Source: Runella rosea
GTDB taxonomy: Bacteria; Bacteroidota; Bacteroidia; Cytophagales; Spirosomataceae
Assembly (NCBI RefSeq): GCF_003325355.1
Contig: NZ_CP030850.1
Span: 620,001-684,000, forward strand
DNA: 64,000 nt
Reading direction: 5' to 3'
In this document: positions 1 to 64,000 of the stretch, piece by piece
How the letters are laid out: each line of letters opens with the position of its first letter
Position numbering within the stretch: the first letter of the stretch is position 1
Notes under the pieces: generated by a model
The model's database searches: none
What the model was told of the DNA's origin: nothing
The model's input: only the letters and a program-made list of their open reading frames with translations
Translations under genes and position numbers: made by a program

Positions 1-312
1 TCAGAATCCAGTGAATGGTTTGAGATGAAGCAATTGCCAAAATTGGCCTTTGATCACCGCGAAATCATTCAAAAAGCGTTGGAAACCCTGCGTATAACGC
101 TGGATTCTAAATTGGTAGGCTCCAATCTTCTGCCCGAAACATTTACGATGATGGAGCTGCAAAGCCTTTACGAGACTATTTTGGAGATGCCCCTTCGTCG
201 GAATAATTTTCAGCGAAAAATGCTGAGTTTGGATATTTTGGAACGAGTCGAAAAACTGTACACGGGAGCTGCCAACAAAGCGCCGTATCTGTATCGATTT
301 AAAAAATCGTAG
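1..312 (+). CDS. C-terminal part of NrtR-like Nudix regulator/hydrolase (partial)
   Basis: The reading frame is open from the first base of the window and stops at 312, so only the last 103 codons are present. The visible part reads FDHREIIQKALETLR, then LLPETFTMMELQSLYE, then NNFQRKMLSLDILE. This is the typical C-terminal winged-helix part of NrtR-type Nudix proteins, which in this family senses ADP-ribose-related ligands and represses NAD or sugar genes. The Nudix box itself lies outside the window, so hydrolase activity cannot be judged. A hairpin terminator follows. Confidence 0.7.
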   Translation, partial: SESSEWFEMKQLPKLAFDHREIIQKALETLRITLDSKLVGSNLLPETFTMMELQSLYETILEMPLRRNNFQRKMLSLDILERVEKLYTGAANKAPYLYRFKKS

Positions 313-370
313 TCAATTTTCGATTTAAAACAGTTTGTTGACCGTCAATATTTAAAGGTTTGGTAAATTG

Positions 371-406
371 AAAACCGTTTAGCATCTTGCTAATCGGTTT
401 TTTTTT
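371..406 (+). terminator. Rho-independent terminator after the Nudix gene
   Basis: A 14-bp stem (aaaaccgtttagca pairing with tgctaatcggtttt, one mismatch) has a 3-nt loop and runs into a T tract. It lies between the Nudix stop codon and pepT. Confidence 0.8.
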
Positions 407-427
407 ATTCACTAAACCCACCAACTC

Positions 428-1675
428 ATGTCATCAACTCCCTCCACTGTGCTTGACCGATTTCTGCGATATGTTCAAATTGATACGCAATCAGACCCTA
501 ATTCCACCGCCCAACCTTCTACCGAAAAGCAAAAGGATTTGAGCCGATTGTTGGTCACTGAACTTTTTGAAATGGGGGTTTTAGACGCGCACCTCGATGA
601 GCACGGGTATGTGTACGCCACGCTCCCCGCCAACACGACAAAATACAACGTACCAGTGATTTGTTTTTGTTCGCACGTCGATACTTCGCCCGATTGCTCA
701 GGGGCAGGGGTAAAGCCAATCGTGCATACGAAGTGGGACGGTTCTGACATTGTATTGCCCGATGATTTATCGCAGGTGTTACGCCAATCGGAACATCCTG
801 ATTTGACTGCCCAGATTGGCAATGACATTGTGACCGCAAGCGGCGCGACGCTACTCGGGGCCGACAACAAGGCGGGTGTGGCAGAAATTATGGACGCTGT
901 TTATTTTTTGATTAACAATCCGGACATCAAACATGGAACCATCAAAATTCTCTTCACACCAGATGAAGAAATTGGGCGCGGTACTGCCAAGGTAGATTTA
1001 GAAAAATTAGGGGCGGCTTTCGGGTATACTATTGATGGTGAGAGTGTTGGTACGCTGGAAGACGAGACTTTTAGCGCGGATGCAGTCAAAATTACGATTT
1101 CAGGCGTAAGTACGCACCCTGGTTTTGCGAAAGGGAAACTCGAAAATGCGCTTAAAATTGCGGCGGACGTGCTGGCCACATTGCCGAAAGATACATTGTC
1201 GCCCGAAACGACCGAAGACATGGAGGGGTTTATTCACCCGACTAATATTGAAGGAATTCTGGAAAAAGTAACCCTCGGATTTATCATTCGTGATTTTACA
1301 GTGGCAGGATTGCACGAAAAAGAAACGTACTTGAAGCGTATTCTGGAAAATGTTTTGACAAATTATCCACATTCTACTGCTCATTTTGAGGTGATAGAGC
1401 AATATCGAAACATGAAGGAAGTGCTGGACCAACACCCGCAGGTGAGCGACTATGCGCTGGAAGCGATTCGGCGCAGTGGCCTGACCGCCAAGCGGCGTAG
1501 TATTCGTGGGGGGACCGACGGGTCACGGCTTTCGTTTATGGGATTGCCGTGTCCAAATATCTTTGCGGGCGAACACGCGTTTCACTCAAAATTGGAATGG
1601 GTTTCGGTGCAGGATATGCAAAAGGCCGTCGAAGTGATTGTGAATCTTTGTCAAATTTGGGAAGAAAAAGCGTAG
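428..1675 (+). CDS. pepT: Peptidase T (tripeptide aminopeptidase)
   Basis: A cytosolic M20-family zinc peptidase of 415 aa, the usual PepT length, which removes the N-terminal residue of tripeptides. Visible metal and catalytic motifs are HVDTSPD (His83, Asp85), GADNKAG (Asp146) and DEEIGRG (Glu180/Glu181), with GGTDGSRLSFMG and GEHAFHSKLEW near the C-terminus. The region between is the dimerisation domain. It is monocistronic between the terminator at 371 and the next gene. The start is an ATG followed by a normal N-terminus with no signal peptide. Assignment to PepT rather than another M20 peptidase rests on the GGTDGSRLS and GEHAFHS segments and is firm. Confidence 0.95.
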   Translation: MSSTPSTVLDRFLRYVQIDTQSDPNSTAQPSTEKQKDLSRLLVTELFEMGVLDAHLDEHGYVYATLPANTTKYNVPVICFCSHVDTSPDCSGAGVKPIVHTKWDGSDIVLPDDLSQVLRQSEHPDLTAQIGNDIVTASGATLLGADNKAGVAEIMDAVYFLINNPDIKHGTIKILFTPDEEIGRGTAKVDLEKLGAAFGYTIDGESVGTLEDETFSADAVKITISGVSTHPGFAKGKLENALKIAADVLATLPKDTLSPETTEDMEGFIHPTNIEGILEKVTLGFIIRDFTVAGLHEKETYLKRILENVLTNYPHSTAHFEVIEQYRNMKEVLDQHPQVSDYALEAIRRSGLTAKRRSIRGGTDGSRLSFMGLPCPNIFAGEHAFHSKLEWVSVQDMQKAVEVIVNLCQIWEEKA

Positions 1676-1738
1676 TATTTGCGCTACTATTGATCCATTA
1701 TTAACTGCCATTTGATAAACTAAACCGTTAAAATACTG

Positions 1739-4207
1739 ATGTTCCGTACCAGCCTGTTAACACTTTTTGCGGCGTCTTTCATTGTGTTGAGCGCCTTTCG
1801 TTTCGACGATAATTGGTTAGACAAAATTGTGGCAAAATTTGAAGCCTACCAACGAAATTCTCCCCAGGAAAAAGCCTATCTGCACTTGGATCGTCCGTAT
1901 TATTCGGCGGGTGAAACAATTTGGTTTAAAGCTTACTTAATCAACAGCGGCAGTCATAGTGCCGACTCAGTCAGCCAAGTTTTGTACGTTGATTTGGTCG
2001 ATAAAACGACTGGAAAAGTGGTTTTATTGAAGAAAATTGAGATGATTGGCGGATTGGGAGAGGGAGATTTAGCTCTGAAAGACTCCCTCAAAGCGGGCGA
2101 TTACACGGTCAGGGCCTACACAAACTGGATGCGTAATTTTTCAGAAGATTTCTTTTTTCATCGTGACTTGCCCATTTTTCGGGCGGAGGCATCACCGACA
2201 GTTTATCCTTCCAATGCCGATGACATTGACGTGCAGTTTATGCCCGAAGGCGGGCAATTGGTGATGGGATTGGAGGGAAGAGTAGCTTTTAAAGCCACCA
2301 ATATTTTGGGTAAAGGGGCCGATATTACGGGGGCGGTGCTCAATCAGGCCAATGATACGCTGGTTGGGTTTTCAACGCTGAAATTTGGCATGGGGTATTT
2401 TACCATCACGCCCGAGCCTGGAGAGAAATACCGTATTGAGGTACGTAAGCCAGATGGTAAATATGCGAAATACCCTTTTCCTGAACCACAAAAAGAAGGA
2501 ATCCTGATGATGGTGGATAATGTTTCCAACAAAGAAAATGTGAGGGTTATTCTTAAACACAACAAGGCTGTTTCGGCAACGAGCGAATTGGCGCTGATAG
2601 CCCAAACCAGGGGGGAAATAATGTACGCCGCCAAAACGTCGATGGCCAAAAAAATGTCACTTTTTAGCATTCCAAAGGCCAGTCTTCCCGAGGGAATTAC
2701 GCAATTGACGGTTTTTGACGAAAAAGGTTTGCCCGTTTGTGAACGTCTGGTTTTTGTCAATAAAAATCAGCCTTTATCGCTGGAGTTGAAAGCGGATAAA
2801 GCAGTGTATAAAAGCCGTGAAAAGGTGGAGTTGGAACTGACGGCAAAAGACGCGGCGGGCAATCCCATCAGCGGGAGTTTTTCCTTGTCGGTGACTGATG
2901 CGGGACAAGTGCTTGAAAAAGAGGCGTATGGCGTAAATATTCGTTCGTATACCTTGCTGACATCCGACTTAAAGGGTGCGGTTGAGCAACCTTCTTATTA
3001 TTTTGACGCTAAAAACCCTAATAACGTTCGTGACCTAGAAGTATTGATGATGACGCAGGGGTGGCGGAGATTTTCTTGGAAAAATGCTTTGGAGGATTCG
3101 CTTGTGGCCAACAAATACTTTGTGGAAGAAGGGATTTCGTTGATGGGAAAGGTAGTGCGTGGCAATAAAAAACAGCCCGGAAAAGTGAAGCTGACCTTTA
3201 TGTTGCAATCCAACGGCAAGGATAGTACGCGTGCCGTTTTTATGGGTGAAACGGCAGAAACAGGCGAATTTGCGGCCCTAAACTTGGACGTGCGCGACAC
3301 CACAAATCTGTTGATTCAAGCTGTGTCGGAGCGCGGAAACCGTAATTTTGACATCGTACTAGATGCTTTTCAACCCGCTACCGTGACCGTCACCAAAGTG
3401 CCTTTTAACAGTATTCAATTTGATGCCAATGAATTGGCCGAGTATTTGAAACGGGCGGATGAATATTTACAAATAGAGCGCAAAATCAGGGAAAGTCGCG
3501 AAAAAATGTTGCAGGAAGTAGTCATAAAGGCTCGAAAAAGTGACCAAGTAAAAAAAGACAGCCGCCGCGCTATTTACGGTACACCCGACGCCTCTATTAA
3601 ATTTGACCAAATCAATTCCTCGGGAGCTATGACCATCTTTGACGTTATTCAGGGGCGCGTAGCGGGTGTCACCGTGACGGGTAGTGGGTTTAACCGCACG
3701 GTACAGATTCGAGGCTCGGCTAACTTCAGCGGAGTGGTAGAACCGCTGTTTGTGCTCGATGGAATGCCCGTCGATAAAGCCTCCATTATGAATATTCCGC
3801 CCGTGGATGTAGAAGCCGTTGATATTCTAAAAGGAGCATCAGCTGCCATTTATGGAAGTCGGGGTGGGGGCGGTGTCATTGCGATTCTGACCAAAAGAGG
3901 CGGTGAAAATTATGATTGGTCCAAAGACAAAGAGCCGGTGCCGGGTACGCTGGTAACCAAATTGCTGGGCTACAGTCCCGTCCGTGAATTCTATGCACCG
4001 CGCTATGATAAAGCAGCTCCCGAGCACGTACGGCCCGATTTTCGTCCGACGGTGTTTTGGGCGCCCATGATTCAGACCGACAAAGAAGGTAAAGCCAAGA
4101 TGTCATTTTTTACGTCGGATGCCCAAACGCAACTCAATCTTCGGGTAGAAGGGATGACTCCTAAGGGGCAGTTTGGGACCGCGACGACGCAGCTGAAAGT
4201 GCAATAA
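1739..4207 (+). CDS. MG2-domain protein with C-terminal TonB-dependent receptor plug
   Basis: An 822-aa exported protein. Residues 1-22 look like a signal peptide. An MG2-like macroglobulin domain follows at about 40-155 (AYLHLDRPYYSAGETIWFKA), then further Ig-like segments. A TonB-receptor plug lies at about 625-720, with FDVIQGRVAGVTVTG, VQIRGSANF, PLFVLDGMPVDK and ILKGASAAIYGSRGGGGV. No room remains for a 22-strand barrel: only about 100 residues follow the plug. It is therefore not a transporter by itself. Proteins of this build are common in Bacteroidota, but their role is unproven; the plug may dock on an outer membrane partner. No partner gene is adjacent. The gene is followed by a bidirectional terminator. 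Confidence 0.8.
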   Translation: MFRTSLLTLFAASFIVLSAFRFDDNWLDKIVAKFEAYQRNSPQEKAYLHLDRPYYSAGETIWFKAYLINSGSHSADSVSQVLYVDLVDKTTGKVVLLKKIEMIGGLGEGDLALKDSLKAGDYTVRAYTNWMRNFSEDFFFHRDLPIFRAEASPTVYPSNADDIDVQFMPEGGQLVMGLEGRVAFKATNILGKGADITGAVLNQANDTLVGFSTLKFGMGYFTITPEPGEKYRIEVRKPDGKYAKYPFPEPQKEGILMMVDNVSNKENVRVILKHNKAVSATSELALIAQTRGEIMYAAKTSMAKKMSLFSIPKASLPEGITQLTVFDEKGLPVCERLVFVNKNQPLSLELKADKAVYKSREKVELELTAKDAAGNPISGSFSLSVTDAGQVLEKEAYGVNIRSYTLLTSDLKGAVEQPSYYFDAKNPNNVRDLEVLMMTQGWRRFSWKNALEDSLVANKYFVEEGISLMGKVVRGNKKQPGKVKLTFMLQSNGKDSTRAVFMGETAETGEFAALNLDVRDTTNLLIQAVSERGNRNFDIVLDAFQPATVTVTKVPFNSIQFDANELAEYLKRADEYLQIERKIRESREKMLQEVVIKARKSDQVKKDSRRAIYGTPDASIKFDQINSSGAMTIFDVIQGRVAGVTVTGSGFNRTVQIRGSANFSGVVEPLFVLDGMPVDKASIMNIPPVDVEAVDILKGASAAIYGSRGGGGVIAILTKRGGENYDWSKDKEPVPGTLVTKLLGYSPVREFYAPRYDKAAPEHVRPDFRPTVFWAPMIQTDKEGKAKMSFFTSDAQTQLNLRVEGMTPKGQFGTATTQLKVQ

Positions 4208-4217
4208 TGCAGTTATA

Positions 4218-4260
4218 ACAAGAACCGTTTTCAGAATATATAAAGCTGAGAACGGTTCTT
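4218..4260. terminator. Bidirectional terminator between convergent genes
   Basis: A 16-bp stem (caagaaccgttttcag with ctgagaacggttcttg, one mismatch) has an 11-nt loop. It lies between the MG2/plug gene (plus strand) and the PhyH gene (minus strand). Confidence 0.75.
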
Positions 4261-4270
4261 GCCTTATCTT

Positions 4271-5251
4271 CTACCAGTTTTCCAATCCAAGTAGTTTCTT
4301 GCCTAATTCGTTCAATTCAGCGACTTCGTACTTGGTTTGTTCCCAGTTGCGCGGGTCGCCTGGGAAGGCGTATCCTTCGGGTGAGATACGATTTTTCCAC
4401 GAATTAATCCGCCACTGTCGCATGGATTCGTTTTCTTCTTCGGCGGGCATCATGGAGATATACTGTGCAATACGCACTTTGTTGCCCGATAAATTTGGCC
4501 GAATGCCGTGCGGCTGCGAGCTGTTGAAAATCAACAAATCACCCGCTTCTAGTTTGACTTTGACTAAGTATTGCTCCAGTCCCGTAATATCGGGTTTGAA
4601 GTGGTTACGGTCTTCTGGTTGGGTCAATTTCCAGGTATCATAGGTCCGGAAAAGTTCAGGAATGCATTGGAATCCGCCCATGTTTTCGTCGGTTTGGTCC
4701 GCCAAAGCCAAAACGCCCTGTACATTTTGGGGTTTGGTTTCGGGGTCATAGTCCCAGTGAATAAACCCCTTATATTCAAACCCAGGCCGAATCGGGAAGT
4801 TGAGATTAGCGCGGTCGATGGTTACCCACAGTTTTTCAGTGCCCCAAATATCCACAAATGCATCATAAACCCGCTGCATCTGGCGGTTGTTCCAGAGGTG
4901 TTGGTTATTGTATACTTCTACCATACCTGTTCCAGTGAGTTCTTTCATTTTCATTTCGGCGCGGGGAGGGGCGTACCATGTTTCGGGGTCTGTAGGGTCT
5001 TTTTCTTCAAATTCCCATAAAAATTGGGCAGTACGCTCGGCTTGTTCTTTTGGAACGGCATTTTTAATGACAATGTAGCCGTTGTGAATCCAAAATGCCC
5101 AATCTTCTTCGCTCAATACCCGAAGCGGTTGGCCGTTGGAACGGTCGCTCAACTTGATATGACTGCTGGTAGCCGTTGAGGGGTTGCCGGGAATGTCTTT
5201 ATGGTTTTGGTTGGGGGTGGCCATCGTGGGGGCCATTGTTTGCGCTTCCAT
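4271..5251 (-). CDS. Phytanoyl-CoA dioxygenase (PhyH) family protein
   Basis: A 326-aa Fe(II)/2-oxoglutarate-dependent oxygenase of the PhyH family. The iron ligands appear as the HWDYDPE segment (His and Asp) and the distal His in SSQPHGIRPNLSG, with the Arg of the same segment as a likely 2-oxoglutarate contact. I chose the ATG at 5251 (MEAQTMAPTM) over the longer open frame, because the extra 17 residues look like translated leader. The first 40 residues are rich in Thr, Asn and Pro and probably disordered. Substrate unknown. It stands alone, convergent with the upstream plus-strand gene. Confidence 0.8.
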   Translation of the reverse strand: MEAQTMAPTMATPNQNHKDIPGNPSTATSSHIKLSDRSNGQPLRVLSEEDWAFWIHNGYIVIKNAVPKEQAERTAQFLWEFEEKDPTDPETWYAPPRAEMKMKELTGTGMVEVYNNQHLWNNRQMQRVYDAFVDIWGTEKLWVTIDRANLNFPIRPGFEYKGFIHWDYDPETKPQNVQGVLALADQTDENMGGFQCIPELFRTYDTWKLTQPEDRNHFKPDITGLEQYLVKVKLEAGDLLIFNSSQPHGIRPNLSGNKVRIAQYISMMPAEEENESMRQWRINSWKNRISPEGYAFPGDPRNWEQTKYEVAELNELGKKLLGLENW

Positions 5252-5396
5252 GTTATGTCTTATTTTGGATTGAAATAATGATACAAATATAATGACTTGC
5301 AATGTCCGATTTCTACCCCGATAATTGCCTAAATTTGAACAATATTGATTTTTTTAATTGAGAATTTATGGTTAATTTGTAAAAATAAACTAATTT

Positions 5397-5460
5397 ACCT
5401 CTGTGTTCCTCCATGGTTAATAAAACAAACCACAGAGGGGAAGAGAGACACAGAGAAAAG
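5397..5460. repeat. Left copy of imperfect palindrome flanking the GxxExxY gene
   Basis: About 64 bp starting acctctgtgttcctcc and ending gagacacagagaaaag. The two halves are imperfect inverted repeats (ctctgtg...cacagag) around an A/T-rich centre (ttaataaaac). A second copy in the same orientation lies at 5842-5912, immediately after the GxxExxY gene. Confidence 0.8.
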
Positions 5461-5470
5461 ATGATACCCT

Positions 5471-5842
5471 ATGATTGAGAATGAAATTACCCAAAAAATT
5501 ATTGGGTGTGCTATTGAAGTGCACCGAGAGCTTGGACCAGGATTGTTGGAATCGGCGTATGAAGAGTGCCTGTTTTATGTGTTGAACCAAAATCAAATAT
5601 ACACTGAACGCCAAAAGGCAATGCCTTTGCTATTTAAAGGAGTTCATCTGGATTGTGGATACAGAATTGATTTGTTTGTGGAGCGCAAAGTAATCGTTGA
5701 ACTCAAAGCCGTTGAGGCCATCAATGATGTTCATAAAGCTCAATTGATGACGTATATGAAGTTGGCAAAATGCAAGGTGGGATTACTGATTAACTTTAAC
5801 GTGGTGAGGCTCAAAGACGGAATTGTGAGGTGGATCATTTAA
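5471..5842 (+). CDS. GxxExxY protein (PD-(D/E)XK nuclease-like)
   Basis: A 123-aa protein of the GxxExxY family. The name-giving motif is visible as GLLESAYEECL, and a PD-(D/E)XK-like core follows as RIDLFVERKVIVELKAVE (Asp, then Glu-x-Lys). A nuclease fold is therefore expected, but no function has been established for the family as far as I know. The gene lies between two copies of a palindromic repeat, and its stop codon abuts the downstream copy, so gene and repeats look like one unit. It starts ATG-ATT-GAG-AAT about 10 nt after the left repeat. Confidence 0.9.
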   Translation: MIENEITQKIIGCAIEVHRELGPGLLESAYEECLFYVLNQNQIYTERQKAMPLLFKGVHLDCGYRIDLFVERKVIVELKAVEAINDVHKAQLMTYMKLAKCKVGLLINFNVVRLKDGIVRWII

Positions 5843-5912
5843 CCTCCGTGTCCTTCCGTTTCTCCGTGGTTTAAAATAATAACCACAGAGGGAAGGAGAA
5901 CCACAGAGAAAA
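5842..5912. repeat. Right copy of imperfect palindrome flanking the GxxExxY gene
   Basis: About 71 bp starting acctccgtgtccttcc and ending aaccacagagaaaaaa. It aligns along its length with the copy at 5397-5460 in direct orientation and is itself an imperfect inverted repeat (tctccgtggttt...aaccacagaggga) around an A/T-rich centre. It begins at the last base of the GxxExxY stop codon. Confidence 0.8.
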
Positions 5913-5927
5913 AAAACTCAACGAAAG

Positions 5928-6779
5928 ATGAAAATACAATTTGAAGAATTAAATATTGCATCCGACAGCTCGTTTAAGGTCATGCTCAACCCGAGGATGA
6001 ATGACTTCTTTTTTTGGCACTTCCACCCCGAATTTGAGCTGGTCTATATCGAAGGTGTCAACGGAAATCGGCACGTGGGAGAGCACATTTCTCGCTACGA
6101 AGGCAGCGATTTGGTATTTATCGGGCCCAATATTCCCCACCTTAATTTTGATTATGGCGTGAAGGAAGAATACGAAAAAATCGTGATTCACCTTCGGCCC
6201 GATTTTTTGGGAGAATCATTTGTCACTATTCCTGAGTTAGCAGGTGTGTTTCAACTTTTTGAGAAAGCCCAATTGGGAATAGGGTTTGGGCAAGAAACGA
6301 AAGAAAAAATAAGCGAACGCCTAAAAAAACTCTACTATCTTCCTCATTTTGAACAGTTTTTGGAAGTGTTAAGTATCTTTCAACTCTTGGCCTCAGCACA
6401 GGATATTGAATTGCTTCATACCAAACCCGTTGAAAATCAGTACACTAAAAAAGACCAAGAGCGCCTTAAACGCCTGTATCGGTTTATGGATGAAAACTAC
6501 CAGCGTAAAATCGACATCGACGAAGTGGCCGAGCTAAGCCATCTGAGCAATGCGGCTTTTTGTCGTTATTTTAAGAAAATGACGCGGCTGACGTTTACCG
6601 AATTTCTGAACCATTACCGCGTCAACCAAGCCAAGAAGCTGCTGTTGATGGATAAAAATGTAACCGAAAGCTGCTTTGAGTGCGGCTTTGAAAGTCTGTC
6701 GTATTTTAACCGCACGTTCAAAAAAATAACGGGCGAAAACCCGTTAACTTTTAAAAAACGATATTTGAATAGGGGATGA
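5928..6779 (+). CDS. AraC-family transcriptional regulator with cupin sensor domain
   Basis: A 283-aa DNA-binding protein. Residues 1-150 form a cupin-like sensor domain (FFWHFHPEFELVYIEG, then GSDLVFIGPNIPHLNF). Residues about 180-280 carry the two AraC helix-turn-helix motifs (IDIDEVAELSHLSNAAFCRYFKKM and NVTESCFECGFESLSYFNRTFKKI). AraC/cupin regulators of this type usually respond to sugars or small metabolites; the ligand is unknown. No catabolic operon is adjacent, so the target may be elsewhere. It begins 16 nt after the palindromic repeat downstream of the GxxExxY gene. Confidence 0.9.
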   Translation: MKIQFEELNIASDSSFKVMLNPRMNDFFFWHFHPEFELVYIEGVNGNRHVGEHISRYEGSDLVFIGPNIPHLNFDYGVKEEYEKIVIHLRPDFLGESFVTIPELAGVFQLFEKAQLGIGFGQETKEKISERLKKLYYLPHFEQFLEVLSIFQLLASAQDIELLHTKPVENQYTKKDQERLKRLYRFMDENYQRKIDIDEVAELSHLSNAAFCRYFKKMTRLTFTEFLNHYRVNQAKKLLLMDKNVTESCFECGFESLSYFNRTFKKITGENPLTFKKRYLNRG

Positions 6780-6806
6780 ATTCGTAAAAACTGAACCGAA
6801 AAAACC

Positions 6807-9404
6807 TTACGAATTTATCGTATCTACTGGCACATCAGGAATCTCAATGTCGGGGTCGATCGACGGTGGTAGCATAAAGAGCGAGTCTTTATTGGCGTTG
6901 GTCGAGTCGGGGACTTGCTCAATCGGCGACGACGCTGCGCAACCTTTATAAGGCTTGATAATAGTGATTGTGGGTTTGGGGAAAGGCCCGCGTTTGTAGC
7001 CGATGCTTGCATCGTCGTACACTTTTTCCAGAAAGCGTCCCACCAAAGGCAAGGCCGTTTTGGCTCCCTCGCCCAGATTCGTACTTCGGAAGTGAATACT
7101 GCGGTCGTCGCCGCCCACCCAGCCGCCTACCACGAGGTCTTTGGTGACCCCCATGAACCAACCGTCGGAGTTATTGGAAGTGGTGCCCGTTTTACCGCCA
7201 ATCTCAAAACCATTTTTAAACAAACTGCCAAACGTCCACATATTTTGCGAAGTACCGCCAGGTTCTTCAATACCCCCTTTGAGCATGTGAACCATCAAAA
7301 AGGCAGATTCTTCGCTGATGACTTGTTTGCTTTGCGGGGCAAATTCCTCAATCACGCTTCCGTTGGCATCTTCGATGCGCGCCACCACCACGGGGTCGGT
7401 ATGCCGACCGCCGTTGGGAAATACTGAGTAAGCCGCCACCATATCAAACAACGACACGTCAAACGGCCCCAATCCGATGGAGGGAACGGCTTTCAGCGTA
7501 GTCGTAATGCCAAGTTTACGGGCGTAATTAACCACCGATTGCGCGCCGATTTTGTTTGTTAAATGTGCCGTAACAGAATTGATGGATCGCGCTAAGGCAC
7601 GTCGTAGGGTTAGTTCTTGATACGTAAAACCGCCCGTGGAGTTTTTAGGTCGCCATATTCGGGTTGTATCGCGTCCGCGTACTTTTTCCCGAACTTCAAT
7701 CTGAAACGGCTCGTCGACAATTTTATCGCAGGGGTTCATGTTGAACGCTGAGCTGTCGATAGCGGCGCAATAAACAAAAGGTTTAAAGGTAGAGCCAGGC
7801 TGGCGTTTTCCTTGCTGAACGGCGTCGTATTTGAAGAATTTATAGTTCAAACCACCCACCCAGGCTTTTATCTGTCCCGTATAAGGGTCCATGGCCATCA
7901 TGCCCGCGCGCAGAATGCGTTTATAATAATTGAGTGAATCTATCGAGCTCATCATGACTTTTTTCTCACGACCGGTTTTCCAGTCGTAAATGGTCATCGT
8001 GTCTCGTTTATTCATATAATACCAAACGGAATCCTGCCGAGCGGCTGAATCCAGTTTTGCAAATTGCTTTGATAATAACTTGTAACGGTCGGTGCGTTTG
8101 GCTACGTCGTTCAAAAAATTCGGGATTTCGTTGCCCTGTTCATCGCGCCAAGGGTTTTGATTCAACCAATGATTTTCGAAGCTTTGCTGCAGCATCCGCA
8201 TTCGCTCTGAGACGGCGGCAACGGCGTGTCGTTGCATCCGTGAATCAATCGTTGTCCGAATTTTTAGGCCATCAGTGTAAGGGTCATAATCGTTTTCTTC
8301 GCCCCATTTTTCCATAAATGCTTCCACACTTCCGTTGAAATACTGATAAATGGCGTATTCATCGTCTTCTTCGTTGAAGCGCTCGGGCGTCAGGCGAAGT
8401 TCGATGGGAAGTTTACTGAGAGAATCGGCCTGGCTTTGTTTCAAATAATTGTACTTCACCATTTGCGACAACACCGTATTACGACGTACGAGTGACTTGT
8501 CGTAGTTTTTGGTCGGGTTGTAGGTGTTGGTCGCTTTCTGGAGACCCACCAATACCGCCGCTTCCTGTAAGTTAAGTTCGAAAGGCGATTTGTTGAAATA
8601 ATACCGCGCGGCCGTCTTGATGCCGTAGGTGTTGTTGGAATAGTCGACGGTATTGAAGTACATGGTCAGAATTTCTTCTTTCGAAAAGTTTCGTTCCAGC
8701 CGAATCGCCGTGAGCCATTCTTTGGTTTTATAGACAACCGTTCGTACAAGCGGAATATAACCAAGCAACCCCCTTGCGGAGCGTTTACGGGTTTTGAACA
8801 GTTTCTTCGCCAATTGTTGCGTAATGGTACTTCCGCCGCCGCGCTCTCCGCCCTTTAAAATACCAACGGCTACTCCCATCAATGCCCGTGAGTCAATGCC
8901 CGAGTGCTCATAAAAACGGGCGTCTTCGGTGGCAATGAGTGCTTTTACGAGGTTGGGTGAAAGGCTGTCGTAGTCAATGGGAGTACGATTTTCGGTATAA
9001 AATTTTCCAATCAATTGCCCATCCGAAGAATAGATTTCCGAGGCTTGCGCCACCTTTGGGTTTTGTAAATCTTCGACGCTGGGCATACTGCCACACAACC
9101 ATAAAAAGTTGGTTTCGACACAAAAGATGTAAAAAGCAAACGCGGCAGTCCCGTACACAAATGCTTTCCAAGTCAGGATGACGGGGCGGTAGTAGGGCGA
9201 ATTTACGTCAACACGAGAATGAAATTTTCTTTTTAACGAGGTACGGTACGCCTGTAGGGTATTACTCCAGTTTTGAAGCCGTTCCTTGCCTACTATTTTA
9301 CCCAATAAATTGTAAAATAACGACAGCAACAGACCGAAAGCCCGTTTTACAGGAGCAATGAGTTTTTGCCAAATCACGTTCAGTTTCTCCAAAAATTCAC
9401 GCAT
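6807..9404 (-). CDS. Penicillin-binding protein 1A, bifunctional peptidoglycan synthase
   Basis: An 865-aa class A PBP that polymerises lipid II and cross-links peptides at the outer face of the inner membrane. There is one N-terminal membrane segment (ILTWKAFVYGTAAFAFYIFC). The GT51 transglycosylase domain follows (ATEDARFYEHSGIDSRALMG, GGSTITQQLAKKLF), then the transpeptidase domain with SxxK (PGSTFKPFVY), SxN (ARSINS) and KTG (GGKTGTTSNNSDGWF). The C-terminal tail is short and Asp/Pro-rich. Length and order match Bacteroidota PBP1A (mrcA/ponA-like). A possible -7 box for this strand is at 9432-9439. All catalytic motifs are intact. Confidence 0.95.
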   Translation of the reverse strand: MREFLEKLNVIWQKLIAPVKRAFGLLLSLFYNLLGKIVGKERLQNWSNTLQAYRTSLKRKFHSRVDVNSPYYRPVILTWKAFVYGTAAFAFYIFCVETNFLWLCGSMPSVEDLQNPKVAQASEIYSSDGQLIGKFYTENRTPIDYDSLSPNLVKALIATEDARFYEHSGIDSRALMGVAVGILKGGERGGGSTITQQLAKKLFKTRKRSARGLLGYIPLVRTVVYKTKEWLTAIRLERNFSKEEILTMYFNTVDYSNNTYGIKTAARYYFNKSPFELNLQEAAVLVGLQKATNTYNPTKNYDKSLVRRNTVLSQMVKYNYLKQSQADSLSKLPIELRLTPERFNEEDDEYAIYQYFNGSVEAFMEKWGEENDYDPYTDGLKIRTTIDSRMQRHAVAAVSERMRMLQQSFENHWLNQNPWRDEQGNEIPNFLNDVAKRTDRYKLLSKQFAKLDSAARQDSVWYYMNKRDTMTIYDWKTGREKKVMMSSIDSLNYYKRILRAGMMAMDPYTGQIKAWVGGLNYKFFKYDAVQQGKRQPGSTFKPFVYCAAIDSSAFNMNPCDKIVDEPFQIEVREKVRGRDTTRIWRPKNSTGGFTYQELTLRRALARSINSVTAHLTNKIGAQSVVNYARKLGITTTLKAVPSIGLGPFDVSLFDMVAAYSVFPNGGRHTDPVVVARIEDANGSVIEEFAPQSKQVISEESAFLMVHMLKGGIEEPGGTSQNMWTFGSLFKNGFEIGGKTGTTSNNSDGWFMGVTKDLVVGGWVGGDDRSIHFRSTNLGEGAKTALPLVGRFLEKVYDDASIGYKRGPFPKPTITIIKPYKGCAASSPIEQVPDSTNANKDSLFMLPPSIDPDIEIPDVPVDTINS

Positions 9405-9431
9405 AAATCAATGCCTAATGGGTTTGAGCGT

Positions 9432-9439
9432 CAAAGATA
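9432..9439 (-). promoter_or_regulatory. Possible -7 promoter box for the PBP1A gene
   Basis: Read on the minus strand this is TATCTTTG, a match to the Bacteroidota -7 consensus TAnnTTTG, 28 bp upstream of the start codon. The -33 TTG is not clear, so this is tentative. Confidence 0.4.
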
Positions 9440-9598
9440 GCTTTTTTGGTAGATACGAAAAAACGAAGTGATTTTACGAATTGTCATTATGTGGTCAAGA
9501 AATGGTCAGGAAATAGTATTATATGTCGGTTATGACTATTTCAAGACAAACAATGACAAATACAAACTCATGACAACACATGACAATCGCATGACCAA

Positions 9599-10477
9599 CT
9601 AACCAAGTTCCAGCGGGACTAAATTGACCGCGACTGATAACGTATGTTTGCCAGAACTGAAAATGATGCCCTTCAGCGGGGCAATGTCGCCGTAATCCCG
9701 TCCATAGGCGGTGATAATGTGCCTTTCCTGCGGAATAATGTCGTTGGTGGGGTCAAATTCGCACCAACCCATGTTAGGAATATAAACCGATAACCACGCG
9801 TGTGAAGCATCCGAACCTTGCAATTTTTTCTTGCCGGGTGGGGGTAAAGTCTCAATATATCCACTTACGTAACGCGCCGGAAATCCCAAACTTCGTAGGC
9901 AAGCAATGGCCAAATGGGAAAAATCTTGACATACGCCTTTGCGCTCTTTCAAGACGGTTTTGAGGGGTGTATTAAGGCTGGTGAAATCGGAAACAAAAGC
10001 AAATTCAGTAAATATTTTATGGCACAACCTCCGCACGCAGTCGTATAGAGGAAGGGTATCGGCAAAACAGTCCCTGGCAAAATCCTTGATTTCATCGTCC
10101 CACGTAATAAACGGACTCGGCAACATATACTGCAACAGTTCCGCTTTCAATAAATGGGTATTCCAAACGTAGTGACGGGCTTCCTTACAGGTCATGGAGA
10201 GGCTTTCCGACAAAATCGTTTTGGGAAAACTTTCCACGGCACTTTCAGCCACAACCTCCAATTCTTTGTGCGAAACATCAATGGAAAAATAATGCAACGT
10301 ATTGCCAAAAAAATCAGTTCTCGGCACCACTTCAACGGGATGGGGCGTGATGTGGAGGGAAAAAGAATGACAAAGTTGTCCCTTCATGGTTTGTGGTTTC
10401 AAACAAACCAAACTGTGGTAGGTATTCACCGGTACCACATATCTATAGTGCGTTCGATGCGTTAGCTTATACTTCAT
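9599..10477 (-). CDS. Transglutaminase-like cysteine protease, third gene of the ATP-grasp operon
   Basis: A 292-aa protein. Residues 1-80 match the Bact_transglu_N beta domain (KYKLTHRTHYRY...LVCLKPQT). The transglutaminase core has an apparent Cys183-His226-Asp242 triad (GVCQDFSHLA, ASHAWLSVY, FDPTNDI). Bacterial members of this family are thought to act mostly as peptidases or amidases rather than cross-linkers. The gene overlaps the 3' end of the ATP-grasp gene by 11 nt, so translation is probably coupled. No signal peptide is visible, which suggests a cytosolic enzyme. The partner genes upstream suggest peptide bond formation and removal on an unknown substrate. Confidence 0.9.
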   Translation of the reverse strand: MKYKLTHRTHYRYVVPVNTYHSLVCLKPQTMKGQLCHSFSLHITPHPVEVVPRTDFFGNTLHYFSIDVSHKELEVVAESAVESFPKTILSESLSMTCKEARHYVWNTHLLKAELLQYMLPSPFITWDDEIKDFARDCFADTLPLYDCVRRLCHKIFTEFAFVSDFTSLNTPLKTVLKERKGVCQDFSHLAIACLRSLGFPARYVSGYIETLPPPGKKKLQGSDASHAWLSVYIPNMGWCEFDPTNDIIPQERHIITAYGRDYGDIAPLKGIIFSSGKHTLSVAVNLVPLELG

Positions 10478-13034
10478 GAATGTCGTTGTTATCCGTCCCT
10501 TCTAGCAAAACATTTTGAATGACAGTATGCATGAAATACAAATGGGTTAAACTGAGGGTAACTGACGAAATCAAATCGGTAACCTCCGACAACAAACCAT
10601 CTAGGTTTTCCCGAAACAAGGTGCTGGGCTGACAGGCAGTTAGTTTGGAAATATCGGCCAGTTTGATTTTAGCGGATGCTTCCAAAACGGCTTTTTCGGC
10701 TTGATTTAAACGGTCGGATTGGGCATTTTTAGGAAGTTGACTAAGACAATCCGACAACATATCTAGCTGATACACCAACGAATAGGGGAGCTTATTGTCC
10801 AATAAAACCATGTCGAGGGTAGCTTCTAAATTAAAGCTTGTTTTATAAATCTGACGGTAATGAACCAGCAGGTGTTGATTGGTTAACAGGGCTTCAATGA
10901 GTTCACTTTCAATGTTCTCGTCATTTTTAAAGCTGAAAAAAGAGCGAATTATGCTGATGCGAGAAAGAACACGTTCTACGAGTTTTCCCGCTTCCAACAG
11001 ATAGTAGCCGTTGTCGCGCGGCATGGATTCAGAAATGATACCGTAGAAAGTAAACAGGCGAATGTGCAGTTTGTCTAGTACCTTTTGAAAACCGTTGGGA
11101 TTTTGAATGTCGGCGTTAACGACCTTTTTTTGACTATTTTCAATCAGGTTTATAATCCGCCGGGTATCGTTGTTCCATTTGTCGCTGACGCTAATGACCG
11201 CCATCAAAAATGAGCCCAAATGCGCAGCCACCGAGCCTGCTTTTTGGGCGTTTCGTATCAATTCAATGATTTCTACGTACGGATTTTCGCGAATTTCTTC
11301 ATTCTTTTCGTCCGTAAAGCCTGGATACGTAAAAGTCAGATGGGTAATGGATTGCAATAAAATGTCGATGTACTCTGATTTGTAAGAACCCCTGAAAGCA
11401 ACGTTTTCGTTGAGCGCGTTGATAACGATGGTCAAAAATTTGGTCAGCGCCATGGTGCGTTCGCTGTAGCGGCCTACCCAAAATAGGTTTTCGGCGGTAC
11501 GGCTCGGCAGTGAAGTATGGTGAATGACGGGCAGGGATTTAGGAACAACAATTTTGCTCTTGACCTCAGGCATCGTGTCCGAAACAATCCAAGTGTCTTT
11601 GGAAATTCCGCCGTATTGATTTGAAATGATGTACCTATCTTTTTCGGCCGAACTGCGGGTCAAACCACCCTGCATCACCTGATAGTCATTGCCGTCAGAG
11701 ACCAAAAAGGCGCGGAGCGAAGCCAGACGTGGCTCGATTTTTCCATCAATCAGCGATGGGGTGGTTGAAAGGCTCACCTCTTCCTGCGCCACATATTCAT
11801 GCGGATTTTGGAGAATGGCGTTTCTGAGGTCGCCGAGCTGTTCGTTGGTCAACAGACGTCCGTACATTGACCTAAATTTTTGCTTTCGATTGGCTTTTTT
11901 GATGATTAACCGGTGAAGGTTGGCCAACACAAAATTGCATTCTTTGGGTTGGCCGCACCACCAAGTCGCAATCGACGGCATGATGAGTTCTTCCCCCAAA
12001 AAATAGCGGCATGTAATATTCATAAAAGCCAAAAAGGCGCTGTTTTCGAGCACACTTGCCCCCGGTGGGTTGAGCACCGTAACATTGCCTGAGCGAATGA
12101 CGTGCAACAGCCCAGGCACACCCAACCGCGAATCTTCCCGCAGTTCGAGCGGGTCACACCAATCGTCGTCAACGCGGCGTACGATGACATCCACGCGCTC
12201 CAAACCGTCGATGGATTTTAACCAAACGTAGCCGTTGCGGACCAATAAATCGTCGCCTTGCGCCAGCGTATAGCCTAAATAAGAGGCCAAATAAGCGTGC
12301 TCAAAATAGGTTTCGTTGTTGGAACCGGGGGTAAGGTAAACGATATTTGGATTGTCTTTGCCCCGATTGGCAAATCCTGCGACGGTTTGACTAAAATGAT
12401 TGAAAAAAGGAGAAAGCCGATTCACAAACATTCCTTCGGTCAATTCGGGGAGCAACTTGCTCATGATGCGGCGGTTTTCGAGCGTATAGCCCGCCCCAGA
12501 AGGAACTTGGGTGCGGTTGTCAACGAGCCACATCCGGCCATCGGGTCCCCGCGCCATGTCGGCGGCGTACAAAATCAATTGATTTTGGGAAGGGATTTTT
12601 ATGTCAAAACAAGGTCGACAAAAACCCGTATTGTCAAACACCAATTCGGGAGGTAAAATATCATCTTTGACCAGTTTTTGGGGGCCATAGATGTCTTTCA
12701 GCATCAAGTCGAGCACCAATGCCCTTTGTTTGAGGCCTTTTGAAATATGATCCCATTCCTTTCGCTCAATGAGAAAAGGAATGGGATCGAGTTGCCAAGG
12801 TCGGTTTAGACCATCGCTGCTATCATAAATATTGTACGTAACACCATTTTCTCGTAATCTGTTGATAATCTCCTGATTACGCACTTCCAGTTCTTTGATT
12901 CCCAGTCGTTCGAGCGACGCAAATAGCGTTTGCCAATGAGGCTTAACGCGACCATCCGGGCCGATGGTTTCGTCGTAGGAATTGATTTCCTGTCGATACG
13001 ATTGGAATAAATCAAGAGTGGTGCCAGTGTGCAT
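10467..13034 (-). CDS. Circularly permuted ATP-grasp protein fused to Alpha-E domain
   Basis: An 855-aa protein. Residues about 1-480 resemble the circularly permuted ATP-grasp family (IPFLIERKEWDHISKGLKQRA, KIPSQNQLILYAADMARGPDG, LTPGSNNETYFEHAYLA). Residues about 520-840 form a helical Alpha-E domain (SRTAENLFWVGRYSERTMALT). In many bacteria these are two adjacent genes; here they are fused. ATP-grasp enzymes join a carboxylate to an amine through an acyl phosphate, so a peptide or amide ligase is predicted. The substrate is unknown. Transglutaminase-type enzymes lie on both sides in the same operon, the conserved neighbourhood proposed for peptide tagging and processing. The start is the ATG at 13034, about 50 nt after the upstream gene. 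Confidence 0.92.
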   Translation of the reverse strand: MHTGTTLDLFQSYRQEINSYDETIGPDGRVKPHWQTLFASLERLGIKELEVRNQEIINRLRENGVTYNIYDSSDGLNRPWQLDPIPFLIERKEWDHISKGLKQRALVLDLMLKDIYGPQKLVKDDILPPELVFDNTGFCRPCFDIKIPSQNQLILYAADMARGPDGRMWLVDNRTQVPSGAGYTLENRRIMSKLLPELTEGMFVNRLSPFFNHFSQTVAGFANRGKDNPNIVYLTPGSNNETYFEHAYLASYLGYTLAQGDDLLVRNGYVWLKSIDGLERVDVIVRRVDDDWCDPLELREDSRLGVPGLLHVIRSGNVTVLNPPGASVLENSAFLAFMNITCRYFLGEELIMPSIATWWCGQPKECNFVLANLHRLIIKKANRKQKFRSMYGRLLTNEQLGDLRNAILQNPHEYVAQEEVSLSTTPSLIDGKIEPRLASLRAFLVSDGNDYQVMQGGLTRSSAEKDRYIISNQYGGISKDTWIVSDTMPEVKSKIVVPKSLPVIHHTSLPSRTAENLFWVGRYSERTMALTKFLTIVINALNENVAFRGSYKSEYIDILLQSITHLTFTYPGFTDEKNEEIRENPYVEIIELIRNAQKAGSVAAHLGSFLMAVISVSDKWNNDTRRIINLIENSQKKVVNADIQNPNGFQKVLDKLHIRLFTFYGIISESMPRDNGYYLLEAGKLVERVLSRISIIRSFFSFKNDENIESELIEALLTNQHLLVHYRQIYKTSFNLEATLDMVLLDNKLPYSLVYQLDMLSDCLSQLPKNAQSDRLNQAEKAVLEASAKIKLADISKLTACQPSTLFRENLDGLLSEVTDLISSVTLSLTHLYFMHTVIQNVLLEGTDNNDIHEV

Positions 13035-13083
13035 TAGGGATTGGTTACGAATAATATCAAAAAGGTATTACGGCCCTAAATTA

Positions 13084-16000
13084 CTACTTTGCGCGCCAAA
13101 ATCTTCGTAAATCCAGCGTATTTGGATATTCAGGATTGATTAACTCAATCGGTGTATCAATTTTTAGGTCTTTCTTGCTCTCGGCCACAAATCGCGAAAT
13201 GGTGGAAGTAGCCTGTTGAACGGGTACTGATGCTTCCTGATTTTCGTTGGATGGTGTATGCCCAAAGCCCCAAAAACGGCTGATTTTTCGGGATTCGGCT
13301 TCGTAACTATTGACGGGATAGGTGTCAAAACTACGGCCTCCAGGGTGCGATACAAAATAAGTGCAGCCTCCCAATACGCGGTTGTTCCAAGTGTCTACCA
13401 CATCGAATACCAGTGGTGCATCTACCCCGACCGTCGGGTGAAGCGCCGACGGCGGGTTCCAGGCTTTGTAGCGTATACCAGCCACAAATTCACTTTTGAC
13501 GGCGGTACTTCGGAGCGGAACCCGGCAGCCATTACAAACCAAAATGTGGCGGTCTTGCACAAAACCGCTTACTTTTACCTGTAAACGTTCAAGGGAAGAA
13601 TCGACAAAACGTGCTGTTCCTGAGCTAGATAGCTCTTCGCCAAGCACATGCCAAGGTTCGATGCCGAGCCGAATTTCGAGTTGCATATTGTCGACTGTGA
13701 TGTTGCCGTAATGCGGAAAACGGAATTCAAAGAAAGGATCAAACCACGAAATATCGAAGGCATAACCCGCGTCTTTGAGATCGTTGACCACGTCGACCAT
13801 GTCGAGGTAAGCAAAGTGTGGCAACAAAAAACGGTCGTGCAATTCGGTGCCCCAACGGATTAGTTTTTTCTTGTAAGGTTGTTTCCAGAATTTGGCAATC
13901 AATGCCCGTACCAACAAGGTCTGCACCAAGTTCATGTGCTTATGAGGCGGCATGTCAAACGCCCGAAATTCCAAAATCCCCAATCGCCCCGTAGAGGAAT
14001 CAGGTGAATACAGTTTATCAATACAAAATTCCGTCCGGTGGGTATTGCCCGTTACATCTACCAACAGGTTGCGGAAGATTCGGTCGACCATCCAAAACGG
14101 AACTTCTCCATCATCGGGTATTTGATCAAAAGCAATTTCGGCTTCGTACAAGCGTTCGTCGCGGCCTTCGTCGATGCGGGGCGCTTGACTCGTTGGGCCA
14201 ATGAATGAGCCCGCAAACAAATAACTGAGCGCCGGGTGATGCTGCCAATAGGTAATCAAACTGCGCAGCAAATCGGGTCGACGAAGTACGGGACTGTCGG
14301 AAGGGACTGCGCCGCCAATGGTGACGTGGTTGCCACCGCCCGTGCCCGTATGCCGCCCATCCACCATAAACTTATCGGTGCCCAGACGTGCAAAAAAGGC
14401 CTCTTCATACAGAGCACTGATGTTGTCTACCAGTTCACCCCACGATTTGGAAGGATGAATGTTGACCTCGATAACACCCGGGTCGGGAGAGACAATCAAT
14501 TTTTGCAAGCGATAATCCGACGGCGGCGTATAGCCTTCAATCCGTACTGGAATTTGGAGTTTTTCGGCGGTGGCTTCAATGGAAGCCATCAAATCCAAGT
14601 AATGTTCTAAATATTCGGTAGGAGGGAGAAATACGTAAACAATTCCATCGCGCTCTTCCACCGAAAGGGCCGTTTTGAAGGTGTCGACTTCATAGGTCAC
14701 CGTTTTCTGGGCTTCTTTTTCGTCGGCTTTTTCTTCTGATTCCGCCTTTTTTATCGGAGAAACAGGAGCTTTATAGTCTGGGGCAATGGTGCCGTAGCGT
14801 TTTTCAACCACGCCTCCGTATTGACCCAATGGCGGCAAATCTTCAAACGGACTCCGCTCAATGGGGTCTTCGCGTTTGTCTTTGGTTACCTCAGGTAGTG
14901 ATTCCAGCGGCAAACGTAATCCCACGGGAGAATTCCCAGGAATTAAATAGCAATGATTGCGTCTAAACTGCCACACGCAGCTTGTCCAAGCCTGCGTCCG
15001 CCAATCCCATTTGATCGGTAAAACGTAACCTGCGGGATTATTTAAGCCTTTTTCCAACAATTTTGCCAATGTCTGACGTTCGACCGAATCTTTCAGATTG
15101 ACGGCCAACGGGTCGATATTTACGGGCAGTTTTCCTTCCTCCAAGGCCCAATAAATGGGGTCTTCGTAGGTGGGCGTTAAATTATTAGGATTGATTCCGA
15201 GATATTTGGTCAGTTCAGACGCAAATAATTCAGCATCTCTAAACGTAAATTTTGGACCATCTTCTTTGGCCACCAATGCGTCGTTTTTCCATAAGGTTTG
15301 GCCGTCTTTACGCCAGTAGAGGGCATATTGCCAGCGCGGAAATAACTCCCCGGGGTACCATTTCCCTTGTCCAAAATGAAGTAGGCCACCGTGCGCAAAC
15401 CGATTTTTGAGGCGTAGGGCCAAGTCATAAGCTAATTTACGTTTCAGCGGGCCATCGGCGGTCGAATTCCATTCGGGCGATTCAAAATCATCAATTGAAA
15501 CAAAAGTCGGCTCGCCGCCCATCGTGAGCCGTACGTCGCCTTCCTGCAAATCTTTTTCTACATCATTTCCTACCTGCATGATATTTGCCCACTGTTCTTC
15601 GGTGTAGGGCTTGGTCACGCGGGGGTCTTCGTGGATGCGATAAACGTGGTTGTCAAACTCAAACGTTACCTCACACACGTCGGTTGCTCCCGTAACGGGT
15701 GCGGCGCTGGCGTAGTCTGGGGTGCAGCACAACGGAATGTGGCCTTCACTCGCAAAAAGTCCAGAAGTAGGGTCGAGTCCAATCCAGCCGGCACCGGGCA
15801 CGTAGGCTTCGGCCCATGCGTGCAAATCCGTAAAGTCAGCTTCGGGTCCAGAAGGGCCGTCGAGTGATTTAACATCGGAGGTTAGCTGCACCAAATAGCC
15901 TGACACAAAGCGCGAAGCTATGCCCAAATGCCGAAGAATCTGCACCAACAGCCAAGCCGAATCACGGCAAGAGCCGCTCAGACTGCTGAGGGTTTGTTCG

Positions 16001-16509
16001 CAGGTCTGAACGCCGGGTTCCATGCGAACATTATAAAAGAGGTCTTTGAAAAGTTTTTGGTTGAGATAGACCAGATAATCAACGGTTTTGATGTCGGTTG
16101 TAATCTTGTTTTTCTCAATCCAGTCCATCAACATCGGCCCCGCTTCGCGGGCTTCCAGATAGGGCGTTAGTTCATTTTTGAGGAGTTTGTCGTACTGAAA
16201 AGGGAATTTTTCGGCGTATTCTTCCACAAAGAAGTCAAACGGATTGATGACCTGCATCTTGGCAATGACTTCCACTTCGATGCTTAGTTCGGTCGTTTTT
16301 TCGGGAAAAACCACCCGTGCTTGATAATTGCCGAACGGGTCTTGCTGCCAGTTGATAAAATGGTTTTTTGGCGAAATCTTAAACGAATATCCTTCAATCG
16401 GCGTGCGCGAGTGAGGGGCGGGGCGCAACCGAAAAATGTGCGGTGAAAGGCTGACACTTCGGTCGAAGATGTATTTAGTTTTGTGGGAAATAGCAACTTT
16501 TATCGACAT
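13084..16509 (-). CDS. Transglutaminase-like protein with DUF2126 domain
   Basis: First gene of the operon, 1141 aa from the ATG at 16509 (MSIKVAISHKTK); a TTG two codons earlier is less likely. Residues 1-85 are Bact_transglu_N, about 165-250 the transglutaminase core with Cys181 (SGSCRDSAW), His230 (DLHAWAEAY) and Asp246 (IGLDPTSG). The long C-terminal part is DUF2126 (VRLTMGGEPTFVSIDD, GTGGGNHVTIGGA, RIFRNLLVDVTGNTHRTEFC, GILEFRAFDMPPH). Parts of DUF2126 look glutamine-synthetase-like, which fits an amide-forming or amide-breaking role, but this is inference. A Lys/Glu-rich linker sits near 590-610. The gene neighbourhood (ATP-grasp/Alpha-E, small transglutaminase) is widely conserved in bacteria. 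Confidence 0.92.
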   Translation of the reverse strand: MSIKVAISHKTKYIFDRSVSLSPHIFRLRPAPHSRTPIEGYSFKISPKNHFINWQQDPFGNYQARVVFPEKTTELSIEVEVIAKMQVINPFDFFVEEYAEKFPFQYDKLLKNELTPYLEAREAGPMLMDWIEKNKITTDIKTVDYLVYLNQKLFKDLFYNVRMEPGVQTCEQTLSSLSGSCRDSAWLLVQILRHLGIASRFVSGYLVQLTSDVKSLDGPSGPEADFTDLHAWAEAYVPGAGWIGLDPTSGLFASEGHIPLCCTPDYASAAPVTGATDVCEVTFEFDNHVYRIHEDPRVTKPYTEEQWANIMQVGNDVEKDLQEGDVRLTMGGEPTFVSIDDFESPEWNSTADGPLKRKLAYDLALRLKNRFAHGGLLHFGQGKWYPGELFPRWQYALYWRKDGQTLWKNDALVAKEDGPKFTFRDAELFASELTKYLGINPNNLTPTYEDPIYWALEEGKLPVNIDPLAVNLKDSVERQTLAKLLEKGLNNPAGYVLPIKWDWRTQAWTSCVWQFRRNHCYLIPGNSPVGLRLPLESLPEVTKDKREDPIERSPFEDLPPLGQYGGVVEKRYGTIAPDYKAPVSPIKKAESEEKADEKEAQKTVTYEVDTFKTALSVEERDGIVYVFLPPTEYLEHYLDLMASIEATAEKLQIPVRIEGYTPPSDYRLQKLIVSPDPGVIEVNIHPSKSWGELVDNISALYEEAFFARLGTDKFMVDGRHTGTGGGNHVTIGGAVPSDSPVLRRPDLLRSLITYWQHHPALSYLFAGSFIGPTSQAPRIDEGRDERLYEAEIAFDQIPDDGEVPFWMVDRIFRNLLVDVTGNTHRTEFCIDKLYSPDSSTGRLGILEFRAFDMPPHKHMNLVQTLLVRALIAKFWKQPYKKKLIRWGTELHDRFLLPHFAYLDMVDVVNDLKDAGYAFDISWFDPFFEFRFPHYGNITVDNMQLEIRLGIEPWHVLGEELSSSGTARFVDSSLERLQVKVSGFVQDRHILVCNGCRVPLRSTAVKSEFVAGIRYKAWNPPSALHPTVGVDAPLVFDVVDTWNNRVLGGCTYFVSHPGGRSFDTYPVNSYEAESRKISRFWGFGHTPSNENQEASVPVQQATSTISRFVAESKKDLKIDTPIELINPEYPNTLDLRRFWRAK

Positions 16510-16681
16510 ATACAATCAATTTGATACGAGCTTTGGACGATTTATGTAAAAAAAATCAAAAATGCGGTTAAAAGTAAATTAACCAATAAAAAATCATAGA
16601 TTCTCTTGAAAGGTGTATAAAATCTTGATTTTTTATCCCTAAATGTAAACGTATATATTGATACAGCGATGTCTTAGATAG

Positions 16682-17398
16682 CTAAATTCCTAAATTTTTC
16701 AAGAAGTCTTCGCGATAGCTGCTGCCGATGGGAATTTCGTGGGCCTGAATAAATACCCGATTCCCTTCGATGTGCGTAATCTTGGCTTTGTTGATAATGA
16801 AGGAGCGATGCACACGCAAAAACAAAGATTTTGGCAATAATTCCTCAAAACCCGAAAAGGTCATGCTTGGAAGTAACGTATTTTGGGTGGTGACAATTTT
16901 GGTGTTATTGCCCTGCGCTTCGGCAAACAGTAGATCATCGTGCATGATTTTGTAAATCTTCCCATCGGCTTTGAGAAATAAATAATCTTCTGTTTTTAGA
17001 ACTTCCTGCGCGCCTGTTTCAGTCCCATTTTGCGTATTACTTATTCTTTCCAAAGCTTTGTCAACGGCGACGATGAAGCGCTCAAGGGAGAATGGTTTTA
17101 ATAGATAATCAATGGCGGCGAGGTCGAAAGCATCAACAGCGTACTCTTTGTAGGCGGTAGTAAAAATGACCTGCGGCTGATTTCTGAGGGTCTTAAGAAA
17201 CGCAATGCCGTTGAGCACGGGCATATTTATGTCCAAAAAAAGGATGTCTACCTTTTGGGTTTGCAGGATTGTTTTAGCTTCCAACGCATTCCCAACCGAA
17301 GTTACAATGTGAAGCATGGGCAAATGACCGCAATAGGATTTAATGATTTCGCGGGCGATGGGTTCATCATCAACAATCAGGCAATTGATTTGGGGCAT
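16682..17398 (-). CDS. LytTR-family response regulator
   Basis: A 238-aa response regulator from the ATG at 17398 (MPQINCLIVDDEP), preferred over the longer frame because the receiver domain starts directly there. The receiver domain (about 1-120) has DDEP, the phospho-acceptor Asp in ILFLDINMPVLNG and the conserved Lys in LLKPFSLERF. The LytTR DNA-binding domain (about 140-238) has YLFLKADGKIYKI, LPKSLFLRVHRSFIINKAKI and IPIGSSYREDF. It pairs with the sensor kinase encoded just upstream (gap of about 100 nt). The divergent outer membrane protein gene at 18783 is a plausible target. Confidence 0.93.
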   Translation of the reverse strand: MPQINCLIVDDEPIAREIIKSYCGHLPMLHIVTSVGNALEAKTILQTQKVDILFLDINMPVLNGIAFLKTLRNQPQVIFTTAYKEYAVDAFDLAAIDYLLKPFSLERFIVAVDKALERISNTQNGTETGAQEVLKTEDYLFLKADGKIYKIMHDDLLFAEAQGNNTKIVTTQNTLLPSMTFSGFEELLPKSLFLRVHRSFIINKAKITHIEGNRVFIQAHEIPIGSSYREDFLKNLGI

Positions 17399-17495
17399 GG
17401 ATTTTTGCAAAAAGGTATAGAAATAAGATTGATGAAGTAGGAGGTCTGAAATTGCAAAGTAATGACAATTCATCCTATTTCATAGCTCCTGTGTC

Positions 17496-18524
17496 TTACT
17501 TCATTTTCAACTGAAGCATGACGTGATAAAAGCCGTCTTTCTCTTCAATCTTCAACTCGTGCTGATTAGGATAAAGCAATTCCAATCGTTTTTTAACACT
17601 TACGAGGCCAAAACCGCTGTGCTTTTCGGAACTATTTTCGACTTCCTGTGCGGGGTTGTAGGAGTTTTTTACGGAAAATAGGATGGAGTCTGACCAAGTT
17701 TTGAGCGTTATTTCAATGAAAATCCGTTCATCCACCGTGTTTTTAGAATGTTTAAAGGCATTTTCAATAAACACAATCAGTAACATGGGCGTAATTTTGA
17801 TGTCGGCTTTGGGAAGCGATTCAATAGACATCGTAAGCATCAGTCGCTCGCCAATGCGTATTTTTTCGAAATCTATATAATTGTTGATGTAGGCCAATTC
17901 GTCTTTTAAAGGTACAAACAATTCTTTGGTCTCGTACACTGAGTATCTCAGCAAATCAGACAGTTTGAGCAGTAGCGGCGGGATCTTTTCGTGTTGTGTA
18001 ATCGACAGCCCGTATAAATTATTGAGCGTGTTAAACAAAAAATGCGGGCTCAATTGCGACTGCAACAATTGCAACTCGCTTTTGCTGTGTGCGGCTACCT
18101 GTTGGGCTTCGCGCAATTGATATTGGACATTGTTCCGAACCATTTTTATCAAAGTCCCCAAGGCCAAAGGGACGATAACGAAAGGAATCCAAAACAAAAG
18201 CTGTATTAGTTTATTGCCTTGAAAAGGGAGCACAAACAGCGCGATAACGCAGCCAATAACCAGAAGAATCATGCCACTGATATACTCATTGGCAATCGGT
18301 TTCGTAAGCGAAATCCAAAGTTGAGAAAGGTACCTTCCTGCAAATATACCTACGATAAATAAGAACGTTATTGTCCCCGCAACTGCCTCATCTTCGTGGA
18401 TTCCTATGGCCCTGACGTACGTTTCAATCATAAAGAAGAGAGGAACGCTGAAAAAAAGCGATAGATAAATATAGAGGTTCTTTCCGAAAAAAGAGGTTAG
18501 CCAGTGGCTGCTTGAACTACTCAT
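17496..18524 (-). CDS. LytS/YehU-type sensor histidine kinase
   Basis: A 342-aa membrane kinase from the ATG at 18524 (MSSSSSHWL). The longer open frame adds 54 hydrophilic residues with no family resemblance. Four hydrophobic segments lie in the N-terminal half (YLSLFFSVPLFFMI, GTITFLFIVGIFAGRYL, ISGMILLVIGCVIALFV, LLFWIPFVIVPLALGTLI). The His_kinase dimerisation motif is LQSQLSPHFLFNTLNNLYG with the phospho-accepting His, and the HATPase end is FIENAFKHS and GFGLVSVKKRLELLYP. It probably phosphorylates the LytTR regulator encoded immediately downstream. The signal sensed is unknown; there is no extracellular sensor domain. Confidence 0.93.
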   Translation of the reverse strand: MSSSSSHWLTSFFGKNLYIYLSLFFSVPLFFMIETYVRAIGIHEDEAVAGTITFLFIVGIFAGRYLSQLWISLTKPIANEYISGMILLVIGCVIALFVLPFQGNKLIQLLFWIPFVIVPLALGTLIKMVRNNVQYQLREAQQVAAHSKSELQLLQSQLSPHFLFNTLNNLYGLSITQHEKIPPLLLKLSDLLRYSVYETKELFVPLKDELAYINNYIDFEKIRIGERLMLTMSIESLPKADIKITPMLLIVFIENAFKHSKNTVDERIFIEITLKTWSDSILFSVKNSYNPAQEVENSSEKHSGFGLVSVKKRLELLYPNQHELKIEEKDGFYHVMLQLKMK

Positions 18525-18782
18525 GAGGATACTGTTTGCATGGGTTTTAATTAACCGTTGGACAAAGGTGTGGATTTGGGTAAATGTTCTGCCATTTTGA
18601 TGACGAATACGGCCAAAATCCTGACGGAAACCCTCCGGAAGGCCATCAATTGGTTTGACATTCAAAATCCATATTCCGTCAGTCATTTGGCAAGATACGA
18701 CAGGTTTTTTTTAGGAGGTCAAACGGCGACTTAATCTTTGTACCGTACTCATTGATTCATTCTTTAAAAATAACACACGTCC

Positions 18783-21218
18783 ATGAAAACAGCAGCCATT
18801 TTACTTTTAACGCTTTTGTCATTGTCTATTTACGCTCAAAAAACAATTTCTGGTACGGTCAAAGATACGCAGAATGAAACCGTTCCGGGCGCTACCGTGA
18901 AGTTACTTAACGCCACGGATTCGACGATGATTTCGGGAGAAATTACCAACGTAAACGGGAAATTTCAATTCACTAATCTGCAAAACGGAACGTATCGGCT
19001 GGCAATCACTGCCATGAGTCAAAAAAACTATATGAGCACGGCGCTTACGATTGATGATACCCGCAACAGCATTATTTTACCCGTAATTATTCTTTTACCC
19101 GCCAAAAACATTGAATTGAAAGAAGTGGTAGTCAAAGCGAAACGTCCGCTGATTGAGCAAGATATTGACAAAACCATCGTGAATGTAGAATCCATGATCA
19201 GCAGCGCAACGAGCAATACGCTGGAAGTTCTAGAAAAAACGCCCGGCGTGACCGTAAGCAGCAATGGAGAAATCAGTCTTAACGGCCGAAGCGGCATTTT
19301 GGTGCTGATTGACGGCCGCGCCACGTACATGTCGGGGCCTGATTTGGCCGCGTATCTGAAATCACTGCCAGGCGGATTGTTGGATAAAATCGAGTTGATG
19401 GACAACCCCTCGGCCAAGTACGATGCAGGTGGTAATGCCATCATCAATATTCGCCTAAAAAAGAACAAGATCGGAGGGTTTACGGGCAATGTTTCAATGG
19501 GCTCAAGCCAAGGCGTTTATGGAAGACACAACGGCTCCATGAACCTGAATTACAACCATAAAAAGCTCAATGTATTTGCCAACTTAGGCTTAAACAAGGA
19601 AAAAAATTATAACAACGATATTTTTGATCGACGTTTTTATGACATCGAAGGCCAACAAATTTCGAATGTGTTGCTCCTCAATGATAATATCTCCCGCAAT
19701 AATGGTCTGAATGCCATTTGGGGGCTGGATTACGCCGCTACTACAAAAACAACTTATGGTTTGTTGATTAACATGAATGGTGGTGCCCGAAACACAAGGA
19801 TTGATTACAACAGCAATAACTATAATACCGAACGTTTGCTTGCCGCCAGTGGAGATGGAAATACCGTAGTGAATGATAAAAGAAGGAATTTCGGCAGTAA
19901 CCTGAACCTCCAGCATAAATTCAACAAGGCAGGACGGGAATTAATGGCGGATGTAAACTATCTCAATTACCGAGGGGATGGAAATCAGCGGGTGCAAAAT
20001 TTTCGTTACCTACCCGAAGGTAGCTTGGTCGATAGTGATGAATTCTTATACTTGGTCCCAGGCAATATCAATATCTATACGGCCAAAGCAGACTATGTTC
20101 ATCCTCTAAAAAACAAGGCAAGTTGGGAAGCCGGACTCAAATCCAGTGTCATTGATAACGATAACAAATCTACTTATTTTGATGTAAAAGGCTTGACACA
20201 GCTCATCGACAATCGAAAATCCAATCATTTTAAGTACCATGAAAACATTAATGCAGCCTATATTAACACCCGAAAAGAATGGAAAAGGGTGGGAATGCAG
20301 TTAGGACTACGTGTCGAAACGACCCAAGCCCGAGGCAGTCAATTGGGCAACGAAGCCGTAATTGGAAGTTCATTTACTAAAAATTATACAAAACTGTTTC
20401 CAAGCATGTTTATCAATTATAAGCTGGACAGTTTAAATAAGAATTCTTTGAATTTAAGCTTCACCCGAAGAATAAATCGCCCTGATTACCAGTCGCTTAA
20501 TCCGTTTGTATTTTTTCGTGACCAATATTCTTATACTGCTGGTAACCCTTTGTTGCTACCTCAGTACCAGAATCGGATTGAATTAAAATTTCAGCACAAA
20601 CAATGGTTGCAAATGGGCTTGAGTTATAACCGTTTCACCAACGTGATTTTTCAAACTACCGAAGCCATTGATACCATTTTTATCACGCGTCCCAACAACG
20701 TAGCTAAAGGTTTTATGCTATTGCTCAATACGACGGTGTCCAGTTCGCCGACCAAATGGTGGAACCTGATCTATACTTTACGTTTATCGCACATGGGCCT
20801 TAACGGCATGAGTTATACCGAAAAATTAAACCCGAGCGCCTATGTTGCACGGTTTGAAGTATATAATCAATTTCGATTGAACAAAGGTTGGAGTGCTGAT
20901 TTGTCAGGATATTATGCCAGTTCGGACCTCAACGGACAAGCATATACGGGTATGATGTACCGGGTGGGCGGGGCCGTGCAAAAGAAAATTTGGAATGATA
21001 AAGCAAGTATACGAATCTCTGTAGAAGATGCTTTTCACTCATGGATCCGGCACAACCGCTCGGTCAGCATCAAACAGGCGCAATTTTTTCAAACCAATGA
21101 GTCGGATACTCAACGCGTTGGTGTGGCGTTTACGTATCGATTCGGTAAAGACACTTTTGCTCGTAAGCGTCGCCACAACGACAACGCCGCCGATGATGAA
21201 AAAGGGCGGGTGAACTAA
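18783..21218 (+). CDS. TonB-dependent outer membrane beta-barrel protein
   Basis: An 811-aa outer membrane protein. It has a signal peptide (MKTAAILLLTLLSLSIYAQ), a carboxypeptidase-regulatory-like beta-sandwich (about 20-105, ISGTVKDTQNETVPGATV), a plug domain (about 115-225, LEVLEKTPGVTVSSNG, LVLIDGRATYMSG, IELMDNPSAKYDAGGNAIINI) and a C-terminal barrel of the OMP_b-brl_3 type ending YRFGKD. Proteins of this family are often called TonB-dependent receptors; the ligand is unknown. It is divergent from the LytTR/kinase pair and followed after 67 nt by a GH30 glycosidase, so uptake or sensing of a glycan product is possible. Confidence 0.9.
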   Translation: MKTAAILLLTLLSLSIYAQKTISGTVKDTQNETVPGATVKLLNATDSTMISGEITNVNGKFQFTNLQNGTYRLAITAMSQKNYMSTALTIDDTRNSIILPVIILLPAKNIELKEVVVKAKRPLIEQDIDKTIVNVESMISSATSNTLEVLEKTPGVTVSSNGEISLNGRSGILVLIDGRATYMSGPDLAAYLKSLPGGLLDKIELMDNPSAKYDAGGNAIINIRLKKNKIGGFTGNVSMGSSQGVYGRHNGSMNLNYNHKKLNVFANLGLNKEKNYNNDIFDRRFYDIEGQQISNVLLLNDNISRNNGLNAIWGLDYAATTKTTYGLLINMNGGARNTRIDYNSNNYNTERLLAASGDGNTVVNDKRRNFGSNLNLQHKFNKAGRELMADVNYLNYRGDGNQRVQNFRYLPEGSLVDSDEFLYLVPGNINIYTAKADYVHPLKNKASWEAGLKSSVIDNDNKSTYFDVKGLTQLIDNRKSNHFKYHENINAAYINTRKEWKRVGMQLGLRVETTQARGSQLGNEAVIGSSFTKNYTKLFPSMFINYKLDSLNKNSLNLSFTRRINRPDYQSLNPFVFFRDQYSYTAGNPLLLPQYQNRIELKFQHKQWLQMGLSYNRFTNVIFQTTEAIDTIFITRPNNVAKGFMLLLNTTVSSSPTKWWNLIYTLRLSHMGLNGMSYTEKLNPSAYVARFEVYNQFRLNKGWSADLSGYYASSDLNGQAYTGMMYRVGGAVQKKIWNDKASIRISVEDAFHSWIRHNRSVSIKQAQFFQTNESDTQRVGVAFTYRFGKDTFARKRRHNDNAADDEKGRVN

Positions 21219-21285
21219 GAGTAACCGTTGGGTTTTGGGTACTTTACTTATTCAGTGTAAGGAAAGACAAAAGTATAAAACCCAC

Positions 21286-22803
21286 ATGAAGCAGCTCTTC
21301 CATTTATTACTGATAATTAGTTTTCACGTCAGTATCGCCCAAAAACTCAGCATCGACCCCACCGTTACGTACCAAACCATGCACAGTTTTGGGGCTTCGG
21401 ATTGTTGGTCTATGCAGATGGTGGGCCGATATTACCCAGTTGAAAAACGCAATAAAATTGCCGAACTACTTTTTAGTAAAGAACTTGATGCCGCTGGAAA
21501 CCCTAAAGGGATTGGGCTGTCGATGTGGCGCTTTAATATCGGTGCTGGAAGTACGGAACAAGGCACGGGCAGCAAAATCACCAACGAATGGCGCCGAGCG
21601 GAGTGTTTTTTGGAAAACGGGAAATATAATTGGACTAAACAGCAGGGACAACAATGGTTTTTGGAAGCAGCCAAGCGTCACGGCGTAGATTTTACACTTG
21701 GATTTCTTAATTCAGCGCCCGTTTCAATGACCAAAAACGGGCTGGCCATTGGCAGCGGTACCTTGGGCGAATGGAATTTTGACAAATCAAAAATGGATGA
21801 TTTTGCAGATTTTCTGGCCCAAGTATCGGCGAAATTCAACTTCGATTACCTGAGTCCGTTCAACGAGCCGCAATGGGATTGGGGCCCGAAATCAAAATCG
21901 GGCTTTGGCTCACAAGAGGGCACACCCATCAACAACGAAGACATTGCGTGGGCCACCCGAAAGATAGACGAAACCTTTGGGCAGAAAAAACTAAAAACGC
22001 GTATTGTATTGACTGAAGCGGCACAAATTGATTATTTGTACAAATCAAAAACCAACCGCTCGGAGGTACATCAGGACAATCAAATCGAGACTTTTTTTGA
22101 CAAATCGAGCCCGAATTACGTAGGAAACCTAAAATCGGTTGAAAGTCTGATGTGCGGTCACAGTTATTTTACGACTTCCCCCACCGCCGAACTCATCAAA
22201 AAGAGACAGGACTTGGGGGCTAGAATAAAGCAACAAAATATCCCGTATTGGCAATCAGAGTACTGTATTTTGGGAGATAATGCGGGCGAAATCAAAGGGA
22301 ACGGGGTGGATTTAGGCATGAAAACGGCCCTGTACGTTGCCAAAGTGATTCATGCCGACCTCACGCACGCCAATGCTTCGGCCTGGCATTGGTGGCTTTC
22401 GGTGAGTGCCAATGATTTTAAAGACGGTTTGATTTACGTTTTCAACAACGGAGTGAAAGGAGAAAACGACAAGAATAAATTTGATGGGGAAGTATTGGAC
22501 TCCAAATTGTTGTGGGCATTGGGGAACTATAGCCGATTTATCAGGCCCAACATGCAGCGTATTAAAACTGAAATTGCGGCTGAAAACGTGCTGGTGTCGG
22601 GATATACCTCCAAAAATCAAGCTGTCGTGGTTTTTGTGAATAATGGTGAAAGTCAACGGGTTGAATTGCCAAAGATGCGAAAAAAACAAAAAGCAGATGC
22701 CTTTTTTACTTCTCAAACCGAAAATTTGACACACCGAAAAGTAAACAAAAACACCCTCGAACTGCCCGCCGAATCGGTGGTGACGCTGGTGATTACGTAC
22801 TAG
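21286..22803 (+). CDS. Glycoside hydrolase family 30 (O-glycosyl hydrolase)
   Basis: A 505-aa secreted enzyme. I start it at the ATG at 21286, giving signal peptide MKQLFHLLLIISFHVSIAQ. The (beta/alpha)8 barrel carries the acid/base Glu in LSPFNEPQWDWG and the nucleophile Glu in PYWQSEYCILG. The family N-terminal signature YQTMHSFGASDCWSMQM and a C-terminal beta-sandwich (about 420-505) are present. GH30 includes beta-1,6-galactanases, glucosylceramidases and xylanases. The sequence resembles the endo-beta-1,6-galactanase-like group, but substrate assignment is tentative. It follows the TonB-dependent protein with a 67-nt gap, so the two may share a transcript. Confidence 0.88.
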   Translation: MKQLFHLLLIISFHVSIAQKLSIDPTVTYQTMHSFGASDCWSMQMVGRYYPVEKRNKIAELLFSKELDAAGNPKGIGLSMWRFNIGAGSTEQGTGSKITNEWRRAECFLENGKYNWTKQQGQQWFLEAAKRHGVDFTLGFLNSAPVSMTKNGLAIGSGTLGEWNFDKSKMDDFADFLAQVSAKFNFDYLSPFNEPQWDWGPKSKSGFGSQEGTPINNEDIAWATRKIDETFGQKKLKTRIVLTEAAQIDYLYKSKTNRSEVHQDNQIETFFDKSSPNYVGNLKSVESLMCGHSYFTTSPTAELIKKRQDLGARIKQQNIPYWQSEYCILGDNAGEIKGNGVDLGMKTALYVAKVIHADLTHANASAWHWWLSVSANDFKDGLIYVFNNGVKGENDKNKFDGEVLDSKLLWALGNYSRFIRPNMQRIKTEIAAENVLVSGYTSKNQAVVVFVNNGESQRVELPKMRKKQKADAFFTSQTENLTHRKVNKNTLELPAESVVTLVITY

Positions 22804-23007
22804 AATGTTACAAAGGGGAAGATTTCATCAAATTATCTAATTTGTTTAGTGCTTATTGGTAGGTTTTGAAGGAGTTAGGAGAAAATAAATTTCCTTTTGA
22901 ACGGCATTTTATCAGAAATTTACCGTATTTTAGTTGCATTCTCCGCCCATTATTGTCATTGATTTTTTTCAAATCGACTATGTTCATTCATTTTTTTACT
23001 TCAACAA

Positions 23008-23742
23008 ATGGAAAAGACACTCTACGTCGCTTCGCTGTTTTTTCTGTGTTTTTGGGCGAAAGCACAGGAAAACAAACCGTATAACTACATTGTGCCCGAA
23101 TCAAAAATTGCCGATTCTGATCATACGATTGAAGTCAATAAGAAAGGGGATACGGTTTTTATTGCGCATTACAAAGGGCAAGATTTGATCAACCGCAGCA
23201 ATCAAGATTTTATCAAAACCTATAAAGGCACTCCTTTTTTTAAGAATGGTTGGTACCGTGGTAAAGTCCAAACGGGTACTGGAATGGAATGGGAGTTTGT
23301 GATGGCTTATAACATTCAGAAAGAGGAGGTTTATTTGTCAAACAACCCTAATATGGAAGTCACCGTGATGAAACCCGTCTCTTTTACGATGGCAGGACAT
23401 ACGTTCAGGCAATACAAAAACCAATATTACGAGGTTATTTACGAGGGGGGGAGCCAGATTTGGAAAGAATATGGATGTACGTTGATTTTTAGCAAATCGG
23501 GTCAACGAACGGGCTATGAAGCCGAGGGGGGTGTCAATGAATACGATGGAGAGTTTTTAAAAACCGTAAAATATTACCTGAAAGAAGGGGATAGACTGCG
23601 GGAAATTCCTTCTAAAAATCGACTTTTTAAACTGTTTGGCACAAAATCCAATGATGTTAAAAACTATGCGAAAACCGAAGGGCTCAATCTTTCCAAAGAA
23701 ATAAACTTGGTCTCCTTATTTAGATATTACGACTCTTTGTAA
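23008..23742 (+). CDS. Secreted protein of unknown function
   Basis: 244 aa with a clear signal peptide (MEKTLYVASLFFLCFWAKAQ, cleavage after AKAQ). The rest is hydrophilic and beta-rich, with many Tyr and Lys (TIEVNKKGDTVFIAHYKGQ, TVMKPVSFTMAGHTFRQYK). No domain is recognised and no transmembrane segment follows the signal, so it is probably periplasmic or outer-membrane-associated. The reading frame and leader support a real gene. It stands alone between the GH30 gene and a DUF2911 gene on the same strand. Confidence 0.75.
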   Translation: MEKTLYVASLFFLCFWAKAQENKPYNYIVPESKIADSDHTIEVNKKGDTVFIAHYKGQDLINRSNQDFIKTYKGTPFFKNGWYRGKVQTGTGMEWEFVMAYNIQKEEVYLSNNPNMEVTVMKPVSFTMAGHTFRQYKNQYYEVIYEGGSQIWKEYGCTLIFSKSGQRTGYEAEGGVNEYDGEFLKTVKYYLKEGDRLREIPSKNRLFKLFGTKSNDVKNYAKTEGLNLSKEINLVSLFRYYDSL

Positions 23743-23841
23743 GAAAATATCCCAAAAAAAATGTGTTTTTTTCGCTAGTTCACAACTTTTTAAACCTAAA
23801 AACGTTTCACTGTAAGTTCATTAAACAAATAACAAACAAAC

Positions 23842-24348
23842 ATGAGAAATTCATTTTTTGCCTTATTCCTTTCGATTATTGCGCTTAATTTTGCCTGTAG
23901 TCAAAATCCCCCTAAAAGCCCGCTCATTACGGTTGACGGTAAAGACGTGAAAGTGGTCTTTGGACAGCCTTCCAAGCGTGGTCGGGTTATTTTTGGGGCT
24001 GAAGGTAGCCAAAGCCTTGAAAAATACGGCAAAGTATGGCGTACGGGTGCCAACGAAGCAACCGTGATTACCTTCAAAAAAGATGGTCAATTTGGAGGGA
24101 AACCCGTAAAAGCGGGTGACTACGGATTGTTTTCAATTCCTGGTGAAAAAGAATGGGTAGTAATCCTCAACAGTGAGCCAAAACAATGGGGTGCCTATAA
24201 CTATAAGCAAGATAAAGATGTGTTGCGCATTACGGTGCCAACCATTGCTTTGAAAGAGCCAGTGGAAAAACTGAACTTTGAAGTAAAAGACAACGCCCTG
24301 ATTTTCGTGTGGGATACGTCGAGTTTCTCGGTGCCGTTGAAATTTTAG
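23842..24348 (+). CDS. DUF2911 domain-containing lipoprotein
   Basis: 168 aa. The leader MRNSFFALFLSIIALNFACSQ carries a lipobox-like LNFAC, so outer-membrane or periplasmic anchoring is likely. The DUF2911 signature is visible as VVFGQPSKRGRVIFG, YGKVWRTGANEATVITF and GDYGLFSIPGEKEWVVILN. Function unknown for the family. A longer paralogue lies at 58630-59508 with the same FWRTGAN motif. A terminator follows directly. Confidence 0.9.
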   Translation: MRNSFFALFLSIIALNFACSQNPPKSPLITVDGKDVKVVFGQPSKRGRVIFGAEGSQSLEKYGKVWRTGANEATVITFKKDGQFGGKPVKAGDYGLFSIPGEKEWVVILNSEPKQWGAYNYKQDKDVLRITVPTIALKEPVEKLNFEVKDNALIFVWDTSSFSVPLKF

Positions 24349-24369
24349 TAACACCCAAAAATACCTACC

Positions 24370-24400
24370 AAAGCCTGACTTTACGGTCGGGCTTTTTTTT
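24370..24400 (+). terminator. Rho-independent terminator after the DUF2911 gene
   Basis: A 10-bp stem (aaagcctgac with gtcgggcttt, one G-T pair) followed by eight T, 22 nt after the stop codon. Confidence 0.85.
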
Positions 24401-24580
24401 ATTTGAAGGAGAATTAAACAATAATTTATCAAACCGAGTGACAACATTCGTGTAGCCGGTACCCCTTTCTGAATTGAAGCGAAAAGGAATTTTAAGAAAC
24501 AACAACAAATACGCCGATGGGCTGTTAAATTTCAGCTTAAAAAGCCTTTTCCTACCAAACCTCTTATTTAGTCAACCCCT

Positions 24581-25516
24581 ATGTCTGTCCTAAACCGTCG
24601 TCAAACCCTTGCCGTTCTGGCTTCTACCGCTGGAGCTGGCCTATTGCCCGAAACTGCCACCGCTGCCGTTGCTAAAAAGCCTGCGTTCATTCCCTGCCTC
24701 AATATGAGCACAATTCGGGGACAAAAATTGGGATTTGTAAAAGAATTAGAAACCGCCTCAAAGGCTGGTTTTCGTTCGGTAGAAATCTGGATGGATACGC
24801 TACAAAACTTTATAAAAGAAGGAAATACGCCCGCTCAGGCCCGCAAAATAGTAGGGGATTTGGGCATAACCATCGAAAATGCCATTGGTTTTGCCCCTTG
24901 GATTGTGGATGATGAAGCCGCCCGTGCCAAAGGCCTCGCCCAACTTAAAACAGAAATGGAACTGTTGGCGGAAGTGGGCTGTATGCGCGTGGCCACGCCC
25001 TCCGTAGGTGCTCAAACGCCACAATCGCCCAAGATAGATTTACAAAAAGCCGCCGAACGCTACCGCGCTATTCTCGAAATCAGCGACCAAACCAAGGTGA
25101 TTCCGCACTTGGAACTGTGGGGTTTTTCAAAAAACCTGAACAAATTGAGTGAGGTCATGTACGTGGCGACCGAAAGCGGCCACCCGTCGGCGCGTTTGTT
25201 ATTAGATGTATACCATTTGTACAAAGGCGGTTCTAGCCTTGACACGCTGAAATTGGTGGGAAAACCAGGCGTTGAAATTTTCCACATCAACGATTATCCC
25301 GCTTCGTTGCCCCGTGAGACCATCGTGGATGCCGACCGCATTTATCCAGGCGACGGCGTTGCGCCCATTGCTCAAATCCTGAAAACCATCAAAAATCCAG
25401 ACCGTCCTATTGTGCTTTCGTTGGAGGTTTTCAACAAAACATATTACGCACAGGACGCACTTGTCGTGGCTAAAACGGGATTGGATAAAATCAACAAAGT
25501 TATTGCAGGGATTTAG
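24581..25516 (+). CDS. Exported sugar phosphate isomerase/epimerase-like TIM-barrel protein
   Basis: A 311-aa AP-endonuclease-2-type TIM barrel, as in hydroxypyruvate isomerase and xylose-isomerase-like proteins. The N-terminus MSVLNRRQTLAVLASTAGA carries an Arg-Arg motif, so Tat export is likely. Barrel motifs include GFRSVEIWMDTL, VIPHLELWGF, ARLLLDVYHLYKGG, VEIFHINDYP and DRIYPGDGVAPI, which supply the expected metal-binding Glu, Asp and His residues. Substrate unknown; such exported forms are common in Bacteroidota. It is monocistronic and ends in a strong palindromic terminator. Confidence 0.85.
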   Translation: MSVLNRRQTLAVLASTAGAGLLPETATAAVAKKPAFIPCLNMSTIRGQKLGFVKELETASKAGFRSVEIWMDTLQNFIKEGNTPAQARKIVGDLGITIENAIGFAPWIVDDEAARAKGLAQLKTEMELLAEVGCMRVATPSVGAQTPQSPKIDLQKAAERYRAILEISDQTKVIPHLELWGFSKNLNKLSEVMYVATESGHPSARLLLDVYHLYKGGSSLDTLKLVGKPGVEIFHINDYPASLPRETIVDADRIYPGDGVAPIAQILKTIKNPDRPIVLSLEVFNKTYYAQDALVVAKTGLDKINKVIAGI

Positions 25517-25525
25517 GATGTTTTG

Positions 25526-25563
25526 AACCGTGCCGTCGGGTTTGAAAACCCGACGGCACGGTT
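25526..25563. terminator. Perfect 18-bp palindrome, terminator or REP-like element
   Basis: Arms aaccgtgccgtcgggttt and aaacccgacggcacggtt match perfectly with a 2-nt centre, 10 nt after the isomerase stop codon. The downstream base run is only moderately T-rich. The sequence could terminate in either direction or be a dispersed palindromic repeat. Confidence 0.75.
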
Positions 25564-25740
25564 TATATTTTTTATCCCAAAAATAATCGTAATTTGGAAG
25601 ATAATACGGATTGGCGTTTAGAGCACAAACGTTTTGCACGATATTTGCGTTAGTTATATATTTAAAATTAACGTATGCTCCGGCAGCTAATTTTAAAGTC
25701 ATGCCGTGACTATATAACACCGATAATACCCAAAACCCGA

Positions 25741-27798
25741 ATGCAGTTTCTTTTTCCGACCTTTTTATGGAGTTTGTTGGCGGTAGGCATTCCAATTGCC
25801 ATCCATTTGTTCAACTTCCGCCGCACTCGGCGCGTTTTCTTCTCCAATGTCTCGCTTTTGAAAAACGTCGAAATGGAAACGAGTTCGTTTCGACGCCTGA
25901 AACAATACCTCATTCTGGCCACCCGGGTTTTGGCCATCTCCGCCTTGGTTTTTGCGTTTGCACAACCTTATTTACCTAGTAAAAACAAAGCGGGAACCAA
26001 CGCCCAAAGCGTAACGAGTGCCTACATCGATAATTCGTTTTCGATGCAAAATGAGGACAATAATCAACGGTATCTCGACATAGCTACGGGAAAATTAGAC
26101 CAATTGTTGACGCTTTTTCGTAACGCAACACGACTGCAACTTATCACCAATGATTTCAGTCCTGAGGAACAGCAATTGACGACCACCGACCGCATCAAAG
26201 ATCGCTTGACGACCCTGAAATTGGCGCATACACCACGCAATTTTGCGAGCATTTACAAGCGTCAGGCCAATTTATTGGGGCGGTATGCGGGCAGCGGAAA
26301 AAATCAATTATTCTGGTTTTCTGATTTTCAAAAAAGCACCGCTGGCGACCTGTCAAATCTTAAGGTAGATTCGCTTAATCGACTGTATATCATACCTGTA
26401 CAAACGACTGCTTCCCAAAACGTGTACGTTGATTCGGTGTGGCTAAATACGCCTTTTGTACGTGAGTTTCAAAACAATGTGCTCTATGTACGGGTGAGCA
26501 ATGCAGGCAATGATGACGTGCGGAATCTGGTCGTTAAGCTGTATTTAGACGATGTTCAAGTATCTACTGCTCCCGTCAATTTAGCTCCTAAAGGTGCCGC
26601 AACCACCGCTTTTAACTTCAACGTTCGGGGCAAAGGCTTTAAACGCGGTCGGGTAACCTTTGACGATTTACCAATTACGTTTGACAACGAATACTTTTTT
26701 GTGCTCAATGCCTCGCCGCTCATTAGGGTCCTTCACGTGGCGGGCCAACCTAATCCTGCCCGCTCCGTAGAAAAGGTGTTTGCCAACGACAGCTTGTTTA
26801 CCCTTCGGACCGTGAGCGCCAATAATGCCGATATTGGTCTCCTGAAACAGTCTGATTTGGTGATTTTGGAAAGTGTAGAGCGGGTGGAAGGCGCGATGCG
26901 CAGTGAAATTGAGAATTTCACGAAGCGCGGAGGAAGCGTGTTGGTCATTCCGCCATCCAACCCTGATATGGTTTCGTACGGCGGTTTTTTGTCGTCGTTG
27001 GGCGTGGGTGGATTGCAAGAACGGCCCTCTGATGAAGCCATTCCGTTGGCCAATCCAGAGAGGGGAAGTCCTTTTTTTAGTGATGTTTTTGAACAATCTG
27101 TTCGGCAGGAAAATCTCGAATTGCCCGTTTCCAAGCCCGTTTGGCAGTGGCAACCGGGCGGGGCAAAATTGCTTTCCTTACGCAGCGGTGACATATTTTT
27201 GAGCCAGTCGGTCATTCAGCGCGGCAAAGTGTACGTGATGGCAAATCCTTTGTCGGAGTCATTTGGGAGTTTTGCCCAGAATGCCCTGTTTGTGCCAGTA
27301 ATGTACAAAATTGCAGCGCAGAGCGTACGTGAGCAGCGCACCGCCTATTCTTTCGACGAAAATACCGTCTCGCTTACCGTGCCTGAATCATCCCAAAATA
27401 CCATCTTTAAACTCAAAAAGGACAAAATTGAGTTGATTCCCGTTCAACGGCTCAATGGCAATCAATTGACGTTGGAGTTGCCCAAAAGCAACCAATTGAA
27501 TGCCAATCAAGACTTGGATGCGGGCTATTATGAACTTCAGAAAGACGGCCAAACAATTCAACTGTTGGCTTTTAACCATGATAATCTGGAATCACAATTG
27601 GATTATTATACCCCCGCCGAACTACGTAAACTGTTTGCCAATCAGCCCAATGTGCAGGTTTTTGACAATGTAGCCGATGGTGATTTTGTAAAAGAATTTC
27701 AAAAACAAAACGTCGGTGTCAGCCTTTGGAGTTATTTCCTTTGGGCCGCGCTGCTCTTCTTATTACTGGAAATTCTGGTGATTCGGTTTGTGAAGTAG
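25741..27798 (+). CDS. BatA-type membrane protein with vWA-like domain
   Basis: 685 aa from the ATG at 25741 (MQFLFPTFLW). The longer frame adds 22 residues without family resemblance. The N-terminal BatA domain has two membrane segments (FLWSLLAVGIPIAIHLFNF and the YLILATRVLAI region) with RRTRRVFFSNVSLLKNVE between them. A vWA-like domain shows a MIDAS DxSxS motif in YIDNSFSMQ. A single C-terminal membrane segment (LWSYFLWAALLFLLLEILVI) ends the protein. Bacteroidota BatA-family proteins are linked to aerotolerance and to MoxR-type ATPase operons, but no moxR is adjacent here. Exact role unknown. Confidence 0.85.
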   Translation: MQFLFPTFLWSLLAVGIPIAIHLFNFRRTRRVFFSNVSLLKNVEMETSSFRRLKQYLILATRVLAISALVFAFAQPYLPSKNKAGTNAQSVTSAYIDNSFSMQNEDNNQRYLDIATGKLDQLLTLFRNATRLQLITNDFSPEEQQLTTTDRIKDRLTTLKLAHTPRNFASIYKRQANLLGRYAGSGKNQLFWFSDFQKSTAGDLSNLKVDSLNRLYIIPVQTTASQNVYVDSVWLNTPFVREFQNNVLYVRVSNAGNDDVRNLVVKLYLDDVQVSTAPVNLAPKGAATTAFNFNVRGKGFKRGRVTFDDLPITFDNEYFFVLNASPLIRVLHVAGQPNPARSVEKVFANDSLFTLRTVSANNADIGLLKQSDLVILESVERVEGAMRSEIENFTKRGGSVLVIPPSNPDMVSYGGFLSSLGVGGLQERPSDEAIPLANPERGSPFFSDVFEQSVRQENLELPVSKPVWQWQPGGAKLLSLRSGDIFLSQSVIQRGKVYVMANPLSESFGSFAQNALFVPVMYKIAAQSVREQRTAYSFDENTVSLTVPESSQNTIFKLKKDKIELIPVQRLNGNQLTLELPKSNQLNANQDLDAGYYELQKDGQTIQLLAFNHDNLESQLDYYTPAELRKLFANQPNVQVFDNVADGDFVKEFQKQNVGVSLWSYFLWAALLFLLLEILVIRFVK

Positions 27799-27824
27799 AG
27801 GTGTCTGTCTATTTTCATTTACGT

Positions 27825-27879
27825 ATTTAAATTTCTCCCTTACGCTTTGATAGTCAAAGTGTAAGGGAGAAATTTAAAT
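27825..27879. terminator. Bidirectional terminator between convergent genes
   Basis: A 26-bp stem with one mismatch and a 3-nt loop (tag), beginning atttaaatttctccc. It separates the BatA-type gene (plus) from the DUF4153-like gene (minus). Confidence 0.85.
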
Positions 27880-27901
27880 TAAAAACTTGTGACTCATTCC
27901 T

Positions 27902-29146
27902 TTATTTAAACCCGAAGATTAACGGAAAGATAAAGGTCACGACAATCGTCCATAAGACATAAATTGGTAGATAAAACGCCATGGTTTTGCCTACTTCGTT
28001 GAGGTTGGCTTTCTTCGAAAATACCTTGTAGAGCTGCGCCGTGACCAGCAAAAGGTTGATGAGAATCAGCACATTACTACCCAGTACTGCGGCCCTATTT
28101 GGTGTGATTCCCCATTCTGAAATCCTGAACAGGATGGCCGATAGTGCAATGCCATTCACAATGATGGTTACCACGGATAAAAGAAAAAGCACCAGAATTT
28201 CTGCCTTACTTTTCGTTGCCGTCGATGTTTCGGCAACAGAAAAGAAAATGATAGCCATCACGCCGATCAATAACGCATTGAAAATCAATAAAAACTCCCG
28301 GTCGTTATAAGGGTCTTTGCCCGAATAAACCATTGCCCCCAGATAAATGACCAGCATTACTAAGACCAAAGGACTGAAAATTTTAGCAATTACGGGCGAA
28401 ACTTTGCCGACCAATTGGGGATTGGTCTGGGTAAGGTAGGTGCCTATAATTGGGGCAGCGGGCAGCCCAAAGAAAACAACATTTTCGAAATAAAACTTTT
28501 CAATATCAATGCCAATCAGCTTGAAAAGGCCCACTGTAATAGCCGTCATGATGCCGCTCGCAATCAGGATGAGGGTGGTCATCACTACCAGATCGCCGTT
28601 GTATTTTAAATAGCTGAGACGTTTCTCATCGTTGTTGCGTGCCTCGCCCACAAAAGCAAAGCTTAATATTGACCACAGAAATAACAGTAAATGAATACAC
28701 GCTAACACCAACGTATCGCTTTGCTTCACGTTGGGAAGGGAATTGATAAAAATCAAACCCACGAGGGTGGTGCCAACGATAATAGCGATTTTAGGAATTG
28801 ATAATTTATTCTTCCAAGCAAAGTACGCCGACAGCGCGGGAAAAATGACAAAACCGATGTTACGGGAAAAGAAGAACTCTTCGTCGATGGATAGAAAGGC
28901 GGGGAGCTTAGCGATAAGACCTGCCCCCAACGTAGCAATTATCACAAAAAGTAGCTCTCCACGCGTGCCCCAGCTAATCTCGTCAGTTTCGTAATTCAGC
29001 CTTTCATTCCAGAAATCAGCGAGTGAGTTGCCCTTAAGTTCTGGATATAAGGCACTAAAGGCTCGCTTAAAATTCACCTTATTGGTTCGGTACAACTTTT
29101 CAAGTTGCCCAGGGTCGTTTAGATGGGTCAGTATTTCGGCTTTCAT
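27902..29146 (-). CDS. Multi-pass membrane protein, DUF4153-like
   Basis: A 414-aa integral membrane protein with about ten hydrophobic segments (for example LLFVIIATLGAGLIA, IAIIVGTTLVGLIFI, LVVMTTLILIASGIMTAITV, LLIGVMAIIFFSVAE and the C-terminal IYVLWTIVVTFIFPLIFGF). A soluble N-terminus of about 60 residues precedes them (MKAEILTHLNDPGQLEKLYR). The composition and the LLRTG-like loops resemble DUF4153 proteins, but I cannot confirm the family. Upstream on the same strand are a small membrane protein gene and a palindromic operator-like site, so the two genes are probably co-regulated. Confidence 0.65.
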   Translation of the reverse strand: MKAEILTHLNDPGQLEKLYRTNKVNFKRAFSALYPELKGNSLADFWNERLNYETDEISWGTRGELLFVIIATLGAGLIAKLPAFLSIDEEFFFSRNIGFVIFPALSAYFAWKNKLSIPKIAIIVGTTLVGLIFINSLPNVKQSDTLVLACIHLLLFLWSILSFAFVGEARNNDEKRLSYLKYNGDLVVMTTLILIASGIMTAITVGLFKLIGIDIEKFYFENVVFFGLPAAPIIGTYLTQTNPQLVGKVSPVIAKIFSPLVLVMLVIYLGAMVYSGKDPYNDREFLLIFNALLIGVMAIIFFSVAETSTATKSKAEILVLFLLSVVTIIVNGIALSAILFRISEWGITPNRAAVLGSNVLILINLLLVTAQLYKVFSKKANLNEVGKTMAFYLPIYVLWTIVVTFIFPLIFGFK

Positions 29147-29204
29147 GAGTATATACTTTTAATTTTTTTAGTCAAAATCATTCATTCAAATGCGTTTAAG
29201 CGGT

Positions 29205-29543
29205 TTAGTCCCACAACGTGCCGTCCAATCCCAACACAATTCCAATCCACAGCACAAAGAAGAATCCAATCAAGCTCACTAGGTATGTCAAAATCTTTGA
29301 CCAATTGCCCCGCTGACGCTGATAATCCATGAGAAAAAAAAATGCGCCTCCCATGGCACCCGCCAACGGTACAATAATGAGTGGTCTAAGCATCCATAGC
29401 TTTCCCCATTCTGGATTAGGCTCTCTGACTCCAAGCAGAAAGATGGTGATCACGGTGAGGGCAATCCCTGCACCCAGCAACATGGGTTTCACCAAAGAAG
29501 CGGGATGGATTGGCGATGTTGTTAAATGGTTTCTCTTGGTCAT
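29205..29543 (-). CDS. Small membrane protein of unknown function
   Basis: 112 aa from the ATG at 29543 (MTKRNHLTTSPIH); a start 12 codons earlier is possible. Three hydrophobic segments are visible (MLLGAGIALTVITIFLLGV, PLIIVPLAGAMGGAFFFLM, LTYLVSLIGFFFVLWIGIVL). The last part, GLDGTLWD, resembles the end of other small Bacteroidota membrane proteins, but no family is recognised. It lies directly downstream of the palindrome at 29602-29620 and 58 nt upstream of the DUF4153-like gene on the same strand. Confidence 0.7.
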   Translation of the reverse strand: MTKRNHLTTSPIHPASLVKPMLLGAGIALTVITIFLLGVREPNPEWGKLWMLRPLIIVPLAGAMGGAFFFLMDYQRQRGNWSKILTYLVSLIGFFFVLWIGIVLGLDGTLWD

Positions 29544-29573
29544 GGTAAATGGTTTTTTGGTAGCGTATTTCGG

Positions 29574-29620
29574 ATACAAAGTAGCGTTGAATGATTAAAA
29601 GTACTTTGTAATACAAAGTA
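29574..29620 (-). promoter_or_regulatory. Operator-like palindrome with an extra half-site
   Basis: A perfect 9+1+9 palindrome (tactttgta-a-tacaaagta) sits at 29602-29620. A further half-site, atacaaagta, lies at 29574-29583 and matches 29611-29620 exactly. The site is upstream of the minus-strand membrane-protein genes. The half-sites resemble -7 boxes (TAnnTTTG) but with one base missing. Likely a repressor site; no regulator gene is adjacent. Confidence 0.6.
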
Positions 29621-29817
29621 AATGATTTATAAAAATAATATCCAAATTAATGACAGTTTTTTTTTATTAGCTAGGTTTTTATTAGGCATAGGTTGAGACG
29701 GCTTGTCGAGTATTGGATTTTGTCTGATTTAGAGAGAAAAGAGATATTTTTATCCTAAAAACAGTAAAGTTGCCTGCCTAACCTGTTTATTAAACATAAC
29801 CAAATGCCGTTGAGCTC

Positions 29818-30663
29818 ATGTCCCTGATTGCCGCTTTCCAAAAAGACGAAGTACTTCTTCACGATATTGAACAGCACCGCCAAAATACCGAAGGTTTCCG
29901 AATTTGGTGGCTGGGCCAAAGTGGTTTTTTGATTCAGTGGCAAAACAAACACTTGCTTTTTGACCCTTATTTGTCGGATTCTTTGTCGGTGAAATATGCC
30001 GCAACCGATAAACCCCACACGCGCATGAGTGAGCGGGCCATAGCCCCTGCGTTGCTTACCATGATTGATGTAGTGACTTCTTCGCACAACCACACCGACC
30101 ATTTGGATGCCGAGACGTTAGGCCCACTGTTTGCCGCTAACCCTGATCTTCAATTTGTGATTCCCGAAGCAAATCGCGCGTTTGTGGGTGAGCGCCTGAA
30201 GTGCGCGGTGGATTGGCCAATTGGGTTAAATGACGGCGAAAGCGTCGTTGTGGGTGGTTTTAAACTCTACGGCGTTCCGGCGGCGCACAATGCCTTGGAG
30301 CGCGATGCCGAAGGTCGTTGCAAATTCATGGGATTTGTGGCCGAGTTTGGTGGCTATCGGGTGTATCATTCGGGCGATACGCTCTGGTATGATGGTATCG
30401 TAGACGTGTTGAAGCCTTTTGCGGTCGATGTGGCTTTTTTACCCATCAATGGCAATAAGCCCGAACGCCGCGTGGCGGGAAATCTTTCGGCCGAAGAAGC
30501 CGCGCGTTTGGGCGTGGAAATAGGCGCAAAACTCGTTATTCCGCACCATTATGATTTGTTTACGTTTAACACCGAAGACCCGCAGGAGTTTATAAAACAA
30601 GCAAAATTATACGGGACCCCGCATCGAGTCTTGAATATTGGGGAAGGGGCGAGGGTTGAATAG
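29818..30663 (+). CDS. MBL-fold metal-dependent hydrolase (UlaG-like)
   Basis: A 281-aa metallo-beta-lactamase-fold protein. The metal motif HxHxDH appears as SSHNHTDHLDAE, with further ligands in VYHSGDTLWYDG (His, Asp) and the C-terminal VIPHHYDLF. The N-terminal GFRIWWLGQSGFLIQWQNK is typical of the UlaG-like group of lactonases and phosphodiesterases, not of antibiotic-hydrolysing enzymes. Residues MSLIAAFQKDEVLLHDIEQH form a short N-terminal helix. No signal peptide, so cytosolic. Substrate unknown. It is the last conserved gene before the accessory island. Confidence 0.85.
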   Translation: MSLIAAFQKDEVLLHDIEQHRQNTEGFRIWWLGQSGFLIQWQNKHLLFDPYLSDSLSVKYAATDKPHTRMSERAIAPALLTMIDVVTSSHNHTDHLDAETLGPLFAANPDLQFVIPEANRAFVGERLKCAVDWPIGLNDGESVVVGGFKLYGVPAAHNALERDAEGRCKFMGFVAEFGGYRVYHSGDTLWYDGIVDVLKPFAVDVAFLPINGNKPERRVAGNLSAEEAARLGVEIGAKLVIPHHYDLFTFNTEDPQEFIKQAKLYGTPHRVLNIGEGARVE

Positions 30664-30699
30664 TGGGGGAATGCAAAGGGTGGGCTTTTTATATGTGGC

Positions 30700-30727
30700 C
30701 AGAGGCCTGAAAATAGTCGTCTCTTGC
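30700..30727 (-). repeat. Gene-trailing repeat, copy 1 (exact 28-bp match with copy 2)
   Basis: A 28-bp sequence, beginning cagaggcctgaaaatagt on the plus strand, located 31 nt beyond the stop codon of the DMP19 gene. It is identical to 31373-31400. A diverged third copy is at about 32351-32385. All three lie at gene 3' ends in the same orientation. Confidence 0.85.
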
Positions 30728-30758
30728 TGGACGCGAGCGACTGCTAAAGTTAACATTT

Positions 30759-31274
30759 TTACTTCCCTCTTATGTTGATTAAATAGCTTTCTAAGTCTAT
30801 CCAAATTTGTGAATAAATGTTAAACAGTTCGTCTTCGTGAATTTTTAATTCTTCAAGCAAATCATTTTCTTTAAAAAACTGCCCTGTTGTGATAATTGAA
30901 TATTCTGAAAAATCCTCAGAACCTTTTAAAAATCTGTCACGCATTTTTGCAGGTGTCATTCCAAATTTATTCAAAGTATCTAATATGTCTTGTAAGCAAT
31001 TTGCAAGCTTTATGCTTCCGATTTTTTTAAAGCTATTTAATGTATTTTCAAAATTGTAGGTAGAGGAATTTGTTAATAATGTAGTGAGGCCTGACATTTG
31101 GAGTTCTGTGTCAAATTGAAGAAGATAAGCAGTAATATAAAAATAGTCAGGTATATCTTCTTTCTTCGGATCGTCAATTAAATATATATTGTCATCGTCC
31201 CATAACTCAGTTGAAAGCATTTCAATAAAGTCAAATGATGTTAAATTTTGCGTATTATCAATGGATATTTTCAT
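30759..31274 (-). CDS. DMP19-family (DUF4375) protein
   Basis: A 171-aa acidic, soluble protein. Visible family segments are DYFYITAYLLQFDTELQMSG, NSFKKIGSIKLANCLQDILD and the C-terminal YSQIWIDLESYLINI. DMP19/DUF4375 proteins occur among immunity-like genes of bacteria, but no biochemical role is established here. The gene is AT-rich (18 G/C of 60 in 30781-30840). It lies between two identical 28-bp repeats with its neighbours on the same strand, so it looks like a single-gene cassette. Confidence 0.7.
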   Translation of the reverse strand: MKISIDNTQNLTSFDFIEMLSTELWDDDNIYLIDDPKKEDIPDYFYITAYLLQFDTELQMSGLTTLLTNSSTYNFENTLNSFKKIGSIKLANCLQDILDTLNKFGMTPAKMRDRFLKGSEDFSEYSIITTGQFFKENDLLEELKIHEDELFNIYSQIWIDLESYLINIRGK

Positions 31275-31372
31275 TGTTTAGGTCTATTCATTTTGTAAAA
31301 TTTATTCTGTTCGAATCTTTTGTTTTCGGCCTAAACGCAATCTTATGCAAACAGTATTAACAGGGTTTCCAG

Positions 31373-31400
31373 CAGAGGCCTGAAAATAGTCGTCTCTTGC
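31373..31400 (-). repeat. Gene-trailing repeat, copy 2 (exact 28-bp match with copy 1)
   Basis: Identical to 30700-30727 over 28 bp, located 22 nt beyond the stop codon of the SMI1/KNR4 gene. The 673-bp period between the two copies contains only the DMP19 gene and its leader. Confidence 0.85.
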
Positions 31401-31422
31401 GGGGTTAAGGGTAGTTATTCTC

Positions 31423-31824
31423 TTAATTATCATTTAATTCGTCAATTGTATCTGCTACTTTTTCAATTTTACCCGTCTCGTGAAGCCATAGAAAAATTTC
31501 ATCACTTAAAATTTTACTGTCCTTCTTTGTCGGTAAAAGTAATAGGAAATCACCGCAACCATTAGAGGCAATTGCAATTCCCTCATTTGGAAAATTACCC
31601 CATTTTCTTGCTTGTTTAGTTTCTAAAACTAAGTGATTACAAGTCCTGCTCATTCTCTTTTTGTCAGATTTATCGAAAAAAGGGAACAATTGCCAGTCGT
31701 CCTCTTCAGTCATTAATTCCCCACCATTTTCTTTTTTCATTTTTACTTTGAAACAGGGGGGGAAGACAAGCCCAATTTCTTGTTCTGTTTCAATTATATA
31801 TTTTACCTCTACTGGGAAGGCCAT
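31423..31824 (-). CDS. SMI1/KNR4 family protein
   Basis: 133 aa from the ATG at 31824 (MAFPVEVKYIIETEQEIG). A start 13 codons earlier would overlap the upstream gene. SMI1/KNR4 signatures are visible as LVFPPCFKVKMKKENGG, DWQLFPFFDKSD and GNFPNEGIAIASNGCGDFLLL. In bacteria this family is frequent among immunity proteins of contact-dependent or polymorphic toxins. No toxin gene is adjacent. It begins 4 nt after the DUF2185 stop codon, so the two are co-transcribed and probably co-translated. Confidence 0.85.
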   Translation of the reverse strand: MAFPVEVKYIIETEQEIGLVFPPCFKVKMKKENGGELMTEEDDWQLFPFFDKSDKKRMSRTCNHLVLETKQARKWGNFPNEGIAIASNGCGDFLLLLPTKKDSKILSDEIFLWLHETGKIEKVADTIDELNDN

Positions 31825-31828
31825 ATTA

Positions 31829-32161
31829 TTACGTAAGTAGTTTAAAAGTGTCTGTCCCCTCAACCCTTTCTAATTCACTACCGAATGGATAGTCTAAATA
31901 TGGAATGATTGCTCTGTCGTAGTTTGCAATGGTATTTACATTATAAATCATTAAGTTGTCTGGATTGTCAACATATTCTTGGTCTTCTGTCCCTGAAAAA
32001 AAACTCCAACCACTATCCATTTGTTCGTCTGATTCTTCACGATACATATAACCAACTTTCATTCCCTCCACAGTTATTTTGTCTGTTGCAAAACAGCCTC
32101 CCATAGCAGGAACTAATTCAACGATTTCTTCTGCTTTTAATTTAAAGTCCTTCGTGGTCAT
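31829..32161 (-). CDS. DUF2185 (Imm33-like) protein
   Basis: A 110-aa soluble acidic protein. The DUF2185 pattern is visible: GGCFATDKITVEGMKVGYMY, SGWSFFSGTEDQEYVDNPDN, LMIYNVNTIANYD and PFGSELERVEG. Members are listed among immunity-type domains; a role against a particular toxin cannot be assigned. It is followed by SMI1/KNR4 with a 4-nt spacing, and preceded by a 267-nt spacer holding the third repeat copy. Confidence 0.85.
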   Translation of the reverse strand: MTTKDFKLKAEEIVELVPAMGGCFATDKITVEGMKVGYMYREESDEQMDSGWSFFSGTEDQEYVDNPDNLMIYNVNTIANYDRAIIPYLDYPFGSELERVEGTDTFKLLT

Positions 32162-32427
32162 TTTTATGTCCTTTGTTGGTTTATCTAATTACGGTTAACG
32201 CCCGTAAATTTTTGAAGTTGTGGAAAACTAAGTAAAGTCGAAAAAATTGTTGCTGATTCCTGTTGTTTTATAATCCTCTCTAATTGAAGCAATTACTCTT
32301 ATCTATCAGTTAATTGAACTGACTTTCTTTATACTTTTACTTTTATACACAGCTGGAAACTAAAAATAATCATCACCGCAGGGGCGGCCGCGACGTGTTG
32401 TACAAACGATAGCTGAGCCTTCGTTTT
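32162..32427 (-). other. Spacer between CatB-type and DUF2185 genes
   Basis: An AT-rich spacer without an open gene. It holds the diverged gene-trailing repeat (about 32351-32385) next to the acetyltransferase stop codon, a tgttgtacaa element (32396-32405) shared with 37215-37224, and a ggttaacgcccg segment near 32193 that could be the end of an attC-like site or part of the DUF2185 leader. Confidence 0.5.
32351..32385 (-). repeat. Gene-trailing repeat, diverged copy 3
   Basis: On the minus strand this reads cccctgcggtgatgatta followed by tttttagtttccagctg. It aligns with copy 2 (ccccgcaagagacgacta followed by ttttcaggcctctgctg) at about two thirds of positions, including tatttt, and lies about 45 nt after the acetyltransferase stop codon. 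Homology is an inference from a hand alignment. Confidence 0.5.
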
Positions 32428-33051
32428 TTATTCGATTAATTGGGCGATATTGTTATCGGTCAGATTTTGAATGTTTTTTGTTATTTTCTCAATGTCCCAA
32501 TCCCACCATTTCAGCGCTAAGAGTTTGGCAATTGTATCGTCAGAAAAGCGTTTTTTGATTTCGGTGGCAGGGTTTCCGCCAACAATTGAATAAGGTTCAA
32601 CATCTTTTATGACGGTCGAGTTTGTGGCAATAATGGCTCCATCTCCAATGGTTACCCCTGCCATGATGGTCGCATTGTAGCCAATCCAAACATCATTGCC
32701 AATGCGGATGTCGCCTTTTTGTGGGTAGGTTTTTCCGTCCATCGCTTTCTCCCAACCATTCCCAAAAATCGCAAAAGGATAGGTTGTCAAGGCATTGGTT
32801 AGGTGATTTGCCCCGTTCATGATGAATGTTACATTGGAAGCAATCATGCAAAATTTCCCAATAACCAATTGGTCGCCAATGAAGTCAAAATGATATTTTA
32901 CGTTCTTTTCAAAGTTTTCAACATTGTCAAAATCATCATAGTAAGTATAGTCGCCCACAATAATGTTGGGATTTTTGACAATGTTTTTCAAAAAGCAAAG
33001 CCTGTCATAATGAGCAAGCGGAAATATTTTGTCTTTATCTGGTCCTGTCAT
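32428..33051 (-). CDS. CatB-related xenobiotic O-acetyltransferase
   Basis: 207 aa with a left-handed beta-helix of hexapeptide repeats (IGNDVWIGYNATIMAGVTIG, DGAIIATNSTVIKDVEPYSI). The catalytic His segment of xenobiotic acetyltransferases is visible in MNGANHLTNALTTYPFAIFG. Other typical parts are NPNIIVGDYTYYDDFD and the C-terminal LLALKWWDWDIEKI. This family acetylates chloramphenicol or streptogramins in some members, but most chromosomal members are untested, so resistance is only a possibility. catB genes are classical integron cassettes. It is the most upstream gene of the accessory minus-strand array. Confidence 0.88.
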   Translation of the reverse strand: MTGPDKDKIFPLAHYDRLCFLKNIVKNPNIIVGDYTYYDDFDNVENFEKNVKYHFDFIGDQLVIGKFCMIASNVTFIMNGANHLTNALTTYPFAIFGNGWEKAMDGKTYPQKGDIRIGNDVWIGYNATIMAGVTIGDGAIIATNSTVIKDVEPYSIVGGNPATEIKKRFSDDTIAKLLALKWWDWDIEKITKNIQNLTDNNIAQLIE

Positions 33052-33114
33052 GCTGTTGTCAAAGGTATATTTTGTTTATAAGGACGCAAAACCCGTGAAC
33101 TAATCATTCGCTAC

Positions 33115-35520
33115 TCAATTCACGCTTTTCTCCAAACTCTCGAAATTCATCATGTTGGTTTTTTCTTCTTTTTTGCGAATGCCGAAGTTATAGACCACCG
33201 TACACCCAAAACGTCGCGTGTCGCTTTGGCGGATTCCGGAGGCCGAAACACTGCCTTGTTTCAGCGTAAATTGATTGTTGGAAGTGAAGAAAACATCATT
33301 GGCTGAGAGCGTCACGGTGAGTTTACGGTCCAGAAAACGACGATTAACGTTTATGTTCAACGCCCCGAAATTGCTCAACTCATAAAACTGCAATTGGCCT
33401 TTCATCCGGAGGTAGCCGTTGAGGCTGAGCGTGGAGCGTGGGTCGATTTTGAGTTGGTGAAAGGTGAAAATGGACCACGAACCGCGCTGAAACGTGAGCG
33501 GACGTCCTTCATAAAGCCCGTCGTATTTGTTGTGATTGTATTGCGTTCCTACCACAAAGAAGTACTTCCCGCCTGGCGGAATAGCGCCCATCAATCGAAA
33601 ATAGGTTTCTTGATTTTTGCCTAGGTTGTCGTACGTACGGTAGGCGAGGCTAGGATTTTTAACGTCCTGATACACCACATTCGTGAAAATATCGCTCGTA
33701 TAGTTGCGGCCAATGGCAAATATCGGACGGTCCTGCACGCTGATGTTGGCCTCGATGTTTTGGGTAAACTGCGGCCGAAGCGTCGGGTTTCCCGTTTCGT
33801 ACAAGTATTGGTCGAGGTAGCGTGGAAAAGGATTTAGATATTCATAAACGGGCCGCGTGATGGAACGACGGTACACCAAATAACCGCGCATTTCGTAGCC
33901 TGCGATTTTGGCAACGCGTCGGCTGAGAAAAACATAAGGGAACAAATCAACACGACGAAGCTGAAAAGAGGTGTCGCTCGGAACGCGCTGCTGACCGTTC
34001 ATGACGGTGCTTTCGAGGCGCGTTCCCACTTTGATTACGAAAGCATCGATGGTTTTTGACGCCTGTACGTAAGCAGCACTGATGTTTTCGTCGTATTCAA
34101 ACGTACGGGTGCGGAACGTATCGGGCCTACGGCTACTGCCGCTGACGCTGAAATATTCGGACTCGTTGGTGAAACGCTGAATGGCGGTTTTCAATCCCGC
34201 TTCAACCACCAGTTTTTGGGGTAACTGAAATTTTAGATCGGTACGGGCGGAGAATGAATGACGTCGATTGCCAATGGTTCCGTCGCCGCCAATTGCTGCT
34301 TTGGCGGGTTTTAAATAGGCTGTACTGAATACCTGTGTCCCTTCATATTTTGAAAAACCGTAGGTGACATCGGCCGTGAGTTCTGAGCCGATGGTGTCCA
34401 ATTTATATTTGGCCGAAATATCCTGATTGAATCCAAACGTCTGGGTATTGTTACGGAGTGTATTGGTGTTTTCAGTGACAAGAATTGGCTCGCTTATGCG
34501 GCTGATTTGATTGTGATTGTCGGCAAAAGATTCATAACTATTGTACGAAATTCGGTCGTCAAAATTAATTTCCCACTTTTTTGAAGGCGTAAATCCAAAA
34601 CCAAAACCGCTGTAATACGTCTGACTTGGGGTAGTGGTAAAAGAGCGCTGGCTCAGTAGTGAGTCGGCCGAAAAAGGGCGGTCCGTTTGGACTTGGTCGT
34701 AGGTATTGCGGCGGTTGTAGTTGAGGGTCAGGTAGGTAGTTCGGTTCCCGACGTTGTTGTTGAGGGTACCACTAACAAACTGATTGCCATAACGTCCTTG
34801 ATTCATGCCTACGTTCACACTGCCCGTGATGCCAATTTTTACCCCTTTTTTTAGAATTACATTGACCATACCACCGCTACCGCTGGCGTCAAACTTAGCC
34901 GAAGGCGTGCGCAGAATCTCAATTTTTGCAATGCTGTTGGGGGGCAAGTTTTTGAGCATGGACGCAATGTCGGCCGTACTCATTTTTTGTTCGCGCCCGT
35001 TGATTAAAATCGTGGCGGGCGTGGTGCTATTGAGGTAAATATTGCCATCCTGATCCACAAAAAGCCCCGGTATCTTCTCCATGATTTCCATGGCGTTGGT
35101 GCTTGTGGCGGCAATGGGTTCGGGGTCAACCACGGTTTTGTCGTCTTCCTGTATCATCAAAGGTTTAGGGGCCGTCACCACAACCTCATTTAAGGTGCGC
35201 TTGTCAGCTTCCATCACAAACGTAAAAACCGCCGTGTTGGGGGTAGGAGAGAGGTTTTTTTGCAGAGTTTGAAATCCGATGGAGGTGGCCTCCAACCGGT
35301 ATTGTTTTTCGTATTTAATGTTAAATTTCGCTAATCCCGACGTGTCGGTGACGTTGAATAATCGCTTGGTAGAATCGGCACGCTCAATCAACCGGAGCGT
35401 AGCGCCAATGACGGGGCTATTGGAGGTATCAGTTAATCGAATGGTTAGGGATTGAGCAAAAGTAGATTGGGTTAGTACGAAACAAATAAAAAAGATGAAG
35501 TGGCGGTGGAGTAATTTCAT
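33115..35520 (-). CDS. Outer membrane beta-barrel (TonB-dependent receptor-like) protein
   Basis: 801 aa from the ATG at 35520 (MKLLHRHFIFFICF, a signal peptide ending FAQ). The longer open frame would run into mqo. The order is: carboxypeptidase-regulatory-like domain (SLTIRLTDTSNSPVIGATL), plug (MEIMEKIPGLFVDQDG, ATILINGREQKMS, KIEILRTPSAKFDASGSGGM), then a C-terminal OMP_b-brl_3 barrel ending CTVVYNFGIRKKEEK. It is a paralogue in style of the gene at 18783. It starts 23 nt after the mqo stop codon on the same strand, so it may be co-transcribed with mqo, though a functional link is unclear. Ligand unknown. Confidence 0.88.
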   Translation of the reverse strand: MKLLHRHFIFFICFVLTQSTFAQSLTIRLTDTSNSPVIGATLRLIERADSTKRLFNVTDTSGLAKFNIKYEKQYRLEATSIGFQTLQKNLSPTPNTAVFTFVMEADKRTLNEVVVTAPKPLMIQEDDKTVVDPEPIAATSTNAMEIMEKIPGLFVDQDGNIYLNSTTPATILINGREQKMSTADIASMLKNLPPNSIAKIEILRTPSAKFDASGSGGMVNVILKKGVKIGITGSVNVGMNQGRYGNQFVSGTLNNNVGNRTTYLTLNYNRRNTYDQVQTDRPFSADSLLSQRSFTTTPSQTYYSGFGFGFTPSKKWEINFDDRISYNSYESFADNHNQISRISEPILVTENTNTLRNNTQTFGFNQDISAKYKLDTIGSELTADVTYGFSKYEGTQVFSTAYLKPAKAAIGGDGTIGNRRHSFSARTDLKFQLPQKLVVEAGLKTAIQRFTNESEYFSVSGSSRRPDTFRTRTFEYDENISAAYVQASKTIDAFVIKVGTRLESTVMNGQQRVPSDTSFQLRRVDLFPYVFLSRRVAKIAGYEMRGYLVYRRSITRPVYEYLNPFPRYLDQYLYETGNPTLRPQFTQNIEANISVQDRPIFAIGRNYTSDIFTNVVYQDVKNPSLAYRTYDNLGKNQETYFRLMGAIPPGGKYFFVVGTQYNHNKYDGLYEGRPLTFQRGSWSIFTFHQLKIDPRSTLSLNGYLRMKGQLQFYELSNFGALNINVNRRFLDRKLTVTLSANDVFFTSNNQFTLKQGSVSASGIRQSDTRRFGCTVVYNFGIRKKEEKTNMMNFESLEKSVN

Positions 35521-35543
35521 GTTTGGTGTTAGATACCTGAAAA

Positions 35544-37058
35544 TCAGGGAGTATTGATGTGGTTTAATTGTAATACTTCGTGGGTCCATTGGCGGACGCG
35601 ATGCGTAAGTTCGAGGTCATCCGCCAAATGTTTACCATACGACGGAATCATTTCATTGAGTTTTGTGGTCCATGCTTCGGAGGCCATTTGGTCTTTGAAG
35701 CACTTGTGGAGGAGTTCGAGCATAATGCTGACGGAGGTAGAAGCCCCCGGCGATGCGCCCAATAACGCGGCCAGCGTGCCGTCGGCCGAGGCGATGACTT
35801 CGGTGCCAAATTCAAGGACACCGCCCTCTTCTTCGTCTTTTTTAATGACTTGCACGCGTTGCCCCGCCACGGCCAACTCCCAATCACTTTCGGTGGCATT
35901 CGGTATAAATTCGCGCAAAGCCTCGATTTTATCTTCAAAACTCAGCATCACTTGCTCAATCAAATACTTGGTCAACGGCAGGTTATGAATGCCCGCGCTG
36001 AGCATGGGCAAGATGTTGTGGGCGGTGAGCGAAAAGGCCAAGTCAAGAAACGAACCCTGTTTCAAGAATTTCGTTGAAAAACCCGCAAAAGGCCCAAAAA
36101 GAAGCTCTTTTTTGCCATCAATAATTCGCGTATCTAAGTGAGGAACCGACATAGGCGGTGCTCCTACTTTGGCTTTCCCGTAGACTTTGGCGTGATGTTG
36201 GGCGATTAATGCCTCATTTTTACACACCAACCATTGACCACTTACGGGAAATCCGCCATATCCTTCCCCTTCCTGAATGTCCGACTTTTCTAGGAGCCGA
36301 AGCGCACCGCCACCTGCTCCAATAAACACAAATTTGGCCCGTACTGTTTTATTTATATCATTGATTTCGTCTTCTACTTTTACGAACCAATGTCTCATTT
36401 CGTCCTGCTCAAGCGACTTCACTTCGTGATTCAGAAACACTTCAATGGCGTGGCCTTCTTTCAAGTGATTAAACAGACTCCGGGTAAGCTCACCAAAATT
36501 TACATCCGTACCCAACTCAATGCGGGTGGCCGCTATTTTTTCGGATTCGGTGCGGTGTTGCATCACGATGGGCATCCAAGATGCTAGAATTTCAGGTTGG
36601 TCGCTGAATTCCATGCCTTTAAACAAATGACTCGTTTGCAGCGCTTCGTGTCTCTTTCGCAGATAGTCAACATCTTCTTCTCCCCATACAAAACTCATGT
36701 GAGGAATACTGTTGATGAAGGATTTTGGACTACTGAAATAGCCGTGCCCGACCAAATACGACCAAAATTGCTTCGAAACCTCAAAGGATTCAATGATTTT
36801 CAGGGCTTTAGAAATATCAATGCTGCCGTCTTGGCGCTGCGGCGTGTAGTTCAACTCGCACAGCGCCGAGTGGCCCGTTCCTGCATTGTTCCAAGCGTCG
36901 GAGCTTTCGGCCGCTACCCGGTCGAGGCGTTCAAAAATGGCAATTTCCAAGTCGGGTTGCAGTTCCTTCAAAAACACGGCCAAGGTGGCGCTCATGATAC
37001 CCGCCCCAATCAAAACTACATCATAATCTACGGAAGCATTGTTTTCGTGGCTAAGCAT
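35544..37058 (-). CDS. mqo: Malate:quinone oxidoreductase
   Basis: A 504-aa membrane-associated FAD enzyme that oxidises malate to oxaloacetate and passes electrons to quinone. The N-terminal FAD-binding motif is DVVLIGAGIMSATLAVFL. Family blocks follow: SSDAWNNAGTGHSALCELNY, VFIGAGGGALRLLEKS, GGFPVSGQWLVCKN and AALLGASPGASTSVSIMLEL. The length is that of Mqo. It is the upstream gene of a possible two-gene transcript with the outer membrane protein. No malate dehydrogenase gene lies in the window. Confidence 0.96.
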   Translation of the reverse strand: MLSHENNASVDYDVVLIGAGIMSATLAVFLKELQPDLEIAIFERLDRVAAESSDAWNNAGTGHSALCELNYTPQRQDGSIDISKALKIIESFEVSKQFWSYLVGHGYFSSPKSFINSIPHMSFVWGEEDVDYLRKRHEALQTSHLFKGMEFSDQPEILASWMPIVMQHRTESEKIAATRIELGTDVNFGELTRSLFNHLKEGHAIEVFLNHEVKSLEQDEMRHWFVKVEDEINDINKTVRAKFVFIGAGGGALRLLEKSDIQEGEGYGGFPVSGQWLVCKNEALIAQHHAKVYGKAKVGAPPMSVPHLDTRIIDGKKELLFGPFAGFSTKFLKQGSFLDLAFSLTAHNILPMLSAGIHNLPLTKYLIEQVMLSFEDKIEALREFIPNATESDWELAVAGQRVQVIKKDEEEGGVLEFGTEVIASADGTLAALLGASPGASTSVSIMLELLHKCFKDQMASEAWTTKLNEMIPSYGKHLADDLELTHRVRQWTHEVLQLNHINTP

Positions 37059-37214
37059 ACTGTTTGTTTGATTTAGGGTTTAGGGTGTTTTTTATTGAGA
37101 ATGTAATTGGGGGACCGACTATGTTGGAGCATTTATGTTTGCCAGGGAATTTGAATGGTGACTTTTTGGAACAAATGCTGATGTAATAATTTATAAAAGT
37201 TCATTGTTAGCTCT

Positions 37215-37224
37215 GTTGTACAAT
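37215..37224. repeat. tgttgtacaa element, also found at 32396-32405
   Basis: Ten bases identical to a site downstream of the CatB-type gene, followed in both places by a 3-nt gap and ATA-r-CT. It lies downstream of the unknown gene at 37310. The core ttgtacaa is a perfect palindrome. It is short, so chance is possible. Confidence 0.35.
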
Positions 37225-37309
37225 TTATAACTTCGGGCTAGTGCAGAAGCTGTTGTAGCACATAGTTAAAGAGGTGTTATCAGTTTGCCGACAAAACACA
37301 AATGCAATA

Positions 37310-37915
37310 TTAGCGGCTGTTTTTCGTAATCGGAACTTTAAATTTTATCTTCATTGGGGGTGGTACTACATATTTTTCGCTTTCAAAATGAATTATTGTG
37401 TCAAATTGATGTAACCAAAGTTTCTCTTTCTTCTTTACAATCCAATTCTTGAAGTCTATCAAAGCAGATGGAACACTGTCACTATGTACTCTAATAAGTT
37501 TCTTGAGTGTATCTTTTTCAATATAAAACTGAAAATCAATTCCGTCTTGATATTCTTGGTAATAAGCAGTGTCATATTTTGAAAAGGGGATTACGTTTAT
37601 AAAACTATCGAGCTTTGACTTGTCTGATTTTGAAAGTAAAGCATAATATGAGGTGTTGCTTTTGAGACTGTCGGCAAACATAGATGCGAAATGCTGTCTA
37701 ATGAAAACTGTGTCACTTTGCAGAAACTTAATGGAAAAACAGGTTGAAAAAACGTCATTGTAGGAAAAGTCAAATGATTGAAAAGAATTTTGTTTCTTTT
37801 CGATGCCGTTTTTGGAAAAGTTGGTTAACCATTTGATGTCATCATTAACAGCTGCTACTAAGAAAATGTAAACAGCAGCAGCAATAAAGAAAATTATTAA
37901 AAAATTGCGTCGCAT
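37310..37915 (-). CDS. Membrane-anchored protein of unknown function
   Basis: 201 aa from the ATG at 37915 (MRRNFLIIFFIAAAVYIFLV), which gives one N-terminal membrane segment with a short positive leader. A start four codons upstream is equally open. The rest is hydrophilic and Lys/Asp/Ser/Phe-rich, with no recognised domain. The gene is AT-rich compared with mqo and the GT39 gene on its two sides, and stands alone with about 250 nt downstream and about 100 nt upstream, which suggests acquisition. Confidence 0.65.
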   Translation of the reverse strand: MRRNFLIIFFIAAAVYIFLVAAVNDDIKWLTNFSKNGIEKKQNSFQSFDFSYNDVFSTCFSIKFLQSDTVFIRQHFASMFADSLKSNTSYYALLSKSDKSKLDSFINVIPFSKYDTAYYQEYQDGIDFQFYIEKDTLKKLIRVHSDSVPSALIDFKNWIVKKKEKLWLHQFDTIIHFESEKYVVPPPMKIKFKVPITKNSR

Positions 37916-37974
37916 GTCAAAGAGCATAAAAGGTTGTTTCCATAAAATAGCTGTTAACTCTACGCCTCTTCCTT

Positions 37975-38043
37975 CTTACTTCCGTTGCTGCAACTGCCTT
38001 ACTTCCGTTGCTGCAACTGCCTTACTTCCGTTGCTGCAACTGC
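37975..38043. repeat. Three perfect 23-bp tandem copies at the 3' end of the GT39-TPR gene
   Basis: Unit cttacttccgttgctgcaac plus tgc, repeated at 37975, 37998 and 38021 without a mismatch. The copy at 38021 encodes the last six residues and stop codon of the GT39-TPR gene; the other two lie just beyond the stop. Each unit contains the same stop codon, so added copies leave the protein unchanged. Confidence 0.95.
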
Positions 38044-40145
38044 GCCCGTATCTGGTTGGCGCTGGCCATATCTCCTTTTCGTTCGTAGGCGAGGGCCAAA
38101 TATTGGGCGGCGTCGCGGTTGGTGGGGTCTTGGGACAGCACTTCTCCGAGCATGAAAATGGCGTTTTCGATTTGGTTTACGTTGATGTAGGCAATCGCCA
38201 TGGTCGTCATGGCACCCAAATAGTCAGGGAATATTTCCAAGGCTTTCTGGCATTCCTGCAAGGCTTCGTTGAATCGGCCCACGTTGATGTAGGCGTTGGC
38301 CAAATATAGTTTCACAACTTCATTGTTGGGGTCTAATTGTTTTGCCCTTTCCAGATACGGAATGGATTCCTCAATTTTTCCTTGTTTGATAAAGTTGATT
38401 CCGATGAAATCGTCTTTGGAAATGCGTTTTACAATAACCCCAATCGGTGCACCATTGACCTCTATTTTGTGGATGGTACCCGCTGGTGGAAATACGTTAG
38501 GGTTACGGAAATGGCTGGGTGTCAGGTGACCCGTTAAAAATACGGCATAATCCCAATCGTGCTCAGAGCGCTGATAATAGCGCCGATAGGCCATCTTGAG
38601 TTTAGGATAATCCGTGAAATAATCCTTGAGCGGTACGAAATAATCGCTCGCAATGATGACGCTGTCTTTCTCAATATTTGGAATGTTTTTCTTCATCCAA
38701 TCGGCGATTTCACGCGTACTTGCGCCAAAGTAATCGGTTTCATACTTGCCAAAAGCACCTTTCACCCCGCCCGTCAATTCGTTGTAATAGGTGTATTGGT
38801 AAGGGTGATTTTTGACCATGAACCACAATGGCAGCGCCACCAAAACGGCCACAATCCCCAAAAATACTTTTTGTCCAATCCCCGAAAAACGACGCAGCAG
38901 GTACTCAACTCCTACGGCCGACAGAACCACCAACGGCGGGTAAATAAAGGTAGTATGACGCCAGCCGTTGTAAAAAGCGGAGTTTTTGGAAATACCGTAG
39001 ATAAGCGGAAAAAGGGCCACAAAAAGCACCATCAACAGATAGCGGCGATTGAAATGCTTACGAACAAACGGAAATATCAATACAAATATCAGCAGCCCAA
39101 GCAAGAAATACAGTGGAGTAGAAACCAACATGTACTTGGGCACGTAATACCACGGCAATGACGTAGAATAAATCTTGGTGCCGTCGAAAAGCGTTTTGAT
39201 ACTTATCGGAAAATTGGTGAGGGTTTGGAGCGCCACCAACGGATTTTTGAGGGGATTTGCCAATGCAAAGGGCCAAAATGCAATGCCCAATGCGTAGCCG
39301 CCCACCGTAGCTACGGTGGTTTTAAGGGCCACATCGCGAATGAGGAGCTTATCGCTGAAAATGGTTTTTCTCAGGCCGTTCCGAATAAACACCTCCATCA
39401 ACACAAAAAAAGGAACATAGCCTACCAATGCCAAGCCCGGCGCACGACTCCCCAACCCGATGCCGATACCTACAATCAAGAGCAGCGTAGAGCGCCACGA
39501 AGGACGGGGTAACTCCTGCAAGAACTTGATGAGAAAGCAAATGGTTACGATATAACCCGCCGCAAACGTAATGTCTTTGGGGTTGTTCATGGAATCACCA
39601 AAAATGCGCGGAGAGAACAGCGCAAACAACAGGGCAATCAAACCCACGCGCCAGTTGCCGCCTACGAGGCGTCCAGTAAGCCCACTGAAGACGATAATGA
39701 GAACCCCCATCAGCGAAAGCATAATATGCCGGATGGTGTAGGGGTCGGCGCCCGTTGTGCGGTAAATAGCGGCCGAAATAAGGTCGAGCGTGGGTCCGTA
39801 GCAATACATGACTTCTCCGCCGCGCGGCGCGTACGAAAGGGCTTCTTTTTTTTCGCCGAGACTGGTAAAATAATCAAGGCATAATTCTCCGTAGGCTTTA
39901 TTTCCCCATTCATCGGCCGTGATTCCGTACTGTGTACTCAAGAGCGGCATCCCAATCAGTAAAGCCAGTGCCATTCCCCAAAATATTTTACGAAATAACC
40001 CATCGTTCACTGGAGGCGTTTGGGGAACGGGAGGGAGGTCTAAGGAGGGTTTAAATACAGAAGGAGAAGGGGGTATTTCACCTGCAATGTTCTGTTTATG
40101 AGGTGGTTTTGGGGGAGGCGTAGTTCCTTTTTTAGCTTTAGACAT
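38022..40145 (-). CDS. GT39-type membrane glycosyltransferase with C-terminal TPR repeats
   Basis: 707 aa from the ATG at 40145 (MSKAKKGTTPPPKPP). A Pro/Lys-rich cytosolic N-terminus precedes about 11 hydrophobic segments of the PMT/ArnT (GT39) type, with the family motif region EWGNKAYGELCLDYF near the N-terminus and YNELTGGVKGAFG in the lumenal loops. About 120 C-terminal residues form TPR-like repeats (SIPYLERAKQLDPNNEVVKL, FNEALQECQKALEIFPDYLG, NAIFMLGEVLSQDPTNRDAA). Such enzymes transfer sugars from polyprenyl carriers to lipids or proteins; acceptor unknown. The TPRs may bind a protein partner. A 23-bp triplication marks the 3' end. Confidence 0.8.
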   Translation of the reverse strand: MSKAKKGTTPPPKPPHKQNIAGEIPPSPSVFKPSLDLPPVPQTPPVNDGLFRKIFWGMALALLIGMPLLSTQYGITADEWGNKAYGELCLDYFTSLGEKKEALSYAPRGGEVMYCYGPTLDLISAAIYRTTGADPYTIRHIMLSLMGVLIIVFSGLTGRLVGGNWRVGLIALLFALFSPRIFGDSMNNPKDITFAAGYIVTICFLIKFLQELPRPSWRSTLLLIVGIGIGLGSRAPGLALVGYVPFFVLMEVFIRNGLRKTIFSDKLLIRDVALKTTVATVGGYALGIAFWPFALANPLKNPLVALQTLTNFPISIKTLFDGTKIYSTSLPWYYVPKYMLVSTPLYFLLGLLIFVLIFPFVRKHFNRRYLLMVLFVALFPLIYGISKNSAFYNGWRHTTFIYPPLVVLSAVGVEYLLRRFSGIGQKVFLGIVAVLVALPLWFMVKNHPYQYTYYNELTGGVKGAFGKYETDYFGASTREIADWMKKNIPNIEKDSVIIASDYFVPLKDYFTDYPKLKMAYRRYYQRSEHDWDYAVFLTGHLTPSHFRNPNVFPPAGTIHKIEVNGAPIGVIVKRISKDDFIGINFIKQGKIEESIPYLERAKQLDPNNEVVKLYLANAYINVGRFNEALQECQKALEIFPDYLGAMTTMAIAYINVNQIENAIFMLGEVLSQDPTNRDAAQYLALAYERKGDMASANQIRAQLQQRK

Positions 40146-40202
40146 CTTTACCGTTATTGAATAACATTCCAAAATAAAGCGATATACCCAAATTCACCAA
40201 AA

Positions 40203-40233
40203 CTGTGCCAAAATTTAAAAACGTGTATCTTTG
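40203..40233 (+). promoter_or_regulatory. Probable promoter of the TPR protein gene
   Basis: A TATCTTTG box at 40226-40233 matches the Bacteroidota -7 consensus TAnnTTTG. The matching -33 triplet is weak (ctg at 40203-40205, spacing 20). Transcription would start near 40240, leaving about 30 nt before the TTG start codon of the TPR gene. Confidence 0.55.
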
Positions 40234-40268
40234 CAGCGCTGTTTACAAAAGGCCATAACTATACGACT

Positions 40269-40964
40269 TTGCTGCCATCGGTTTTGATATATATTCTTCT
40301 CTGGATTTGGGATAACCGGTCGTTTGATACCATCTCACGAAGCAATCGGGCCAAACTTGAAGCCCAGGAAGCATACATGGAAGCTGACTTTAAGAAGGCG
40401 ATGGAAGCGTATCGAAATGTGTCGAGCAATTCCCTGTTTACCGAACCCGCGGCGCGGTTTAATTTAGCTCATTCGTATTTTCAGTTAAAACAATTGCAAA
40501 ATGCGCGCCGCTATTATAAACGATTAACGCTATTGGATGACGCTTGGTTGGCCTCGCGGGCTTATTCCCAATTGGGGGTCATTGAGGCCGTCGATAAAGA
40601 TACCTTAGAAGCGCTACGGTATTTTAAAGAAGGGATGCGTAAAAATCCTGAGAATCAGATTGCGCGTTTTAATTACGAATTTTTGAAAAAACGATACAGC
40701 GGTAAAGTCGAAGCCGAGCCGCTGAAACCCAACGTTCAGAAAAAAGAGCAGACTGCTCAAGCGCCTCCTCCTCCTAACGTAGGGCAGGAAGTCTTGAAAA
40801 CGGAAGAAAAAAAGGATTTGCTGACGCAGTTGCAAAACATGAAAATGAGCGAAGCGCAGGCAATGATGATATTGGATGCCCTCAAAGCCTCCGAAATTCA
40901 ATATTTACAACAACAAAAACACCCTTCCCGCAAGCCTAACGACAACAGCAAAGGGAAATGGTGA
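40269..40964 (+). CDS. Membrane-anchored TPR protein
   Basis: A 231-aa TPR protein with an N-terminal hydrophobic helix (LPSVLIYILLWIWDN) and repeats at about 30-150 (AQEAYMEADFKKAMEAYRNV, ARFNLAHSYFQLKQLQNARR, EALRYFKEGMRKNPENQ), then a Lys/Gln/Pro-rich tail. The frame has no ATG near the promoter, so I use the TTG at 40269; the next ATG would cut off the membrane segment. It resembles the TPR part of BatC/BatE-type proteins, which can work with BatA/BatB proteins, but no such genes are adjacent. It is divergent from the GT39-TPR gene and ends 45 nt before purC. Confidence 0.75.
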   Translation: MLPSVLIYILLWIWDNRSFDTISRSNRAKLEAQEAYMEADFKKAMEAYRNVSSNSLFTEPAARFNLAHSYFQLKQLQNARRYYKRLTLLDDAWLASRAYSQLGVIEAVDKDTLEALRYFKEGMRKNPENQIARFNYEFLKKRYSGKVEAEPLKPNVQKKEQTAQAPPPPNVGQEVLKTEEKKDLLTQLQNMKMSEAQAMMILDALKASEIQYLQQQKHPSRKPNDNSKGKW

Positions 40965-41009
40965 CCGCAGACAAACGAATTTATCCATCAAAAAAGTAAC
41001 TATTCAACG

Positions 41010-41951
41010 GTGCAAACACTTACCCAAACTAATTTTAACTTTCCTGGCCAAACGAGTTTCTACCGTGGCAAGGTCCGCGATGTGTACAGTTTCGAAAAAG
41101 TAGTGGCCATGGTTGCCAGTGACAGAATCTCGGCCTTTGATGTGATTTTGCCGCGGGCTATTCCGTTTAAAGGTCAGGTGCTCAATCAAATAGCTGCCCA
41201 CTTTCTAACCGCAACCGCTGATATAGTGCCCAATTGGTTGCTTGAAGTGCCCGACCCGAACGTAAGTATTGGAAAAAAATGTGAAACCTACCCCGTCGAA
41301 ATGGTAGTACGCGGCTACTTGGCGGGCCACGCCGCGCGTGAATATAAGGCGGGCAAACGCAGCGTTTGCGGAGTGACCTTACCTGAAGGGTTGAAAGAAA
41401 ACGACAAACTGCCTACGCCCATCATTACCCCCACGACCAAAGCCCACGAAGGCCACGACGAGGATATTTCGCGCGAGCAGATTTTGGCGCGTGGAATTGT
41501 GTCGGAAGCGGAATATAGCCAATTGGAGCAGTACGCATTGGCTCTTTTTGCCCGTGGTACCCAAATGGCGGCCGAACAAGGGCTGATTCTGGTGGATACC
41601 AAGTATGAATTTGGCCATGACGAAGGCAAAATTTACCTGATTGATGAAATCCATACGCCCGATTCTTCTCGGTATTTTTATGCAGATGTCTACGACGAAA
41701 ACCAACGTAATGGATTGCCGCAGAAGCAATTATCAAAGGAGTTTGTGCGCGAGTGGCTGATTGCAAACGGTTTCCAGGGCAAAGAAGGACAAATCATCCC
41801 TGAGATGTCGGATGAATGGGTGGAACAAATCTCGGCACGCTACATAGAATTGTTTGAAAAAGTTACTGGTAAAACCTTTGTCAAAGCCAATACGGAAGAT
41901 ATTTTGGGCAGAATTGAAGAAAATGTGCTCCGTTCATTAACTTCGCACTAA
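41010..41951 (+). CDS. purC: Phosphoribosylaminoimidazole-succinocarboxamide synthase
   Basis: A 313-aa cytosolic enzyme of purine synthesis that joins CAIR and aspartate using ATP to give SAICAR. The start is a GTG ([20 protein letters not shown]). SAICAR synthetase motifs are visible: [53 protein letters not shown] and QFGHDEGK-like [10 protein letters not shown]. Length and order match the large-type PurC. It is followed by a STAS gene after 96 nt. Confidence 0.96.
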
Positions 41952-42047
41952 TATTTAGAATTCGTTGATTGTTAACCGTTAATTATTACCTGCGTTCCTG
42001 AACCACCTAATCTTTAACTTTTAACCATTGACCATTAGACCACATCT

Positions 42048-42476
42048 ATGAACCACCTCATTCAAAAACATGAGCAATACGCCCTCATCAACGTTAAAGA
42101 AAATGACTTTGGGGGAGAATTTGCCACTGATTTAGAAACCATCTCCCGCGATTTGTTTCGAGAAGGGTTTCACAACTTGATTGTTGATTTTACGCCAACC
42201 AACACCATTGATTCAGCGGGTATCAGCATCCTGAAAAAAATTAATATGCTTTGCTCACGTGAGCTTGGGCTGATGGTCTTGGTATCAGACAACGATGACT
42301 TTGTTGATCAATTGATTGACGGTAAAATTCGTGACGTTACCATTTTGCCAACCGTTGAAGAAGGGATTGACGCGGTTTTTATGAATGACTTGGAAAATGA
42401 ATTCGGCGCTGAAAGCGACGACTTCGACGATGAAGATTTCGGCGAAGATGGCTTTACTAAGAGCGAACAACCCTGA
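42048..42476 (+). CDS. STAS-domain anti-anti-sigma-like protein
   Basis: 142 aa. The STAS domain (about 10-110) keeps the Ser of SpoIIAA-type proteins in NTIDSAGISILKKI, so phosphorylation by a partner kinase is possible. The C-terminal 35 residues are strongly acidic (AESDDFDDEDFGEDGF). The stop codon overlaps the rnz start by one base (tgATGa), giving translational coupling. No anti-sigma kinase is present nearby. Bacteroidota keep this STAS-rnz pair often, I believe, but the link between the two functions is unknown. Confidence 0.88.
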   Translation: MNHLIQKHEQYALINVKENDFGGEFATDLETISRDLFREGFHNLIVDFTPTNTIDSAGISILKKINMLCSRELGLMVLVSDNDDFVDQLIDGKIRDVTILPTVEEGIDAVFMNDLENEFGAESDDFDDEDFGEDGFTKSEQP

Positions 42477-43396
42477 TGCATTTTTCGGTGATGATTTTGG
42501 GGGCAGGGTCGGCCAAGCCCGTAGCAAATAAGTATCCCTCGGCGCAGTTACTCACGTACGATAACGAATGTTTTCTGATTGACTGCGGCGAGGGCACGCA
42601 ATACCGTCTGCTCGAACATAAAATTCGGCCAGGTCGATTGCGGGGTGTATTTATCAGTCACCTTCATGGCGACCATTATTTTGGACTCATTGGCCTACTC
42701 TCCAGCCTCAATTTGGGTGGGCGGACCGAGGAGTTTTTCTTGGTGGGGCCGCGTGGTTTGGATGAAATCATCACCATGCATTTCAAATACTCTCAAACCC
42801 CACTGCATTTTCCGATTAATTATACCATTACCGATACAGAGTCGAGTTATCAGGTCTTTGAAAATCAGAGTTTTACGGTGACTACCATTCCCCTCGACCA
42901 CCGTATTCCCTGCGCTGGCTATCTTTTTCGAGAAAAACCCCAAAAGCGTAAACTCATCAAAGAAAAATTGTTTGAAGATATTCCCCATGAGTACCTTCGA
43001 AAACTAAAAAACGGCGAAGACGTTGTCGACGAAGCAGGTAATATACTCTTTAAGTGTCTCGAATTTACGATTCCTGCGCCTCCTCCCCGGAGTTACGCCT
43101 ACTGTTCAGACACCCGCTATAATGAAAGCATCATTGAGGTAATTCAGGGCGCGGATTTGCTTTACCACGAAGCCACTTTTCGGGATGAATTGGAGCTACA
43201 GGCCTTTGAACGCTATCATGCAACGGCCAAACAAGCTGGAATCATCGCGGCCAAAAGTCACGTCAAAAAATTATTGATTGGTCATTTTTCTTCTCGTTAC
43301 AAGGAGTTCAGCGGGTTTCTAGAAGATGCACAATCCGTTTTTCAGGCTACCGAAATTGCCGAAGAAGGCAAAGTGTTTGCGATTGAGTATTCCTGA
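42476..43396 (+). CDS. rnz: Ribonuclease Z
   Basis: A 306-aa metallo-beta-lactamase-fold endonuclease that trims tRNA 3' ends. Metal motifs: HxHxDH in FISHLHGDHYFG, the downstream His in TTIPLDHRIPCAGY, Asp in YAYCSDTRY and the last His in LLIGHFSSRY. The length is typical of the short RNase Z (ElaC) form. Translation is coupled to the STAS gene by a one-base overlap. Confidence 0.95.
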   Translation: MHFSVMILGAGSAKPVANKYPSAQLLTYDNECFLIDCGEGTQYRLLEHKIRPGRLRGVFISHLHGDHYFGLIGLLSSLNLGGRTEEFFLVGPRGLDEIITMHFKYSQTPLHFPINYTITDTESSYQVFENQSFTVTTIPLDHRIPCAGYLFREKPQKRKLIKEKLFEDIPHEYLRKLKNGEDVVDEAGNILFKCLEFTIPAPPPRSYAYCSDTRYNESIIEVIQGADLLYHEATFRDELELQAFERYHATAKQAGIIAAKSHVKKLLIGHFSSRYKEFSGFLEDAQSVFQATEIAEEGKVFAIEYS

Positions 43397-43638
43397 CGTT
43401 ACTGAGGTTTTATGAAACCGAAAAAAATGTAGCTTCTTAAAATTAGGTATTCTGAAAGCCTATTTGTGCATTACATATATTATCTGAATCACATCAAGAC
43501 CCTTTCTTGTTTACAAGAACTACCTGATTTCTCAGTCTGGTGGTGCGGTCGGGACAATTTACTCCAGTTCGATCCTGTTTGCTTTTCTGCATTAACCATC
43601 TTGGGTAATTATCCCGCTCCGCCTAGACCAACAACTAA

Positions 43639-44160
43639 TTAGCGTACTTGGCCTCTGATTTCTCCTCCTGGAAATTTGTCGGAGTGCACATTAACATACA
43701 CCCCCTGCGCTTCCATCGCATCAATTAAATCCGACAAGGGTTTGCCCAATAAGGCTCCCTTCAGTGAAGCGCTCGTAATAGTGCCTTCAGCAATAACGCC
43801 CTGTGGACTGGGTTCGGTGCGACCGACCAAATCGACGACAACACCTCCATTGGCACCCTTGGCACCCAAATGCAGGTGGCCGAAGCGAACGGACTCGATG
43901 TTGGCTACAATGAGCTTATAGGTTAGGGCTGTGCCGTCCTTGCTCAATTTAAACGTTGCCTGACCGGTGGCATTGGTGACGACGGGCACAGGTACTTCCT
44001 CGTCCCCCGTCAGGTGGGCCGTAAAGTTGCCGTTGGCCTTTCTAGCACCAGCCTCTCGGTTGTTACTCGCCCCCGAAATTGATTCGATGGACTCCTTTTG
44101 ACAGCCGTTCAACATTAGCCCAACGGCCAATAAAGCACAAATACCGATTGAATTTTTCAT
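43639..44160 (-). CDS. CHRD-domain lipoprotein
   Basis: A 173-aa lipoprotein: signal peptide MKNSIGICALLAVGLMLNGC with lipobox LNGC. The CHRD domain runs about 45-170 (FTAHLTGDEEVPVPVVTNAT, FGHLHLGAKGANGGVVVDLV, VYVNVHSDKFPGGEIRGQVR). CHRD occurs in bacterial surface proteins and in animal chordin; its role in bacteria is not established. It is monocistronic, convergent with rnz. The 240-nt gap to rnz shows no clear gene or structure. Confidence 0.9.
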   Translation of the reverse strand: MKNSIGICALLAVGLMLNGCQKESIESISGASNNREAGARKANGNFTAHLTGDEEVPVPVVTNATGQATFKLSKDGTALTYKLIVANIESVRFGHLHLGAKGANGGVVVDLVGRTEPSPQGVIAEGTITSASLKGALLGKPLSDLIDAMEAQGVYVNVHSDKFPGGEIRGQVR

Positions 44161-44280
44161 GAGAAAATGGATTAAGATTTAGTTACTCATTAGTAAGTAA
44201 CGACTACCTAACTTTACGTTCTTCTATAATGTTTTGATTGGAAGCCCTTTAAAATCAAAAAAAATCCTCAAAAAAGCATA

Positions 44281-44310
44281 AATTTTGTAGTGCAGATTTG
44301 CACCAAAATT
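44281..44310. terminator. Hairpin, possible terminator for the gene at 44415
   Basis: Arms aattttg..gtgca and tgcac.caaaatt with a 4-nt loop. On the minus strand it is followed by tatgctttttt, which fits a terminator for the minus-strand unknown gene ending at 44415. Confidence 0.5.
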
Positions 44311-44414
44311 GGCAATGTCAGACCTTCAGTACAGTAAATTTTGCTGTTAAAATTCGGTTGACCGTGGTATTTGGGAATGCAGTTTCCAAACGGAAGCCAT
44401 TTTGGAAATTAGGC

Positions 44415-45008
44415 TTACTTTACCCTCAAAACATGCAAACGATGGCGATTTCCCACGCGATAGGTTGGGAAACTAAGCTGTTTACATAGAATGCCTAAGG
44501 AAGCAATGCCGCCCCCAATTAGGGCTGATGCTGGGGTAAACTGAACCCCGAATTCTAGGCCGCCTCGGTAAATAAAGGTGTCGCTGATTAAAAAAATCCC
44601 ACCCGCTACGGGCAGCATATACGCCCCCTGCGTGACCCACGGAATTCGGCGGTAAATCTTGATTTTTCGAACATCCCTCAGTTTAACTTCGGTATGAATA
44701 TGCTCGTTAAGGATTTCGTTAAATTGGGTAAACGTAAAAGAACTGTCGGAAACGGATGTAATATTTTCCCTGATTTTTTTTCGTTGTCCTTTAATTTTAA
44801 AGAGAAGTTCGTCACCCGCGTAGAAACGATGGCGTTTGATTTTTCCCATTCCATATACATCCAGCACCAAGTATCGCCCCTCGGTTTGGAGATAGGTTTG
44901 GTAGCGGGGATTTTGTTTTAAAAACAACTCTTTGTCGCTCAGGATTTCCTGTGCGTACGATGCCCAAAATGTGGTAGAAAGAAAAAGCACTAAGTAGAGT
45001 GAACGCAT
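44415..45008 (-). CDS. Secreted protein of unknown function
   Basis: 197 aa with a signal peptide (MRSLYLVLFLSTTFWASYAQ). The middle is Lys/Arg-rich and hydrophilic (FYAGDELLFKIKGQRKKI, TEVKLRDVRKIKIYRRIPW). Two short hydrophobic stretches near the C-terminus (GAYMLPVAGGIFLI and ALIGGGIASLGIL) suggest a periplasmic or membrane-attached product. No family is recognised. It lies alone between the CHRD and gltD genes on the same strand. Confidence 0.7.
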   Translation of the reverse strand: MRSLYLVLFLSTTFWASYAQEILSDKELFLKQNPRYQTYLQTEGRYLVLDVYGMGKIKRHRFYAGDELLFKIKGQRKKIRENITSVSDSSFTFTQFNEILNEHIHTEVKLRDVRKIKIYRRIPWVTQGAYMLPVAGGIFLISDTFIYRGGLEFGVQFTPASALIGGGIASLGILCKQLSFPTYRVGNRHRLHVLRVK

Positions 45009-45150
45009 ATCCTACGGCTATTTTGAATAGAACGTAAAAGAAATACTTTTCTTGCAAAGCGGATAATTCAAGGTCTAACGAAATAATCTAAAAATCAGGA
45101 AGGGCTTGAAGATGAGGCAATACCGTTAGCTAATTTTGATAAAAATCATA

Positions 45151-45177
45151 AAAAAAGCCCTGCGTTTGGCAGGGCTT
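45151..45177 (-). terminator. Terminator of the gltB-gltD operon
   Basis: Stem aagccctgc/gcagggctt with a 5-nt loop. On the minus strand it is followed by a run of T. It lies just beyond the gltD stop codon. Confidence 0.85.
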
Positions 45178-45203
45178 AATCATAAAAAAAATGATTTTAT
45201 GCG

Positions 45204-46739
45204 CTATGCATGAGCAAATGCAGGATTGAACATGCCGATTTCTTTGGCTTCCAACAGGGACTCACCCATCAGGAATTCATCCACTTTACGGGCGGCTTCG
45301 CGTCCTTCAGAGATGGCCCATACAACTAAAGATTGTCCACGGCGACAGTCGCCAGCGGCAAACACTTTTTCAACCGAAGTTGCGTAGCTGTTTTCTGCCG
45401 CTTTGATGTTTTTACGAATATCGGTTTCAACACCAAATTGCTCCAAAAGGCTTTGCTGAGGGTGTACAAAACCAGCGGCAATCAGGGCTAAGTCGCACGG
45501 AATCAGGCGTTCATTTTCAGTGATAGGCGCTTTACGACCATCTTCAAGAGTGCGCTCACCCGTAATGTCGGCAATGCGCAGATGCGTTAGTTTCTCACCG
45601 TCGCCCACAAATTCTTGTACGGCAATGGCCCAAAAACGCTCACATCCTTCCTCGTGCGAGGTAGAAGTACGCTTGGTCAAAGGCCACAGTGGCCAAGGGG
45701 TTTTTTCGTCCCGAACTTTATAAAACGGCTCGTTTTTATCGTCGTATTTAGGGGCGGGCATTACTTCAACCTGTGTGATGGTCGCCGCTTTATGGCGGTT
45801 GGAAGTGCCCACGCAGTCGGAGCCTGTATCGCCACCACCAATGACCACCACGTGTTTGTCGGTGGCCAAAAGTTCACCGTTGCTATATTTTTCACCCCGG
45901 TGGTCTACCACGCGCTCAATATTGGAAACCCGTTTGTTTTGCTGACTCAAAAATTCCATGGCGGGATGAACCCCTTTGCCAAGGTAAGACTGCCAACCTG
46001 GGATCGTAATGGAACGCGGTTCGGTAGAGCCGATGGCCAGTACGATGGCGTCAAAGTCGCGCATCAATTCTTCTGACTTAACCGTTACGCCCACGTGTTC
46101 GTTGGTTTTGAAGGTTATACCTTCGGCTTCCATTACCGCCACCCGGCGTGCTACCACAGTTTTTTCCAATTTAAAATCAGGAATGCCGTAGCGGAGCAGT
46201 CCTCCAATTTGGTCGGCGCGCTCAAAAACGGTTACCCAATGACCCGCGTAATTCAACTGCGCCGCTGCGGCTAACCCCGCAGGGCCAGAACCAATAACGG
46301 CTACGTGTTTGCCAGTCCGTTTTGATGGAATACGGGGGGTAACGTAGCCTTTTTCGTAAGCGGTTTCAACGATTGATTTTTCAATAAATTCAATGGCCAC
46401 GGGTGGCTTGTTGATACCCAACACGCAAGAGGCTTCGCAAGGGGCGGGGCAAATGCGTCCCGTAAATTCGGGGAAATTGTTGGTGCTGCTCAAAATTTGG
46501 TAAGCGTATTCCCAGTTGCCTTCGTAGACGGCGTCGTTAAATTCGGGAATAATATTACCCAAAGGACAACCGTTGTGGCAAAACGGAATGCCGCAATCCA
46601 TGCAGCGGGCGGCCTGCTCTTTTGATTGCTTTTCGTTGCCGATGGGCTCAATTTCTTTATAATCGGTGCGACGAACTTCTACGTCGCGTTTTTTTGGCAA
46701 CTCACGGCCAAATTCTATGAATCCGGTGGGCTTTCCCAT
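45204..46739 (-). CDS. gltD: Glutamate synthase, small (beta) subunit
   Basis: A 511-aa NAD(P)H-dependent electron-entry subunit of glutamate synthase. N-terminal iron-sulfur Cys motifs are CMDCGIPFCHNGCPLGN and CPAPCEASC. FAD binding appears as VIGSGPAGLAAAAQL and NAD(P)H binding as VVIGGGDTGSDCVGTS. The C-terminal FAAGDCRRGQSLVVWAISEG is the second FAD segment. It lies downstream of gltB on the same strand with a 164-nt spacer holding a hairpin. Confidence 0.97.
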   Translation of the reverse strand: MGKPTGFIEFGRELPKKRDVEVRRTDYKEIEPIGNEKQSKEQAARCMDCGIPFCHNGCPLGNIIPEFNDAVYEGNWEYAYQILSSTNNFPEFTGRICPAPCEASCVLGINKPPVAIEFIEKSIVETAYEKGYVTPRIPSKRTGKHVAVIGSGPAGLAAAAQLNYAGHWVTVFERADQIGGLLRYGIPDFKLEKTVVARRVAVMEAEGITFKTNEHVGVTVKSEELMRDFDAIVLAIGSTEPRSITIPGWQSYLGKGVHPAMEFLSQQNKRVSNIERVVDHRGEKYSNGELLATDKHVVVIGGGDTGSDCVGTSNRHKAATITQVEVMPAPKYDDKNEPFYKVRDEKTPWPLWPLTKRTSTSHEEGCERFWAIAVQEFVGDGEKLTHLRIADITGERTLEDGRKAPITENERLIPCDLALIAAGFVHPQQSLLEQFGVETDIRKNIKAAENSYATSVEKVFAAGDCRRGQSLVVWAISEGREAARKVDEFLMGESLLEAKEIGMFNPAFAHA

Positions 46740-46856
46740 TTTTTTAAATCAGTAAGCGGTTCGCCGCTGCGATGAGTGAGTGAGTAATGGAACGAATAGC
46801 TTTGTTCAGTCCTTTATTCGTTCATCAATGTATCTTTTGACCAAACCTTTTACAAA

Positions 46857-46884
46857 GACCTTACAGGCTTTCGCCTGCAAGGTC
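46857..46884. repeat. Intercistronic hairpin between gltB and gltD
   Basis: Arms gaccttacaggc and gcctgcaaggtc (one mismatch) with a 4-nt loop tttc. No T run follows on the minus strand, so it is more likely a processing or mRNA-stability structure, or a dispersed palindrome, than a full terminator. Confidence 0.65.
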
Positions 46885-46903
46885 CTACTTATTAAGGGAT
46901 GGG

Positions 46904-49900
46904 TTAATTGTGCGCTACGTCCACGACGATGTCTTGGTACACTACGTTTTTGTCGGCCAATTGTTGTGACAGACTGATGCCGCGACTTGCAAGTGCTTTT
47001 TTGAAATCGCCAGGCATTACTTTCACAAACTGATTGATGTAGGTATCCCAATCCTGCAACATCATAAAAGCGACGTTACTGGTCGTGTATTGGAAGTGTT
47101 TTTCTACGAATTCTCTAACAATCAGGTGGTCTTCTTCGGTAAGTTCTTCCAGGTTCACCATTTCGCGGTTCACTTTCGGAGCAAAATCGCCGTTTTTGTC
47201 CCAGACATAGGCTACACCACCCGACATACCAGCGGCGAAGTTACGGCCTACTTCTCCCAAAATCAGGGCTAATCCTCCCGTCATGTATTCCAACCCGTGG
47301 TCGCCAACACCTTCTACAACTACTTTAGCTCCTGAGTTACGGACGCAGAAGCGCTCACCAGCGGTTCCGCGTATAAACGCTTCTCCCGCAGTGGCTCCGT
47401 AGAAGGCTACGTTACCGATGATGATGTTTTCTTCGGGTTTGAAGGTTGCTTCACGGTCGGGATAAACGATGAGTTCAGCCCCGCAAAGCCCTTTTCCGAA
47501 GTAGTCATTTGCATCTCCTTCGAGTTCGAGACGAATACCAGTTGTGTTGAATGCTCCAAAACTTTGCCCTGCCGTTCCTCTGAACTTAAAGTGAATAGTG
47601 CCTTTCGGTAAACCTACGCCACCAAACACTTTCGAGATTTCGTTGGAAAGCATATTGCCCACCGAGCGATTCAGGTTATTGATTGCGTACTCACCGTAGA
47701 CTTCTTCCGAGCGTTGAAGGGCTGGTTGAGCGGCGTCAATCAATTTCCAGTCAATGACATCGGCAATGCCGTGGTCTTGTTCTTCTTGTTTAAACTGTGC
47801 GACGTCGAGGCTTACGGGCTCTTTGAATAGCATGGCACTGTAATCCAGCGCTTTGTATTTCCAATGCTTAATGTCGTCGCGCATTTCGAGGTACTGCACC
47901 TGACCCACCATTTCGTTGATGGTCCGGAAGCCCAATTGCGCCATGATTTCACGCAATTCCTCGGCCATGTACGTAAACATATTGACTACGTATTCAGGCT
48001 TACCCGTAAACAACGCCCGCAGCTCTTTGCGCTGCGTGGCAACGCCGACGGGGCAGGTATTCAGGTGACATTTACGCATCATGATACAACCTGCCGTGAC
48101 GAGGGCGGCCGTGGCTACGCCCCATTCTTCAGCACCGAGCAGCGCGGCAATCGCCAAGTCGCGTCCGGTACGCATCTGACCATCGGCCTGAATGGTAACC
48201 CGTCCACGTAATTTATTTTTAACGAGGGTTTGATGGGTTTCGGCCAAGCCAAGCTCCCAAGGCAAACCCGCGTGACGAATTGAGCTCAAAGGCGAAGCGC
48301 CCGTTCCGCCGTCGTGACCAGCAATCAAAATATGGTCAGCGTGGGCTTTGGCTACCCCAGTGGCGACCGTTCCTACTCCTGCTTCCGATACCAGTTTTAC
48401 GCTGATACGGGCGGCACGGTTGGCATTTTTAAGGTCGTAAATCAACTGGGCCAAATCCTCAATCGAATAAATATCGTGGTGAGGTGGCGGTGAAATCAAC
48501 CCAACACCCGGGGTAGAGTGACGGGTACGTCCAATCCAATCGTCCACTTTATGGCCCGGCAACTGACCGCCTTCTCCAGGCTTAGCGCCTTGGGCCATTT
48601 TGATTTGAAGTTCCTGCGCATTACTTAAATAATGGCTCGTTACCCCAAAACGTCCCGAAGCGACCTGCTTGATGGCCGACGACATGAAGTCTCCGTTGGG
48701 AAGAGGCTTGTAGCGCAGTTCGTCTTCACCACCTTCTCCAGAGTTTGACTTGCCACCGATGCGGTTCATCGCAATGGCCAACGTGGTGTGCGCTTCCCAC
48801 GAAATAGAACCAAATGACATGGCTCCTGTGGCAAAGCGTTTGAAAATATTTTCGACCGATTCTACTTCTTCTATTGGAATGGATTTTCCTTTTCTGAATC
48901 GCATCAACCCGCGCAACGTGAGCGCTTTTTGGGTTTGGTCGTCAATGAGTTTTGAGAATTTTTTGAAAATTTGATAACCTTCTTCACCGCCTTTACGGGT
49001 CGATTGTTGCAGCAGGTGAATCGTTTGCGGATTAAAAATGTGGGCTTCGCCGCGTTGTTTCCACTGATAAAAACCACCCACTTCCAAACGTGGATTGACA
49101 ACTTGGGTTTCGGGATAGGCTACTTTGTGGCGGACGATTACTTCCCGCGCAATTTCGTCGATGCCCATTCCGCTGATGCGTGAAATGGTTCCCGTAAAAT
49201 ATTTGTCAATAACGTCCTTATTTAAACCTAAACATTCAAAAATCTGCGCTCCTTGGTAAGACTGAAGCGTCGAGATGCCCATTTTAGAGAAGATTTTCAG
49301 CAACTCTTTGTTAATGGCTTTGATGTAGTTGGCGCTTAATTTTTCATGGGTAAACTCGCCATTGATCATGCCGTGGCGATTCATGTAAGACAGCGTTTGG
49401 AAAGCCATGTATGGGCAAACTCCCGAAGCGCCGTACCCGATGAGGGTAGCTACGTGGTGGGTTTCAAACACGTCTCCCGCTTCTACCAAAATGCCAACTT
49501 TGCCACGTAATCCTTTGCGAATCAGGTGGTGGTGAATGGCAGAAGTGGCCAACAGCGATGGAATAGGGGCGTGGTCGGAATCGATGGCGCGGTCAGAAAG
49601 AACCAGAATTTCAAAACCGTCTTCAATGGCATCTTCGGCATATCGACAGATACGCTCTAAGGCGCGGGTGAGTCCTTTGCCGCCATCAACGGATGAAAAA
49701 TAGGTGTTGATGGTTTTGGCTTGAAAATGAGCTTTATCTACCCAACGAAGCTTGTCAAACTCTTCAATGGTCAATACTGGCTGATCCAACTCAATCTGAC
49801 GACAGTGAAGGGGCGATTCTGTAAGTAAATTTTCGGTTGCACCAACAAACGAAATCAATGACATAATCGACCGCTCCCGGATAGAATCAATCGGCGGGTT

Positions 49901-51484
49901 GGTGACCTGTGCAAAAAGTTGTTTGAAATAATTCGTCAGGTGTTGGCTTTGCTCCGACAATACGGCCAAAGGCACGTCCACCCCCATCGAACCGATGGCT
50001 TCGTAACCTGTTTCGGCCATTGGGCCTAGTACCATCCGCAGGTCTTCTGACGAAAAGCCAAATGCGATTTGACGTTTCAGTAACGATTTGTCATCATAAG
50101 GCGTAAACGGACGGGGAGAAGGCTCTAAGTCCGAGAGTTTGATTTTATTTTCGTCGAGCCATTGTTGATACGGCTGACGTGAGCAAATATCGGCTTTCAA
50201 TTCGTCGTCGGGAATGATGCGGCCCTGTTCCATGTCTACCACAAACATTTTACCCGATTGCAAACGGCCTTTTGATACTACCTTGGCGGGATCTACGTCC
50301 AATACCCCTGCTTCCGAGGCCATGATGACCGTGTCGTCGTCCAAAACCCAATAACGGGAAGGACGCAGACCGTTACGGTCGAGGGTAGCACCGATGATTT
50401 TACCGTCGGTAAATGAAATCGACGCGGGGCCATCCCAAGGTTCCTGAATAGCAGCGTGGTATTCGTAAAAAGCTCGGCGCTCTGGATCCATGGCTTCGTT
50501 TCCGTCCCATGCTTCGGGCACCACCATCATCATTACGTGCGGCAGTGAGCGTCCCGATAAATATAAAAGCTCAATCGCGTTGTCAAGGTTGGACGTGTCG
50601 GAGTTGGTAATGTCGCAGATTGGCAGCAACATATCCATTTCTTCTTTCGTAAATTTATCCGACCAGAATGACTTCTCTCCCGCACGAATCCAGTTTACGT
50701 TTCCGCGTACGGTGTTGATTTCACCGTTGTGTGCAACGTAACGGAACGGCTGGGCCAGTTTCCATGAAGGGAAAGTGTTGGTAGAAAAACGTGAGTGAAT
50801 GATGGCAAAAGCCGAAACGACCGATTCGCTGTGCAAGTCGGGAAAATAATATTTTAACTGTCCTGTCGTCAATTGTCCTTTGTAGGAAATGGTGCGGCAA
50901 GAAAGCGAAGAAAAGTAAAAGTGAGCTTTTGAACCCACCACTGAGTCATAAATAAGACGGGTGGCGTATTGGCGAAACACAAACAGTTTGCGCTCAAAAC
51001 CAAGTTCATCGGTGACCGAATCGGGCCGTTTGATAAACAATTGTTCGACCTGAGGCTCCACCGAAAGAGAACCTTCTCCTAACGTGTCATTGAGCGTTGG
51101 AACACGGCGATAGCCAAGGAGTTCCAAACCTAACTTTTTCAACTTACGGTTGAGAATGTCGCGGCATTCGTCGCGCAGCTTTTGATCTTTAGGAAAGAAA
51201 ATCATCCCAACGCCATATTCACCAGCGGAGGGAAGGGTGATGTTTAACTTGGCGCATTCCTCCACGAAAAACTCGTGAGGGAGCTGAATGAGGATTCCCG
51301 CACCGTCTCCGGTATTAGGGTCACAGCCACAGGCACCGCGGTGGTCCATGCGTTCAAGCATGGTGATAGCATCAGCTACCATTTGGTGCGACTTACGACC
51401 TTTCATGTTGGCGCGGAAACCGATACCGCAAGCGTCGTGTTCAAACTCGGGGCGATATAACCCCAGTTGGGCAGGCTCTGACAT
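46904..51484 (-). CDS. gltB: Glutamate synthase, large (alpha) subunit
   Basis: 1526 aa, usual length. It makes glutamate from glutamine and 2-oxoglutarate. The N-terminal glutamine amidotransferase nucleophile is the Cys in FEHDACGIGFRANM, exposed after removal of about 18 residues (propeptide MSEPAQLGLYRPEFEHDA). The central domain and FMN-binding synthase domain follow (GEGGEDELRYKPLPNGDFMS, LIAGHDGGTGASPLSSIRHA). The 3Fe-4S cysteines are in CIMMRKCHLNTCPVG. The C-terminal GXGXG beta-helix domain ends the protein (GGVAYVWDKNG). With gltD it forms the enzyme complex. The 324-nt upstream region is AT-rich with no obvious promoter match. Confidence 0.97.
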   Translation of the reverse strand: MSEPAQLGLYRPEFEHDACGIGFRANMKGRKSHQMVADAITMLERMDHRGACGCDPNTGDGAGILIQLPHEFFVEECAKLNITLPSAGEYGVGMIFFPKDQKLRDECRDILNRKLKKLGLELLGYRRVPTLNDTLGEGSLSVEPQVEQLFIKRPDSVTDELGFERKLFVFRQYATRLIYDSVVGSKAHFYFSSLSCRTISYKGQLTTGQLKYYFPDLHSESVVSAFAIIHSRFSTNTFPSWKLAQPFRYVAHNGEINTVRGNVNWIRAGEKSFWSDKFTKEEMDMLLPICDITNSDTSNLDNAIELLYLSGRSLPHVMMMVVPEAWDGNEAMDPERRAFYEYHAAIQEPWDGPASISFTDGKIIGATLDRNGLRPSRYWVLDDDTVIMASEAGVLDVDPAKVVSKGRLQSGKMFVVDMEQGRIIPDDELKADICSRQPYQQWLDENKIKLSDLEPSPRPFTPYDDKSLLKRQIAFGFSSEDLRMVLGPMAETGYEAIGSMGVDVPLAVLSEQSQHLTNYFKQLFAQVTNPPIDSIRERSIMSLISFVGATENLLTESPLHCRQIELDQPVLTIEEFDKLRWVDKAHFQAKTINTYFSSVDGGKGLTRALERICRYAEDAIEDGFEILVLSDRAIDSDHAPIPSLLATSAIHHHLIRKGLRGKVGILVEAGDVFETHHVATLIGYGASGVCPYMAFQTLSYMNRHGMINGEFTHEKLSANYIKAINKELLKIFSKMGISTLQSYQGAQIFECLGLNKDVIDKYFTGTISRISGMGIDEIAREVIVRHKVAYPETQVVNPRLEVGGFYQWKQRGEAHIFNPQTIHLLQQSTRKGGEEGYQIFKKFSKLIDDQTQKALTLRGLMRFRKGKSIPIEEVESVENIFKRFATGAMSFGSISWEAHTTLAIAMNRIGGKSNSGEGGEDELRYKPLPNGDFMSSAIKQVASGRFGVTSHYLSNAQELQIKMAQGAKPGEGGQLPGHKVDDWIGRTRHSTPGVGLISPPPHHDIYSIEDLAQLIYDLKNANRAARISVKLVSEAGVGTVATGVAKAHADHILIAGHDGGTGASPLSSIRHAGLPWELGLAETHQTLVKNKLRGRVTIQADGQMRTGRDLAIAALLGAEEWGVATAALVTAGCIMMRKCHLNTCPVGVATQRKELRALFTGKPEYVVNMFTYMAEELREIMAQLGFRTINEMVGQVQYLEMRDDIKHWKYKALDYSAMLFKEPVSLDVAQFKQEEQDHGIADVIDWKLIDAAQPALQRSEEVYGEYAINNLNRSVGNMLSNEISKVFGGVGLPKGTIHFKFRGTAGQSFGAFNTTGIRLELEGDANDYFGKGLCGAELIVYPDREATFKPEENIIIGNVAFYGATAGEAFIRGTAGERFCVRNSGAKVVVEGVGDHGLEYMTGGLALILGEVGRNFAAGMSGGVAYVWDKNGDFAPKVNREMVNLEELTEEDHLIVREFVEKHFQYTTSNVAFMMLQDWDTYINQFVKVMPGDFKKALASRGISLSQQLADKNVVYQDIVVDVAHN

Positions 51485-51807
51485 GGTTTTGTAGTGTATT
51501 GGGGTTGGGTGAATGGCCTTTGTGCGTTAGATTACACTTGGGCTTTTACAAAAATCGGCACTCTGTTTTTTGAATAATCACACGCAATTTACACAAAAAA
51601 TTATTTGGTACAACAACGTTTTTGCCGAATAATGTAGATGTTATTGGGTGTTATTAAGAATATATTAAATAATCTTGAAATTTTACAATTTGGTAAAGCA
51701 ATCAAAATAAGATTTACAAAATTTTAAATAAATGAATGAATTGTTGATTGTTTATCTAAAAAAAGGTAAAAATATTGAAAAATAAGCAAATATAAAAAGC
51801 TAAAACC
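51485..51807. other. Intergenic region between gltB and the beta-lactamase gene
   Basis: A stretch of 323 bases, strongly AT-rich towards 51650-51790. It must hold the gltB promoter, but no clean TAnnTTTG site is visible on the minus strand. No ORF, RNA gene or repeat is supported. Confidence 0.6.
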
Positions 51808-52533
51808 TCATTTGTTTTGGTTTTTGTCGACCAACTCAATTGTTCGGGAAAAGGAACTCAAATTATCCCATTTTTCATGGCCAGGAATCACAAATGTAAT
51901 ATCGGGGAATTTTTTTCGCACATTGTCTACCGATTGGCGCCATGTTTTGAGGTTGGCGTCGGCAATGTTGCCGATCCCCATGGCTACATAGCTCTTAATC
52001 AGACACCCTCCGACCAGTATTTTTGAATCGGGAAAGTAAACCACAATGTTATCATCGGTATGTCCCGCACCCGGAAAATAGGTTTGAACCGTGGTGGTTC
52101 CTACCTGGAAGGTCGTGTCTTGCGGCAAAATACCTTCGGGTGCAGGAAGTCCCTGCGCGACTGTTTTCTGAGCAGTGAGCGGAGTGCCGATGATTTTAAT
52201 GCCCCGTTGCTGAAATGCTTTCACTCCTCCGATTCTGTCTTCATGGGCGTGAGTAACGATACAAAGCACTACTTTCTGTTTAAGTTTTTGCTCTATTTGC
52301 TCCAGCAGCAATTCCGTCTGTTCCAAACCCCATCCTGTGTCCACGAGGATAATTCCTGCGGATGTACTGACGATTAACCCGTTGGAAGGAAATGGATTGT
52401 TTTGGTACACCTGATACGTAGTGTGGACATAATGGTTGGGAACCAGCGAGGTGATTTTAACGGGAGGTAGTTGACAAAAGCCCTGAAAATGAACGAAAAG
52501 AGGAATGAGAAGGAATAAAAAAGCGTTTTTCAT
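51808..52533 (-). CDS. Subclass B1 metallo-beta-lactamase
   Basis: 241 aa from the ATG at 52533, with a signal peptide (MKNAFLFLLIPLFVHFQGF, cleaved near FCQ). All B1 zinc ligands are present: site 1 His95 and His97 (THAHEDRIGG) with His158 (GAGHTDDN), site 2 Asp99, Cys177 (LVGGCLIKS) and His219 (PGHEKWDN). The N-terminal PSNGLIVSTSAGIILVDTGW matches the family. A periplasmic enzyme able to hydrolyse carbapenems and other beta-lactams is predicted, though spectrum and expression cannot be seen from sequence. It is chromosomal, between gltB and purL, with no mobile element at its edges. Confidence 0.93.
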   Translation of the reverse strand: MKNAFLFLLIPLFVHFQGFCQLPPVKITSLVPNHYVHTTYQVYQNNPFPSNGLIVSTSAGIILVDTGWGLEQTELLLEQIEQKLKQKVVLCIVTHAHEDRIGGVKAFQQRGIKIIGTPLTAQKTVAQGLPAPEGILPQDTTFQVGTTTVQTYFPGAGHTDDNIVVYFPDSKILVGGCLIKSYVAMGIGNIADANLKTWRQSVDNVRKKFPDITFVIPGHEKWDNLSSFSRTIELVDKNQNK

Positions 52534-52575
52534 ACGGTTGAAAATAGATAAATGTAGGGTAAAGATACAAAATAG

Positions 52576-52606
52576 TTGAGCCTCTGCCTTCAAAATCCTA
52601 CCTTTG
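52576..52606 (+). promoter_or_regulatory. Promoter upstream of purL
   Basis: TTG at 52576-52578 and TACCTTTG at 52599-52606 with a 20-nt spacer: a clean match to the Bacteroidota sigma-AB form (TTG, N19-20, TAnnTTTG). It predicts a 5' leader of about 70 nt for purL. Confidence 0.75.
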
Positions 52607-52682
52607 CACCGTGATTACTCGGCAATAGAGTAAAATCAACTAATCACCAGTCACCAACCACTAATCACAACCCCCCCCACTC

Positions 52683-54929
52683 GTGGAACACGTCGAACAA
52701 CTTCCTACCGTTGAAACTGCCAAGAAATTGGGTATTCTTCCCGAAGAATTTGAACAAATTAAACAGATACTGGGCCGTACGCCTAATTTTACCGAATTGA
52801 GTATTTTTTCGGTCATGTGGTCTGAGCACTGCTCGTACAAGAACTCTATCGTTTGGCTCAAAACCCTGCCGCGTGATTCTGACCGGATGTTGGCGAAAGC
52901 GGGCGAAGAAAACGCGGGTTTGGTCGATATTGGCGACGGATTGGCGTGTAGTTTTAAAATCGAATCCCACAATCACCCGTCGGCGTTGGAACCTTATCAG
53001 GGCGCGGCTACGGGTGTAGGCGGTATCAACCGCGATATTTTTACGATGGGCGCGCGTCCCATTGCGCAACTTAATTCCTTGCGTTTCGGCGACCCGAAAC
53101 TGGCCAAAACGAAGTGGTTGGTGAAAGGCGTTGTCAAAGGAATCGGTGATTATGGCAATGCGTTTGGTATTCCAACCGTGGGCGGTGAGGTCTTTTTTGA
53201 CGAATGTTACAATACTAATCCCCTTGTCAATGCCTTCTCGGCGGGTATCGTAGAAGCTGGAAAAGTAGCTAAAGCCATCAGTTACGGCGTAGGCAATCCC
53301 GTTTTTATCGTGGGTTCAGCCACGGGCAAAGATGGCATCGGCGGGGCGAGTTTTGCCTCGGAAGACATCAGTGAAAAATCGACCGAAAAACTTCCAGCCG
53401 TGCAGGTAGGGGACCCGTTCATGGAAAAACTCCTGCTAGAAGCCACGCTCGAAATCATCGAAACGGGCTATGTGGTAGGTATTCAGGACATGGGCGCGGC
53501 GGGTATCATCTGCTCGACCTCAGAAATGAGCGCCAAAGGTGAGCATGGAATGATTATCGACCTCGACAAAGTACCTACGCGCCAAACCAACATGAAAGGC
53601 TGGGAAATCCTGCTTTCAGAATCGCAGGAGCGGATGCTTGTGGTCGTGGAAAAAGGAAAAGAAGAAGATATAAAACAAATATTTGATAAGTGGGATTTGC
53701 ACTGCGCCCAAATCGGGGAAGTGGTGGAAGGCGGCAGTTTGCATTTCTTCCAACATGGTGAGCTGATTGCCGACGTTCCCGCGCATGACTTAGTATTGGG
53801 CGGCGGCGCTCCGCAATACCGTCGTGAATACCGCGAGCCAGCTTATTATCAAGAATTTAAGAAATTTGATATTAACAATGTCAGTGATGTAGATGGAGAA
53901 GAAATTGGTAAAGTAGCCAAGCACCTTTTGTCGCACCCCAACATTGCCTCCAAAAAATGGGTGTATGAGCAATACGACTCTACCGTTGGCACGGCCAATC
54001 GCACCACCAACCGTCCGTCGGACGCAGGGGTAGTGCGGATTCGGGATGTAAAACGCCCTCATTATCAGAAGTCTATTGCCATGACGGTGGATTGTAACGC
54101 CCGTTACGTAAACGCCGACCCGTTTATCGGCGCGCAGATTGCCGTGGCCGAAGCCGCGCGTAATTTGGTGTGTACAGGCGCGGAGCCGTTGGCCGTTACC
54201 AACAACCTTAACTTCGGAAATCCGTACGTACCGGAAGTATACTGGCAGTTTGTGAATGCCGTTCAGGGAATGGGCAAAGCCTGCTTGAAATTCAACACGC
54301 CAGTAACGGGTGGAAACGTAAGCTTTTACAACCAATCGTCTGACGACGGTCCCGTTTTCCCCACGCCAACCATTGGGATGATTGGGTTGATTGAAAAACC
54401 TGAGAACCAAACTTCGCTTGACTTTAAAAACGAAGGCGATTTGATTTACCTCGTGGGCCAATCTCAAAATGACATTGCTTCATCGGAATATCTGTATTCG
54501 TACCGGGGCGTGAAAGCATCGCCCGCCCCCGCCTTTGATTTGGACGAAGAATACAGCTTGCAGGTAGCCATCAACCAATTGATCGAAAAACAATTGGTTA
54601 AGTCGGTGCATGATGTGTCGGACGGTGGTTTGTTTGTAACCTTGGCCGAATCTGCTTTGCCCAACGGGGTAGGATTTGAAGTGGCCACGATGGAAGGTTA
54701 TCGTAAAGATGCGTTCTTGTTCGGCGAATCACAGAGCCGTGTGGTCATCAGCGTTAGCCCCGACAAACAGGCTGAATTTCAGAAAGTATTGGGCGGTGAA
54801 TTGAAAACAGTTCACGCCTTGCTGGGAAAAGTAACCTCGGGTGGATTTGTGGTTGATGGTCAGGAAGTTATTTCGACCGCCGAAGCCAAAGATTTATACG
54901 ATAACTCATTGGGACGATTGATGAGTTAA
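52683..54929 (+). CDS. purL: Phosphoribosylformylglycinamidine synthase, PurL subunit
   Basis: 748 aa, small-type PurL, which needs PurQ (glutaminase) and PurS partners; neither is in this window. The start is a GTG (MEHVEQLPTVETAKKLGILP). Motifs: FSVMWSEHCSYKNSI, FKIESHNHPSALEPYQGAAT, GDPFMEKLLLEATLE and the second-half ATP-site segments VTGGNVSFYNQS and VHDVSDGGLFVTLAE. Converts FGAR and glutamine-derived ammonia to FGAM. It has its own promoter and is followed by a terminator. Confidence 0.96.
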   Translation: MEHVEQLPTVETAKKLGILPEEFEQIKQILGRTPNFTELSIFSVMWSEHCSYKNSIVWLKTLPRDSDRMLAKAGEENAGLVDIGDGLACSFKIESHNHPSALEPYQGAATGVGGINRDIFTMGARPIAQLNSLRFGDPKLAKTKWLVKGVVKGIGDYGNAFGIPTVGGEVFFDECYNTNPLVNAFSAGIVEAGKVAKAISYGVGNPVFIVGSATGKDGIGGASFASEDISEKSTEKLPAVQVGDPFMEKLLLEATLEIIETGYVVGIQDMGAAGIICSTSEMSAKGEHGMIIDLDKVPTRQTNMKGWEILLSESQERMLVVVEKGKEEDIKQIFDKWDLHCAQIGEVVEGGSLHFFQHGELIADVPAHDLVLGGGAPQYRREYREPAYYQEFKKFDINNVSDVDGEEIGKVAKHLLSHPNIASKKWVYEQYDSTVGTANRTTNRPSDAGVVRIRDVKRPHYQKSIAMTVDCNARYVNADPFIGAQIAVAEAARNLVCTGAEPLAVTNNLNFGNPYVPEVYWQFVNAVQGMGKACLKFNTPVTGGNVSFYNQSSDDGPVFPTPTIGMIGLIEKPENQTSLDFKNEGDLIYLVGQSQNDIASSEYLYSYRGVKASPAPAFDLDEEYSLQVAINQLIEKQLVKSVHDVSDGGLFVTLAESALPNGVGFEVATMEGYRKDAFLFGESQSRVVISVSPDKQAEFQKVLGGELKTVHALLGKVTSGGFVVDGQEVISTAEAKDLYDNSLGRLMS

Positions 54930-54945
54930 GTTCATTTTGTCATAT

Positions 54946-54986
54946 AAAAAAACGCCGGCAGGATTCAATACCTGTCGGCGTTTTTT
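54946..54986 (+). terminator. Rho-independent terminator after purL
   Basis: Stem aacgccggcagg with cctgtcggcg (one mismatch) and an 8-nt loop, flanked by A and T runs, so it can also work in reverse. Confidence 0.9.
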
Positions 54987-55036
54987 GTGTGGGAGAGTTT
55001 TGAAAATTCTTATTTTGGGCAAGTAAAGCACAAAAA

Positions 55037-55156
55037 CTTAACTCATGTCTGTGTCTTCACAGACCTTTTCTGTAAAAATGGTATGGGATTTTTGCCATAT
55101 ACATCCAAAGAATAGACAAACGTGAAGGGCCTGTGAGGACACAGACCAAGGCTAAG
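55037..55156. mobile_element. MITE-like element, left copy (about 120 bp)
   Basis: Bounded by 19-bp imperfect inverted ends: left cttaactcatgtctgtgtc, right gacacagaccaaggctaag. The interior is nearly identical to the copy at 55655-55773 in direct orientation. Internal stems tctgtg-ttca-cagac and atggta-taccat-like are visible. No ORF. It lies downstream of purL and of the MORN gene. Confidence 0.8.
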
Positions 55157-55191
55157 ACGACAATTTGAAATGCACTCATATGTAACTTACT

Positions 55192-55611
55192 TTAGTTCGG
55201 AGTATTGATAATAGAATCATTTTGGTATGTGAATTTTTCAAGAGGCTCTCCATCGGGAAACCAACTTTCATAATCACCATGACGTTTACCGTTGGTATAG
55301 TGCTCTATCATACTCAATTGGCCATTTTCATACCAAGATTTCCATTCTCCATATGGCAAGCTATTTTTATCAAAATACCTAACTTGTGCCAGCTTACCAT
55401 TCTCATAAAACCTATCTTTTTTATAGAAATTTAAAGAGTCGAAAGCAGTTTCGTGAAAATATTTTTTAACTGTAAAAGTTTTATTACCCATTTTAATTTT
55501 TGAAACCAGGATTTTGGGTGAACCATCAGGCCAATATTCATTTTTATAAGCAGGCGAATAGTTGCACGATAAGTGCATAAGAAATACCAAAAAAAATATG
55601 TATTTTTTCAT
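55192..55611 (-). CDS. MORN-repeat lipoprotein
   Basis: 139 aa with lipoprotein leader MKKYIFFLVFLMHLSC (lipobox LSC). Three MORN-type repeats follow at about 60-135: DRFYENGKLAQVRYFDKN, GEWKSWYENGQLSMIEHY and GDYESWFPDGEPLEKFTY. In Bacteroidota such repeat proteins include YwqK-type antitoxin-like proteins, but a toxin is not evident here. The gene sits alone between two direct copies of a MITE-like element. Confidence 0.85.
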   Translation of the reverse strand: MKKYIFFLVFLMHLSCNYSPAYKNEYWPDGSPKILVSKIKMGNKTFTVKKYFHETAFDSLNFYKKDRFYENGKLAQVRYFDKNSLPYGEWKSWYENGQLSMIEHYTNGKRHGDYESWFPDGEPLEKFTYQNDSIINTPN

Positions 55612-55654
55612 TTTTTTTTGTGATACAAATTTATTCTCCTAATTATCATTTTGC

Positions 55655-55773
55655 CTTACCCTAGGTCTGTGTCTCCACAGACCTTTTCTGTAAAAATGGT
55701 ATGGGATTTTTACCATATACATCCAAAGAATAGACAAACGTGGAGGGTTGTGAGGACACAGACCAAGGCTAAG
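55655..55773. mobile_element. MITE-like element, right copy (about 119 bp)
   Basis: Inverted ends cttaccctaggtctgtgtc (55655-55673) and gacacagaccaaggctaag (55755-55773) agree at 17 of 19 positions. The interior matches the copy at 55037-55156. Internal hairpins include ggtctgtg-tctc-cacagacc. No ORF. Confidence 0.8.
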
Positions 55774-55796
55774 AGGTAAAAAATCAATATTGTTTT

Positions 55797-56453
55797 CTAC
55801 CAAACCTTCTTCAACTCCGCAATCGTCTGCACGGGATCGGCGGCGGTAAAGACAAAATTTCCTGCCACCAACGCACGTGCGCCAGCGTGGTAGAGGAGGG
55901 CCGCGTTGGACTGATTGACGCCGCCGTCGATTTCAATGATGGCATTACTGCCCGATTCGGCAATCATCGCGGCCGTTTGGCGAACGCGCTCGTAGGTGCG
56001 CTCAATGAATTTTTGCCCGCCAAATCCTGGGTTGACCGACATAATCAGCACCAAGTCCAAATCTGCAATCACATCTTGCAATAGACTAACGGGGGTGTGT
56101 GGATTGAGCGCCACGCCTGCCTTGACCCCCAATAATTTGATTTGCTGAATGGTGCGGTGCAAATGAGGACAGGCTTCGTAGTGAACCGTGAGCACATCGG
56201 CGCCCGCGTCACGAAACGCTTCCAGATAACGCTCGGGGTGAACAATCATCAAATGAACGTCCAGCGGTTTTTGGGCGTGTTTTTTGATGGCCGCCGTTAC
56301 GGGCAGACCAAACGAAATATTGGGAACAAAAACCCCGTCCATAATATCAACGTGAATCCAATCGGCAGTGCTGCGGTTGAGCATTTCTACGTCGCGTTGG
56401 AGATTGGCAAAGTCGGCGGCTAAGACGGAAGGGGCAATCAAAGGTGCATTCAT
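55797..56453 (-). CDS. rpe: Ribulose-phosphate 3-epimerase
   Basis: 218 aa from the ATG at 56453 (MNAPLIAPSVLAADFANLQR). The longer frame adds 17 hydrophobic residues that do not belong to the family. TIM-barrel metal residues are in WIHVDIMDGVFVPNI (His, Asp), DVHLMIVHPERYLEAF (His) and NAIIEIDGGVNQSNAALL (Asp). MSVNPGFGGQKFI is the phosphate loop. It interconverts ribulose-5-phosphate and xylulose-5-phosphate in the pentose phosphate pathway. It lies just upstream of the right MITE-like copy. Confidence 0.96.
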   Translation of the reverse strand: MNAPLIAPSVLAADFANLQRDVEMLNRSTADWIHVDIMDGVFVPNISFGLPVTAAIKKHAQKPLDVHLMIVHPERYLEAFRDAGADVLTVHYEACPHLHRTIQQIKLLGVKAGVALNPHTPVSLLQDVIADLDLVLIMSVNPGFGGQKFIERTYERVRQTAAMIAESGSNAIIEIDGGVNQSNAALLYHAGARALVAGNFVFTAADPVQTIAELKKVW

Positions 56454-56516
56454 GAAATAAAATAACCAGCTAAAAAGTACAATGAATGAGAAAATCGCTG
56501 GCAAAGTTCGCCTTTT

Positions 56517-57368
56517 TTACGAACTCTGGCTCATTTCCCAGCCTAAAATCGCTTTTTTGCGCGTAATTCCCCATCGATACCCGCCAATACCGCCTACTTT
56601 TTGCAACACCCGATGGCACGGAATCAGGAACCCGATGCGGTTGCTGCCTATGGCCGTCCCTACGGCCCGACTTGCCTTGGGCTGTCCGATGTGCTGCGCT
56701 ATTTCGTCGTAACTGACCAACTGCCCGAACGGAATCCGCAGCAATGCCTCCCATACCTTGATCTGAAAATTGGTGCCGCGCAAAAGCATCGTCAGAGGCA
56801 AATCGTTGGAGGGTGTTTGGTAAAAGATTTGGTCAATATAGGGTTGGGTTACATCCGTATTTTCAATCCAGTCTGCATTGGCCCAATCCTGACGTAGTTT
56901 ATCCTTAACGGCCTCGGCGGTGTCTTCGCTCAAAAATTGTAAATCGGTGATGCCCCGTGCGGTGACCGCAATCAAACAGGCTCCGAAAGGGGTTTCATGA
57001 ATGCCATAATGGATTGTCAATCCTGCACCTTTGGATTTGTATTCGGCGGGGGTCATGGCTTCGTAGGTGATAAACAAATCGTGTAGGCGGCTGGTACTTG
57101 AGAGGCCCGTTTCGTAGGTGGCGTGGAGGAGATTGTCAGCGTTGGAAAGACATTCCTTGGCAAATTCTTTGGTCAAAAAGCGCATAAAACGCTGCGGACT
57201 GGTGCCTGCCCAACGGCTGAAAAGACGGTTGAAATGAAATTCAGACAAGGCAACGTGGTCGGCAATTTCGCTGAGTGAAGGCTGCTGTTTGAAATTTTGC
57301 TCAATAAACACAATTGCCTTTTCAATGCGCTGATAGTCAAGTACCTGTTGTTCGTTGATTGTTTCCAT
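56517..57368 (-). CDS. AraC / O6-methylguanine-DNA methyltransferase fusion
   Basis: 283 aa from the ATG at 57368 (METINEQQ). Residues about 1-100 are an AraC helix-turn-helix domain (PSLSEIADHVALSEFHFNRL). The C-terminal part is an Ogt-type methyltransferase with the acceptor Cys in GFLIPCHRVLQKVGG and the winged-helix VWEALLRIPFGQLVSYDEIA. The N-terminal zinc Ada domain that senses methyl phosphotriesters is absent, so methyl-dependent activation like E. coli Ada is not expected through that route. It has its own promoter (57389-57419). Confidence 0.93.
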   Translation of the reverse strand: METINEQQVLDYQRIEKAIVFIEQNFKQQPSLSEIADHVALSEFHFNRLFSRWAGTSPQRFMRFLTKEFAKECLSNADNLLHATYETGLSSTSRLHDLFITYEAMTPAEYKSKGAGLTIHYGIHETPFGACLIAVTARGITDLQFLSEDTAEAVKDKLRQDWANADWIENTDVTQPYIDQIFYQTPSNDLPLTMLLRGTNFQIKVWEALLRIPFGQLVSYDEIAQHIGQPKASRAVGTAIGSNRIGFLIPCHRVLQKVGGIGGYRWGITRKKAILGWEMSQSS

Positions 57369-57388
57369 GTTTTTAACATTTATGTCAA

Positions 57389-57419
57389 CAAAGGTACTTG
57401 ACCCCAACGGGTAGTTCAA
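57389..57419 (-). promoter_or_regulatory. Promoter of the AraC/Ogt gene
   Basis: On the minus strand a TTG (57419-57417) is followed after 20 nt by TACCTTTG (57396-57389), matching the Bacteroidota consensus. It supports the ATG at 57368 as start. Confidence 0.7.
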
Positions 57420-57460
57420 TCTGATTCTTGCGGAATCTTCCAGAAAATAATCTACTTAAG

Positions 57461-57877
57461 TTAGCGATTGACAAATTTGGAAGAATCGGTCAATTCGTAC
57501 CGCACAAAGGGTGCTGTTGTATCCGCTGTGTATTGTTCCGACGAAGGAGACTTTGCCCTTGTATTTGGCGTCTGACGTTTATAATTGGCGGAAGAATTGC
57601 CGTTGCTGTTTGTGCGAGAAGGCTTCACCACAAAAGTGATGCCGCCTATTTTCTTTTTGGCCACCTGAATCTGTTTTTGCTCTTTATAAGATAGGTGAGG
57701 CGAAAAAATAAACGGCTCGGCCTGTTGTTGAACCGAAAACTTTATTTTATCGGTTTTGGGGAGGGGTTTGGCGTAGTTATTGCGGTTTTCTTTGGCGGTT
57801 TGGGCGCACAAAGTGGACGATAGTAAGAGCAATGCCACGGCCCATCCGCCCAAGCGAAAGGAGACAAGGTACTTCAT
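57461..57877 (-). CDS. Secreted protein of unknown function
   Basis: 138 aa with a signal peptide (MKYLVSFRLGGWAVALLLLS, cleavage after LCAQ). The mature part is Asn/Lys/Ser/Thr-rich with a short motif KQIQVAKKKIGGITFVVKPS, and probably disordered towards the C-terminus (TRAKSPSSEQYTADTT). No family is recognised. Confidence 0.65.
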   Translation of the reverse strand: MKYLVSFRLGGWAVALLLLSSTLCAQTAKENRNNYAKPLPKTDKIKFSVQQQAEPFIFSPHLSYKEQKQIQVAKKKIGGITFVVKPSRTNSNGNSSANYKRQTPNTRAKSPSSEQYTADTTAPFVRYELTDSSKFVNR

Positions 57878-57950
57878 GATGTTTTTTATCGATTTATGGA
57901 ATACAAATACTATTGGAATACAGCCACTAAAGTAAAAAAACTAAGTATAT

Positions 57951-58514
57951 CTAACTATCTTTTTTTAGAAAATCTTGCATTATCGCCATTTTTTTGACCA
58001 TTCTGAGGATTGAATCAGAATCATTATAGCGGTAAATATCGGGCAATTTTACCCAAGCTAAATCTTTCGATTCGTTGTTGATTAGGAGCGGTTTCTGGCT
58101 GTCGGATTGGAATAAAAACCGAATATCATAATGGTAGTGGGCGGGGTCTTTGGAGTTGGCAGGAATGAGATGCACGTCTACGTCAAAAATCTGATGGCTT
58201 AAAATGCTGATGTCTTCTAGTCCAGTTTCTTCCTGCGCTTCTTTCAACGCAACCTTTAGAATATCAGATTCTCCATCGGCGTGTCCTCCGGGTTGAAACC
58301 ATTTGTCAAGTTTACGGTGGTGCATTAAAAGGGCCGAGGTTTGGGTTTCATCTACAATCCAGGCCGAGCCCGTAACGTGCCCAATTAGCAGCCAACGTTC
58401 AAAACAATCGGGGTTTTGTTCCACAAATTGCAGGGTATCGCGCCACATTTTTTGTTCTTCATCGTCAAAAGGAGAGTGTTGGCGGAGCAGCGTCAGGAGG
58501 GCAGTACGTTTCAT
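57951..58514 (-). CDS. Nudix hydrolase
   Basis: A 187-aa Nudix protein. The Nudix box is GGHADGESDILKVALKEAQE followed by ETGLEDI, which keeps the Glu residues for metal. DETQTSALLMHHRKLDKWF precedes it. The catalytic box is complete, so pyrophosphatase activity on a nucleoside diphosphate derivative is expected; substrate unknown. No start alternatives matter. It is divergent from the DUF2911/TPR gene at 58630. Confidence 0.92.
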   Translation of the reverse strand: MKRTALLTLLRQHSPFDDEEQKMWRDTLQFVEQNPDCFERWLLIGHVTGSAWIVDETQTSALLMHHRKLDKWFQPGGHADGESDILKVALKEAQEETGLEDISILSHQIFDVDVHLIPANSKDPAHYHYDIRFLFQSDSQKPLLINNESKDLAWVKLPDIYRYNDSDSILRMVKKMAIMQDFLKKDS

Positions 58515-58553
58515 ATGGGTTGCTTAATGAATGAATCTTAATAATAGATAGAG

Positions 58554-58586
58554 TTTGGGGGGTATTGGTACTTTTCTATATCTTCG
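58554..58586 (+). promoter_or_regulatory. Promoter of the DUF2911/TPR gene
   Basis: TTTG at 58554-58557 and TATCTTCG at 58579-58586 with a 21-nt spacer, one mismatch from TAnnTTTG. It lies inside the first codons of the longer open frame, so the real start must be the downstream ATG at 58630. Confidence 0.65.
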
Positions 58587-58629
58587 CGGTCGAAAGTCTA
58601 CTAATTTATTAACAAAACTGCTAAAAATC

Positions 58630-59508
58630 ATGATGAAATCACTCACACTAACGGCCCTAATTTTTGGAACCGTAGGTGCATTTGCCCAAATTCGTACCCC
58701 TCAACCCAGCTCGGCGGCTACTGTTATGCAGACCGTTGGAGTTACTGATATTACCGTAAAATACTCACGCCCAAGCATGAAAGGACGCGAAATTTTTGGT
58801 AAATTGATTCCTTACGGTCAGTTTTGGCGGACGGGTGCCAACCAAGCTACCGCTATCGAATTTTCGACGGATGTGATGTTGGAAGGCCAAAATGTTCCTG
58901 CTGGTAAGTATTTTCTGTACAGCATTCCCAACGCCGATGCATGGACGGTCATCATCAACAAATCAGCGGCTACGGCTCCTGAGCAATACAAGCAAGCCGA
59001 CGACGTGGTACGCGTAAGCGTAAAGCCCACTCAGGCACCCATGACCGAAACATTTATGATAAGTTTTTCGGATATAACTGATTCTACCGCCGCCCTTGAC
59101 CTCACTTGGGCCAACGTAAAAGTAAGCCCTAAACTGTCGGTGAGCACGACCAAAATGGTAGAAACGGCGATTGACAAAGCGGCCGAAGCAAGCGCAAACA
59201 ACATGAACGCGGGAGCAACCTACTTGTTAGGAAAAGGAATCAATATGCAAAAGGCGCTTTCGATGATTAATCAGGCCGTTGCGTACAAAGAGACTTTCCG
59301 CAACCTGTGGACAAAAGCGCAAATCTTGGCCAAATTGGGCAACTTTGCCGAAGCCGCGCCATTGGCTAAAAAAGCCCTTGAGTTAGGTCAGTCAAGCAAC
59401 GATGCTTCTTTTCCGTTCTTCAAAGATGCCATTGAAAAAGGTGCTACTGAGTATCTGTCAAAAGTGCCAGTACCCGAAGCTTTGAAATCAATTAAGAAGA
59501 AAAAATAG
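58630..59508 (+). CDS. DUF2911 protein with C-terminal helical repeat region
   Basis: 292 aa from the ATG at 58630 (MMKSLTLTALIFGTVGAFAQ, signal peptide). The DUF2911 domain covers about 25-170 (VKYSRPSMKGREIFGK, FWRTGANQATAIEF, AGKYFLYSIPNADAWTVII). The C-terminal 100 residues look like tetratricopeptide helices (ALSMINQAVAYKETFRNLWT, NFAEAAPLAKKALELGQ). Function unknown. It is a paralogue of the 168-aa lipoprotein at 23842. The promoter at 58554 supports the chosen start. Confidence 0.9.
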   Translation: MMKSLTLTALIFGTVGAFAQIRTPQPSSAATVMQTVGVTDITVKYSRPSMKGREIFGKLIPYGQFWRTGANQATAIEFSTDVMLEGQNVPAGKYFLYSIPNADAWTVIINKSAATAPEQYKQADDVVRVSVKPTQAPMTETFMISFSDITDSTAALDLTWANVKVSPKLSVSTTKMVETAIDKAAEASANNMNAGATYLLGKGINMQKALSMINQAVAYKETFRNLWTKAQILAKLGNFAEAAPLAKKALELGQSSNDASFPFFKDAIEKGATEYLSKVPVPEALKSIKKKK

Positions 59509-59530
59509 GTTTTCATAAGCATTCGTAAAA

Positions 59531-59565
59531 ATGAAAAGCCCCGATGATGAGTCGGGGCTTTTCAT
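59531..59565. terminator. Bidirectional terminator
   Basis: A perfect 14-bp stem (atgaaaagccccga with tcggggcttttcat) and a 7-nt loop, between the convergent DUF2911/TPR and bifunctional-nuclease genes. Confidence 0.9.
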
Positions 59566-59592
59566 TTAATGGGTCAATGGTATTCAGAAAGG

Positions 59593-60189
59593 CTAATTTC
59601 TGCGTGCAATCTCGTCTCGAATCTTAGCCGCTTTTTCGTATTCTTCGTTGTTGAGCGATTCGTCCAAAATGCGGTGGAGCTCATCGAGACTCATATTTTT
59701 GATTTGCTCGCTCAGGGAGCGTGGCTTTGATTGTTGCACTATTTCTTCAATGGCATCGTCGGGTTCTGATTGCGACCCCGAAACAATCCCTGCTTCCGAA
59801 AGGATGGTTTCATACGTGTAAATCGGGACGCTAAAACGGAGCGCAATGGCGATGGCGTCGGATGGACGGGCATCTATGATGGTTTCTCTCAGCCCATCGG
59901 CACTTGAGCAATGAACCCGGGCAAAAAAGATACCTTCGCGCAAATCAGAAATGATAATTTCGTTGACGGTATAATTAAACGCCTTGGCAAATGACTTGAA
60001 AAGATCGTGGGTCATGGGGCGGTTGGGCTGAATTTTTTCAATCTCAATCGCAATGGCCTGCGCTTCAAACATTCCAATGATGATGGGTAAGCGGCGATTG
60101 CCGTACTCTTCGCCAAGCACTAGGGCAAACGAACCTGCTTGTGACTGACTCGGTGAGAGCCCCAAAATTTCCAATTTTATTTTTTCCAC
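59593..60189 (-). CDS. Bifunctional nuclease-domain protein with UvrB/UvrC motif
   Basis: 198 aa; the start is a GTG at 60189 (MEKIKLEILGLSPSQSQ). Residues about 1-135 are the bifunctional nuclease (DUF151) domain with LPIIIGMFEAQAIAIEIEKI and DARPSDAIAIALRFSVPIYT. The last 40 residues form a UVR motif (LDESLNNEEYEKAAKIRDEI). DUF151 proteins can cut DNA or RNA in some organisms; the UVR helix probably mediates protein contacts. It is convergent with the DUF2911/TPR gene and has its own terminator downstream. Confidence 0.92.
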   Translation of the reverse strand: MEKIKLEILGLSPSQSQAGSFALVLGEEYGNRRLPIIIGMFEAQAIAIEIEKIQPNRPMTHDLFKSFAKAFNYTVNEIIISDLREGIFFARVHCSSADGLRETIIDARPSDAIAIALRFSVPIYTYETILSEAGIVSGSQSEPDDAIEEIVQQSKPRSLSEQIKNMSLDELHRILDESLNNEEYEKAAKIRDEIARRN

Positions 60190-60287
60190 TACTTTGTTAA
60201 GTTATCTTTTATTGGTTGCCTGTGGTTTCTCATCTTAAAAATGAAGGGGACAAACAACGACTCTTCTTTCAAAGAGGATGCAAAAAT

Positions 60288-60338
60288 AATAAACCTGCGG
60301 TGAAAATGGAAAGTTTTTCCGTTCTCCGCAGGTTTATT
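60288..60338. terminator. Bidirectional terminator beyond etfA
   Basis: Arms aataaacctgcgg and ccgcaggtttatt, perfect over 13 bp, with a 25-nt centre that can pair further (ggaaag/ttcc). It lies between the etfA end and the bifunctional-nuclease start and may terminate the etf operon on the minus strand. Confidence 0.6.
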
Positions 60339-60404
60339 AACGTTTGAAAGTACTTCTGGTGTTCCCGTAGCTAAAACTTTGTTCTAAAAAGGCAATTAAA
60401 TGCC

Positions 60405-61367
60405 CTATTTCGCGTCTTTTACGGCTTTTGTCAATCGTGGTAAAATGTCAAAAACATCCCCTACGATGCCATAATCGGCCGCTTTGAAGAAAGGTGCTTC
60501 GGGGTCTTTGTTGATGGCTACGATTACTTTGGACGAGTTTACTCCCGCCAAGTGCTGAATCGCTCCCGAAATACCGCAGGCAATGTACAGATTTGGGGCT
60601 ACTTTTATACCTGTTTGTCCAATGTGCTCGTGGTGAGGACGCCAATCGAGGTCAGAAACAGGCTTAGAACAACCCGTTGCAGCGCCCAAGGCACTTGCTA
60701 AATCTAACAAAGGTTGCCAATTATCGGGGCCTTTCATGCCGCGTCCACCCGACACAATAATGTCGGCTTCAGTCAACGACAATTCGCCGCTGGCTTTTTC
60801 TTGACCCGTTACTTTGGCCACAAAATCGCCGTTGTTGAGGGCAGGCGTGAAGGCTTCTACCGTAGCGCTTCCCGTTCCTTCCACGGCTTCAATGGCGTTT
60901 TTCTTGATTCCTAAAATCTTAACGGACCCTTTGACGTCTACGGTGGCAAAGGCTTTGCCCGTATATATGCTGCGGGTTACTTTGAAGCCGTTTGATACAT
61001 CGGGTAATTCCGTCACGCCTGAAACAATGCTTGCGCCCAGTTTGGCGGCAGTGCGGGCACCCATGGCGTCGCAAAGCCCCGATTTGGGCAAAATAACCAC
61101 TTCGGCGTTTTCATTTTTTACGGCGGCGGCCAGCACTGAGGCGTAGGCCATGGCATTTTCGTTGGCCAGTTCAGCGGCATTTGCGTGCAATACTTTGGTG
61201 GCGCCATACGCACCCGCTTTGGCTAATTCGGTGGCATCGGCCGTGCCGATGGCCAAGGCGGTCGCGGTGGTTCCTGATGCTTTTGCGACTGCTGCACCGT
61301 ACGCCACGGCTTCGAGAGATGTTTTTTTGATGCTTCCGTTATCTAATTCAACAAATATTAGGACCAT
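60405..61367 (-). CDS. etfA: Electron transfer flavoprotein, alpha subunit
   Basis: A 320-aa FAD-binding subunit of ETF. The C-terminal FAD motif is visible as SGGRGMKGPDNWQPLLDLAS, GCSKPVSDLDWRPHHEHIGQ, TGIKVAPNLYIACGISGAIQ and IVAINKDPEAPFFKAADYGI. It accepts electrons from acyl-CoA dehydrogenases and delivers them to ETF:quinone oxidoreductase; neither partner is in the window. It lies 115 nt downstream of etfB on the same strand. Confidence 0.96.
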   Translation of the reverse strand: MVLIFVELDNGSIKKTSLEAVAYGAAVAKASGTTATALAIGTADATELAKAGAYGATKVLHANAAELANENAMAYASVLAAAVKNENAEVVILPKSGLCDAMGARTAAKLGASIVSGVTELPDVSNGFKVTRSIYTGKAFATVDVKGSVKILGIKKNAIEAVEGTGSATVEAFTPALNNGDFVAKVTGQEKASGELSLTEADIIVSGGRGMKGPDNWQPLLDLASALGAATGCSKPVSDLDWRPHHEHIGQTGIKVAPNLYIACGISGAIQHLAGVNSSKVIVAINKDPEAPFFKAADYGIVGDVFDILPRLTKAVKDAK

Positions 61368-61482
61368 TTTTTTTTACATTTAGCAGTGAAGATTTTACAT
61401 TAAACAGTAATCATTTAACAATGAACATTGGGGCTACTTCGGCTTTTACCTTATATCATACCTCATGTTAATTGCTCAATGA

Positions 61483-62220
61483 TTACAGCACTTTTGCCTC
61501 CGTTTTCAGGAGTGAAATAAGGGTTTCTGCTTGGTCTGCAGGAATCATCTTGCAGGCACCTTTGGGGGCGGGTAGGGTGTATTGGTCGAGGGTGGCCATG
61601 TCCCCAACGGCTACGGGTTCTACCACTTTGAGGGGTTTGGTACGGGCCGTCATAATGCCGCGCATGTTCGGGATTTTCCATTCGGCAATGGGCTCCTGAC
61701 ATCCTAAAACCAACGGTAGGGGAGCTTCCAAAAATTCTTTTCCACCTTCAATCTCCCGCGCAAATTTGGCGGTGGAGCCTTCAATATCTAGTTTCATCAC
61801 GGGCGAAAACGACGGGATACCAAGCATTTCACCTACCAATCCGTGGACTACGCCGCTGTTGAAATCAATGGATTCGCGGCCCATCAAAATTAAATCATAA
61901 CCGCCTTCTTTGGCAATGGCAGCAATTTGGGTAGCGGTAAAATAAGAATCGGTCGGCTCGGCATTGACGCGTACCGCATCATCGGCTCCAATGGCTAAGG
62001 CTTTGCGGATCTGAGGGTCGCTTTCGGCTTCCCCCACGTTCAATACCGTTATGCTGCCGCCCTGCTGCTCTTTTAGCTCCACGGCCCGTGCCAAGGCATA
62101 GTCGTCGTAAGGGCCGATGATGTACTGCACGCCCGCTTTGTTAAGTTTGGTGTTGTTGTCCGTAAAACTAATTTTGGCCGTTGTATCAGGTACGTTCGTT
62201 ATACAAACTAAAATTTTCAT
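61483..62220 (-). CDS. etfB: Electron transfer flavoprotein, beta subunit
   Basis: A 245-aa AMP-binding subunit of ETF. Signatures: MKILVCITNVPDTTAKISFT, YDDYALARAVELKEQQG, ILMGRESIDFNSGVVHGLVG and the C-terminal IPNMRGIMTARTKPLKVVEP loop. The N-terminal nucleotide-binding Rossmann-like fold is complete. It is first in the etfB-etfA operon. Confidence 0.96.
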   Translation of the reverse strand: MKILVCITNVPDTTAKISFTDNNTKLNKAGVQYIIGPYDDYALARAVELKEQQGGSITVLNVGEAESDPQIRKALAIGADDAVRVNAEPTDSYFTATQIAAIAKEGGYDLILMGRESIDFNSGVVHGLVGEMLGIPSFSPVMKLDIEGSTAKFAREIEGGKEFLEAPLPLVLGCQEPIAEWKIPNMRGIMTARTKPLKVVEPVAVGDMATLDQYTLPAPKGACKMIPADQAETLISLLKTEAKVL

Positions 62221-62324
62221 GTGCTTATCTTAATGTTTGAAATATAACTTTTAGGAGATTTACTTTGTTGGTGCGAATATAAAGCAAGGTTTTTAAAAAT
62301 AGTATGCTTGCATAATAATTTTTT

Positions 62325-62651
62325 ATGAATAACACTCGTCTCGCCTTTTTGCTGCAATTTTTTGAGGAGGATTCCCATGATCCCTTCAACGCGTACGCTC
62401 TTGCGATGGAATATCAACAAAGTGATGTGACCAAAGCGACGGAATATTTCCAATTATTATTGGAGAAACATCCTGATTATTTGCCCACATACTACCACGC
62501 GGCGGCTTTGTTTACGGAGTTGGAGCAATTGGATTTGGCCGAACAACTCTACCAAAAGGGGATGCAATTGGCGTTGAGTCAGCAAAATACCAAAACCTAC
62601 CAAGAACTCCAACGGGCGTATCGCGGCTTTCAGGATGAATACCTGTCTTGA
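62325..62651 (+). CDS. Small TPR protein
   Basis: A 108-aa soluble protein made of about three TPR helices (HDPFNAYALAMEYQQSDVTK, KHPDYLPTYYHAAALFTELE, DLAEQLYQKGMQLALSQQNT). No signal peptide. It probably binds a protein partner; function unknown. It is divergent from etfB with a 104-nt gap. Confidence 0.8.
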   Translation: MNNTRLAFLLQFFEEDSHDPFNAYALAMEYQQSDVTKATEYFQLLLEKHPDYLPTYYHAAALFTELEQLDLAEQLYQKGMQLALSQQNTKTYQELQRAYRGFQDEYLS

Positions 62652-62680
62652 ATAACGTCTTAACGTCGCGAGGTGGTTTT

Positions 62681-62713
62681 AACATCGGCGAGGTTCCCAA
62701 CCTCGCCGATGTT
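62681..62713. repeat. Perfect palindrome (15-bp arms) with degenerate outer copies
   Basis: Arms aacatcggcgaggtt and aacctcgccgatgtt around ccc. A degenerate half-copy (aacctcgcctacgtt) follows at about 62729-62743 and a partial one (aacgtcgcgaggt) precedes at about 62662, giving a nested palindrome downstream of the TPR gene. It may act as terminator or be a dispersed repeat. Confidence 0.7.
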
Positions 62714-62771
62714 GCTCTTTGTTCTCCAAACCTCGCCTACGTTGTTACTAAAATATGTTAAAACCTGACAC

Positions 62772-62806
62772 TTTGTCAGCGTTTTCGCGGAATCTTTGTA
62801 ACTTTG
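62772..62806 (+). promoter_or_regulatory. Probable promoter of miaB
   Basis: TAACTTTG at 62799-62806 is a full match to TAnnTTTG. A TTTG lies upstream at 62772-62775, with a spacer of 23, slightly long. The start codon is 66 nt downstream. Confidence 0.55.
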
Positions 62807-62872
62807 CACCCATTCATAGAGTTAGGTAAAAATACCGATGACTTTATGAACTAACGACCATTGATTGACAAA

Positions 62873-64000
62873 ATGATTACATCAACATTAAAAATACTTT
62901 CGGAAGCCGATAAAGAGGCGTGTGAATTGGTCAAGGTAAGCGAGGAGGAATTGACCGTTGATAAAAAGAGACTGTTCATCGAAAGCTATGGCTGCCAGAT
63001 GAACTTTTCGGACAGTGAAATTGTGGCGGCGGTGATGCGGAATGCGGATTTTGCCACGACTTCTTCGGAAGATAACGCCGACGTTATTTTTCTGAATACC
63101 TGCGCCATCCGTGACAACGCCGAACAAAAAGTCCGGAATCGGCTTCAATACCTCAATAATTTGAAGAAAAAACGCCCAGGACTCATCATTGGAGTGTTGG
63201 GTTGTATGGCAGAGCGACTGAAAACCAAGTTGTTGGACGAAGAAAAAATGGTAGACATCGTGGCGGGCCCCGATTCCTACCGCGATTTGCCGCGCTTGGT
63301 GGAAGAAGCCGAAACGGGTCAAAAAGCCGTCAATGTGTTTCTTTCGAGAGAAGAAACCTACGCCGATATTTCGCCGATTCGACTGAATTCCAACGGGATT
63401 ACGGCCTACATCAGTATCATGCGCGGTTGCGACAATATGTGCAGTTTTTGCGTGGTTCCTTATACCCGTGGACGCGAGCGCAGCCGCGACCCGTTTAGCA
63501 TTGTGGAAGAAGCGCGTTTGCTTTTTGCCGATGGTTACAAAGAAGTGACCCTGCTCGGACAGAACGTGGATAGTTATAAGTGGAAAAAGGAGGCCGAAAA
63601 AGGCGCCGAACCTTCTCAAATGGTCAACTTTGCCCAGCTGCTAGAAATGGTGGCGTTGATTCACCCTGATTTACGGGTTCGGTTCAGTACGTCGCACCCC
63701 AAAGACATCACCGATGATGTACTTTGGACGATGAAAAAGTACGAGAATATTTGTAATTACATCCATTTTCCCGCCCAAAGCGGTAATAGTCGCGTATTGA
63801 AGGTCATGAATCGCACCTACGACCGCGAATGGTACATCCAAAAAATTGACCGCATACGGGAAATTTTGGGCGAAGATTGTGGTATTTCAACCGACATGAT
63901 TACGGGCTTCTGCACCGAAACGGAGGAAGAACATCAAGATACGTTGTCGTTGATGGAATACGTAAAATATGACTACGCGTACATGTTTGCGTATTCTGAG
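62873..64000 (+). CDS. miaB: tRNA-2-methylthio-N6-dimethylallyladenosine synthase (partial, cut by window end)
   Basis: The frame runs from the ATG at 62873 to the end of the window, 376 codons without a stop; the C-terminal TRAM part is outside. The enzyme adds a methylthio group to i6A37 of tRNAs. The N-terminal UPF0004 domain has cluster Cys in [26 protein letters not shown] and [10 protein letters not shown]. The radical-SAM Cys motif is [18 protein letters not shown]. Further family segments are [11 protein letters not shown] and [18 protein letters not shown]. It is intact as far as visible. Confidence 0.96.

Follow-up and report, generated by a model that had tools for sequence, protein, structure and literature searches.

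REPs are usually located close to the 3' ends of genes. They are non-autonomous repeats that form hairpins and are processed as single-stranded DNA; for other TnpA-REPs, the part of PMC8266576 cited here reports that the REP is cut and joined as a single strand by its RAYT. The repeats belonging to TnpA-REP subclass 2.6 (RAYT group 5) are referred to as 'atypical secondary structures' in the cited sections of PMC6006769. For CGTC-tagged repeats, the portion of the 2013 survey used here (PMC3733652) reports flanking of a RAYT gene in no case.

In this study, we analyzed a 64,000-nt stretch of the Runella rosea chromosome (the window), in which a preliminary description had noted a cassette-like array of immunity genes, each unit followed by the same repeat. 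We conclude that the repeat is very likely a family of REPs belonging to RAYT group 5 (subclass 2.6), situated in a gap between convergent genes where accessory genes are turned over and where REPs are frequent edges. The assignment as a REP is based on the covariation of two hairpins, the copies spread over the genus (often as inverted pairs), the location next to the 3' ends of genes, the repeats beside RAYT genes across Bacteroidota, and whole pairs that occur at some orthologous sites but are missing from others.

Genes and repeat copies in the window

The features of the analyzed segment are listed in Table 1. The domain assignments made earlier for the DMP19, SMI1_KNR4 (SUKH) and DUF2185/Imm33 genes agree with Pfam; PF09951 (Imm33) is presumably the former DUF2185. 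The ATG start of the SUKH gene at 31824 is assumed from the homologue in genome G005, as the listed ORF reaches 31863 with a TTG start. The fourth gene does encode an acetyltransferase, for which the Vat model is nearer (292.6 bits, cut-off 300) than that of the proposed CatB type (183.9 bits, cut-off 350). For the DMP19 gene, no close relatives were found in a scan of GTDB contigs. The AT-rich character of the segment was confirmed (G+C content of 29-40% vs. about 45-54% in the two border genes).

Table 1. Coordinates of the repeat copies, accessory genes and border genes in the window
Feature	Position	Strand	Remarks
Metal-dependent hydrolase gene	29818..30663	+	conserved; left border of the variable gap
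REP copy 1	30695..30744	+	hairpin 1 (GGCCAGAGGCC), spacer, GTCGTC tag, hairpin 2
DMP19-domain gene	30759..31274	-	PF14300, 30.1 bits, cut-off 25 (Pfam)
REP copy 2	31370..31403	+	both hairpins truncated; behind SUKH; 28 nt identical to copy 1
SUKH (SMI1/KNR4) gene	31423..31824	-	PF09346, 58.1 bits (Pfam)
Imm33 gene	31829..32161	-	PF09951, 110.7 bits (Pfam)
REP copy 3	32350..32399	+	diverged, CCGCACGGGCGG variant; behind the acetyltransferase gene; 8.7 bits
Hexapeptide acetyltransferase gene, Vat/CatB-like (XAT)	32428..33051	-	
Outer-membrane receptor gene	33115..35589	-	conserved; right border of the variable gap

All three repeat copies have one orientation and each lies directly after a minus-strand gene, as originally observed. 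Their distance from the stop codons, first given as 22-45 nt, was corrected to 14 (DMP19), 19 (SUKH) and 28 nt (acetyltransferase). The hydrolase and DMP19 genes are convergent, with copy 1 between them, and this copy also follows the hydrolase gene on the plus strand, whose stop is 31 nt away. The identity of copies 1 and 2 over 28 nt was borne out, with 30 of 31 nt shared between 30700-30730 and 31373-31403. The window copies are singlets, not inverted doublets, and the 20-nt core has two mismatch-free occurrences in the 7.16-Mb genome, plus one with three mismatches.

A covariance model built from 27 copies was run on the 64 kb with E up to 5. It gave three matches only, namely copies 1, 2 and 3 (65.3, 11.9 and 8.7 bits; E of 1.8e-14, 0.25 and 1.6, respectively); copy 1 is the sole window copy in the training set, and by this model alone copies 2 and 3 are below significance. 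When both arms of a variant repeat found in another Runella species (L077 and L076) were compared with the window, the top match for both was copy 3, with scores of 48 and 38 (34 and 32 for the next best elsewhere in the window). Copy 3, initially considered the same repeat, is thus a genuine copy, but one belonging to a variant; its aligned position is retained in genome G006. Folding of the three repeat regions, suggested as a check, revealed nothing beyond shuffled sequences for single copies on either strand (z of -1.55, -0.76 and -1.19 for the minus strand, weaker for the plus strand).

Structure, distribution and genomic context of the repeat

In the 27 aligned copies, the repeat shows a pair of short hairpins together with a GTCGTCA tag; 84.2% of the cells are paired, and the covariation score exceeds that of all 500 shuffles. 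Pairs in which both sides had changed were no more numerous than in the shuffles (206/500) or in one slid control. The pattern used to collect the training copies specified the tag and a single arm of hairpin 1, while hairpin 2 was left free. As a short palindromic extragenic sequence with a conserved tag beside the hairpin, the repeat corresponds to a REP. Inverted pairs folded strongly in all three cases tried (z from -6.1 to -8.7).

Related copies, often arranged as inverted pairs (REPIN/BIME-like), were identified in at least 11 of 13 Runella genomes, with none among the matches listed for the remaining two species (150 candidates scored per genome). In a survey of the family, with 55 candidates scored per genome, matches were present in at least 27 of the 101 sampled genomes and at least 13 of 36 genera. 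It should be noted that 20 regions were selected for good repeat matches, and the sampling was therefore not unbiased.

The genomic context was examined for 53 places from chosen loci. Only four lie within ORFs, compared to 83% of random positions. The surrounding genes are unidirectional in 30 cases, convergent in 12 and divergent in five, and two places are at edges. The median distance to the nearest gene 3' end is 4 nt, compared to 47 nt for random intergenic positions. Inverted doublets, which form one hairpin as in REPINs, occupy 19 of the places. This count used ORFs of at least 100 aa and 73 matches (57 from one match list and those 16 of 50 from a second that lay in other places), left out copies 2 and 3, and treated orthologous copies from different species separately. 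An earlier count comprised 49 places, with ORFs of at least 80 aa, weaker matches omitted, and copies 2 and 3 added by hand. Genome-wide occurrence unrelated to gene ends, which would have spoken against the array as first described, was not what we found: the copies are indeed spread genome-wide, but are tied to 3' ends.

Association with RAYT genes

Genes for RAYTs are flanked by this repeat too. Across 56 Bacteroidota loci with such a gene, all 41 matches with E ≤ 0.01 are located within 250 bp of the RAYT gene, a zone making up 13.4% of the flanks of these loci; 18 of 59 matches, with E above 0.01, were omitted, and three of the 41 (at locus L193) are training copies. The significant matches are distributed over 22 of the 56 loci, in 11 of them on both sides. 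At locus L060, the gene with REPs on both sides matches NF047646 with 109.3 bits (cut-off 80), and its protein contains the motifs SHLH, WQ and YIHQNP. The HuH, WQ and YIH[QN]NP motifs and the occurrence in Bacteroidota correspond to RAYT group 5 (subclass 2.6), an assignment made from the motifs and NF047646.

Among RAYT-family loci of Runella, significant REPs of this family were detected in only three of the 30 fetched, i.e. three of the 15 over the cut-off. The best RAYT gene of the R. rosea genome is flanked by palindromes that differ from the window repeat, and no RAYT gene flanked by window-type REPs was found in this genome. Since the genome also has few copies of the repeat, those in the window are probably relics.

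By analogy with other RAYTs, the enzyme would cut and join the single-stranded hairpin beside the tag, and the element would thereby spread.

Comparison with integron cassettes

The preliminary description had pointed to the organisation of integron cassettes, as a possible sedentary array or an undescribed family of recombination sites. The attC sites of integrons are hairpins with RYYYAAC/GTTRRRY ends. Either a sedentary array of cassettes or clustered attC sites lacking an integrase would account for the single orientation, the repeat at 3' ends, and the acetyltransferase and immunity-type genes; in addition, two imperfect palindromes, whose ends resemble CTAAC/GTTAG, enclose the SUKH-Imm33 pair of G005. 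These palindromes, however, are not the window repeat and fold modestly (z of -1.89 and -2.43). The repeat itself has two short hairpins, in contrast to the one long hairpin of attC, flanks RAYT genes, and occurs genus-wide behind ordinary genes.

An intI search gave no match over the curated cut-off in the R. rosea genome and none over the TIGR02249 cut-off in any of the 13 Runella genomes, as judged on match pieces. The best two-piece sum for one gene among the matches listed reached 242.0 of 265 bits (G004). The best candidate of the R. rosea genome was rejected: it is a recombinase of the Xer/XerA type, and its match leaves the central part of the IntI profile uncovered. Nothing near the gathering score was obtained with Rfam for 29600-33200, and a search of the window for long palindromes with TAAC/GTTA ends gave none at the threshold applied. 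A general palindrome scan, insensitive enough to miss the G005 palindromes as well, gave none in 30600-33100. With the repeat structure, the RAYT flanking and the lack of an IntI over the cut-off all against it, we consider an integron origin hardly credible.

Variation of the gap between species

The content of the gap was readable in seven other species: it is empty in two; one has only the acetyltransferase gene, one has Imm33 and acetyltransferase genes, one has an ankyrin gene, and two have other or cut-off content. Compared to G006, the DMP19 and SUKH genes of the window differ together, and only one edge is at a repeat: the left edge (30744) is the final base of copy 1, while the right edge (31814) is inside SUKH, some 410 nt away from copy 2. 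Relative to G010, whose allele keeps no REP, the edges are 30662 and 32412, i.e. 32 and 12 nt outside copies 1 and 3. In G004, the ankyrin gene and a REP stop 19 nt short of the shared block. Homology to the nearest SUKH-Imm33 pair, that of G005, begins at 31404, the base right after copy 2, though this pair occupies a different chromosomal place and lacks a REP match at a distance of up to 1.5 kb. In the comparison of G002 with G005, four of the eight inner ends of the three main blocks fall in a REP, and the RAYT segment of G003 is matched in G002 by a single REP.

The proposed gain and loss of units holds in part: genes do differ between species, and several edges are at a repeat or within 32 nt of one, while others are not. 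Clean exchange of single units may occur but is not evident from these alleles, since in G006 DMP19 and SUKH differ jointly with one edge at a repeat. The compared loci were picked for holding REPs, which over-represents edges at REPs, and local-alignment ends are imprecise. Some gene edges lie nearer to REPs than a mere shared location would require. A literature search on REPs and breakpoints gave nothing relevant, as judged by title.

Whole inverted pairs are present or absent between orthologous sites. At one site, G004 has a full pair and G006 has none; this was rejected as a clean insertion, since the nearer relative G001 retains a remnant, which makes loss the likelier event. No insertion event was established among the compared sites. 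Immobile hairpins serving merely as transcription terminators or mRNA ends would agree with this and with the median of 4 nt to gene 3' ends, but the variation in whole pairs, the close association with RAYT genes, and the two of 13 species with no match among the matches listed argue against such a role, which we regard as highly improbable.

REPs may also bound mobile units: the enclosed accessory genes would be moved or swapped either by a RAYT that acts in trans on both REPs or by REP-REP recombination. The edges at REPs described above (30744 for G006, 30662 and 32412 for G010, 31404 for G005, and those in G002-G005) are in favour of this, while the edge within SUKH, the REP-less G010 allele, the G005 pair with no REP match nearby, the REP-based choice of loci and the imprecise ends of local alignments weigh against it; overall, we judge it unlikely. 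We instead favour a REP family in a gap between two convergent core genes, a site that tolerates the insertion of both REPs and foreign genes. In this view, accessory genes would most likely come and go through ordinary horizontal transfer and deletion, often with REPs as edges; a RAYT moving these genes is possible. It is quite unlikely that RAYT and REPs form an integrase-free cassette system in Runella and its relatives, with single-stranded gene segments, edged by REP hairpins at gene 3' ends, being excised and inserted by a RAYT working in trans. If they did, small accessory and immunity genes bounded by REPs would be exchanged between species. The set of orthologous loci can be used to test REPs as passengers vs. 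active edges of gene turnover.

Relation to described repeat systems

The locus resembles integron cassettes and CALIN, as presented in the cited part of PMC9024848, in its small accessory genes of one orientation with a repeat behind each, but differs in having no IntI over the cut-off and a repeat structure other than attC. With the CGTC-tagged REPs of PMC3733652, as far as the cited sections describe them, it shares a CGTC beside the hairpin and a convergent or unidirectional location near 3' ends. By-eye comparison with families 1-4 of that survey showed that the consensus has neither their CCA tail nor their stem of 8-9 bp that opens with A-T pairs; moreover, this repeat flanks RAYT genes, which the survey reports for none of its CGTC repeats. 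A REP with a CGTC-like tag is now linked to RAYT, whereas the corresponding portion of the 2013 survey found no transposase for CGTC repeats.

The inverted doublets are similar to the REPINs and BIMEs of PMC3116915 (in the part cited) in being extragenic, RAYT-linked and able to form hairpins. The latter are Pseudomonas REPs with another tag, while the window copies are singlets. There is a further correspondence to subclass 2.6 as characterized in the cited sections of PMC6006769: both concern Bacteroidota, proteins with HuH, WQ and YIHQNP motifs, and flanking hairpin repeats that recur at other places in the genome, although the L060 RAYT has SHLH where NH[LIV]H is given there. Those sections provide no repeat consensus; the two-hairpin, GTCGTCA-tagged consensus and covariance model obtained here are usable for the REPs of Bacteroidota group-5 RAYTs.

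Structure and spread of the repeat

Four AT-rich genes on the minus strand, coding for DMP19, SUKH and Imm33 proteins and for a hexapeptide acetyltransferase, occupy the gap between the hydrolase and receptor genes. As the preliminary description had it, one repeat is present in three copies, each following a gene: DMP19, SUKH and the acetyltransferase. The label of CatB-type acetyltransferase needs a correction, as the protein is nearer to the Vat model than to the CatB model.

Features of the window
Feature	Position	Strand	Remark
Hydrolase gene	29818-30663	+	left border of gap
Repeat copy 1 (REP1)	30695-30744		
Repeat copy 2	31370-31403		truncated
Repeat copy 3	32350-32399		diverged
Acetyltransferase gene	32428-33051	-	
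Outer-membrane receptor gene	33115-35589	-	right border of gap
Second-family inverted repeat	55047-55146		
Second-family inverted repeat	55655-55773		

The 20-nt core of the repeat occurs twice with zero mismatches in the whole genome of the strain (7.16 Mb, 7 contigs), and degenerate searches found the repeat in other Runella genomes (the twelve compared here are designated G001-G012). A gapless alignment of 27 copies gave the consensus GGCCNGAGGCCT, three free bases, AATAGTCGTCA and then a second hairpin (e.g. CTCGC-GGGAC-GCGAG, with closing pairs AGTCG/CGACT). In this alignment 84.2% of the cells of the two-hairpin structure were paired, and its covariation score was higher than in any of the 500 shuffles or any slid control. 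Four pairs were changed on both sides, which is no excess, as 206 of the 500 shuffles reached this number and one slid control had six. A covariance model of the repeat had matches (E ≤ 0.01) in 11 of the 13 Runella genomes, with at least 4 in the strain itself and from at least 3 to at least 69 in ten others, the counts being lower bounds as 150 candidates were scored per genome; at the same settings there was no match in G011 and G012. Under stricter filters, a family-wide sample gave matches in at least 27 of 101 genomes and at least 13 of 36 genera. Literature searches found no paper on REPs (mobile hairpin repeats) of Runella by title; the consensus may already be in print, in the supplements of a paper.

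Placement of the repeats and the integron reading

The 73 model matches in the fetched loci represent 53 places. Four of these lie within ORFs and two at edges, the others being unidirectional (30), convergent (12) or divergent (5); the corresponding shares for random intergenic positions of the same loci were 75, 10 and 15%. For the 42 places that adjoin a gene 3' end, the nearest such end was a median of 4 nt away, compared to 47 nt for random intergenic positions, and 74% of the repeat places, versus 48% of the random positions, were within 40 nt of a 3' end. Genome-wide occurrence without relation to gene ends, which had been named beforehand as an argument against cassettes, was thus not observed. 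Inverted doublets made up 19 of the 53 places, and three of them, when folded, gave z values of -7.65, -6.11 and -8.67. This distribution is that described for REPs in PMC3733652. Since the placement is REP-like, the presence of a repeat behind a gene reflects how this repeat family is placed in general and is by itself no mark of a cassette.

The preliminary description had likened the array to integron cassettes lacking an integrase. In none of the 13 Runella genomes did a match, judged on match pieces, exceed the curated cut-off of the integron integrase model (largest two-piece sum among the matches listed: 242.0 bits in G004, cut-off 265). In the strain itself the highest-scoring match was a 536-aa recombinase (233.1 bits, cut-off 265), in which about 60 central profile positions are omitted. 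With 227.7 bits this protein also exceeds the cut-off (220) of the XerA model NF040815, and 'integron integrase' is part of that model's full name too. PMC9668308 counts Bacteroidota among the phyla with integrons. Judged by its two-hairpin structure, the window repeat is probably not an attC (integron site), and with the integrase result and the genus-wide position at 3' ends this makes integron cassettes very unlikely.

Palindromes of attC-like layout were seen elsewhere. Two imperfect ones, each about 130-145 bp long, ending in CTAAC/GTTAG-like sequences and containing GAAGCACAAA motifs, enclose the SUKH-Imm33 pair of G005 (L172:960-1090 and 1862-2005; contig C1, about 1.701 Mb); their folding surpasses that of shuffles to a modest degree only (z -1.89, -2.43). 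Another, of 84 bp with CTAAC...GTTAG ends, lies directly behind an ORF in G002 (L058:6977-7060, contig C9; z -4.44), a genome in which no match reached the integron integrase cut-off.

Association with a RAYT transposase

Locus L060 of R. limosa has the repeats on both sides of a 177-aa gene, whose product matches NCBIfam REP_Tyr_transpos (109.3 bits, cut-off 80), the REP-associated tyrosine transposase (RAYT) family. Its motifs SHLH, WQ and YIHQNP fit subclass 2.6 (group 5) as given in PMC6006769, except for S in place of N in the first. Scanning GTDB contigs with this protein yielded 56 loci. Two are titled Deltaproteobacteria, and the remainder bear names of Bacteroidota. The repeat model, trained exclusively on Runella copies, had 41 matches (E ≤ 0.01) in these loci, three of them (L193) being training copies and a few loci possibly near-duplicates, and all 41 lay no farther than 250 bp from the transposase gene, a zone comprising 13.4% of the flank sequence. 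They were spread over 22 loci, including Pontibacter, Adhaeribacter, Siphonobacter, Mucilaginibacter, Fulvivirga and Chitinophagaceae, with matches on both sides of the gene in 11; the other 34 of the 56 had no significant match.

Among 30 fetched RAYT-family loci of Runella, 15 over the cut-off, significant repeats of this family were found in only three. The strain itself has six RAYT-family matches, one of which is over the cut-off (49% identity to the R. limosa protein; L142, G000:C1:5267932-5268417) and has a different palindrome pair at its sides. The positions of the strain's RAYT-family matches are all more than 100 kb from those of its repeat matches, the identity of the two weaker repeat matches (in locus L064) being presumed. 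The window repeats are therefore probably relics without a transposase of their own.

By eye, the L142 flank pair consists of an AGCCGT..ACGGCT and a GTGTTC..GAACAC hairpin, a two-hairpin layout like that of the window repeat. The second-family repeats of the window share GTCTGTGTC...GACACAGAC, and similar letters occur beside this RAYT and in locus L067. In G002 (L156, contig C2, about 562 kb), copies (about a dozen in all) of a related REP variant with the tag AAACGGCA lie to both sides of a RAYT gene, on mostly alternating strands.

Repeats and gene turnover

The hydrolase-receptor gap was readable in seven other species. It is empty in G011 and G012, where the two stop codons are within a few bases of each other; in G010 it holds the acetyltransferase gene alone and in G009 short ORFs (47 and 116 aa), both with no repeat match. 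The G006 gap contains REP1, Imm33, a copy-3 counterpart and the acetyltransferase. In that of G004 there is a gene with ankyrin repeats (Pfam Ank_2, 49.8 bits), and a REP adjoins the receptor gene. In G001, REP1 occupies the same place and is followed by other DNA to the contig end; the receptor gene was matched there by two short pieces only (215 and 76 nt; L108, G001:C38:21641-21928) beside other sequence, and its locus looks rearranged. The border genes are more than 100 kb apart in G002, G003 and G005 and on different contigs in G007, and no receptor match was found in G008.

The window and G006 have sequence in common as far as 30744, where REP1 ends, and again from 31814. For G010 the shared parts stop at 30662 and restart at 32412, which is 32 nt outside REP1 and 12 nt outside copy 3, respectively. 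The nearest relative found of SUKH-Imm33 is at another chromosomal place in G005, with homology starting at 31404, one base past copy 2, and ending at 32170. Part of the first proposal is supported, as gene content differs between species and some edges are at or near REPs; but the right edge against G006 is inside SUKH, so that gain and loss unit by unit at the repeats is only a possibility. The acetyltransferase gene (99.0% identical to its counterpart in G006, 96.5% in G010; L074, L104) exceeds the core genes on either border (about 95% and 93%) in similarity between species, which may reflect recent exchange or stronger constraint.

At other loci, a gene block differing between G002 and G005 has its edges in REPs (L058 10500, 15394; L188rc 8877, 14804), which make up four of the eight inner ends of the three main blocks; G003 lacks a 416-nt piece including its REP. 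The transposase segment of R. limosa has a single REP as its counterpart in G002. One site carries a full inverted pair in G004, a hairpin remnant in G001 and neither in G006; loss is likelier than insertion, because G001 is a closer relative of G006 than of G004. Other inverted pairs have been retained by two or three species at orthologous sites. In this uncontrolled comparison of loci chosen for their REPs, the elements are thus gained or lost independently of genes, can also persist, and in many cases, though not in all, seem to lie at the edges of gene turnover.

The results show the structure and distribution of the repeat, its linkage to RAYT genes, and its presence at some sites and absence from others. 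Genes would enter the gap, a convergent one that tolerates insertions, through ordinary horizontal transfer, and deletions or recombination there might have REPs as their edges; that the RAYT itself carries the genes seems unlikely. By analogy with other TnpA-REPs (PMC8266576), the RAYT may cut single-stranded REP near the tag and, as in that work and in PMC3116915 on REPINs (inverted REP pairs), could move inverted REP pairs.
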